From positions 1 through 42,371 of the forward strand of contig JAOADD010000064.1 in NCBI GenBank assembly GCA_026417495.1: a DNA stretch of 42,371 nucleotides. Reading direction: 5' to 3'. The DNA comes from Ignavibacteria bacterium (GTDB lineage: Bacteria > Bacteroidota > Ignavibacteria > Tepidaquicellales > Tepidaquicellaceae). The position numbers were made by a program, and so were the translations under genes. Below the pieces are notes generated by a model that was given only the letters and a program-made list of their open reading frames with translations, had not been told where the DNA came from and ran no database searches. Position 1 is the first letter of the stretch; the number at the start of each line of letters is the position of its first letter. Of the stretch, positions 1-42,371 are shown piece after piece.

Positions 1-70
1 GAATTATATATTTCGTTGAATGTTTTTTATTTAATTGTTATTTTAGTTGTTTATTAAAAATATTTCTTTT

Positions 71-331
71 ATGCCACTTAGACATAAATCAGCCCAAAAA
101 AGGGCAAGACAAATAAAAAAGAGAACCGAAAGAAATAAAAAGTACAAAGCAAAAATTCGAGGCGTTGTTAAAAGGGTAATTGCTCAAAAGGATAAATCTG
201 CAGCTGAAAATGAATTTAAGAAAGCTGTCTCTACTCTTGATAGAGCTGCTACTAAAAACATAATACATAAGAATAAAGCGTCCAGAATAAAATCTAAGCT
301 TAGTAAGTATTTAAAAACTCTCTCTAAGTAA
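71..331 (+). CDS. rpsT: 30S ribosomal protein S20
   Basis: Primary 16S rRNA-binding protein of the small subunit. The 86-residue product is strongly basic and opens with MPLRHKSAQKRARQ, the usual S20 N-terminus, followed by Lys/Arg-rich helices ending in KLSKYLKTLSK. The usual family length is about 87 residues. The frame is open back to a TTG at 47, but that would add eight residues absent from the family, so I chose the ATG at 71. It converges on ridA with only 5 bp between the stop codons. Confidence 0.95.
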   Translation: MPLRHKSAQKRARQIKKRTERNKKYKAKIRGVVKRVIAQKDKSAAENEFKKAVSTLDRAATKNIIHKNKASRIKSKLSKYLKTLSK

Positions 332-336
332 AAGGG

Positions 337-717
337 TTACTTCCCGCAATAAATTATAGCATCTATCTCTATTTTTACACCCTTTGGAAGTTTTGATACC
401 TCCGAAATGCTTCTGGCAGGTAGTGATTTATCCATATAACTACTATATACCTCATTCATAGCAGAAAAATCATTGATATCATCAAGATATACTGTAATTT
501 TCACTACATTATCAAGTGTTAAATTATTATCTACTAAGAACAATTTAAGATTTTCAAGTACTGTTTTTGTCTGTTCTTTAATCCCTCCATTAATAACATT
601 TCCTTGTAAATCAATAGGTATCATTCCTGAGGTAAAGATAAAATCTCCTGCTTTTATTGCCTGCGAATATGGCCCTATTGGTTGCGGTATTTTAGAACTG
701 TGTAATATTTCTTTCAT
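337..717 (-). CDS. ridA: RidA/YjgF/UK114 family enamine/imine deaminase
   Basis: RidA proteins hydrolyse reactive enamine/imine intermediates made by PLP enzymes, releasing a keto acid and ammonia. The 126-residue product has the family length. The N-terminal PIGPYSQAI motif, the central FTSGMIPID, and the C-terminal LPARSISEVSKLPKGVKIEI segment are all present; that segment carries the Arg that binds the substrate carboxylate. It lies 12 bp downstream of parB on the same strand, so it is probably the last gene of the hydrolase-parA-parB-ridA operon. The family call is secure; the in vivo substrate cannot be read from sequence. Confidence 0.93.
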   Translation of the reverse strand: MKEILHSSKIPQPIGPYSQAIKAGDFIFTSGMIPIDLQGNVINGGIKEQTKTVLENLKLFLVDNNLTLDNVVKITVYLDDINDFSAMNEVYSSYMDKSLPARSISEVSKLPKGVKIEIDAIIYCGK

Positions 718-729
718 AGTTTTACATGT

Positions 730-1677
730 TTATTTTTCTTCAGGAGTACATCTATCAATAATTCTATCGATATCATCGTCATTATAATACTCAATAACTA
801 TTTCGCCAGAACTTTGAGACTTCGGTTTTATTCTCACTCTAGTTCCGAAAAAGTGCATCAATTGTTCTTCTAAATTTTGGAGCTTACTACTTTTTTCTAA
901 AATCTCTAATTCTGCTGATGATGATCTTTTTTGTCTTTTTTTCTTTTTAGGCTGCTTCACAAATTCCTTTGTTTGTTCATACAATTCCTGTACTGTTAAA
1001 GATTCAGTAATTGTTTTTTTCCAATATTCTATCTGTCTTTCCAAATCTTCAATCCTAAGGATTAATCTTGCATGCGCTTCTGTTATCTCCCCTTTTCGGA
1101 GTGATTCTTGAATTTCAAGGGGAAGCTTTTGTAATCGCAGAAAATTTGCTATTGTACTTCTATCTTTAGAAACCTTTTTCGCTATTTCTTCTTGTGTTAG
1201 CCCAAATTCATTTATTAATCTCTGATACGCATCCGACAGTTCCATTGGGTTTAGATTTTCTCTCTGCAAGTTTTCCGTTAAAGCAAGTTCAAGCAATTGC
1301 TCAGACTTTTCCTCAATATCTTCTTTAATATAAGCGGGTATTTTTTCCATCCCTAATTTCAGTGCTGCTCTAACTCTTCTTTCACCCGCTATCAGGTAAT
1401 ATCTCGTTTCTCTTTCTTCATAAATTGGTTTTACAAGTATCGGTTGCAATATCCCATTTAATTTTATGGACTCAATAAGTTCCGCTAATTTATCTTCACT
1501 AAAATCTTTTCTCGGTTGAGCTTTATTATAAATTAACTTATCCAATTCTATATATATAATTTGCTCCTTACCTCGTTGTTCTAATTGTTTCTCTTCCTTG
1601 TCCGATAGTAAATCAGAAGTTTTATCTCCAAAAATTGCAGACAATCCTTTTCCTAAAACATTTTTTTTATCTGCCAT
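730..1677 (-). CDS. parB: Chromosome partitioning protein ParB (Spo0J-like)
   Basis: A CTP-dependent DNA clamp that loads at parS sites and works with ParA in origin segregation. The 315-residue protein starts with the typical GKGLSAIFGD peptide. The ParB/Srx N-terminal domain follows (about residues 42-130), with QPRKDF, the GERRVRA box and the ENLQRENLNPME motif of the CTP pocket. Next comes an HTH domain (about 140-200, LTQEEIAKKVSKDRSTIANF) and a Lys-rich linker. A C-terminal dimerisation segment ends the protein. It lies 39 bp downstream of parA. Together with mnmG and dnaA nearby it marks an origin-proximal region. All key motifs are intact. Confidence 0.96.
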   Translation of the reverse strand: MADKKNVLGKGLSAIFGDKTSDLLSDKEEKQLEQRGKEQIIYIELDKLIYNKAQPRKDFSEDKLAELIESIKLNGILQPILVKPIYEERETRYYLIAGERRVRAALKLGMEKIPAYIKEDIEEKSEQLLELALTENLQRENLNPMELSDAYQRLINEFGLTQEEIAKKVSKDRSTIANFLRLQKLPLEIQESLRKGEITEAHARLILRIEDLERQIEYWKKTITESLTVQELYEQTKEFVKQPKKKKRQKRSSSAELEILEKSSKLQNLEEQLMHFFGTRVRIKPKSQSSGEIVIEYYNDDDIDRIIDRCTPEEK

Positions 1678-1716
1678 TTGTTGTTATTGTTTATGTTTCT
1701 ACTGCTTTTTAATTTT

Positions 1717-2505
1717 CTATACAGGATTTCTTGTAAGAAACTCTTTCGCTAATTCAATATAATTCTGAGCTCCAGTTGAAGTTGGGTCATAAATAAGTAC
1801 TGGCTTTCCAAAACTCGGTGCTTCTCCAATTTTTACATTTCTAGATATTTTTACATCAAAAACTTTATTACCAAAAAATTTCCTTATTTCTGCTTCAACT
1901 TGATTTGCAAGTCTCAAACGTGAATCAAACATTGTTAATAAATAACCTTCTATGTTTAATGATGGATTAAAGGTATTTTTCACAAGCTTTAATGTGTTTA
2001 ATAATTGTGATAACCCCTCCAGTGCATAATATTCACTTTGAACAGGAATTAGTACTGTATCTGCTGCCGTAAGTGCGTTAAGTGTAATTAAACCAAGAGA
2101 TGGTGGACAATCTATAAATATAAAATCATAGTTTAATAGAGAAAACTTATTTTCAGAAATATATTCTTCTAATTTTTTTTTCAATCTAACTTCTCTATCT
2201 TGTAAATCTTTTAATTCAAGCTCAGCAGCAACAAAGTTAATATGCGAAGTTATTATATCAAGATTTTCAACAATTGTTTTCTTTATTGTCTCTGCTAACT
2301 TTTTTTCTAAAACTAATATTTCATAAATAGTATTACCATCATTTTTTGCTTCTATTCCCATCCCTGTTGTTGCGTTCGCTTGCGGGTCAGAATCTATTAG
2401 CAATACTCTCTTACCTGCAAGTGCAATTGCAGTAGAAAGATTCACTGCTGTGGTAGTTTTTCCAACACCACCTTTTTGGTTTGCAATTGCGATTATCTTT
2501 GTCAA
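1717..2505 (-). CDS. parA: Chromosome partitioning ATPase ParA (Soj-like)
   Basis: Walker-type P-loop ATPase that moves ParB-parS complexes along the nucleoid. The 262-residue product is the short chromosomal form without an N-terminal HTH. The deviant Walker A box KGGVGKTTT is at residues 11-19, followed by the switch regions LLIDSDPQAN and FIDCPPSLGL. The start is TTG at 2505-2503; no in-frame ATG gives a better N-terminus, and MTKIIAIANQKGG is typical. The stop is TAG, which shows that TAG terminates normally in this genome. It sits between the UPF0173 hydrolase gene and parB. Confidence 0.96.
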   Translation of the reverse strand: MTKIIAIANQKGGVGKTTTAVNLSTAIALAGKRVLLIDSDPQANATTGMGIEAKNDGNTIYEILVLEKKLAETIKKTIVENLDIITSHINFVAAELELKDLQDREVRLKKKLEEYISENKFSLLNYDFIFIDCPPSLGLITLNALTAADTVLIPVQSEYYALEGLSQLLNTLKLVKNTFNPSLNIEGYLLTMFDSRLRLANQVEAEIRKFFGNKVFDVKISRNVKIGEAPSFGKPVLIYDPTSTGAQNYIELAKEFLTRNPV

Positions 2506-2528
2506 AAGAAATTAGTTATTTTTATTAT

Positions 2529-3206
2529 TTATAGTTCGTAATACTCGCCTGGTTTTAATATGGTGCACTTCTTACCAATTGATTCTATTTTCCTGCAAAA
2601 TTCTTTCTCGTCAGCTTTAATCAAATCAAATGTATTGTAATGAATTGGAATTATCGTCTCTGCTCTGATATATTCTGCCGCCTTAACTGCATCATCTACT
2701 CCCATTGTGTAATTATCACCAATTGGCAAAAATGCTAGGTGAATTTTACTAGTTTCACCGATTATTTTCATATCTTCAAACAAGGACGTATCACCCGCAT
2801 GATAAATTGTCTTACCTTCCGCTGAAAGAAGTACACCTGCTGCATCTCCAGCATATCCTCCTTCGATTGTTGAAGATGAATGATATGCAGGAGTTAATTT
2901 AACCCTTCCAAAGGGAAAATTAAATCCACCTCCAATATTTAAATCATGAGTTTTTAATCCTTTCTTAGAAGCAAATACAGCAAGTTCATAAATTGCTAAT
3001 ACTGTTGCATTGAATTTTTTTGCTAGAAAATCTGTATCTCCATAATGGTCACCATGTCCATGAGTTAAAATAATATAGTCACACTTTGAAATATCTTCTT
3101 TAGTAATATCGCAAGCGGGATTACCAGAAATAAAGGGATCTATTAAAATTACATAATCCCCTGTAATAATTTCTAAAAATGCATGACCATGATATATTAT
3201 TTTCAT
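2529..3206 (-). CDS. UPF0173 metal-dependent hydrolase, metallo-beta-lactamase fold
   Basis: The 225-residue product has the family length. It opens with the MKIIYHGHAFLEI strand of UPF0173/YtkL-type proteins. The metal-binding THGHGDHYGD motif is near residue 50. Further metal ligands lie in AYHSSS, HAGDTSLF and the C-terminal IPIHYNTFD. The fold binds two metal ions and hydrolyses an unknown substrate; no function is established for the family. It is the first gene of the - strand run leading into parA (23 bp gap), which may simply be co-transcription. Confidence 0.88.
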   Translation of the reverse strand: MKIIYHGHAFLEIITGDYVILIDPFISGNPACDITKEDISKCDYIILTHGHGDHYGDTDFLAKKFNATVLAIYELAVFASKKGLKTHDLNIGGGFNFPFGRVKLTPAYHSSSTIEGGYAGDAAGVLLSAEGKTIYHAGDTSLFEDMKIIGETSKIHLAFLPIGDNYTMGVDDAVKAAEYIRAETIIPIHYNTFDLIKADEKEFCRKIESIGKKCTILKPGEYYEL

Positions 3207-3381
3207 AATTCTTTATTTTTAATTTAATAAGATTTTTTAAATGTATATTTTTTGTAATTATAATTCAATTTATAAAATCCTCACATTATCAACTTTATAT
3301 GTTTTTCATAACATTAAAATTGTTACTTATGACTTTAATTTAAAATACTAAATATGGAATTTTATCCTGTCAAATTATTTT

Positions 3382-4287
3382 ATGAAAGAAAAACTACTAA
3401 ACCTTATTGTAAAATTTTACTTAAAATATAAAGAAAAATCCGAAGGAAAGGGAGTCCCCTTAGAAAAGTAAAAAATTATAAGCTCAAAAATAGGAAACTA
3501 TACGCTAAAAGCTTTTAAATCCTGTATGGGGGAAAAGTATATGAGAATACATCCTGAATATGATAGAAACTTTCCCTTGCTTGCAAAATATGTATGCGAA
3601 AAATATCCTGATGGTGTTATTGTAGACATTGGAGCTAACATCGGAGATACAATAGCAATGCTAGCAACTTATGGAGTAAATAATGATATAATTGCTATAG
3701 AAGGAGAAATTAATTACTATAGATTACTACTAGAAAATAAAAAACTATTCAAAAATAATATTAGGACATTTAATATATTTTTAGGTGAAAAGTCCGAAGA
3801 AATAAATGCTGTACTGGACAAAGAAAAGGGAACTGCAAAAATTATACATGATAAAAAAGAAAAAATAAAATTATCTAGTTTTGATGAGTTTTACAAAAAT
3901 GAAAGTTTAGAGAATATTGTTCTTTTCAAATCTGATACCGATGGATACGACTTAAAAGTACTAAAGGGGGCACAAGATTTTCTTAACAAAAATAAACCTG
4001 TTATATTCTTTGAATATGACGAATATTATTTTTCCTTACATTCAGAAAGTGGAATTTCAATTTTTGATTTTCTGCATAACTGCGGATACAAAAAATCTAT
4101 ATTTTATGACAACTACGGAAGATTTATCATCTCTCTTGATGTCAACTCTAAAAATCAAATTGAGCAATTAACCCGTTATATAAAAAGCAGAAAAGGGAAA
4201 ATTGATTATTATGATATTGCTTTGTTCCCAGAGAAAGATCTAGACATCTATGAAAAATTATTACAGGAATTATTATTACAAAATTAA
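3382..4287 (+). pseudogene. FkbM family SAM-dependent methyltransferase, interrupted by in-frame TAA
   Basis: The region from ATG 3526 encodes 253 residues with the SAM-binding motif DIGANIGDT and the later FKSDTDGYDLKVLKGAQ block, both typical of FkbM sugar/lipid O-methyltransferases. The same frame reads upstream through GNYTLKAF, also conserved in this family before HPxYxRNxP, and back to ATG 3382. The only interruption is TAA at 3469-3471 (codon 30), where homologues as I recall them carry a sense codon, perhaps Tyr. The ancestral gene was therefore about 301 residues. Restart at 3526 could give a product with an intact catalytic domain but no N-terminal segment. It is a lone + strand gene among - strand genes, suggesting acquired cargo. 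The family call is confident; loss of function is inference. Confidence 0.78.
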
Positions 4288-4354
4288 ATTATAATATTTG
4301 GGGAGATGGTTTATTGTGAAACTAGTATGTATAACTTCTGTATTAATATATGCT

Positions 4355-6204
<1,850 letters not shown>

Positions 6205-6254
6205 CTAATTATTCCTTTTAGTAATTATTCTTTACTAAAACCCTCCTAAAATTT

Positions 6255-7430
6255 CTATGAAAAATATTCGTTGAGTTTATCAACAAAATTAACTACATCT
6301 TCGTCATATATATCAACATTGTATTCTTCAAATATTGATTTCAGGTATTCTGATACCTCAATCCATGAGTTATAGTTTTTCACCTGTTCAATAAATTCAA
6401 ACAGAAGTGGTTTATTATTTTTAAATACCTTCTTTTTTATTTTTTCTAGTTCTTCTTTCGAAAATAAATCTAAAATTTGTTTTTTATCAACTACACTATT
6501 TTTATGCCTATCCATATTTAATGCGTCTCCTTTCCATTTTTCATCGGTTTCTTTTTCCTCAAAAGCATTCTCCATTAAAAATAAATAATCATTGTTTATC
6601 TCTGGTGTTAGGTATTTTATCTCTGCTTCTTCTATTTTAACCTGTCCTGTAATAACTTTTATTATATCCTTCAATTTTATTTCCTTTGAATCATATAGGT
6701 TTTCACTATCTGATAACTCATCATAAATATCATTATAAAATTGCATGAATCTTTCAAGAACACCATAAAATGCTTTATCTTCTAAAAATATTCTTATAAA
6801 TCCAAATGGTATAGAATCATCTAGTTTTGGTTGAAAGATGTCTTCATATTTTAGTTTAAAAAGTTGAAGAAAAAAATTTTTTACTTTTACTGATGATGGA
6901 TTTGTAACAAGTTTTTCGTGAATAATTGTATCTGTTTCGTCTAATAAGGTCTGTATTCTTTTTTTAGTAATTATCAAACTTTGTGCTTCCTGCCTATCAT
7001 TTATATAATTTATTATAGTATCAAGGTAATACCTATAAAAATTGAAAATAGATAACTTTTTAAGGGCAGTATTAGTAGGAACAGATTCTGTTTTTCCAAA
7101 TATGAAATTTAATATCGTCCACCTTGGCCTTATGGTATAGTTGAATTTTAATTTTATAGCTTTTTCAACTATTTTGCTCAATCTATCTTTATCAATGATT
7201 GAATTCAGATTTAAAGCTAAACCAGAAGTTGTTGTGTCTAAGTTGTTTTGTTGCTTTTCCGTGCCAAAATTTTCTTCTTTGATTATTTCATATCTTATAA
7301 ATTGTTTAGTAAAATCAGAAGCATTACCTAAAATTACATCGTTAATTGAAAATTGCTTTTTATGCTTTACTTCTGATAAAGCATTAGATAGCTCGGCCTT
7401 TATCTTCTTTTCAATAATATTTGTAAACAC
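6255..7430 (-). CDS. Unknown cytoplasmic protein, 391 aa, upstream of obg-surE
   Basis: I do not recognise this protein. The start is GTG at 7430-7428 (MFTNIIEKKIKAELSN). It has no signal peptide or membrane segment and looks mainly alpha-helical, with long stretches of charged residues. Residues 60-70 are a Thr/Asn-rich linker, and the middle part (about 120-230) is rich in aromatic residues. The C-terminal 90 residues are Lys/Glu-rich helices ending in FVDKLNEYFS. No Walker box, zinc motif or catalytic signature is visible. It lies 50 bp upstream of obg on the same strand and is probably co-transcribed. Codon use matches its neighbours. It is a real gene given its length and clean frame. 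Confidence 0.7.
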   Translation of the reverse strand: MFTNIIEKKIKAELSNALSEVKHKKQFSINDVILGNASDFTKQFIRYEIIKEENFGTEKQQNNLDTTTSGLALNLNSIIDKDRLSKIVEKAIKLKFNYTIRPRWTILNFIFGKTESVPTNTALKKLSIFNFYRYYLDTIINYINDRQEAQSLIITKKRIQTLLDETDTIIHEKLVTNPSSVKVKNFFLQLFKLKYEDIFQPKLDDSIPFGFIRIFLEDKAFYGVLERFMQFYNDIYDELSDSENLYDSKEIKLKDIIKVITGQVKIEEAEIKYLTPEINNDYLFLMENAFEEKETDEKWKGDALNMDRHKNSVVDKKQILDLFSKEELEKIKKKVFKNNKPLLFEFIEQVKNYNSWIEVSEYLKSIFEEYNVDIYDEDVVNFVDKLNEYFS

Positions 7431-7623
7431 TTAAACTTTATATTTATGTTATTTTAAAGATAATTTTTTATATAATTACTTTAAATGAAATTTAAAGTAT
7501 ATGAATTTATATAGGGTTCAATCTCATAACTTTTAATTTTATGGGTCTATTATTACTTTAATTAAAACATTTATATTACTAATTTATATGAAAATTATTT
7601 GAAAACTTTAAATAAAAACTAAT

Positions 7624-9561
7624 ATGAAATATTCAAGAAATTTATTTCTTTTTTGCATTGTTTTATCAATCATTACAACCATTTATCCTATGAATGAGCT
7701 ATATCCCCAAGAAAAAGTTATACCGGATTATTCTTTAACTGAGCGAAAAGATATTCCTGTAGAATACACATGGAAAATTGAAGATTTATTCGCCTCAATA
7801 GAAGACTGGAAAAAAGAAAAAGAAGCTGTATCACAACTCATTTTTAAGATTGATGAAGAAAAAGTTAATTGGACTTCTTCAGCTAAGAAAATGTTATCTT
7901 TTCTAAATTTATTAAACGATATTGATTTGCGAGCTTCCATACTTTATGAATATGCTTCACACCAAAGTAATACAGATATTTCAAATACTCTATTCCAATC
8001 AATGAAGGGCGAATTACAATCTATGTTCGTTCAATTTAATGCAAAATTATCATTCTTTAATACTGATGTGATTAATCTTGGAATAGAAAATTTCAGAAAA
8101 TATTTAAAAGAAGAACCTGGATTAGAACCATATCGATTTAGAATTGAGGACATTATTAGAGGTAAGAACCACATTTTACCAGAAGATCAGCAAAGAATTG
8201 TTTCTTTAACAGGTCTTTTTTCAGGAGTATCATCAAAAGCCGCCAATATGCTAAACGATTCAGAATTACCCAATATAGAAATCACACTTAGCAATGGTGA
8301 AAAGGTAGTTCTAAATTATGCAAATTACATTAAATATAGGTCTTCCAAAAATCCTGAAGATAGAAGTTTAGTTATGCGAGAATTCTGGAAAAACCAAAAA
8401 AAATATCAGAATACTTTTGCCATACTTCAAGACGGAGCAATAAAACAACATTTTTTTAATGCTCAGGTACATAACTTCAATAATTGTTTAGAGGCTAAAC
8501 TCTTTACAGATAATATACCTGTCAGCGTATATGAACAATTAATAGAATCCGTAAACGCTAACTTGAATGTAATGCACAGATATTTATTGCTGAAAAAACA
8601 ATTACTTAAGCTTGATAAATTTAGATACGAAGATATTTATGCTTCTGCTGTTCCAACTGTTGAAAAATTATACACTTATGAGGAAGCACAGGAAATTATT
8701 ATTAACTCAATGAAACCCTTAGGAGAAGAATATAACAACATATTAAAACAAGCTTTTACATCAAGATGGATAGATGTATATCCAAACAAAGGAAAGCAAT
8801 CAGGAGCATATTCAAGTGGTGTTTATGGCGTCCATCCATTTATTAAAATGAACTATAATGGTAAGTATGATGCAGTCTCAACTTTAACTCATGAATTAGG
8901 GCATGCATTACATAGCTATCTTTCTGACAAAAATCAACATTATGCAACTTCTCAGTATCCTATTTTCCTTGCTGAGATTGCATCTACCTTTAATGAAAAT
9001 TTACTTATGGAATATTTACTTAGATATGAAGATGATGACTTATTTAAATTATATGTTTTAGATAGCTATATTGATCAAGTTAGAGGGACTTTATTTAGGC
9101 AGACATTATTTGCAGAATTTGAACTTGCAATGCATAAAAGAGTTGAAGAAGGAAAATCACTTACTTCAGATTGGTTAAATCAAAAATATTTAGAATTAAC
9201 ACGAAAGTACTACGGGCATAATGAAGGTGTTTGTTATGTCGATGATTATATTGAAGTCGAGTGGAGTAGAATTCCACATTTCTACTACAATTTTTATGTA
9301 TACCAATATAGTACCGGCATAATTGCTTCAATGGCTTTAAGTAATTATGTACTAAATCCTCCATCCGACTCTAGAGACTTACCCAGAGAGAAATACCTTT
9401 CCTTATTAAAATCAGGTGGTAGTGACTATCCAATTGAATTGTTAAAAAAGGCAGGTGTTGATATGACTAAAAAGTCCAGTTATGATGCTGCTTTTTCTCG
9501 TATTAATTATTTATTGGACCAAATGGAAGTTATTGCAAAAAGATTGGGTTTATTAAATTAA
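7624..9561 (+). CDS. pepF: Exported oligoendopeptidase F, M3 family zinc peptidase
   Basis: Thimet-type metallopeptidase cleaving short peptides. The 645-residue protein has the M3B signature HELGHALHS; His423, Glu424 and His427 form the HExxH site, with the third ligand Glu in the following EIASTFNE helix. A hydrophobic N-terminal segment (residues 6-22) precedes the mature start near EKVIPDYSLTERKDIP, so this copy is exported, unlike the usual cytosolic PepF. The C-terminal part (YIEVEWSRIPHFYYNFYVYQY) is the conserved substrate-binding region. A hairpin just downstream (9587-9612) is a likely terminator. The role is probably peptide scavenging in the periplasm. Confidence 0.92.
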   Translation: MKYSRNLFLFCIVLSIITTIYPMNELYPQEKVIPDYSLTERKDIPVEYTWKIEDLFASIEDWKKEKEAVSQLIFKIDEEKVNWTSSAKKMLSFLNLLNDIDLRASILYEYASHQSNTDISNTLFQSMKGELQSMFVQFNAKLSFFNTDVINLGIENFRKYLKEEPGLEPYRFRIEDIIRGKNHILPEDQQRIVSLTGLFSGVSSKAANMLNDSELPNIEITLSNGEKVVLNYANYIKYRSSKNPEDRSLVMREFWKNQKKYQNTFAILQDGAIKQHFFNAQVHNFNNCLEAKLFTDNIPVSVYEQLIESVNANLNVMHRYLLLKKQLLKLDKFRYEDIYASAVPTVEKLYTYEEAQEIIINSMKPLGEEYNNILKQAFTSRWIDVYPNKGKQSGAYSSGVYGVHPFIKMNYNGKYDAVSTLTHELGHALHSYLSDKNQHYATSQYPIFLAEIASTFNENLLMEYLLRYEDDDLFKLYVLDSYIDQVRGTLFRQTLFAEFELAMHKRVEEGKSLTSDWLNQKYLELTRKYYGHNEGVCYVDDYIEVEWSRIPHFYYNFYVYQYSTGIIASMALSNYVLNPPSDSRDLPREKYLSLLKSGGSDYPIELLKKAGVDMTKKSSYDAAFSRINYLLDQMEVIAKRLGLLN

Positions 9562-9586
9562 TTACAATCTTTCATAAACTATTTAT

Positions 9587-9612
9587 AAAAATGTTTCTTA
9601 AGAAACATTTTT
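9587..9612. terminator. Perfect 26-bp palindrome: pepF terminator or parS-like site
   Basis: Two 13-bp arms meet without mismatch. The arms begin with A5 and end with T5, and the central 16 bp are TGTTTCTTAAGAAACA. Placed 25 bp after the pepF stop and 19 bp before mnmG, it can fold as a stem with a TTAA loop and a U run, which is a plausible intrinsic terminator. The core also keeps both outer halves (TGTTTC and GAAACA) of the canonical parS site TGTTTCACGTGAAACA and differs only in the central four bases. Which role applies cannot be decided from sequence. Confidence 0.6.
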
Positions 9613-9631
9613 GACTAACTTTATTTAAAAA

Positions 9632-11593
9632 ATGAATTTCGACATTGTTATAGTTGGAGGTGGACATGCTGGTTTAGAGGCAGCTGTTGCTGCTGCTAAG
9701 CTCGGGTGTAGTGTATGTATTATAACTATGGATGAGAAAGCAATCTGCAGAATGAGTTGTAATCCTGCCATCGGTGGTACAGCAAAAGGTCATTTGGTTA
9801 AAGAAATTGATGCTCTCGGGGGAGTAATGGGTATATTAGCAGATAAGACAGGTATTCAATTTAAAATGTTGAATAAATCTAAAGGACCTGCTGTTTGGTC
9901 TCCGAGATGTCAATCTGATAAAGAACAATATACTTTAGCTGCAATAGACTTTCTTAAAGAATTTGACAATATTAAAATAATAGAGGATACTGTAACAAAT
10001 ATCCTCGTAGAGGATACTTCTAAGAATAACTTTAATGATACTGTTTATTCCTCTCCTTATAAAGAAGAAGATATTTCATTCAAATATAGAGTAACTGGTG
10101 TAAATACGCAAAATTCCCAAATTATCAAATGTAAATCAGTAATTATAGCTTCTGGTACTTTTCTTAATGCTGTAATGTATACGGGGAATAAATCTTTTAC
10201 AGGTGGAAGATATGGGGAGAGAGCTGCGGTTGGGCTGACGGAAAATTTAATTAAACTTGGTTTTTCATCTGGAAGGCTAAAAACCGGGACTCCCCCAAGG
10301 CTTGATATTAATACAATAGACTATTCTAAAACAGAAATTCAATTCGGCGATAATCCACCAGTACCGTTTTCTATCCATACAGATAAAACTAAATTTCCGT
10401 ATTTAAAGCAAGTAAATTGTTACCTAACCTATACTAATGAAAATACACACAATGAATTGAGAAAAGGTTTTAAAGATTCACCACTGTTTACTGGGAGAAT
10501 AAAAGGGGTTGGACCAAGATATTGCCCATCAATTGAAGATAAAATAGCAAGATTTTCTGATAAACCAAGACATCAAATTTTTCTGGAGCCCGAAACACTT
10601 AACGGAAAAACTATTTATATGAATGGTTTTTCTACATCATTGCCAGAGGAAGTTCAATATAATGCAATAAAAACAATACCTGGTTTAGAAAAAGCTGTAA
10701 TGTTAAGACCAGGATATGCAGTTGAGTATGATTTCTTTCCAACTCATCAAATTTATTTAACTTTAGAAACAAAATTGTGTTCTGGTTTATTTTTCGCTGG
10801 ACAAATAAATGGAACATCAGGATATGAAGAAGCTGCCGCACAAGGAATTATTGCTGGAATTAATGCAGCTTTAAAAATAAAAAATCGTAAGCAAATAATT
10901 ATTAGAAGAAATCAAGCATATATTGGTGTCTTAATTGATGACCTTATAAATAAATGTCCTGTTGAACCATACAGAATGTTTACATCGTCTGCAGAATACA
11001 GATTACTCTTAAGACAAGATAATGCTGATTTGAGATTACTTCCTTTAGGTTATGAGTTAGGTTTAGTTGATTACAGTTTGTACAAAAGTTTGTTAGACAA
11101 AAAATCTTTAATAACAGAATCAATAAATTATTTTAAATCTCATACAATAAAACCATCTATTATTAATAACTTCTTAACTTCAATAAATTCCGCCACAATA
11201 TCACAAAGTGATTTCTACTCAAACATAATAAAGAGAACAGAAGTTACAACAAAAGAATTGGTAAGTTATATTATATGTAATAAAATAGTAGATAGTGAAG
11301 AATATAATTTTTTAACGAAGCTTTATGAAAATGATGAAGCAATGAATCAAATAGATATAGAATTAAAATATGAAGGATACATTATTAGACAACAGGAGCA
11401 GGTAGAATCTTTTACAAGAAATGAGAATATTGTAATTCCTGAAAATTTCCCGTATGATAAAGTTAAATCTTTATCAACAGAAGCAAAAGATAAGCTTAAA
11501 AAAATAAAACCAAAATCAATTGGGCAAGCTTCTAGAATTGCAGGGGTGAATCCATCCGATATTGCTGCAATATTAATTTATATGAAAAGATAA
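9632..11593 (+). CDS. mnmG: tRNA uridine-5-carboxymethylaminomethyl modification enzyme MnmG (GidA)
   Basis: FAD enzyme that, with MnmE, installs the carboxymethylaminomethyl group on wobble U34. The FAD Rossmann motif [15 protein letters not shown] is at the N-terminus. [47 protein letters not shown] and the [15 protein letters not shown] block follow. The C-terminal tRNA-binding helical domain ends with [19 protein letters not shown]. The 653 residues compare with about 620-630 typically; the extra length is a loop around residues 125-150. mnmG near dnaA and parAB is a classical origin-proximal arrangement. Its stop is 1 bp from the recN stop. Confidence 0.97.
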
Positions 11594-11594
11594 A

Positions 11595-13433
11595 TTAATT
11601 TACTTTCTTTTCTTTAATATTTTTAATCATTTCTTTAGCTGCTTTCAAGGAAGCATCTGAAATTTCCTCGCCACTTAGTAATTTGGCAACTTCTTCAATT
11701 TTTTCCTTTTCATTTAATTTCTTAATAAAGGTAACTGTTTCCTTTTTGCCATTAATATTTGCAATAGTTTTTGTAACACACAAGTTAGTATCTCCAAATA
11801 CCGCAATTTGTGGTAAATGCGTAATAGAAATTACCTGATGTGTGTCTGAAAGTTGTTTTAGTAAATATCCTACTTTTTCAGCTATTCTACCACTTACACC
11901 TGCATCTATTTCATCAAATACCAAAATCGGTATCTTATCCCTACTCGCAAGTACTGCTTTTATAGAAAGCATAATTCTAGAAATTTCTCCACCAGAAACT
12001 ACTTTTTTAAGTGGCAAAAAATTTGAACTATTTATATAATCTAAATTATTGTTTTTATTTGGTTTATCAATAATTATATTCATGTTTACCAAATATTCTA
12101 TATCATCAATACCATTATCAGAAAGTTTAACTTTCTTTTTTTCTGCATTCTCACCTATTATCTCCACATTAAAATATTCATCTTCACACGGTATATTTAA
12201 CTCGAAATTAACTCGAAACTCCGCATTTTCGAGACCTATTTCGTTAAAATATTTTTTAATACTTTTTTCTAGTTTAGATGAATAATTTTTTCTTTGTTCC
12301 GATATTTTGGTTGCTAAACTCAACAGATGCTTTTTCCTTTCTTCAATCTTTCTTTGTTCATTTTCAATTTCAAAATCAAAGTTAGCTGCAGCATCAAGTT
12401 CTTCATTTAGTTTCTTTGTTTTCTCTATTAACTCATCTATTGTCATTCTATATTTTTTCTTTAAAAAAGATAATTGTCCTAACCTTTCTCTAATTTCTTC
12501 TATTCTTCTTTCATCAAATTGTACATTTGAAATATAATTTACCAATACACTATTAAATTCTTTAACCTGTATATACACAGCCTCTAACTCTTTAATCATA
12601 TCTTCAAATTTAACATCATATTTTATAAGTTTTTTTATTTCTTTTATTACTGTATGAATTCCATCTAATATACTTAAATTTTCACCAGATAAAATATTTA
12701 CACAGTTATTAATAGTAACATTTATTTCTTCAACATTTTCTAATTTGTTTAATTCATTTTCTAAAATTTCATCTTCATTTTTCTGAGGATTTACACTATT
12801 TATTTCTTTTAATTGAAATTCTAAAAATTCTTTTCTTTCTATATAATCATTCATTTTCCTTATCAAACTTCTTAATTCATTAACTAAACTTTTGTATGTT
12901 TTATATCCATCATTATATTCAGATAGTAATAAACTAAACTCTTTACTTTCTTGTTTTATATATTCATCAAGTTGTTCAATATGAGTATTTTTGTCTAATA
13001 ATAGCTGGTGTTCATTTTGAGAATGAATGTCAATTATTAGTTTACCAAATTCTTTTAAAATACCAATAGAAACTGGATAATCATTAATAAAGCTTCTACT
13101 TATACCTTTTCTTAGTAACTCTCTTCTTACAATAATAACACATTCATTATTATTATACAGTGGAACATTATTTGAAATTAGAAACTTACATATTACATTT
13201 TTTATATTTTCTGATTTGCCAGAAAAATTAAAAGTTCCTTCAACTATTAGTTTTTCATCTTCATTTCTTATGATTGAATAATCAGCTCTTTCACCTAATA
13301 TTAAACTTAAAGCATCTATAATAATCGATTTACCAGCTCCAGTTTCTCCTGTTAAGATATTTAACCCATTAGAAAATTCTATTTCAACTTCTTTAATTAT
13401 TAGGTAGTTTTTAATAAACAATCTTTCAATCAT
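11595..13433 (-). CDS. recN: DNA repair protein RecN
   Basis: SMC-like ATPase acting early in double-strand break repair. The N-terminal Walker A GETGAGKSIIIDAL is at about residues 29-42. The central 250 residues are Lys/Glu-rich coiled coil. The C-terminal half carries the KKVVSGGEISRIMLSIK signature and the Walker B VFDEIDAGVSG. The 612-residue length is somewhat above the usual 550-570, with extra residues in the coiled coil and around 440-470. It converges on mnmG and lies downstream of dnaA, separated by the AT hairpin at 13614-13646. Confidence 0.95.
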   Translation of the reverse strand: MIERLFIKNYLIIKEVEIEFSNGLNILTGETGAGKSIIIDALSLILGERADYSIIRNEDEKLIVEGTFNFSGKSENIKNVICKFLISNNVPLYNNNECVIIVRRELLRKGISRSFINDYPVSIGILKEFGKLIIDIHSQNEHQLLLDKNTHIEQLDEYIKQESKEFSLLLSEYNDGYKTYKSLVNELRSLIRKMNDYIERKEFLEFQLKEINSVNPQKNEDEILENELNKLENVEEINVTINNCVNILSGENLSILDGIHTVIKEIKKLIKYDVKFEDMIKELEAVYIQVKEFNSVLVNYISNVQFDERRIEEIRERLGQLSFLKKKYRMTIDELIEKTKKLNEELDAAANFDFEIENEQRKIEERKKHLLSLATKISEQRKNYSSKLEKSIKKYFNEIGLENAEFRVNFELNIPCEDEYFNVEIIGENAEKKKVKLSDNGIDDIEYLVNMNIIIDKPNKNNNLDYINSSNFLPLKKVVSGGEISRIMLSIKAVLASRDKIPILVFDEIDAGVSGRIAEKVGYLLKQLSDTHQVISITHLPQIAVFGDTNLCVTKTIANINGKKETVTFIKKLNEKEKIEEVAKLLSGEEISDASLKAAKEMIKNIKEKKVN

Positions 13434-13613
13434 AATTTAAAATTAAATTTATTAGAAATAATAGTAGTTTGGTTAATAATATTAGTAATAAAATTTCTAA
13501 ATTGTAAGATATAAATAAATAGTTTAGTTGTATCTTTTATTTAATGTCAATTATGTGTTACTAATATATTGATTTTTTGTTGTGTGCTATGATAAGAACA
13601 TAAGGAAAAATAA

Positions 13614-13646
13614 AAAATGTTAATAAATATCATTTATTAACATTTT
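13614..13646 (-). terminator. AT-only hairpin after dnaA, built from inverted TTATTAACA copies
   Basis: Perfect 14-bp arms (13614-13627 and 13633-13646) flank a 5-nt loop. Read on the - strand, the stem begins 23 bp after the dnaA stop and is followed by a T-rich run, as expected for an intrinsic terminator. Each arm contains TTATTAACA (13618-13626 on -, 13634-13642 on +), the 9-mer repeated upstream of dnaA. It could therefore also bind DnaA. Confidence 0.55.
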
Positions 13647-13669
13647 ATTAAAAAATAATTATTATAGAA

Positions 13670-15178
13670 TTAAAGATTATTTAATATTTCACGAATTTCT
13701 AAAATTTGATTATTAACATTTGGATCTTTCTTAATTAATTCTTTAATACTATTGTAAGCATATAAAACCGTTGCATGATCCTTACCCCCGAAATTCAATC
13801 CAATTGTCTCTAATGTTAAATTTGTTAATTGTTTTGCTAAGTACATTGCAACCTGTCTTGCAAATGCTACTTCTTTAGTTCGTTTTTTGGATAAAATACT
13901 ATTTTCGGAAATTTTATAATACCGAGCAACGGTGTAGATAATATTTTCTATCGAAATGTTTTTTGTTCTCCTTATGTGTCCAATTACTCTATTTAGTGTT
14001 CGTTCGGCGATTTCTAAATTAATTTGGTTATTATATAGAAATCTACTTTCAGTTATTATTCCAGAAATACAACTTTCAATTGTTCTAATACTATCAGTAA
14101 CATTTGTTGCAATGAAATGAATAATTTCTTCAGAAAAAGTTACTGACAATTCTGAAAGTTTACGCTTAATGATTGCTACTCTCATTTCCCAACTTGGTGG
14201 TTGTATATCTGCAATCATCCCACATCTGAATCTGGATACAAGTCTTTCTTCAATATCTTTGATTTGATTTATTGGTTTATCGCACGAAAAAATAATGTGT
14301 TTATTATTATTATAAAGAGTATTAAAAATTTGATAAATAAAGTCCTGTGTTCCTTGTTTACAAGCAAGATTTTGAATGTCGTCAAGAATTAATACATCAA
14401 GAGACTTATAAAAAGCGTCAAGTTTTTTCGTTCCGAAGGTACCTGATGAAAAGTCACCTCTATCTTTCGCTATGCTGGAAGTAAATTGAGTGGTAAAATC
14501 CGGAGTTGTTGTATAATATACTCTTTTATTTGGAAAGCGTTTAACAACTTCATTTCCTATTGCTTGAATTAAATGTGTTTTACCTATTCCAACACCACCA
14601 TAAACAAAAAATGGATTGTACAAATTACCAGGATTTTGTGCAATTGCATAAGCAACTGCAGCAGCCAGTTCATTACTATCTCCTCTTACAAAATTTTCAA
14701 ATGTATACCTTGAGTACAGACCATTATTGAAAGAATCTAATTTTGGAATACTATCTACATCAGAACTTATTAGTATAGGATATGTGGATACTTCTTTTTC
14801 ATCCTTCCTTAAGTCAGGAGGAGAGGGTAATAATGATTTGGATGAAGTGGTAACTTCTTTGTTTAAAACTTCGTATACTAATTTTCCTTTTTCCCCTAAT
14901 AAACCACTTTCAAGTATCTTTGTTATTTGTTTGTTAAAACGTCGTTCTATAATGGAATAATAATCATCACTTGGTACATATAAAGTCAAAACGTTATTAA
15001 TAAAACTTTTTGGTACAATAACAGAAAACCATGCTTGTATTTCACTCTCTTTAGTACTGTCAGATAGTAAATCTAAAAACTTTTTCCATACTTTTTCAGC
15101 TTCATCTTTGGAGGAATCTTGTTTATCTATATTTAAATTTTCATTTGTAGAGCTAGCTTTTAAGTAATTCGTATCCAT
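13670..15178 (-). CDS. dnaA: Chromosomal replication initiator DnaA
   Basis: AAA+ initiator that binds oriC and opens it. Domain I is at about residues 24-105 (VWKKFLDLLSDSTKESEIQAW), after a 20-residue N-terminal extension. A Ser/Pro-rich linker runs from 106 to 150. The AAA+ domain has Walker A GGVGIGKT at 194-201, Walker B LILDDIQ around 263-269, and the arginine-finger region RLVSRF. The domain IV HTH ends with GGKDHATV at 464-471, where many phyla have GGRDHTTV. The length of 502 residues is slightly long. The upstream 521-bp gap holds candidate DnaA boxes, suggesting autoregulation plus oriC. Confidence 0.97.
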   Translation of the reverse strand: MDTNYLKASSTNENLNIDKQDSSKDEAEKVWKKFLDLLSDSTKESEIQAWFSVIVPKSFINNVLTLYVPSDDYYSIIERRFNKQITKILESGLLGEKGKLVYEVLNKEVTTSSKSLLPSPPDLRKDEKEVSTYPILISSDVDSIPKLDSFNNGLYSRYTFENFVRGDSNELAAAVAYAIAQNPGNLYNPFFVYGGVGIGKTHLIQAIGNEVVKRFPNKRVYYTTTPDFTTQFTSSIAKDRGDFSSGTFGTKKLDAFYKSLDVLILDDIQNLACKQGTQDFIYQIFNTLYNNNKHIIFSCDKPINQIKDIEERLVSRFRCGMIADIQPPSWEMRVAIIKRKLSELSVTFSEEIIHFIATNVTDSIRTIESCISGIITESRFLYNNQINLEIAERTLNRVIGHIRRTKNISIENIIYTVARYYKISENSILSKKRTKEVAFARQVAMYLAKQLTNLTLETIGLNFGGKDHATVLYAYNSIKELIKKDPNVNNQILEIREILNNL

Positions 15179-15699
15179 TTAAATAATGAGCGGAAAAATT
15201 TTATATTATTAAATAAAATAATTATTAACAAAATAATGCAATAAAAGATATATATCTAAAATAAAACTTTAGGAAACAGCAATGATTTTAGGTATAAATT
15301 TATTATTTTAAGCTAAAGTTATTAACATAGCAAGAATGAACTAATTTACATATAATCAATTACTTATTATGAATAACGAAATTTTTTAACAAAAACTGTT
15401 AATAACTTTAGATTAAATAAAAAATTGAAATTTGCACACAAGGATTTAAAAGAACTATAAAGAAATTATTAACAAGATATTAACAAGAGGATGATGGAAA
15501 ATTTACACTATTAATATTATAAATATCAATTTTATTGTCAAGTATAATTAAAATTTTTCTTAAAAATTTTTCCATTTTCATATTAAAAAATCTAGTAATT
15601 TATAATTACATTGGGTTCAATTAAAAATAAATTTTTAATTTGATTTTATTATTGTATATTAAAAGAGTCTATCAGAAAATATATTAATATAACTTATTG
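15179..15699. other. Candidate oriC / dnaA regulatory region
   Basis: No gene is visible in these 521 bp between the divergent dnaA and the + strand coiled-coil gene. The stretch is more AT-rich than its flanks. TTATTAACA occurs exactly at 15222-15230, 15319-15327, 15397-15405 (- strand) and 15466-15474. A variant ATATTAACA is at 15477-15485. The 9-mer differs from the DnaA box TTATCCACA at two central positions. Several poly-A/T blocks between 15540 and 15660 could serve as the unwinding element. Position beside dnaA, with parAB and mnmG near, supports oriC; no direct proof is available. Confidence 0.55.
15467..15488 (+). repeat. Tandem 11-bp direct repeat TATTAACAAGA x2
   Basis: Two perfect adjacent copies (15467-15477 and 15478-15488) lie within the candidate oriC. 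The 11-bp period is one helical turn, so two proteins bound here would face the same side. Each copy contains most of the candidate DnaA box TTATTAACA. Confidence 0.75.
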
Positions 15700-17646
15700 A
15701 TGAATAAAAATTATCTTTTATATCTATTAGATGAATTGGAGAAAGAGTTATTTATTTATGCTGGCAATTCAAGATTTGGAGAATTAATTAAGTTAATAAA
15801 TTTACTAAAGAGTATTAGCGAGACAGAAAACAGAAATGACCTTATAAAATATTCATATTTACTTTTAAAAACAAAAAACTTCGAAAAACTTGGTTCTTAT
15901 TTACTTTTTATTATAAAAAAAACAGAGGAAGATATTATAAATTTTGAGAACTTAAACGACAATTTACTTTTAGACAAAGAGTTTCTTAAGAATTTTCTTT
16001 TATCAGTTTTTAAGATTGTTCCTGAAAAATCTAAAACAGAATTAGAAACTGATATTACACAAGAAGATAGTGAGACAATAATGAAGAGTATACAAGAAAG
16101 CAAAGAGGTATATGAAACTCTTGAGAGCGAATTTTTACGTTCTACTGTGGGAAACATTACCAGCATTGAACAAAAGGACAAAGAAGGACAGAAACATGAT
16201 ACGACAAGTATTAAAAAAGAAAATGAACACGTTGTTATGGAAGAAGAACATATTGTTGAAGACACAACTCTCGAGAAAGAATCTAATTTAACTCTAATTT
16301 CCAACGAATATGATAGTACCACTGAAAAAATATATGATTTACCTGAAGAAGGAGAAATTGCAGATTTACAAAATAAGACAGAGTTTACAAAACAAGGAGC
16401 AGAAAAAGAAGAAGAAAGTGGTATGAAAATTAAAAGAACTTTAAAAACAATAGAAGAAGATAGAATACAAATAAATGATACCAAAAAAGAAGGCGAAGAA
16501 GAATTATCCAAAAAGGAAATAAAGAAAAAAATTTACATTGACCATTTTGAGGAAGATTTTAGCGAACTTGAGGAAAAAGAAAATATAAAATTGCAAACCG
16601 AGAATATAAAAAGAGAAAAGGAATACATCAAAGAAGAAAATACTGCATTTAAAAAGTATGAATCAGAAGTTTATACAAGAAACCTTATAATATCTGAAGC
16701 ACTTGGGAAAATACGAGATGAAATGGAAACCCTTGGAAGAATGTTAGATGAGAGAGAAAGTGATACAAAAAGTAAACATTCAAAACGACGAACATCTACT
16801 AAGACTACAAAAGTACACACCACAGAAAAGATAGATTTTAAAGAAGAAGAAAAAAAAGAGAACATACTTTCAGAAACAATAAAAAATATTTTGCCGTACA
16901 TTAGAAGTATAGTTTCAGAATGTGAGTTTATGGAAAAACAATCTAAAGAAATTTCCTTTGAAATAATTACTAATATATACCATACAATTTCTGAAACTAT
17001 GAAGAGATTTTTGGAAGATGTTGAAGTAAATAAAGAGAGAATTGTAAGCTTAACTAAAGAAAGAATAGATCTGTTTTTAAAAAGCATTATTTTAGTGAGA
17101 AAGTTAATTACAGGTGAAGATTTTAGTGGATATGAGAATGTTGTTGCGGAAATGGAACAAGTTAGAAATAATTTAATTAGGGAAAAAGAAGAAATAGAAA
17201 AAAAGAAAAGATTAGCAATAGAAAAAGAAGAAATTGAAAAAAAACTTACAGAAAAATATTCGGATTTATCTCAACGAAGGAAGCTGTTAATTTTAAAAGA
17301 GAGAATCTTAAACGTAGAAAATGTATTCAAATCATTAGAGACAATAGAAGGGGAATATCAAATTTATAATGCCCTTACCACATTATCGAAAACATTCAAT
17401 TACTTTAGAGATATAGTTAAATTGTCTAAAGAGTTAAAGATTGAGAACATGGCAAAACTTTCTGAAGCTAGTTATATATTTATTAAGTTTATTCAAAACT
17501 ATAGAATGGATCCATTATCTAAGGATATAAAAGAGATTCTTAATTATATAGTTGTTAATATGAAACTGCTTTTTCTTGATAAGAAAACCAAAGATTTTGA
17601 GTTATTCATATCATATTTAAATAATCCAGAAAGAATATTTACATAA
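15700..17646 (+). CDS. Unknown Lys/Glu-rich coiled-coil protein, 648 aa
   Basis: I do not recognise this protein. The frame opens at TTG 15697, but ATG 15700 gives MNKNYLLYLLDELEKEL and is preferred. Residues 1-110 are a compact helical, Leu-rich domain. About 120-390 is extremely acidic and Lys/Glu-rich, low in complexity and probably disordered or coiled coil. About 400-480 and 490-545 are helical, the latter an obvious coiled coil (REKEEIEKKKRLAIEKEEIE). A folded helical end (about 550-648) closes the protein. There is no signal peptide or membrane segment. It lies beside the candidate oriC, divergent from dnaA, and 6 bp upstream of manC. A structural or scaffold role is possible but unproven. 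Confidence 0.7.
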   Translation: MNKNYLLYLLDELEKELFIYAGNSRFGELIKLINLLKSISETENRNDLIKYSYLLLKTKNFEKLGSYLLFIIKKTEEDIINFENLNDNLLLDKEFLKNFLLSVFKIVPEKSKTELETDITQEDSETIMKSIQESKEVYETLESEFLRSTVGNITSIEQKDKEGQKHDTTSIKKENEHVVMEEEHIVEDTTLEKESNLTLISNEYDSTTEKIYDLPEEGEIADLQNKTEFTKQGAEKEEESGMKIKRTLKTIEEDRIQINDTKKEGEEELSKKEIKKKIYIDHFEEDFSELEEKENIKLQTENIKREKEYIKEENTAFKKYESEVYTRNLIISEALGKIRDEMETLGRMLDERESDTKSKHSKRRTSTKTTKVHTTEKIDFKEEEKKENILSETIKNILPYIRSIVSECEFMEKQSKEISFEIITNIYHTISETMKRFLEDVEVNKERIVSLTKERIDLFLKSIILVRKLITGEDFSGYENVVAEMEQVRNNLIREKEEIEKKKRLAIEKEEIEKKLTEKYSDLSQRRKLLILKERILNVENVFKSLETIEGEYQIYNALTTLSKTFNYFRDIVKLSKELKIENMAKLSEASYIFIKFIQNYRMDPLSKDIKEILNYIVVNMKLLFLDKKTKDFELFISYLNNPERIFT

Positions 17647-17652
17647 AAATAT

Positions 17653-18774
17653 ATGAATCCATATAAAGATACTTACTACAACAAAGAGAACAAATACGCA
17701 ATAATAATGGCAGGTGGCACAGGTACCCGATTTTGGCCAAAGGGAACCTCAAAAACACCAAAACAATTTCTAGACATTGATAACAGTGGAGAAACACTTA
17801 TACAAAAAACCTTCAGAAGACTTGAAGGTATTTTCGATATAACAAAAATATTTATTGTTACAAATGCTGCATATAAAAACATTGTTAGGAAGCAGCTTCC
17901 TCAGGTTCCGGAAGAAAATATTATATTGGAACCCATTGGTAGAAATACAGCTCCATGCATAGGTTTATCTTGTTTATATATTGAAAACTTTAATCCACAA
18001 GCACAGGTATTAGCGATACCTGCAGACCAATTAACAAGAAATATTAAAGAATTCCAGGAAGTTGTAAAATCAGGTTTAAATTTTGTTGAAAAGCATGATG
18101 GTATAGTAACAATTGGAATAAATCCGACAAAACCGGAAACTGGATATGGATATATTCAATATGTTACAGATGAAAAAATTGAAAGCAAAGAAGTAAAAAT
18201 ACCAGTATACAAAGTAAAAACATTTGCTGAAAAACCTACCTTAGAAATTGCTAAAGCATTTTTAAAAAGTGGTGACTTTTTATGGAACGCTGGAATGTTC
18301 ATTTTTAGAGTTAGTGTAATGCTACAAGAGATTAAAATGCACCTACCTGAGTTATATGATTCTTTACAGAAAATTAAAAAGAATCTATATTCAAAAGACT
18401 TTAATAAAATACTTGAGCAGGTATTTTCACAAGTTAAGAGTATATCTATTGATTATGGAGTAATGGAAAAATCTAACTGTGTGTATACCATTAAGGGTGA
18501 TTTTGACTGGAGTGATGTAGGTTCTTGGGATGAAATATACAATCTAAGCAAAAAAGACTCTAACAACAATGTTCTACAAGGTATGACTGTGATGATAAAC
18601 TCTAAAAATTGCTATGTAGTTAATGAACAAAGAGTTACAGCAGTTGTTGGGTGTGAAGATTTGATTATTGTTGATACAGACAATGGTTTACTTGTATGTA
18701 AGAGAGGAGAGTCACAAAGCGTAAGAGAAGTTGTTGATTATTTAAGGAGAAAAGGATATGACCAGTTTATATAA
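17653..18774 (+). CDS. manC: Mannose-1-phosphate guanylyltransferase
   Basis: Makes GDP-mannose from mannose 1-phosphate and GTP for polysaccharide and glycoprotein synthesis. The 373 residues cover only the nucleotidyltransferase domain; the phosphomannose-isomerase domain of bifunctional forms is missing. The signature MAGGTGTRFWPKGTSKTPKQF is near residue 19 with its catalytic Arg and Lys. EPIGRNTAPCIGL, the PADQ site, FAEKP, and GDFLWNAGMFIFR follow, all typical. A charged extension of 15 residues precedes the first strand. It begins 6 bp after the coiled-coil gene, and the epimerase gene follows after 16 bp, so these form one transcription unit. Confidence 0.93.
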   Translation: MNPYKDTYYNKENKYAIIMAGGTGTRFWPKGTSKTPKQFLDIDNSGETLIQKTFRRLEGIFDITKIFIVTNAAYKNIVRKQLPQVPEENIILEPIGRNTAPCIGLSCLYIENFNPQAQVLAIPADQLTRNIKEFQEVVKSGLNFVEKHDGIVTIGINPTKPETGYGYIQYVTDEKIESKEVKIPVYKVKTFAEKPTLEIAKAFLKSGDFLWNAGMFIFRVSVMLQEIKMHLPELYDSLQKIKKNLYSKDFNKILEQVFSQVKSISIDYGVMEKSNCVYTIKGDFDWSDVGSWDEIYNLSKKDSNNNVLQGMTVMINSKNCYVVNEQRVTAVVGCEDLIIVDTDNGLLVCKRGESQSVREVVDYLRRKGYDQFI

Positions 18775-18790
18775 ATAAAATGTAACAAAA

Positions 18791-19186
18791 ATGAAAATTA
18801 ACCATATTGGAATAGCAGTAAAATCGCTTAAAGAAGCAGTTCCTATATTTGAGAAAATCTTCAAAGTTAAAGCAACTGAAGAAGAATTTGTAGAGTCTCA
18901 AAAAGTGAAAGTAAGAAAACTTCACCTTGAAAATATAGAAATAGAACTCTTAGAAGGAACAGCAGAAGATTCTCCGATAACAAAATTTATAGAAAAAAGA
19001 GGGGAAGGAATACACCATTGTTCTTTTGAGGTAGATGATATTGCAGGTAAACTTGATGAATTAAAAGAAGATGGAATAAAATTAATTAATGATAAGCCGC
19101 AAGTTGGTTCAGACAATATGTTAATTGCATTTTTGCATCCAAAATCTACTGCGGGTGTCTTAATGGAACTATCTCAAAGACAATGA
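18791..19186 (+). CDS. mce: Methylmalonyl-CoA epimerase
   Basis: Converts (S)- to (R)-methylmalonyl-CoA between propionyl-CoA carboxylase and methylmalonyl-CoA mutase. The 131-residue protein has the vicinal-oxygen-chelate fold. Metal ligands are His5 in MKINHIGIAVKSL, the His in GIHHCSFEVDDI and the Glu in GVLMELSQ. The ending STAGVLMELSQ is characteristic. It implies propionate or methylmalonyl metabolism. It lies in the manC operon, with uvrC following 75 bp later, and the grouping shows no functional logic. Confidence 0.93.
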   Translation: MKINHIGIAVKSLKEAVPIFEKIFKVKATEEEFVESQKVKVRKLHLENIEIELLEGTAEDSPITKFIEKRGEGIHHCSFEVDDIAGKLDELKEDGIKLINDKPQVGSDNMLIAFLHPKSTAGVLMELSQRQ

Positions 19187-19261
19187 ATTTCTTACAAAAA
19201 GCAGGTATAAAATAATATCACATTATTAACATAAAGTCTTAACTTTGGTTTTTATTAAATT

Positions 19262-21229
19262 ATGAATGAAAACCTAATAAAAAAACTTGAGAACCTAACT
19301 AATAAACCTGGTGTGTATTTATTTAAGAACCAAGATGGGAAAGTAATCTATGTTGGTAAAGCCAAAGACTTAAGAAAAAGAGTAAGACAATACTTTACTC
19401 CATCTCGCATAAAAAATCAACTTTATAATACCGATAAATTAAGTTCTATGATTTCTAAAGTTCAAGATATAGAATTGATAAGTACGGACACAGAAATTGA
19501 AGCTTTGTTACTTGAGCAAAACCTTATTAAAAGACATAAACCAAAATATAATGTAAATTTAAAAGATGATAAAAGTTATCCATACATAGTAATAACAAAT
19601 GAGCCTTTTCCAAGAGTTTTTCCCACACGCAATAAGAAGTCAGATGGCTCGAAATATTTTGGTCCATATACAGATGTAAAAACAATGCGGTATTCCCTTA
19701 AAATATTAAGAGATATTTTTATGATTAGAACTTGTAATTTACCCCTTACTGAAGAAGCAATTTCCCAAAAGAAATTCAAAATTTGTCTTGAGTACCATAT
19801 TAAAAAATGTGGAGGACCATGTGAGGGACTTGTTACGAAAGAAGAGTATAACTCAATGATAAATCAGGTTTCATATTTACTTAACGGAAAAATGACAACA
19901 GTACTAAAGGAGTTGGAAAAAGAAATGAAAAAGAAATCTGAAGAACTAAAATTTGAGGAAGCAGCTTTGATTAGGGATAAGATTGCTTCATTAAAAATAT
20001 ATACCGAAAAACAGAAAGTAATATATGAAACCTTAGAAGATATAGATGTTTTTGCTGTTGAAAAAATTGATGATGATGCTTGCGGTATGATATTTAAAAT
20101 AAGAGATGGAAAAGCAGTTGGAAAATCACATTACTACTTTTCCAATGTGTTAAACTCTTCGGAGAGCGAAATATTAGAGAAGTTTATTATTAAATATTAT
20201 TCAGAGTCTGATTTTATTCCTGATAAAATTATATTACCTGGTAGTATCTTAAGAAGTGGAGCGAGTAAAACACTTTCCGAAATTAATTTGAAAACGAAAA
20301 TTGAGTTTCTACCTACATTATATAATTGGATAAATTCTAAAAGAAACATAACAACACAAAAAGAAAGATTAAAAATTATTGCTCCAACCAAGGGAGAAGA
20401 TGCAAAGCTTGTATCTATGGTTAAAGCTAACGCTAAATTATTATTAGAGGAATTGATTATTATGAAGATGAAAAAATACTTTGTGTCCCCATCTCTTGAG
20501 GCATTAAAAAGAGACTTAATGCTTAATGAAATTCCAAGGAGAATTGAGTGTTTTGATATTTCCCACATTCAAGGGAGCGATATGGTAGGGTCTATGATAG
20601 TATTCCAAGATGGGAAACCAAGAAAATCTGAATATAGAAAATATAAAATTCAGGATATAAACAAGTGGAGAATATCTAGTGATAAAGAAGAAGATAATAG
20701 TACTATTCCAGATGATTATGCAGCAATGCGACAGGTAATATATAGAAGATTCTCAAAACTTCAAGAGGAAGAGCACAAAGACACAATACCAAACCTTATA
20801 ATAATTGATGGCGGAAAAGGTCAATTAAACGCAGCGCTAAAAGTTCTTCAAGACTTGGGGCTTTATTCTGAAAGTAGAAAAGTAAATATAATATCTTTAG
20901 CAAAAAAGTTAGAAGAAGTTTATCTACCTGGACAAGAAGAACCTTTTAATATATCGAAATCATCAAGTGGTTTGAGATTATTACAGAAGATAAGGGATGA
21001 AGCCCATAGATTTGCTATAACATTTCACAAAGATTTAAGAAAGAAAAGGACAATTACAACTGAACTTGTAAAAATAAAAGGAATAGGGAAAAAAACTGCT
21101 GAAAAATTATTGAAAGAACTTGGTTCTGTAGAAGAACTAAAAAGATTACTAATAGAATCGCCCAATAAGGTTGAGGAATTAGTGGGGCGAAAACGAATGG
21201 AGGTTTTAAAAGAATATTTTTCTAATTAA
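19262..21229 (+). CDS. uvrC: Excinuclease ABC subunit UvrC
   Basis: Dual-incision nuclease of nucleotide excision repair. The GIY-YIG domain starts with NKPGVYLFKNQDGKVIYVGKA. The cysteine-containing CLEYHIKKCGGPCEG follows, then the UVR motif around residues 205-240. The RNase H-like C-terminal nuclease is next (ECFDISHIQGSDMVGSMIVF, IIDGGKGQLNAAL, DEAHRFAITFH). It ends with tandem helix-hairpin-helix motifs (IKGIGKKTAEKLLKELGS). The 655-residue length is usual. It converges on the AMMECR1 gene with 1 bp between the stops. Confidence 0.97.
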   Translation: MNENLIKKLENLTNKPGVYLFKNQDGKVIYVGKAKDLRKRVRQYFTPSRIKNQLYNTDKLSSMISKVQDIELISTDTEIEALLLEQNLIKRHKPKYNVNLKDDKSYPYIVITNEPFPRVFPTRNKKSDGSKYFGPYTDVKTMRYSLKILRDIFMIRTCNLPLTEEAISQKKFKICLEYHIKKCGGPCEGLVTKEEYNSMINQVSYLLNGKMTTVLKELEKEMKKKSEELKFEEAALIRDKIASLKIYTEKQKVIYETLEDIDVFAVEKIDDDACGMIFKIRDGKAVGKSHYYFSNVLNSSESEILEKFIIKYYSESDFIPDKIILPGSILRSGASKTLSEINLKTKIEFLPTLYNWINSKRNITTQKERLKIIAPTKGEDAKLVSMVKANAKLLLEELIIMKMKKYFVSPSLEALKRDLMLNEIPRRIECFDISHIQGSDMVGSMIVFQDGKPRKSEYRKYKIQDINKWRISSDKEEDNSTIPDDYAAMRQVIYRRFSKLQEEEHKDTIPNLIIIDGGKGQLNAALKVLQDLGLYSESRKVNIISLAKKLEEVYLPGQEEPFNISKSSSGLRLLQKIRDEAHRFAITFHKDLRKKRTITTELVKIKGIGKKTAEKLLKELGSVEELKRLLIESPNKVEELVGRKRMEVLKEYFSN

Positions 21230-21230
21230 A

Positions 21231-21821
21231 TTATTTCAACGCTTCAAATACCTGAACCTGTAAAGTTAAATTTTTCCATTCGTCTGATGGTAGACCTGCT
21301 TTTCGGCATAAAGATGAAATAAATTCTTCTGGACTTGTGAAATGCTCCCATACTTGTGGCAAATATACGGCAGTGAAGAAAGATTTCTTTATAATTACTC
21401 CCTTACCCTTTATTTGACTTAATAAATCTTTTGAAGATTTATACTTTATTTCTTTTGGTTCAGAGAGAACTGTAACTTCATATGTTAAATTTTTCAATTC
21501 ATCCTTTGTAACAGGATAAAACCTTGGATCACGAACTGCAGCACCAACAGCATTTTCAATTATTGATTTATATAATGGATTATGTGGAATAATTGTTCCT
21601 ATACAACCGCGTAACTCACCATTCTTTCTAATTGTAACAAAACATGCATGCCACTGTTTTAGCTTTTCAGGAATTTCAGAGATGTTATACTCTTGCATTA
21701 TAAAATCATCACTGCCTAAATTATATTCTCCATCACTTGCTCTACCCGTTAGTACAAATTGTTCTACAGCATTGCGTGCGATAGATTTCATTAATTGTTG
21801 TTCTTCCTTTGTGAAGTACAT
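21231..21821 (-). CDS. AmmeMemoRadiSam system protein A (AMMECR1 domain)
   Basis: The 196-residue protein is a single AMMECR1 domain. The hallmark ELRGCIGTI motif is near residue 75. NAVGAAVRDPRFYPVT and the ITVLSEP-like YEVTVLSEPKEI strand follow. QVWEHFTSPEEFISSLCRKAG, the usual C-terminal signature, is also present. It is the last gene of the four-gene - strand operon with the MEMO1-like and radical SAM proteins. The human homologue is linked to Alport syndrome with mental retardation. The biochemical role in bacteria is not established to my knowledge; a joint oxidative or radical reaction is inferred from co-occurrence. Confidence 0.9.
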   Translation of the reverse strand: MYFTKEEQQLMKSIARNAVEQFVLTGRASDGEYNLGSDDFIMQEYNISEIPEKLKQWHACFVTIRKNGELRGCIGTIIPHNPLYKSIIENAVGAAVRDPRFYPVTKDELKNLTYEVTVLSEPKEIKYKSSKDLLSQIKGKGVIIKKSFFTAVYLPQVWEHFTSPEEFISSLCRKAGLPSDEWKNLTLQVQVFEALK

Positions 21822-21846
21822 TGGTTAAGTAGAAGTTTATGGAATT

Positions 21847-22620
21847 TTAGTAAAATATTATTGAAGCATAGCCTACAACTCTGTTCTTATCACCAGAAAT
21901 ATCTCCACTGTTTTTATATATTAATAATTCTGGTGTCCACTTAAGAATTTTACAAATATTAATTAGAGTCATTACTGCATAAGGAGAATCTATTTCAAGT
22001 TCAGGGACAGAACTTTCATCTAAAGAAATAATTGTATCAATGGTTTTTTTATCAAGCTTTATAGCTTCATTATAAGTATAAAAATGGCTCAGGTCTACAG
22101 ATACTACAACTACTGTATTTTTATCGATATAACTTATCAATTTATTAGCAAGCCATTTTGAGTCAACATCCCCAACAAGAAGAGGAACTATTTCGAAATC
22201 CTTTAAACAATATTTTAAAAACGGTAGTTCAATTTCAATTGAATGTTCATACGTATCTGCTTCAGGAACAAACTCTGCAATTCCTTTTGAAATTAAATCT
22301 TTTACATCATTGCTAACCTTTATGTTTCCTAATGGTGTTTCTAGATATTCGTAGTCAAGAGCACATACCCCCTTCATATAATAATGGTGCATCGTTCCCA
22401 TTATAATAATCTTTTTTGTGACAGCAGGAAGTTGTTTAAAGGAATATGCGGCAACCTGTCCAGAATACATATAACCAGCATGAGGTACTATCACTGCTTT
22501 AACGGTTTTTCCCAAATATTTTACATTTTTGAGATATAATCTCAATTCTTCTTGTAATTCGTAAGGATCTCTTTCATACCAACTTCCAGCGCAGATTGCT
22601 TTTCTTATACTACTTTTCAT
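21847..22620 (-). CDS. AmmeMemoRadiSam system protein B (MEMO1-like)
   Basis: MEMO1 proteins share the fold of class III extradiol dioxygenases. Visible family features in the 257-residue product are IVPHAGYMYSGQVAAY with metal-ligand His47, GTMHHYYMKGV with His78/79, the EHSIEIELPFLKY motif and VDLSHFYTYNEA. The third metal position should lie near the C-terminus (NRVVGYASIIFY). It is 20 bp downstream of the radical SAM gene and 25 bp upstream of the AMMECR1 gene. Metal-dependent redox chemistry is likely; the substrate is unknown. Confidence 0.9.
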   Translation of the reverse strand: MKSSIRKAICAGSWYERDPYELQEELRLYLKNVKYLGKTVKAVIVPHAGYMYSGQVAAYSFKQLPAVTKKIIIMGTMHHYYMKGVCALDYEYLETPLGNIKVSNDVKDLISKGIAEFVPEADTYEHSIEIELPFLKYCLKDFEIVPLLVGDVDSKWLANKLISYIDKNTVVVVSVDLSHFYTYNEAIKLDKKTIDTIISLDESSVPELEIDSPYAVMTLINICKILKWTPELLIYKNSGDISGDKNRVVGYASIIFY

Positions 22621-22640
22621 ATTTTATAATGTGTTTAAAA

Positions 22641-23528
22641 TTAAACATTGCCTAAATAAACATTTTTAAGTTGTAACTTTGCAATATCATAAAAATCTTT
22701 CATAAGTTTATATGGTGTTGGTTTAAAGTATAATTTATAATGCGGAAAAGCTCTAGAAATGTGAAGTACAATGTTCTCATCAAGCGATTTTAAAAATTTA
22801 CACATTTCTAGAAATTCTTGTTTGTTATCGTTGAAATTTTCTATTAAAAGAAAAGTAACCTCAATATGTTTTTTTTCTTCTACTATAATTTTTATTGTGT
22901 TTTTAGTTGTTTCTAAGTTTCCATTGCAAATTCTTTTATAAAAATTTTCATTGAATGCTTTTAAATCTATATTAAAAGCGTCAATATATGGGAGTAAATT
23001 TCTAAGAGGCGCTTCGTTAATTTGACCATTTGAAACAACCACAGTTTTGATTTCATGCCCATCTTCAGGATTTTTGCAAAGTTTTGCTATATCCATCATA
23101 TACTCATAAAATATTGTAGGTTCATTATATGTGAAAGCAAGAAATTCTAACTCGTAGTGCTTGCACATTTTTACCACTTCCGCAGGAGTAAAGTATCTAA
23201 TTTCTTCTAGAGTTTCCAGATCTTCTGTTGGGTCAAATTGACTTATATCATAGTTTTGACAGAATCTACAACTTAAATTGCAACCAAATGTACCAATTGA
23301 AAATATTTTTGAACCTGGATAAAAATGGTACAAAGGTTTTTTCTCAATTGGATCTATATGTATTGCAATTGGTCTTCCATAGACAAGAGAAATAAGTTTA
23401 CCACCAATATTTTTTCTAACCCCACAAGTTCCAGTTTTGCCATCAACAATTACACACTCCTTTGGGCACAGTAAGCACTTTACCCTTCCTACTTCATCTA
23501 ATTTATTATAGTAACTTGCTTCTTGCAT
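22641..23528 (-). CDS. AmmeMemoRadiSam system radical SAM enzyme
   Basis: The 295-residue protein carries the SAM-cluster motif Cys83-x3-Cys87-x2-Cys90 (GCNLSCRFCQN). An extra N-terminal cysteine group (Cys18, 21, 25 and 35, in CLLCPKEC and GTCGVR) suggests a second metal site. FTYNEPTIFYEY, the TVVVSNG strand and IDAFNIDLKAF are typical of this pyruvate-formate-lyase-activase-like subfamily. Related radical SAM proteins form glycyl radicals, but no glycyl radical enzyme is nearby. It is the second gene of the operon. Confidence 0.92.
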   Translation of the reverse strand: MQEASYYNKLDEVGRVKCLLCPKECVIVDGKTGTCGVRKNIGGKLISLVYGRPIAIHIDPIEKKPLYHFYPGSKIFSIGTFGCNLSCRFCQNYDISQFDPTEDLETLEEIRYFTPAEVVKMCKHYELEFLAFTYNEPTIFYEYMMDIAKLCKNPEDGHEIKTVVVSNGQINEAPLRNLLPYIDAFNIDLKAFNENFYKRICNGNLETTKNTIKIIVEEKKHIEVTFLLIENFNDNKQEFLEMCKFLKSLDENIVLHISRAFPHYKLYFKPTPYKLMKDFYDIAKLQLKNVYLGNV

Positions 23529-23543
23529 TTTACTTTATATAAA

Positions 23544-24482
23544 TTAAAACTTTAATTTGAAACCTTGTTCATAAACATTACTTTCCGTGATTAATTTTGT
23601 TATAAACTCGTTTGGAATACTTTCAAAATAATAGTTTTCTATATTAAATTTATGAACGGAAGCTCCTGAAATAATTTCAGAAATTGGTTTTTTATTTTCA
23701 GGCCTAATATAATCTGTAGAAGAAATTTTTCTACTGTCAGTAATTACATAGAAAGGAATTTTAAAGGTTCTACAACCAATTGCAATTGCTTCAGTTCCAA
23801 CCTTGTTTATAAAATAATCAGGATACACACTATCACACCCCATTAACACAAAGTCAACTTTTGCCAGATATTTTATTGCAGCAGCATCTATAATGTATGT
23901 TACTTTAAACCCAAGAGAGGAAATATAATCTGCTTGAACTCTACCTTCGCATTTAGGTCTAGATTCTGTTTGTATTATCTCTACAGGAATAGACTGAGTT
24001 CTAATGTAGTTAAACAAATGCCTAACAGTACTGCTATTACTATGAAGAAGAACGGTCTTATCTGCAAAATCAATATTTCTTAAAGTATTAACAGCAATTC
24101 TGTCATTAACGCTAATCCATGTTTTAATATAGTTTTCTACTCTTTGTAAAAGGAAGTCCTTTAAAGAAATTTTAAAGTCAAATCCATGCTTTTTGGAATC
24201 AATTAACTTAGTAAAGTAAGAATCACAAGCATTCATTATTTCTAAATTAAAATGGCGCAGTAGAGCAAACTGATTATGCGATTCTAATAGTCCTCTAAAA
24301 TCATATTTTATTATTTTGAATAATGCTTCATCAGATAAAGAGTCCAAGTCTTTAGAATTAGATAGAAAATCTTTAAACAAAACCAGAAAGTCATTTAACA
24401 CTTTTTGAGAACCTGAATATTTATCTTTTTTGATTAATTTTAATTCCTCATGGAATTCATTTATGCTATTAATACCTTTCAT
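23544..24482 (-). CDS. eIF2B-alpha/MtnA-superfamily protein
   Basis: The C-terminal two thirds of this 312-residue protein match the IF-2B Rossmann fold: VLLHSNSSTVRHLF (143-156), ETQTESRP-like IQTESRPKCEGR, DFVLMGCDSVYPDYFINKVGT and IPFYVITDSRK. Asp217 corresponds to the catalytic Asp of isomerase members. At the catalytic Cys position of MtnA and ribose-1,5-bisphosphate isomerase there appears to be Ser148. This suggests a regulatory or altered-activity member rather than a standard isomerase. The first 120 residues are helical. It heads the AmmeMemoRadiSam operon, 15 bp upstream of the radical SAM gene. The family call is good; the function is unknown. Confidence 0.78.
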   Translation of the reverse strand: MKGINSINEFHEELKLIKKDKYSGSQKVLNDFLVLFKDFLSNSKDLDSLSDEALFKIIKYDFRGLLESHNQFALLRHFNLEIMNACDSYFTKLIDSKKHGFDFKISLKDFLLQRVENYIKTWISVNDRIAVNTLRNIDFADKTVLLHSNSSTVRHLFNYIRTQSIPVEIIQTESRPKCEGRVQADYISSLGFKVTYIIDAAAIKYLAKVDFVLMGCDSVYPDYFINKVGTEAIAIGCRTFKIPFYVITDSRKISSTDYIRPENKKPISEIISGASVHKFNIENYYFESIPNEFITKLITESNVYEQGFKLKF

Positions 24483-24718
24483 ACTTTAAGATAATAACTT
24501 GGTTTACAAAATACAATTAAATTTTTGCAGTAGAATAAAATATTTAATAATTTTGAATGTATTTTTCTTGAAAGAAAATTTTAGATTGACGAAGAACACC
24601 TTTAAATTAAACTGGACTTTTTAGCGAGAAAGTTTTAAATAGATTCTACCGTTAGGAAATATTAACTTTTATAAAATTAAATAATAAATTATCTTGCAAT
24701 AATTAAAAAAAGTGATTT

Positions 24719-26008
24719 ATGGAAAATAAAAAGCTAATTCTATTAGTTTTTCATTTTTTTATTCTTGTTTCTATTGCTAATTCTCAGAATATTAATTTTG
24801 AAGATTATTTTTTAAATCAAACTCTCCGCATAGATTTAATACACGCTGGAGACTATAATAGTGAAAATTATTTTATGGAGAAGCTTATTAAGGAACCATA
24901 TTGGGGAGGCTCTAAAACAAACCTTTTGGATAAATTCAGGTATGGTGAAAATATTGTTGAAGTATTTGATTTCGAAACAGGAAAAATGATCTACTCGCGT
25001 GGATATGCGACACTATTTCAAGAGTGGAAAGCAACAGAGGAAGCGAAAAAAATTGCAAGAAGTTTTTATGAAACTATTATTATTCCATTCCCTAAGCACA
25101 AGATTAAAGTTGTGATTTCTGGTAGAATGAGAAAAGTAGATTTTACAAAGATGTTTGAAGTAACTATTGACCCCAATGATTATTTTATTCAACCAGCTCA
25201 ACCACCAATTTATAGGGTGAAAAAGATTCTTGAAAACGGTCCTCCAGAAAAGAAAGTTGATATTGTAATTTTAGGTGAAGGATATACAATTAATGAAATT
25301 GAGAAATTAAGAAATGATGCAAACAAAATTAAAGATTATTTTCTTAACTGTTCACCTTTTAAGGAATATAAAGAGAATTTCAATTTCTGGCTTATTGAGT
25401 CAATTTCTGAAGAATCAGGAACAGATGTGCCAGGTAAAGGAATATATAAAAATACTATCCTCAATTCTTCATTCTATACTTTTAACATCGATCGATATCT
25501 TATGACTACAGATATTAAAACAGTGAGAGATCTAGCAGGATATGTTCCATATGACCAAATATTTATTATCGTAAATACTGATAAATATGGTGGGGGAGGC
25601 ATATATAACTATTATTCACTGACCTCAGTTGATAATCCTTATGCTAATTATGTTACTGTACATGAGTTCGGGCATGGATTTGCATCGCTTGCTGATGAGT
25701 ATTATACATCTGAAGTTGCAACCGAAGATTACTATGATTTAAAAATAGAGCCATATGAACCCAATATAACTACCCTTGTTGACTTTAGTAGTAAATGGTT
25801 AAAACTTGTTGAACAAGACACTCCAATTCCGACACCTGCTGAAGATAAATATAAAGATAAAGTTGGTGCCTTTGAAGGTGGGGGGTATGTAGCTAAAGGT
25901 GTATATAGACCTATGATTGACTGTACTATGAAATCAATAAAATATGATTATTTTTGTAAGATATGTTATAATGCGATTGTTGAAATGATAAAATTTTACA
26001 GTGAGTAA
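24719..26008 (+). CDS. Secreted peptidase of the M64 (IgA peptidase) family
   Basis: Zinc metallopeptidase. A signal peptide covers residues 1-21 (cleavage near SIANSQ-N). An N-terminal M64_N-type beta domain spans about 30-160. The catalytic domain follows, starting with KVDIVILGEGYT. The zinc site HEFGH is at 315-319, with the third ligand in SLADEYY (Asp326). The C-terminal MIDCTMKSIKYDYFCKICYNAIVE contains three cysteines, usual for the family. No type IX sorting domain is present. The length is 429 residues. It probably degrades extracellular or periplasmic protein. Despite the family name, immunoglobulin is not an implied substrate. Confidence 0.9.
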   Translation: MENKKLILLVFHFFILVSIANSQNINFEDYFLNQTLRIDLIHAGDYNSENYFMEKLIKEPYWGGSKTNLLDKFRYGENIVEVFDFETGKMIYSRGYATLFQEWKATEEAKKIARSFYETIIIPFPKHKIKVVISGRMRKVDFTKMFEVTIDPNDYFIQPAQPPIYRVKKILENGPPEKKVDIVILGEGYTINEIEKLRNDANKIKDYFLNCSPFKEYKENFNFWLIESISEESGTDVPGKGIYKNTILNSSFYTFNIDRYLMTTDIKTVRDLAGYVPYDQIFIIVNTDKYGGGGIYNYYSLTSVDNPYANYVTVHEFGHGFASLADEYYTSEVATEDYYDLKIEPYEPNITTLVDFSSKWLKLVEQDTPIPTPAEDKYKDKVGAFEGGGYVAKGVYRPMIDCTMKSIKYDYFCKICYNAIVEMIKFYSE

Positions 26009-26098
26009 TTTTTACACAATAATTTATAATTGAAAAATATTTATTTATTTGTTAATTTGAATGTAATAGTTCTTTTCAATTTTATTAAAAACTAGGAA

Positions 26099-26171
26099 GG
26101 ACAGGTAGCTCAGTTGGTAGAGCAATGGACTGAAAATCCATGTGTCGGCGGTTCGATTCCGCCCCTGTCCA
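26099..26171 (+). tRNA. tRNA-Phe (GAA)
   Basis: A full cloverleaf can be folded by eye. Acceptor GGACAGG (26099-26105) pairs with CCTGTCC (26164-26170), with discriminator A. The D arm is AGCTCAGTTGGTAGAGC. The anticodon stem TGGAC/GTCCA-type pairing holds the loop with GAA. The T arm contains GTTCGATTC. CCA is not encoded. Confidence 0.96.
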
Positions 26172-26266
26172 CTTTCTTTTTTATAGAAAACTCTTCACCA
26201 ATTTCCTACAACAAAATTTGCAAGGGAACTTTAACTAAAATATTTTAAGCAAAGTTTAATTTATCA

Positions 26267-26654
26267 TTAGGGTTTTTCTCTTGTCCATAAATTCGTTCCA
26301 AAGTATTCACCCGTCTGAGATTCAAGCGACATTTTGGTTTCTAATTCAATTTTTACTATAAGTTTACCACTTTGCATTATTGAACCTTTTGGTTCATCTA
26401 CCCAAGTTAAAGTTATAATGTCACCATTGATGGTTCCATAAGCAATGTTTGACCAAGTGGGACTTACCTCGTTATCTTCCCCTAAACCAAAAAACCTCAT
26501 TTCCAATTTGACGAATATAATACTTTCCACCCATTGGTTCTGCATTCCATACTCCTTCAATATTGAACCTTGCTGTTATGGGGGGGACAATGTTATCATC
26601 TTGTGAGTACCCCAAATCAATAGAGAAAATGAAGAAAATCGAAATAACCAACAA
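26267..26654 (-). pseudogene. Small exported lipocalin-like protein, frameshifted
   Basis: Two overlapping frames together make one protein. The first, from TTG 26654, encodes a signal peptide (IFFIFSIDLGYSQ), then IEGVWNAEPMGGKYYIRQIGNEVFWF, and stops at a TAA 26472-26474. The second continues in the +1 frame with GLGEDNEVSPTWSNIAYGTINGD and DEPKG, and ends at 26267. The YYIRQIGNEVxWF...WSNxAxGTI pattern belongs to a small family of exported beta-barrel-like proteins. The junction lies at a T6 run on the - strand (26493-26498 on +). No in-frame ATG exists; Lys-rich codons continue upstream of the TTG. Either the gene is decayed or there is a one- or two-base sequence error. Confidence 0.65.
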
Positions 26655-26766
26655 TAATTTTTTTAACTTAATAGTTTTTATATTTTTTATAATGACAAAA
26701 ATTAAATTTTATTTTTAGAAAATTCAGTCAAAATTTGTTTTTCAAATTCAAATTTAACAGTAAATT

Positions 26767-26801
26767 AAAATTGTTTATAGTTAATACTATAAAAACAATT
26801 T
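26767..26801 (-). terminator. Candidate terminator at the end of the PiT gene
   Basis: An inverted repeat overlaps the PiT stop codon. AAAATTGTTTATAGT (26767-26781) pairs with ACTATAAAAACAATTT (26786-26801) apart from a two-base bulge, around a TAAT loop. On the - strand it is followed by a T-rich run. Confidence 0.4.
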
Positions 26802-27776
26802 AATAATGTAATACGCTATTGCAGAACAAAGACCTGATAAAGGAATTGTTAATACCCACGCCCAAATAATTTTTCCTGCAACGCCCCACCTAACAGCAGT
26901 TAATCTTTTTACCATTCCTACCCCCATTACTGCACCAGCAATAGTATGAGTAGTGCTAACTGGTATGCCAGAAATTGCAGTTCCTCCAAGAACAAGGGCA
27001 CCTGCAGTTTCTGCACAAAACCCCCCAACAGGTCTTAAATGTGTTAATCTCATTCCCATTGTTCGAATAACTCTCCACCCTCCCGCAAGAGTACCAAGTC
27101 CTATTGCAGTATGAGAAATAATAACAACCCAAAATGGCACATAAAACTCCTCCCCTAAAAAGCCACTTGTGTATAAAAGAATAGATATGATTCCCATAGT
27201 TTTCTGAGCATCATTAGTTCCATGCCCTAAACTAAAAGCTGCTGATGAAATCAACTGACCATACCTGAAAATTTTATCTACCTTCTTTGCTTTTGTGTTT
27301 CTGAATATCCACATAACAATAATCATAAATAATACACCAAGGATTAACCCAATTATTGGGGAAAGAAAAATGAAAATAACCACTTTTATTATGCCATTTG
27401 GGACTAATGAATCAAATCCTGCTTTAATAATTGCAGCACCTGCTAATCCTCCCACAAGAGAATGAGATACACTAATCGGCAATCCCCATCTTGTACAGGA
27501 ATGAGTCCAAATTATTGCCCCAATTAATGCAGAGAGAACAATATATTGATCTACTACAGAAGTTTCCACAATTCCGCGTCCTATTGTGGTGGCTACTTCG
27601 ACTCCGAAAAAAAATGCAGCAGCGAAATTGAAAAATGCAGCCCACGCAACAGCAAGTTTTGGAGTTAATACACGAGTAGCGACAACAGTTGCAATAGAAT
27701 TTGCAGCATCGTTCATTCCATTAAGAAAATCAAAAACCAATGCGAGAATTATAATAAGTAATGTTAACTGAAACAT
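26787..27776 (-). CDS. PiT family inorganic phosphate transporter
   Basis: Low-affinity phosphate permease driven by an ion gradient, in the inner membrane. The 329-residue protein has about ten hydrophobic segments. Both inverted-repeat signature motifs are present: FLNGMNDAANSIATVVATRV (about 16-35) and SLGHGTNDAQKTMGIISIL (about 181-200). It follows the DUF47 gene by 9 bp on the same strand, the usual pairing for this transporter class. The protein is complete; the stop is TAG. Confidence 0.94.
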   Translation of the reverse strand: MFQLTLLIIILALVFDFLNGMNDAANSIATVVATRVLTPKLAVAWAAFFNFAAAFFFGVEVATTIGRGIVETSVVDQYIVLSALIGAIIWTHSCTRWGLPISVSHSLVGGLAGAAIIKAGFDSLVPNGIIKVVIFIFLSPIIGLILGVLFMIIVMWIFRNTKAKKVDKIFRYGQLISSAAFSLGHGTNDAQKTMGIISILLYTSGFLGEEFYVPFWVVIISHTAIGLGTLAGGWRVIRTMGMRLTHLRPVGGFCAETAGALVLGGTAISGIPVSTTHTIAGAVMGVGMVKRLTAVRWGVAGKIIWAWVLTIPLSGLCSAIAYYIIKLFL

Positions 27777-27785
27777 TAATCAGAA

Positions 27786-28403
27786 TTACCCATTTTTAAT
27801 TAGTATACTTTCCATTACAGTTGCTATTCGTTGGCATCTATCTACAGCTTTTTCTGTTGTTTCGAGGATTTCTTTTTCTTTTATTAGTTCTATAACATCT
27901 TTCTGTTTTTCAAAAAGCTGAGTTAATGCATCTTTAAATACAGAGTCACCTTCTGTTTCTAAATTTTTTATTGCAATGATTTTCGAGTAAGTTTGTTCCC
28001 CTTTTTCAAGAGATTTTATTATATCTAAAATTAACTTTGTTTGTGATAGAAGGATGCCTGAAAGTTGAGGTCCAAAAACTGTGCTCTTTTTAAGTTTATA
28101 AATACACATTCTTCTTGCTATTGCATCTATTGAATCAATTACATCATCAAGAGCATTGGTTAAGTGGTACAGATCTTCTTTGTCGAGAGGAGTAACAAAA
28201 GCCTCATTTAATTTGTTAATAATTGAATGCGCAATTTCGTCACAGTCATTTTCAAGGATGTGTATTTTGGATGCATTTTCTAATAGTATTTCCTTATTAC
28301 TTAATAAATCATGGAGCAATTCAGTTGCTTCGTTTATTTTTTCTGCGAGCTGCGTTAATAGGATATAAAAACTCTGTTTTTTAGGTAGGACTTTTTTGAA
28401 CAT
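27786..28403 (-). CDS. DUF47 (PhoU-like) regulator of the PiT transporter
   Basis: The 205-residue all-helical protein resembles PhoU. It shows the DUF47/TIGR00153 features: DCDEIAHSIINKLNEAFVTPLDKEDLYHLTNALDDVIDSID is spread over residues 48-90 and includes the acidic metal-binding ExxxDxxxH-type patches. Genes of this family usually sit just before pit and are thought to modulate its activity. It starts the two-gene unit DUF47-pit. Confidence 0.9.
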   Translation of the reverse strand: MFKKVLPKKQSFYILLTQLAEKINEATELLHDLLSNKEILLENASKIHILENDCDEIAHSIINKLNEAFVTPLDKEDLYHLTNALDDVIDSIDAIARRMCIYKLKKSTVFGPQLSGILLSQTKLILDIIKSLEKGEQTYSKIIAIKNLETEGDSVFKDALTQLFEKQKDVIELIKEKEILETTEKAVDRCQRIATVMESILIKNG

Positions 28404-28496
28404 AAATGATTTTAGGAGTTAATAAAAATTTAACAAACTTTACAATTTATTAACAAAAAAGAAATGTAATAATTAATCAATTATTAGAAGAGGTTG

Positions 28497-29642
28497 TTAA
28501 TCAATATAAATTCTTTGGACTCTATCAGCAACAGCACAAATAATTTCATACGGGATTGTCTTAGCTTTTTTTGCAAGTATATCGGCACCTATATAATCAC
28601 CATTTTCAGCCCCCATCAAAAGTACATCATCACCTATCTTTACATCAGTCTTAACACCGAGATTTACCATAAGCCAATCCATTGTTATTGCCCCTACAAT
28701 TGGATATAATTTATGATTGATAAACACTTTTCCAGAGTTTGAAAAAATTCTCCAATATCCATCACCGTATCCAATTGGAATAGAACCTATAAAAGTTTTT
28801 TTATCTGTAAAATATGTTCTACCATAAGATATACTTGTATTCGCATCAACCCTCTTTATATATGTGACCTTTGATTTTAAATTCATTATAGGTTTAATAT
28901 TAATTTTATGCTTTACCTCATCAGAGGGATAATAACCATAAAGTATTATTCCTGGCCTTACCATGTCAAAGTATGATTCACGAATATCAAGTATTGCTCC
29001 ACTATTAGCACAGTGTACAATAGGAAATTCCATTCCAGCTTTTTTTAATGCATGAAGTAATTCATTAAATTTATTTAGTTGTTGGCGAGCGAAAGATTTA
29101 TCTTTTGATTCTGAAGTTGCGAAATGGGTAAATATTCCTTCAATTTCAAGATTTTTGAAACTAAATACCTGCTCAACATTTTTAAACGCTCTCTTTACAT
29201 CAAAACCTATTCTTTTCATTCCTGTATCTATTTTTATGTGTACTTTGAACTTTCTGTTTAATTTCTTGCTATAGTAATCTAGAAACCTCGCAGTAGTTAG
29301 TGAAGCTACTGTAGCAATCAAATTGTATTTCAGTAACTTTGAAACATAAGCATATGGCTTTAGTTTTGAATGTATTAAAGTTCCAAACACAAGTATTTTT
29401 GTGTCCTCTAAATGAGTTCTTAACTTAATTGCTTCATCATAATTTGCTACCCCTAAATAATCAACACCAAGAGATACTAATTTCTGACTTATTTCTTTTA
29501 TTCCATGACCATAAGCATTAGCTTTTACAACTGCACATATTTTAATTTTTTTAGATGGATTTCCTTTGTGTAAATGTTTCTTTATTTCATTATAATTGTG
29601 TTCTAACCTTTTTAATGATATTTCAGCTCTGGTAGGATTCAT
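28497..29642 (-). CDS. alr: Alanine racemase
   Basis: PLP enzyme supplying D-alanine for peptidoglycan. PLP lysine Lys40 lies in VVKANAYGHG. The second catalytic Tyr is in SISYGRTYFTDK. IKIDTGMKRIGF and SIPIGYGDGYWR are conserved. The length of 381 residues is normal. The gene is monocistronic or first in its unit, separated from DUF47 by a 93-bp AT-rich gap. Confidence 0.96.
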   Translation of the reverse strand: MNPTRAEISLKRLEHNYNEIKKHLHKGNPSKKIKICAVVKANAYGHGIKEISQKLVSLGVDYLGVANYDEAIKLRTHLEDTKILVFGTLIHSKLKPYAYVSKLLKYNLIATVASLTTARFLDYYSKKLNRKFKVHIKIDTGMKRIGFDVKRAFKNVEQVFSFKNLEIEGIFTHFATSESKDKSFARQQLNKFNELLHALKKAGMEFPIVHCANSGAILDIRESYFDMVRPGIILYGYYPSDEVKHKINIKPIMNLKSKVTYIKRVDANTSISYGRTYFTDKKTFIGSIPIGYGDGYWRIFSNSGKVFINHKLYPIVGAITMDWLMVNLGVKTDVKIGDDVLLMGAENGDYIGADILAKKAKTIPYEIICAVADRVQRIYID

Positions 29643-30103
29643 CTATAAATGTCAAAAAATAATGGAATTAGACCTAATCTTCTATTCAAATTAATAAAAT
29701 TATAATTGGTTAGAATGGTTTTATATTTTCTATAAATGCTATAATATTGAGTTTTGCATTGCAAGTAAGAATGAAATATTCTATAATATTAATAGTGTTC
29801 TTTATTTATTATTGTTTTTAGTTTTATTTGATAAATAGAATCTATGTTGGATATATAGGGTGATATTTAATAATTTATATCAAGAAAAAATTAACATCTC
29901 GGATAAATGACTATTTTTAATGCTATGATTTTAGCATGAAGTTTATTAATTATGGCAAAATACGATTTTATTAAGTTTACTATACATTTAGTAACCTATT
30001 TGTTTTCCCTGTTTTATTTTTCATGAGATAAACAGATTTGGAGGCAAGGAGCCATTAGATTACGCTGAATTTTTAAGTATTTTTAAACCTTGTTTAAAAG
30101 AGT
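29643..30103. other. 461-bp intergenic region, nothing recognised
   Basis: AT-rich gap between the divergent alr and SBBP genes. It must hold both promoters, but no clear promoter, riboswitch or hairpin stands out. The only GC-richer patch is around 30038-30066. Confidence 0.5.
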
Positions 30104-32671
30104 ATGATGAAATCTTTAATTAATAAAAAATTATTAGTAAGAGAAAGTTTCTTCAGGATAAATCATTATACAATAATACTAACATTACTTTTACTGTTAA
30201 AATGCTTCGAGTGCTTATATAGTAATGAATTTAGATTGGACAAGTTATACTTGGATGAGAATGAAAATAGAGGATTTGAAAAGAATTGCGGGCAGGTTGG
30301 AGACTTTTCGGGGGGTTATTTAGAAAATATATTTTTCACCTCGAAGAACAAAGGATATACACTATTTGTAACTCATAAGGGTGTGAGTTATGTAATATAT
30401 CGTTACAAAGAAGTAAATGCAGCTAACTATCTTTCTCCTTTTTCAGGGAGCTTACCAAAAGAAAATCTTTTAGAATTTTCCCGAATAGATGTAGAATTGG
30501 TTGGAGCAGACATTTCAAAAGATAAAATAGTTTATGAAGATACCCTTCCTGGTTATTCTAATTACTATCTTCCTCAATGCCCTCAGGGGGTTTTATTTGT
30601 TAAGACCTATAAAAAAGTAAGAATAAGAGAGATATATAATGGAATTGATTGGATATGGATATATAAAAATGGCAAGCTTCATCATGAATTTGAGATTAAA
30701 CCAAATGCAAGAATAAGCGATATAAAGATGAAAGTAAAGTTCGCGGATATCAAAATTACTGACGGTAACAAGAAAATAATTTACTCTACTCCACTTGGCG
30801 AGATAGAAGAAGGTGAAGTTGTAGCATTTTCTGAGAGCGAAAATATGCTTTGTTCGTTTAATGTTTTAAATGGTATAATTTGTTTCAATATTCAAGGATG
30901 GAATAGAAAGAACAAAGTTGTGATTGATCCACCACTTGCTTTGTTATGGGCAACCTATTATGGAGGAAGTGGATGGGATACAGGAGGTGAAATTGTTACT
31001 GATAGTTTAGGCAATATTTTTGTTGCGGGTTATACAGAATCTGCTAACTTTCCTATACAAGCCCCTGATACAGGAGCATATTTTCAAGGAACAAATGCTG
31101 GTTCAACTGATTTATTTGTTTTAAAATTTAATAATTTGGGTATTAGACAGTAGGCTACATATTATGGTGGCAATGGACGAGACCAGAACTGTAAAATGGG
31201 TATAGATAAAAACGGTAATGTTTTTTTAACAGGTTACACATTTTCTTCTGACTTTCCAACATTTAACCCGGGGAATGATGTATATTTTCAGCAAAATTGT
31301 GCAGGGCATTATGATGCATTTATTGTCAAGTTAAATAACATAGGTATTTGTAAATGGGCTACATATTATGGGGGATATGAACATGATATTGGAACATCAA
31401 TTGTAACAGATACTTCTGGAGCAGTTTTTCTGACGGGTTATACCGCTTCTACGGATTTTCCTACATTAAATCCTGGGGGAGAAACATATTTTCAAGCTAC
31501 ACACTCAGGAGGGAACTGGGATTTATTCATTTTGAAATTTACCAATGCTGGGGTTAGAAAATGGGCAACCTATTATGGAGGTAATGGGTGGGATCAGAGT
31601 AGTGCTATAAAAACAGATATATTTGATAATATTTTTTTGACAGGAGTTACTTATTCAACAAATTTTCCTTTATGTAACCCTGGAGGCTCTGCGTATTTTC
31701 AGAATGCATTTGCAGGAGAACGAGATGCATTCATTATTAAATTTAGCAATGCTGGAGTGCTACAATGGTCAACTTATTACGGGGGAACCAATAAAGATTT
31801 TGGAACATCAGTTGTTTCTGATAATTCAGGTAATGTTTTTGTTACTGGTGCTACATGGTCTACTAATTTCCCAGTTTATAATCCTGGCGGTCAAACATAT
31901 TACCAAACCTATAAATATGATTGGGATGCATTTGTTTTGAAGTTTGATAATAATGGTGCTAGATTATGGGCAACCTATTACGGTGGATATGAAGCGGATG
32001 CGGGGAACTCAATAATAACTGACAAACAAGGAAATGTTTATATTACAGGAAACACATGGTCGGAGGAATTTCCAGTACAAAACCCTGGAGAAGGAGGTTA
32101 TTTTAAGAGCGCATTGACATCTTTAAATATTCCCGACATTTTTATTTTGAAATTTACAAATACTGGGGTTAGAAAATGGGCTACATATTATGGTGGTACC
32201 GGACATGATGACGCCTTTTGTGTTTCAGTTGATAGGATAGGAAATATATTTATTACAGGAGAAACACACTCTACAGATTTTACAACCTATAACCCAGGCG
32301 GCAATGTATATTTTCAAGGTAACTCTTCAGGGAACTGTGAATCTTATATTCTTAAATTTGAGTCCTCTATATTTTTAAGTTGTGAAAAAAAGCAGGGAAC
32401 TAGACCACAAAAATATATACTTTACCAAAACTTTCCAAATCCATTTAATAATGAAACAGTTATTAGATTTGAATTGCCCAATGCGGAGTTTTTGAAGTTG
32501 AAAATATTTAATTCGATTGGGAAAGAAATTAAAACTCTTCTATGTGAAGAGTTGTCTTCTGGTGTTTATGATGTAAAATTTCATGCAGATGGTCTACCTT
32601 CTGGAATATATTTTTATCAAATTGAGTCTTCTAATTATAAAGAAGTAAGAAAAATGATATTGGTAAAATAA
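30104..32671 (+). pseudogene. Secreted seven-repeat SBBP propeller protein with type IX signal, interrupted by in-frame TAG
   Basis: Read through one stop, this frame encodes 855 residues. An N-terminal signal anchor (about residues 22-40) leads the protein. A DUF7948-like domain follows (FEKNCGQVGD, GVSYVIYRY, GYSNYYLPQ). Seven SBBP repeats follow, each beginning ATYYGG or STYYGG with a later VFLTGYT-like strand, spaced about 55-60 residues, consistent with a seven-bladed beta-propeller. A type A sorting domain (ILYQNFPNPFNNETVIRF) ends the protein. TAG at 31151-31153 (codon 350) falls exactly where the other repeat junctions have TGG (Trp: RKWATYY, RLWATYY). As written, only blade 1 is made and the secretion signal is lost. 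Confidence 0.85.
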
Positions 32672-32694
32672 AATTTAAAGTGTAACTTTAAATT
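32672..32694 (+). terminator. Weak AT hairpin between SBBP and sortilin-like genes
   Basis: AATTTAAAG and CTTTAAATT pair around a TGTAA loop directly after the SBBP stop, 2 bp before the next ATG. No T run follows, so it may instead affect translation of the next gene, or be chance in AT-rich DNA. Confidence 0.3.
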
Positions 32695-32696
32695 AT

Positions 32697-33926
32697 ATGA
32701 AAATAATTTCCAAGAAAATATTGATGTTATTTATACTATCTAATTTACTTTTACAAAAAGCTCAACCTCAATGGATAAATATTGGATTGGGGGACAAGCC
32801 AGTTAATTGTTTTGCTTCGAAAGGAATTTACATATTTGCAGGGTGTGGTAATAATAATGGAGTATATAGATCCACAAATTATGGTGTAAGCTGGATTCAA
32901 ACCTCTTTAAATAATAAGACTGTTTTATCCTTGTTAGCTAGTTCAAATTATATATTTGCTGGTCTCTCTGATTCTGGTGTGCGTCGTTCTTCAGATAATG
33001 GTATAAGCTGGATGGTAACTTGGTTAAAAAAATGGGGAGTAAAAGCATTACTTTTAACAGGAGAAAAAATTTTTGCTGGTACCGTGCAAAACGGTCTCTG
33101 GTTTACTACTAATAGTGGAGATAATTGGATTGTGACAGAGTTAAACGACAAACATATAACTTGCTTGGCTGCAAGTAACAATTACATCTATGCTGGAGTT
33201 ACCCCATCAGGTGTTTGGGTATCTTCTAATGGAGGAGAAACCTGGGTGCAAACTACATTTACTATTGGACCTAATTCTTTAGCAGTTAATGATAATTATG
33301 TATACGTTGCTACAACGAATAACGGAATATTTCGATCAACAGATTATGGCCAAAGCTGGGTACCAGTTTTATCATATATATGGGGGAATAGTGTTGTTTC
33401 CTTTATTAGTAATGTTTTTGCTGGTGCTCAAAATTATCCTTCTGGTGTTGGTGGGGTATGGGTCTCAAATAATTATGGCATTAATTGGATTTTAAGAAAT
33501 GAGGGATTATACATACCCGATCCTCAACACACTATTCCACACGTTTATTCTCTTTTTATATATGATAACAGTTATGTTTTAGCAGGAACAAGTTTCGGTA
33601 TTTATGGGAGACAGTTAAATCAGTTAATAAATAGGATTAAAGAAATACCAGGAAATCTACCTAACTCTGTTTACCTGGAACAGAATTATCCAAATCCGTT
33701 TAATTCATCAACGAAAATAAGATTTGCAATTCCTAAACCAGGGATTGTAAAACTTCAAGTATTTGATGTACTTGGCAGAAATATCATTGTATTACTTGAG
33801 GAAAATTTGCGTTGTGGTATGTATGAAGTTGAGTTTAATGCTAAAGACCTTGAAAATGGAGTTTATTTCTACAAATTAAGCACAGAGGAATTTCAGAAGG
33901 TATTGCCAATGTTATTGATAAAGTAA
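32697..33926 (+). CDS. Secreted sortilin/BNR-like repeat protein with type IX sorting domain
   Basis: The 409-residue protein begins with a signal peptide (ILMLFILSNLLLQKAQPQ). About six repeats of roughly 45 residues follow, with the patterns IFAGxxxxGVYRSTNYGxSW / VWVSSNGGETWVQT, typical of sortilin/BNR propeller blades. The C-terminal 80 residues form a type A sorting domain (YLEQNYPNPFNSSTKIRFAI ... VLPMLLIK). It should be exported by the type IX system and anchored or released at the surface. It starts 25 bp after the SBBP gene, so the two are probably co-transcribed. The ligand or function is unknown. Confidence 0.85.
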   Translation: MKIISKKILMLFILSNLLLQKAQPQWINIGLGDKPVNCFASKGIYIFAGCGNNNGVYRSTNYGVSWIQTSLNNKTVLSLLASSNYIFAGLSDSGVRRSSDNGISWMVTWLKKWGVKALLLTGEKIFAGTVQNGLWFTTNSGDNWIVTELNDKHITCLAASNNYIYAGVTPSGVWVSSNGGETWVQTTFTIGPNSLAVNDNYVYVATTNNGIFRSTDYGQSWVPVLSYIWGNSVVSFISNVFAGAQNYPSGVGGVWVSNNYGINWILRNEGLYIPDPQHTIPHVYSLFIYDNSYVLAGTSFGIYGRQLNQLINRIKEIPGNLPNSVYLEQNYPNPFNSSTKIRFAIPKPGIVKLQVFDVLGRNIIVLLEENLRCGMYEVEFNAKDLENGVYFYKLSTEEFQKVLPMLLIK

Positions 33927-34261
33927 ATTCAAGTTTAACTGAAAATATTTAATGAAGGTGAGAGGATTGTCATAAAGAAGATAAAATTTTACTTCCCATA
34001 ATTCTAAATGAATTTTTGATTTGGGTATTTAACATATTCGATTACTGATTTATAATTTAGTTTTTTCAATTTTTTAGAAGAATCATATATCTCTTTAATA
34101 TTAAAATTTTGTCTATTATTGAAAACTTTCAAGTATTAGATATGATATGAATTGATTAATCATTTATATAAATCTGCCTGTAACTTCTTGAAACTTCTTT
34201 TGAGTAAAATACATATAAATATTAAGTTGATATTTTTATATTTACAAATCAATAAATAATT
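33927..34261. other. 335-bp intergenic region, nothing recognised
   Basis: AT-rich gap before the subtilase gene. I see no coding frame, no clear terminator and no repeat; it presumably contains the subtilase promoter. Confidence 0.5.
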
Positions 34262-36064
34262 ATGAAACTATTAAATAAGAACAAATTTCAATTTGTGTTG
34301 CTTGTCCTTTTTGTTTTAACGCAAACATTTGTTTACCCTCAGAAAAATGATATATGGATTACAACTATTTTGAGGGAAAAGTTTACCGATAAAGAAGGAA
34401 ATCCATTAACAGGCAAAGGAGTTATCATTGGAGATGTTGATTCTGGTATAGATATTTTTCATCCGATGTTTTTCTTTGCTGATGGGGGAGAATATGATTG
34501 GATTGATGTTAATAAAGATAATATATTTACTCCAGGTGTTGATGCTGTTGATTTGAATGGAAATGGTATCGTAGAAAAAAAAGAAGTATTATCATTACTT
34601 GAATTAGAAAATAATACATACAACCTTGTACAATCTAAAAAAGGTGTATATGAACCAGATATGGATTTTCTTTATCTTGACTTAAACGGTAATAAAAAAA
34701 GAGATGCAGGAGAGAATAACGGTTTTAAAGAAACTGATCCTACTTATGGTGAACAATTATTTATTTCTCTTGATGTAAATAAGAATAATAAACTTGATAT
34801 TGGAGAAAAAGTTGTTGCATTGAAAACATCAAAAGTTCGAGCAATTAGGGAAAAAAATGGTACCATAAGAAGACGAGGTATTGATTTAATAAAAGCTGAA
34901 CCCGATAGTATTGGACATGGTACAGGTGTGTGTGGGATTATTTGTGGTGGTCACTATGGCGTTCAGAAATTGCACGGTTTTGCACCTGATGCGGAAATTG
35001 TTATGGCAAACATTCGTTATGATTACACACCGAGATTTGTGAGAAATTTTCCAGACTTAGTAAATTTTATTAGAAATGAAAATGTAAACATTTTACTTTT
35101 TGAAGATGGAGAGTGGATGTGGGAATTTATGGATGGTTCAACCGAAGAGGAAGAATTAGTAAACGAAATGGCGCGAAGCGGAATCTTTGTTGTTGGTGGC
35201 GCAGGTAATCTTGCTGATGGGAGGATGCATATTAAAGATACACTTAAAGCAGGAGATAAGAGAAGCTACAATTTTTATTCCCCTCAAATTTCAGAGGGTA
35301 AGTTAGTAGATGGAGCATTTGTTTCATTTTTATGGAGAGATACAGGAAATTATATTTCGTTTTGGGTTAATACACCTGATAATAAAAAAACTAAGATGTT
35401 AAAAGGTGGTTCTGAATTTTTCTCAACGGGGAAGTATAATATTTTTTATTCTCGGGAAGTATCACCACGAGGGACTGTTATGTTTAAATTTGGATTTTCA
35501 GAACAAGATTCGGGAACAGTACAAGGTAATTGGTCTATAACTTTACAAACAGAAAAGGATGTTATAATAGACGGTTTTATTGTGGATGTTTCTCAATCTT
35601 GGTCTGGTTCAACGCATTGGTTGTCAGATAAGATTACACCAGAAGGGACAGTAACATTTCCAAGTACTGCAGATAGTCTCGTTGCTGTTGGGGCTTATGT
35701 AGTAAACTTTGAATGGCCAGGATATGGAAAACTAAATGATTTATGTTCTTATAGTGGAATAGGGTACAACATTACAGGAAAAATGGGAACAGATATTTGT
35801 GCTCCAGGACATACGACTTTTACCGTTGAAAAAGATTATAAGTATGGTATGTTTAGTGGAACAAGTGCTGCAGCTCCACATGTTGTCGGAACTGCGGCTC
35901 TTATGATTCAATATGATAGAAATCTTACTCATTCTCAAATTAGAAGCATATTACTATCAACTGCTAAGTATGATAATTTCACAGGTAGAGTACCAAATAC
36001 AAGATGGGGATATGGTAAGCTTAATCCAGAAGGAGCGATAAAATTATTAACTAGTTTATATTAA
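34262..36064 (+). CDS. Secreted S8 (subtilisin-like) serine peptidase with calcium-loop insertion
   Basis: A signal peptide covers residues 1-27. The catalytic triad can be placed: Asp60 in IIGDVDSGID, His219 in DSIGHGTGVCGI and Ser535 in FSGTSAAAPHV; oxyanion Asn316 is in GGAGNLADG. The Asp-His spacing is 159 residues, against about 32 in subtilisin. The insertion contains three Asp/Asn-rich loops resembling EF-hand or dockerin calcium sites (DVNKDNIF, DLNGNGIVEKKE, DLNGNKKRDAGE, DVNKNNKLDIGEK). A further beta domain of about 130 residues lies between Asn316 and Ser535. No type IX sorting domain or obvious propeptide is present. The S8 call is secure; the substrate is unknown. Confidence 0.93.
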   Translation: MKLLNKNKFQFVLLVLFVLTQTFVYPQKNDIWITTILREKFTDKEGNPLTGKGVIIGDVDSGIDIFHPMFFFADGGEYDWIDVNKDNIFTPGVDAVDLNGNGIVEKKEVLSLLELENNTYNLVQSKKGVYEPDMDFLYLDLNGNKKRDAGENNGFKETDPTYGEQLFISLDVNKNNKLDIGEKVVALKTSKVRAIREKNGTIRRRGIDLIKAEPDSIGHGTGVCGIICGGHYGVQKLHGFAPDAEIVMANIRYDYTPRFVRNFPDLVNFIRNENVNILLFEDGEWMWEFMDGSTEEEELVNEMARSGIFVVGGAGNLADGRMHIKDTLKAGDKRSYNFYSPQISEGKLVDGAFVSFLWRDTGNYISFWVNTPDNKKTKMLKGGSEFFSTGKYNIFYSREVSPRGTVMFKFGFSEQDSGTVQGNWSITLQTEKDVIIDGFIVDVSQSWSGSTHWLSDKITPEGTVTFPSTADSLVAVGAYVVNFEWPGYGKLNDLCSYSGIGYNITGKMGTDICAPGHTTFTVEKDYKYGMFSGTSAAAPHVVGTAALMIQYDRNLTHSQIRSILLSTAKYDNFTGRVPNTRWGYGKLNPEGAIKLLTSLY

Positions 36065-36083
36065 TTTTAATAGTTTTTATTAT

Positions 36084-36476
36084 ATGTCGAGAGCAGTGAA
36101 AATAACTATCTCCGATAATAATAAATATAAAATTGAGTATATATCACAGCATTTTGCACAACATGAAGACTTGTCTGATAAAACATTTAACCGAAATGAA
36201 ATCCTCAAAATAATAGAACAAGGTAAGTATCAATTTGTACTTCTTGATTATTCTTTCAATGAAGATGAGGGACAAAAACTCCTGAAAGATATGAGACTTA
36301 AAACAATAAAAACTCCGATAGTAGTTTTTTCAAACCCCCGAAGTAATCATAACATTATTATTACACAAAATGATTGGATGATAGATAAAACAGGAAGCAG
36401 CGGAAGCACAGGGGAATTAATGGAGCTTTTGAAGAAGTTTATTAAAGATAAAGATGAAACTTCTGAAGAAACATAG
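36084..36476 (+). CDS. Receiver-like single-domain protein
   Basis: The 130-residue product has the order of a response-regulator receiver. A strand-3 FVLLDYSFNEDEG has an Asp at the phospho-acceptor position (Asp56). PIVVFSN occupies strand 4. DKTGSS has Lys at the strand-5 position, followed by a final helix. The acidic pair at the end of strand 1 is missing (KITISDNNKY has a single Asp), so phosphorylation may be altered. The C-terminal tail is acidic. It lies 19 bp after the subtilase gene. It could be a degenerate receiver; confidence in the fold is moderate. Confidence 0.6.
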   Translation: MSRAVKITISDNNKYKIEYISQHFAQHEDLSDKTFNRNEILKIIEQGKYQFVLLDYSFNEDEGQKLLKDMRLKTIKTPIVVFSNPRSNHNIIITQNDWMIDKTGSSGSTGELMELLKKFIKDKDETSEET

Positions 36477-36507
36477 AGAAGTTGACTATCTTTTAGGTAG
36501 AAAATAA

Positions 36508-36533
36508 AATATATTCTTTATTATGAATATATT
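36508..36533 (+). terminator. Weak AT hairpin after the receiver-like gene
   Basis: AATATATTC and GAATATATT form a 9-bp stem with an 8-nt loop, followed by a short T-rich stretch. In DNA this AT-rich such a stem can be chance. Confidence 0.27.
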
Positions 36534-36562
36534 ATTTATATTTAACTTTTAAAGAGTAAATT

Positions 36563-37549
36563 ATGAAATTCAAAAATTTTACTACCAATTCTATAAAATT
36601 CATTTTAATTATAGCAATATTTATTTTTACAAATACTTTACATTCTCAATCCTATATTAATGCAAAGTATGCTTACAGAATAAACCTTCCAAAAACTTGG
36701 AAAATTTCTTATGAACCATCCAAAGAAGATGCATATCTTGTGGTGGCTGAGAATGAAAATGGATCTAAACTTTCTGTTATAGTATATGAAAATAACTACT
36801 ATGCAGGTAAAACCGTTGACAATTTGGGTATAAATCATTTTATTGGGCTACTTAAAAAAAACTATTCGGATGTTAATTTTATCACTTCGGATATGGAGTC
36901 TTTAGAAAATGATAAAATACTTTATGCAATATATTCTGCGAAAAAAGACGATGAAGATCTTCAGATAGGGCAATATTACATTATAGAAGGGACACTCTTA
37001 TACATTATACAGATAGAAGCAAAACCTAATCTTTTTCCTTCATTTGAAGAAACAGGTAAGGGATATGCGTATACATTTTCATTGATAGGGAAAAAAACAG
37101 GCAAATATGTTACTAATACTAAATTTAATTTTAGAATTGCTTTTCCTGAAGGATGGACAGTGCAATCTACCTATATTCCATATAGAGCAACAGATAATAC
37201 AAACCTTGCAGTTATTAATGTAAATGTTTATGACGATGATGAATTTAAAGGACTAACAGCAAAAGACCTTGATTTTGAAGAACTTATTGAAGGTATACGA
37301 GAAAAGAGAAAAGATATTCGTGTTGATGTAAAAATCTATACAATGATTGATAATGTTCCTGCTGCACACTTAAAATATGATGCAACTGAAGTAAGAGGAG
37401 GTAAGCAACAAAAAATTACATTTCTTGATTATTATATCATACGCGATAATTATTTTTACTTTATTCAGTGCTCTGTTCCTGTTGGTATGTATTTAAATTA
37501 TAAAGATAGGTTTAATTCAGTAATTGAATCTTTTCAATTTACAAAGTAA
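36563..37549 (+). CDS. Exported protein with two tandem PsbP/DcrB-like domains
   Basis: The signal peptide is residues 1-28 (ILIIAIFIFTNTLHSQ). Two similar domains of about 145 residues follow: YAYRINLPKTWKISYEP ... YYIIEGTLLYIIQIEA, and FNFRIAFPEGWTVQSTY ... YYIIRDNYFYFIQCSV. Each has the F-x-I-x-(L/F)PxxW opening, a central helix and a Y-I-I-x-x-x-x-x-Y-x-I-Q strand, as in PsbP/DcrB/DUF1795-like proteins. Internal duplication is visible in the sequence. No enzymatic motif is present. It probably acts in the periplasm; its partner is unknown. Confidence 0.65.
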   Translation: MKFKNFTTNSIKFILIIAIFIFTNTLHSQSYINAKYAYRINLPKTWKISYEPSKEDAYLVVAENENGSKLSVIVYENNYYAGKTVDNLGINHFIGLLKKNYSDVNFITSDMESLENDKILYAIYSAKKDDEDLQIGQYYIIEGTLLYIIQIEAKPNLFPSFEETGKGYAYTFSLIGKKTGKYVTNTKFNFRIAFPEGWTVQSTYIPYRATDNTNLAVINVNVYDDDEFKGLTAKDLDFEELIEGIREKRKDIRVDVKIYTMIDNVPAAHLKYDATEVRGGKQQKITFLDYYIIRDNYFYFIQCSVPVGMYLNYKDRFNSVIESFQFTK

Positions 37550-37699
37550 CGTTGTTCTTATTATTGTAATATTTTCACGGCAATATTAAAATTTTTTTAT
37601 TTATAGAAACTCATTCGGGAGGCAATTAAGTAAATTATTTTTTAAATTTTGAAGCGTTATGATTTTATGATTGTAAGTAGTAATTTTTATTATGCAGGT

Positions 37700-38128
37700 T
37701 TAATACGGAGGGACAAGTAAATTGAAAGGATATACTGGTATGTTTCTTAAAATCCAATATAACAAAATAATTATTACAAAAACCATTACCAACCAAAGTG
37801 GAGGATTAAAAGTAGAGAGATTTTTATTAAATATTAGGAGAACAAACCTTGTAATTAAATAGTAAGTAATTAAAGGAATGAAGGTAAAAATAAGCAGGTT
37901 GCTTTTTATAGCTTCAATTATATTACCATTTAATAGGAAATGAGTACCTCTGATTCCACCGCATCCGGGACAATAATAACCGGTGATATAATGAAAATAA
38001 CACGGAGGGTAATATCGTAATTTTGTTGGATCAAAGTAGTATAATATAAAAGTTAAAGCAGCTGCAGATATTAAAACTACAGCTGCCCTAAACTTTTTGC
38101 TTCTGAACATTAATTTAAATTTGTTCAA
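37700..38128 (-). CDS. DUF2752 family membrane protein
   Basis: The 142-residue protein has about three membrane helices. The family signature CYFHYITGYYCPGCGGIRG, with its CPGCGG cysteine pair, is followed by a loop with TH and LLNGNIIEAIKSN. The function of DUF2752 is not known. Its start is adjacent to the stop of the DUF5684 gene (0-bp gap), so the two are translated from one message. Confidence 0.85.
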   Translation of the reverse strand: MNKFKLMFRSKKFRAAVVLISAAALTFILYYFDPTKLRYYPPCYFHYITGYYCPGCGGIRGTHFLLNGNIIEAIKSNLLIFTFIPLITYYLITRFVLLIFNKNLSTFNPPLWLVMVFVIIILLYWILRNIPVYPFNLLVPPY

Positions 38129-38590
38129 TTAGACACCGGAAGGAGTAGATTGTGTAACAGAAGGACCAGTATATTGCGCACTTCCAAAGCCGAGAATTGG
38201 ATAAAATATAACTGGTAAGAGAAATAGTCCAACACCAAAAGCAGGATCTTTTCCAAACGACTTTGCAAGATCAATGCATACGATAACAGAAATTACTAAA
38301 TTTACGCATGGAATAAGAAACAAGATTATCCACCAAATAGGTCTTCCTACTATTTCAAGAATAACAATTGTATTGTAAATCGGAATAATTGCAGCCCACC
38401 CAGGTTTTCCTGCTTTAACAAAAATTTTCCACATTGGTACAATGTAGAGTAAAATTAATACTATGAACAATATAATGTAAAAAATCAAAAACCCAATCGC
38501 AATTCCCACCGTTTCTTTTTCGTCAAACTCATAGTATCGGTACCTTGTTTGAAGAATAATGAAGTTTAAAAGAGTTAATAACACATTCAT
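38129..38590 (-). CDS. DUF5684-like membrane protein
   Basis: The 153-residue protein has four hydrophobic segments. The motif MWKIFVKAGKPGWAAIIPIYN and the later DLAKSFGKDPAFGVGLFLLP are typical of this small membrane family, which sometimes ends in signal-peptidase-like contexts. The C-terminal tail is Ser/Thr/Pro-rich. It is first in the pair with DUF2752. No function is assigned. Confidence 0.83.
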   Translation of the reverse strand: MNVLLTLLNFIILQTRYRYYEFDEKETVGIAIGFLIFYIILFIVLILLYIVPMWKIFVKAGKPGWAAIIPIYNTIVILEIVGRPIWWIILFLIPCVNLVISVIVCIDLAKSFGKDPAFGVGLFLLPVIFYPILGFGSAQYTGPSVTQSTPSGV

Positions 38591-38805
38591 TTTTGCTCCT
38601 TTTTAATTTTAAGAATACGATTATAAAATATACAAATTATTTTTAAAAGTAACTGATTAATTTTTAACCTTTTAGCTCTAATTGTTTTGAAATTTTTACA
38701 CAAAGGTTACAAAAAATTTGTAAATTAATTATTTGTTTTAGTATAATAGGAATTTTATTTATAAGCTTAATTAAGAATAGTGATTTAAGTTATTCTTCTC
38801 CCCTG

Positions 38806-38880
38806 TCGGAACGGCTGGATTCGAACCAGCGACCTCCTGCTCCCAAAGCAGGCGCGATATCCAGGCTACGCTACGCTCCG
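38806..38880 (-). tRNA. tRNA-Pro (TGG)
   Basis: On the - strand, acceptor CGGAGCG pairs with CGTTCCG including one G-U pair, with discriminator A. The anticodon stem CCTGC/GCAGG holds the loop TTTGGGA, giving anticodon TGG. The T arm GCTGGTTCGAATCCAGC is canonical. CCA is not encoded. It lies head-on to pyrD. Confidence 0.95.
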
Positions 38881-38999
38881 AATAATATAAAAATAATAAA
38901 ATTATTTTTTTGTTTAAATGGGAAAAGTCGTATACTAAAAGCGTATTTGAATATTATTATTGTAATTTAATTCTTAATTTTTTCATAATTCTTTATGCC

Positions 39000-40055
39000 T
39001 TGTATAAGTTTTTAAGAAAAATATTGTTTCTGTTAGACCCAGAAATTGCACATAACTTAGTTTTGTGGTGTGCTAGTAAGTTCAAATTTCTATATCCGGT
39101 AGCGAAAAAACTATATAGTCCTCAAAACTGTAAAGAAAATTTTTCCTTAAACGGCCAGAAATTTAAAAACTTAATTGGGCTTGCAGCTGGAATGGATAAA
39201 AATGGTGAAGCAATTCTTTTTTGGAACGCCATTGGTTTTTCTCATATTGAAGTTGGAACAGTTACTCCAAAACCCCAAAAAGGAAACCCAAAACCCAGAC
39301 TATATAGACTTGTAGAACAAGAAGCTTTACTAAACAGAATGGGATTTAATAATAAAGGGGCAGAAAAAATAAAGTTAAACATTCAAAAAGCAAAGAGAAA
39401 ATTAATTGATAAAGATTTTGTAATAGGAGTTAATATTGGTAAAAACAAAGAGACCCCTCTCGATAAGGCTGTTGATGATTATCTGTTTTGTTTTGAAAAA
39501 CTTTTTGATGTTGCGGATTATTTTACCGTAAATATTTCATCCCCCAATACAGCAGGATTAAGAGAATTACAGAATGAAAAGCACCTTTCTGATTTATTAA
39601 AATCCCTGCAAGAGAAAAACTCAGAATTAGCAGTAAGAAAGGGAGTTTCAACAAAAGATATTTTTATCAAAATTTCTCCAGATTTAAACAAAACAGAAAT
39701 TACAAAAATATTTAACATTGCAGGAAAATATAATATCACAGGTTTTATTGCTACTAATACTTCTATTAATCATAAATTTTCATTCCCCATTAGTAAGGAT
39801 GGTACTGAATCTGCAGATATTTTTAAAGGAGGTATAAGTGGCAAGCCAATAAAGGAATTATCTAATAAGGTGTTGGGATTTCTAAATGAACTAAAACAAG
39901 CAAATGAATATAAACCCGTGTTAATTGCTTCTGGTGGAGTTTTTAGTAAAGAAGATTTTAAAAGTAAAATTTTGCTCGGTGCATCACTTGTTCAGATTTA
40001 TACAGGGTTTGTTTATGAAGGACCTTTAATTATAAAAAAATTGTTAGAATCTTAA
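39000..40055 (+). CDS. pyrD: Dihydroorotate dehydrogenase (quinone), class 2
   Basis: Membrane-associated FMN enzyme oxidising dihydroorotate to orotate in pyrimidine synthesis. The frame is open from TTG 38910, but TTG 39000 gives MYKFLRKILFLLDPEIAHNL, the usual class 2 start with its quinone-tunnel helices, so I chose it (351 residues). IGLAAGMDKNGEAI, EVGTVTPKPQKGNPKPRLYR, NRMGFNNKG and NISSPNTAGLRELQ with the class 2 catalytic Ser are present. ATNTS, GGISGKP and IASGGVFSKEDF are also conserved. The 90-bp upstream extension would add a hydrophobic segment, so it is not fully excluded. Confidence 0.93.
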   Translation: MYKFLRKILFLLDPEIAHNLVLWCASKFKFLYPVAKKLYSPQNCKENFSLNGQKFKNLIGLAAGMDKNGEAILFWNAIGFSHIEVGTVTPKPQKGNPKPRLYRLVEQEALLNRMGFNNKGAEKIKLNIQKAKRKLIDKDFVIGVNIGKNKETPLDKAVDDYLFCFEKLFDVADYFTVNISSPNTAGLRELQNEKHLSDLLKSLQEKNSELAVRKGVSTKDIFIKISPDLNKTEITKIFNIAGKYNITGFIATNTSINHKFSFPISKDGTESADIFKGGISGKPIKELSNKVLGFLNELKQANEYKPVLIASGGVFSKEDFKSKILLGASLVQIYTGFVYEGPLIIKKLLES

Positions 40056-40072
40056 AAATTGTACAGTAAATT

Positions 40073-40309
40073 ATGTGTTTAGCAATTCCTGGAAAAATAG
40101 TTTCAATAGAGGATAATTCAAATCCTAAAATGGCGAAAGTTAGTTTTGGTGGAGCTATTAAAAATATCTGTATTGATTGGGTGCCAGAAGCAAAAGTTGG
40201 TGATTATGTACTTGTGCATGTTGGTTTTGCATTAAGCATTATTGATGAAAAAGAAGCAGAAGAAACTCTAAAATTAATAAGAGATATTGACAACAGCAGT
40301 GAATTATGA
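40073..40309 (+). CDS. hypC: [NiFe] hydrogenase maturation chaperone HypC
   Basis: Small chaperone that carries the Fe(CN)2CO group with HypD to the hydrogenase large subunit. The 78-residue product begins MCLAIPGKIV, with the essential Cys2. VSFGGA, VGDYVLVHVGFALS and the C-terminal DEKEAEETL complete the OB-fold signature. It follows pyrD by 17 bp and overlaps hypD by 4 bp (ATGA), so it is translationally coupled. Confidence 0.96.
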   Translation: MCLAIPGKIVSIEDNSNPKMAKVSFGGAIKNICIDWVPEAKVGDYVLVHVGFALSIIDEKEAEETLKLIRDIDNSSEL

Positions 40310-41418
40310 TTAAATATTTATCTGAATTTCGAAACCCTGAACTTGTAAAACATCTTTCAAATAAGATAAAGGCAATTACTGTAGGTAATTGGAGAATTAT
40401 GGAAATTTGCGGTGGTCAAACTCACTCAATTATGAAATATAACCTTGAGGAATTTATACCTGAGAAAATAAAATTATTACACGGTCCTGGTTGTCCTGTT
40501 TGTGTGACCCCTGCTGTCAAAATAGATTATGCAATAAATATTGCAAAACAAAAAAATACCATAATCGCTACTTATGGTGATATGCTTAGAGTACCTGGTA
40601 GTGAAAAGGATTTGCTTTCTGCAAAAGCTGAAGGATGTGATATAAGAATGGTGTACTCTCCTCTTGAAGCAGTCTCTATTGCAGAAGAGAATCCCAATAA
40701 AAAAATTGTGTTCTTCGCCATTGGTTTTGAGACCACAGCATCTCCTAATGCTCTTGCTATTAAATATGCTAAGCAAAAAAACTTAAATAATTTTGTTGTA
40801 TTATCATCTATGTTCAGAGTTCCACCAGCGATAGAGTTTTTACTTTCAGATTATCAAAATAAAATAAACGGATTTTTGGCGGCAGGGCATGTGTGTACCG
40901 TAATGGGATATGAAGAATATATTCCTATTAGCGAAAATTATAAAGTTCCAATTGTAATTACTGGCTTTGAACCTACTGATATACTTAGTGGAATTTATCA
41001 GGTGGTTTTACAACTTGAAAGAGGAGATTATCAAGTTATTAATGAATACAAAAGAGTTGTTAGAAGAGAAGGAAATATTGCTTCTATAGATACTATTAAA
41101 GAAGTTTTTCAAACCGTGGATATGGAATGGAGGGGAGTTGGTGTAATTCCAAATAGCGGTTTTGACTTAAACGAAAAATATAAAGAATACAGCTTTGATT
41201 TTCATTTTTCAGACACAAAAGCTCAAGTTGATTTAAAAAGAAAACAAGAAAATACAATTTGCATAGCTGGAGAAATAATGCAGGGAAAGAAGACACCTCT
41301 TGATTGTAAAGCATTTGGTAGTTTGTGTACACCTGAAACACCTCTTGGTGCTCCAATGGTATCTTCAGAAGGTACATGTTCAGCATACCTTAAATATAAT
41401 AAAGATAAAGTAAGTTGA
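40306..41418 (+). CDS. hypD: [NiFe] hydrogenase maturation protein HypD
   Basis: Iron-sulfur scaffold where the Fe(CN)2CO centre is assembled with HypC. The 370-residue protein has MEICGGQTHSIMKY with its Cys, HGPGCPVCVTP and the FAIGFETTAP-like FFAIGFETTASPN. GFLAAGHVCTVMG is present, and the C-terminal [4Fe-4S] cysteine region spans GEIMQGKKTPLDCKAFGSLC and the following ETPLGAPMVSSEGTC. All are intact. It overlaps both hypC (ATGA) and hypE (TTGA) by 4 bp. Confidence 0.96.
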   Translation: MIKYLSEFRNPELVKHLSNKIKAITVGNWRIMEICGGQTHSIMKYNLEEFIPEKIKLLHGPGCPVCVTPAVKIDYAINIAKQKNTIIATYGDMLRVPGSEKDLLSAKAEGCDIRMVYSPLEAVSIAEENPNKKIVFFAIGFETTASPNALAIKYAKQKNLNNFVVLSSMFRVPPAIEFLLSDYQNKINGFLAAGHVCTVMGYEEYIPISENYKVPIVITGFEPTDILSGIYQVVLQLERGDYQVINEYKRVVRREGNIASIDTIKEVFQTVDMEWRGVGVIPNSGFDLNEKYKEYSFDFHFSDTKAQVDLKRKQENTICIAGEIMQGKKTPLDCKAFGSLCTPETPLGAPMVSSEGTCSAYLKYNKDKVS

Positions 41419-42371
41419 ATAATAAAAATTCTACAAAAAGTTTTTCCTGCCCTGTTCCTGAAAATCAATATGATAAAATATTACTTGCACACGGTGGGGG
41501 AGGAACCCTGATGCATAATCTTATTGATACACTTTTTAAAAAACATTTTAATAATGATATTTTAAAACAGGGTAATGATTCTGCAATTATTGATTTTAAA
41601 AAAGAAAAAGCCAAATATGCATTTACTACTGATTCTTATGTTGTTCAACCAATATTTTTTCCAGGTGGTGATATAGGTTCTCTCGCTATTTATGGAACAG
41701 TTAACGATTTATCGGTATCGGGTGCCAAACCTGAATTTGTTTCTGTTGGTTTTATTATTGAGGAAGGATTTTTACTTTCTGATCTTGAACGAATTGTTAT
41801 TTCAATGAAAAGAGCTGCTGATTATACAGGGGTAAAAATTGTTACTGGTGATACAAAAGTTATTGATGCAACTATAAAAAACTCTAATTTTAATTCTTCA
41901 GAAATTGGAAATATTTATATTAACACAAGTGGGATAGGAAAGGTGTACGAAGATATGAACATTTCCCCAAGTAATTGCATACCAGGTGATGTTATTATTT
42001 TAAGTGGAAGCATTGCTGAGCATGGCATATCAATAATTTCAGCAAGAGAACATATAGAATTTGAAACAGAAATTAAAAGTGATCTTGCTCCTTTAAATGG
42101 AATTGTAGAAGCAATTTATAAAGCAGGATACGGAAAACATATTAGGGTTATGAGAGATCCAACCAGAGGGGGAGTTACAAGTAGTTTAAATGAAATTGCG
42201 AAATCAGGGAGAATAGGAATAAGAATTTATGAAGAAAGAATTCCTGTATTACCAGAAATAGTAGGGGCATGTGAATTATTTGGTTTCGACCCGCTGTATG
42301 TAGCTAATGAGGGTAAATTAATTGCAATAGTTTCTAAGGAATATGCAAATGAAATTTTAGAAACAATAAGA
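41415..42371 (+). CDS. hypE: [NiFe] hydrogenase maturation protein HypE, 3' end outside the window
   Basis: HypE dehydrates the carbamoylated C-terminal cysteine to thiocyanate, the source of the cyanide ligands. The start is TTG 41415, overlapping the hypD stop (TTGA). The visible 319 codons are free of stops. LLAHGGGGTLMHNLI, TTDSYVVQPIFFPGGDIG, GTVNDLSVSGAKP and MRDPTRGGVTSSLNEIA are all present, as in the AIR-synthase-like fold. The final 15-25 residues, including the expected terminal Cys, lie beyond the window. The function implies HypA/B/F and a hydrogenase elsewhere in the genome. Confidence 0.95.
   Translation, partial: MNNKNSTKSFSCPVPENQYDKILLAHGGGGTLMHNLIDTLFKKHFNNDILKQGNDSAIIDFKKEKAKYAFTTDSYVVQPIFFPGGDIGSLAIYGTVNDLSVSGAKPEFVSVGFIIEEGFLLSDLERIVISMKRAADYTGVKIVTGDTKVIDATIKNSNFNSSEIGNIYINTSGIGKVYEDMNISPSNCIPGDVIILSGSIAEHGISIISAREHIEFETEIKSDLAPLNGIVEAIYKAGYGKHIRVMRDPTRGGVTSSLNEIAKSGRIGIRIYEERIPVLPEIVGACELFGFDPLYVANEGKLIAIVSKEYANEILETIR

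Follow-up and report, generated by a model that had tools for sequence, protein, structure and literature searches.

An IF-2B-like gene of the Ser/Glu type precedes the AmmeMemoRadiSam triad in one genus of Ignavibacteria

The AmmeMemoRadiSam triad is a known set of three genes that is still poorly understood. Because human relatives of the triad, MEMO1 and AMMECR1, are proteins of unclear primary function, any genuine fourth partner would be a clue worth having. In the genus described here the triad is preceded by a gene of the IF-2B family, whose closest described relatives are ribose-1,5-bisphosphate (R15P) isomerase, eIF2B-alpha, and the archaeal protein PH0440. In the Pyrococcus R15P isomerase, R22, R65, and Q166 grip the 1-phosphate, and the C135S mutant is inactive, yet binds R15P with a Kd of 13.8 uM (PMC5789824). 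In eIF2B-alpha, neither the Cys of catalysis nor the residues for the 1-phosphate remain, while the site for the 5-phosphate and the sugar is kept (PMC5789824). This ancestral pocket is occupied by sugar phosphates, which activate eIF2B, and in human eIF2B-alpha Glu198 replaces the Asp of the second catalytic position (PMC8187479). The archaeal PH0440-type protein has merely been postulated as an aIF2B subunit (PMC5789824).

The stretch of DNA analysed here (the window; 42,371 nucleotides) is contig JAOADD010000064.1 of an Ignavibacteria bacterium. Four genes run on the minus strand from 24482 to 21231, in the order IF-2B family protein, AmmeMemoRadiSam radical SAM enzyme, protein B (MEMO), and protein A (AMMECR1), with intergenic gaps of 15, 20, and 25 bp. 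The order, the gaps of 15–25 bp, and the IF-2B superfamily gene at the head had all been given in a preliminary description and are borne out, the open reading frames having exactly the extents described there. The first gene (23544–24482, minus strand) encodes a protein of 312 aa of the Ser/Glu type explained below, which matches PF01008 with 109.7 bits (E 2e-31), above the Pfam gathering score of 22.4. The second (22641–23528, minus strand) encodes a short form of the radical SAM enzyme (295 aa), identified by its Cys columns and by TIGR04337 (265 bits; curated NCBIfam cut-off, 220). The MEMO-like protein B (257 aa; 21847–22620, minus strand) reaches 223 bits against TIGR04336 (cut-off, 26) and matches human MEMO1 structures (E 4e-23), and the AMMECR1-type protein A (196 aa; 21231–21821, minus strand) reaches 183 bits against TIGR04335 (cut-off, 99) and matches 1zq7 (E 1e-25). 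Thus, A, B, and the radical SAM protein all lie above the curated NCBIfam cut-offs and in one cluster, as in the AmmeMemoRadiSam system, whereas the cluster of the window is headed by the IF-2B-like gene. The cluster has a divergent gene for an M64 peptidase upstream of it and converges at its downstream end with uvrC. The four genes form a compact co-directional cluster that is probably expressed as one transcript, and their order is probably that of a lineage-specific operon.

Another difference from the described system lies in the radical SAM protein itself. A C-terminal CxxC-CxxC pair is found in 48 of the 57 family members compared and is missing from the window protein and from its taxonomic family as sampled; the pair is a feature of most members rather than a defining one, and the short form is still over the TIGR04337 cut-off. 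The CxxxCxxC motif is invariant in 57/57. So is an N-terminal cluster, C18, C21, C25, and C35, in the same members, the window protein included; the preliminary description had correctly noticed this cluster but had called it extra, and its invariance shows that it is nothing extra. All genomes examined from the taxonomic family of the window (five beyond the window) have the triad as a cluster. Furthermore, MEMO and AMMECR1 form a single continuous open reading frame in three related genomes of this family (L080:9782-11131, L081:8634-9950, and L083:1245-2567), which supports a partnership between A and B, whereas IF-2B is fused to something else, as will be seen below. The radical SAM gene of the sister genus comes after a gene for a DPP IV-like peptidase (L079:6023-9882 and L082:2973-6827), and a gene for an M15-like carboxypeptidase sits between the radical SAM and MEMO genes.

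The IF-2B-like protein yielded a confident AlphaFold2 model (pLDDT 93.5). The best match obtained via a structure search was PH0440 of Pyrococcus horikoshii (1vb5; Z 30.7), and R15P isomerases were found at Z of about 30, all of these matches extending over nearly the full length. With PH0440 it has in common the fold, the best profile match, and a Ser/Glu/Lys signature in the alignment; the two differ in that the structural alignment has only 21% identity and that the window protein is bacterial and diverged in its N-terminal domain. Compared with R15P isomerase (PH0208, TkR15Pi), both the fold and the residues for the sugar and the 5-phosphate are shared: Ser137, Asp204, Asn214, Lys215, and Lys240 of the isomerase correspond to Ser150, Asp217, Asn226, Lys227, and Lys252. 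The catalytic Cys and the contacts to the 1-phosphate are different. Ser148 (codon at 24041–24039, minus strand) aligns with the catalytic Cys135, in agreement with the preliminary description, which had placed it at the isomerase Cys; Arg22 and Gln166 are replaced by Ser23 and Glu179, and Arg65 is aligned with a His in the consensus of the Ser-type group. S148 and E179 are found in 51/51 distinct Ser-type sequences, and S150, D217, N226, K227, and K252 in nearly all of them, while R, C, and Q occupy positions 23, 148, and 179 in eight MtnA controls taken from related genomes. Ser148 is common to every examined member of the broad IF-2B subgroup, whether the triad is nearby or not.

Two enzyme identities were accordingly rejected. 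As an R15P isomerase the protein scores 84 bits, against a TIGR00511 cut-off of 314, and carries Ser148, Ser23, and Glu179; as an MtnA methylthioribose-1-phosphate isomerase it scores 43 bits, against a cut-off of 279, and has no catalytic Cys. A separate member of the IF-2B family is encoded in the same genome by an open frame of 377 aa. eIF2B-alpha resembles the window protein in fold and in the site for the sugar and 5-phosphate, and both lack the catalytic Cys along with the residues for the 1-phosphate; the window protein differs in being bacterial and in retaining Asp at the second catalytic position. Bacteria are not known to have eIF2 or an eIF2B catalytic partner.

From these residues, the IF-2B-like protein is most likely a non-catalytic sugar-phosphate-binding protein that lies in different operons in different lineages. 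It belongs to a widespread PH0440-like Ser/Glu group whose members no longer have the Cys for catalysis or the residues that grip the 1-phosphate, but still have a pocket for a 5-phosphorylated sugar. A sugar (or nucleoside) monophosphate would be bound without isomerisation, as by eIF2B-alpha, and the bound metabolite would be reported to a partner in a signalling role. In the genus, the gene has come to precede the triad; now that it lies in front of it, its expression is probably coupled to that of the triad. We hold this reading as a whole, namely a non-catalytic sugar-phosphate binder with a genus-specific placement before the triad and without being an obligate part of it, to be reasonably probable. 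The preliminary description had proposed that the protein may bind or make a sugar-phosphate or nucleotide substrate or regulator for the redox pair: binding without isomerising fits both the residues and the C135S data, while the role in the triad is not supported, for reasons given below.

Ser148 could, however, support another reaction. The protein might be an active enzyme with altered chemistry, such as an isomerase or lyase of a sugar monophosphate that uses Asp217 and Ser148 for catalysis: the residues with counterparts in contact with the sugar (Asp217, Asn226, and Lys227) are retained throughout, and a fusion to a SLOG domain in the sister genus and HisA-like and PdxT (SNO) neighbors elsewhere would suit phosphoribosyl metabolism. 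We consider such an enzyme unlikely, since the Cys-to-Ser change abolishes R15P isomerase activity (PMC5789824) and no alternative candidate for the acid/base was found.

How far the adjacency of IF-2B and the triad reaches bears on the proposal of a fourth component. The same four-gene order is found in the three sampled genomes of the genus, with gaps of 15, 6, and 409 bp between the IF-2B and radical SAM genes, and among named genomes that of Ignavibacteria bacterium Ch128a (CP054675.1) is the closest to share the cluster. IF-2B relatives were found at 14 loci in a scan of GTDB contigs, and the triad, sought within 8 kb or within the contig where this was shorter, accompanies only the locus of Ch128a. 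No further adjacent pair of IF-2B and radical SAM genes occurs among the matches listed for the class sample (197 genomes) or among those listed for the phylum sample (296 genomes), as judged by comparing the listed positions. Conversely, outside the window only two of the 59 radical SAM loci, most of them with flanks of only 1.5 kb, have an IF-2B gene, and both belong to the same genus. Four genomes of the sister genus have the IF-2B orthologue, on contigs other than those of the radical SAM gene, and in other genera of the taxonomic family the triad cluster is present with no IF-2B gene beside it. Recurrent linkage was thus seen in the samples within the genus only, not beyond this one lineage.

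Even within the genus, the order may have little functional meaning. Synteny between the three genomes extends from dnaA past uvrC as far as IF-2B, so that they are not independent cases, and the gap of 409 bp in the third genome (L075:15190-15600) holds repeated motifs (gattgaaagattgaagatt and similar). Both observations would suit a frozen neighborhood in which the IF-2B-like gene lies upstream by chance, an explanation that is possible but less probable, because the other two genomes have gaps of 6 and 15 bp, which suggest co-transcription. The IF-2B proteins of the linked genomes are mutually only 57–80% identical, and linkage kept despite this divergence could mean a useful association in the genus.

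Co-occurrence was compared at two levels. In the class, a radical SAM gene over the cut-off is found in 71 of the 74 genomes with a Ser-type IF-2B vs. 47 of the 123 without such a gene (Fisher p 7e-18, uncorrected for phylogeny); these counts were made by hand from tables, with six matches set aside as MtnA-like by aligned range and length. Almost all of the contrast lies between families, which mostly have both genes or neither. A separate test in a second phylum, Calditrichota, reached through a Calditrichaceae genome, gave Ser-type IF-2B in 27/29 genomes with the radical SAM gene vs. 10/11 without it (p 1.0). The Ser/Glu signature is present in all ten Calditrichota IF-2B proteins checked, three of which come from genomes that lack the radical SAM gene. 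Co-occurrence as a sign of dependence, strong in the class, vanishes here and was rejected; the IF-2B protein is thus independent of the triad.

In other lineages the Ser-type IF-2B gene keeps other company. Its neighbors vary: one family has a gene for a universal stress protein there, a second has one for a DnaQ/GIY-YIG protein, and a third a sigma factor gene. In many Calditrichota, a CutA1 gene comes first and overlaps the IF-2B gene by about 17 bp (e.g., L197:5361-5678, L106:7116-7442, and L195:3981-4298). The sister genus presents a fusion: IF-2B follows a cpYpsA (SLOG) domain in all three complete genes (L076:7727-9082, L077:8746-10056, and L063:1309-2673), the arrangement being confirmed with Pfam in two and seen in the third. 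At 39 of 61 IF-2B loci, some genomes being counted twice, the gene just before runs in the same direction at a distance of no more than about 30 bp. Such varied and tightly coupled neighbors suit a generic module better than a subunit of the triad.

The preliminary description had suggested that the IF-2B-like protein may be a fourth component. As such, it would bind or supply a sugar-phosphate or nucleotide ligand for the triad, at least in the genus. The co-directional packing at 6–15 bp in two genomes, the order repeated in the third, and the co-occurrence in the class would speak for it. Nevertheless, it is very unlikely, considering the scarcity of IF-2B at radical SAM loci outside the window, the Calditrichota genomes that keep IF-2B without the radical SAM gene, the cpYpsA fusion away from the triad in the sister genus, and a surrounding block that is syntenic anyway. 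A gene order restricted to one genus, together with unrelated neighbors elsewhere, means that the four proteins are probably not a four-part machine. All this is evidence against pursuing the IF-2B-like protein as a general partner of the triad.

The Ser/Glu-type IF-2B group is the more useful lead and a reasonable target in the study of sugar-phosphate sensing in bacteria; as these natural proteins share the Cys-to-Ser change of a laboratory mutant that binds but is inactive, such sensing would be easy to test. A bolder and rather improbable extension is that the Ser/Glu-type IF-2B is a general bacterial metabolite-sensing module, a counterpart of sensing by eIF2B-alpha, which would work with lineage-specific partners (Usp, CutA1, exonuclease/GIY-YIG, cpYpsA, and the triad) and would tune the triad to a sugar phosphate in the genus.

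Several minor observations concern these partners. Among the papers searched, none tied eIF2B, archaea, and CutA together and none on cpYpsA was found. The linkage of Ser-type IF-2B to CutA1 is more widespread than that to the triad, and in Calditrichota pdxT (SNO) sometimes precedes the CutA1–IF-2B pair. The cpYpsA–IF-2B fusion unites a domain for a nucleotide-type ligand with a sugar-phosphate domain. In one family of the class, genes for HisA-like, cyclic-nucleotide-binding, universal stress, and IF-2B-like proteins form a conserved cluster (L084–L087, L090, and L091).
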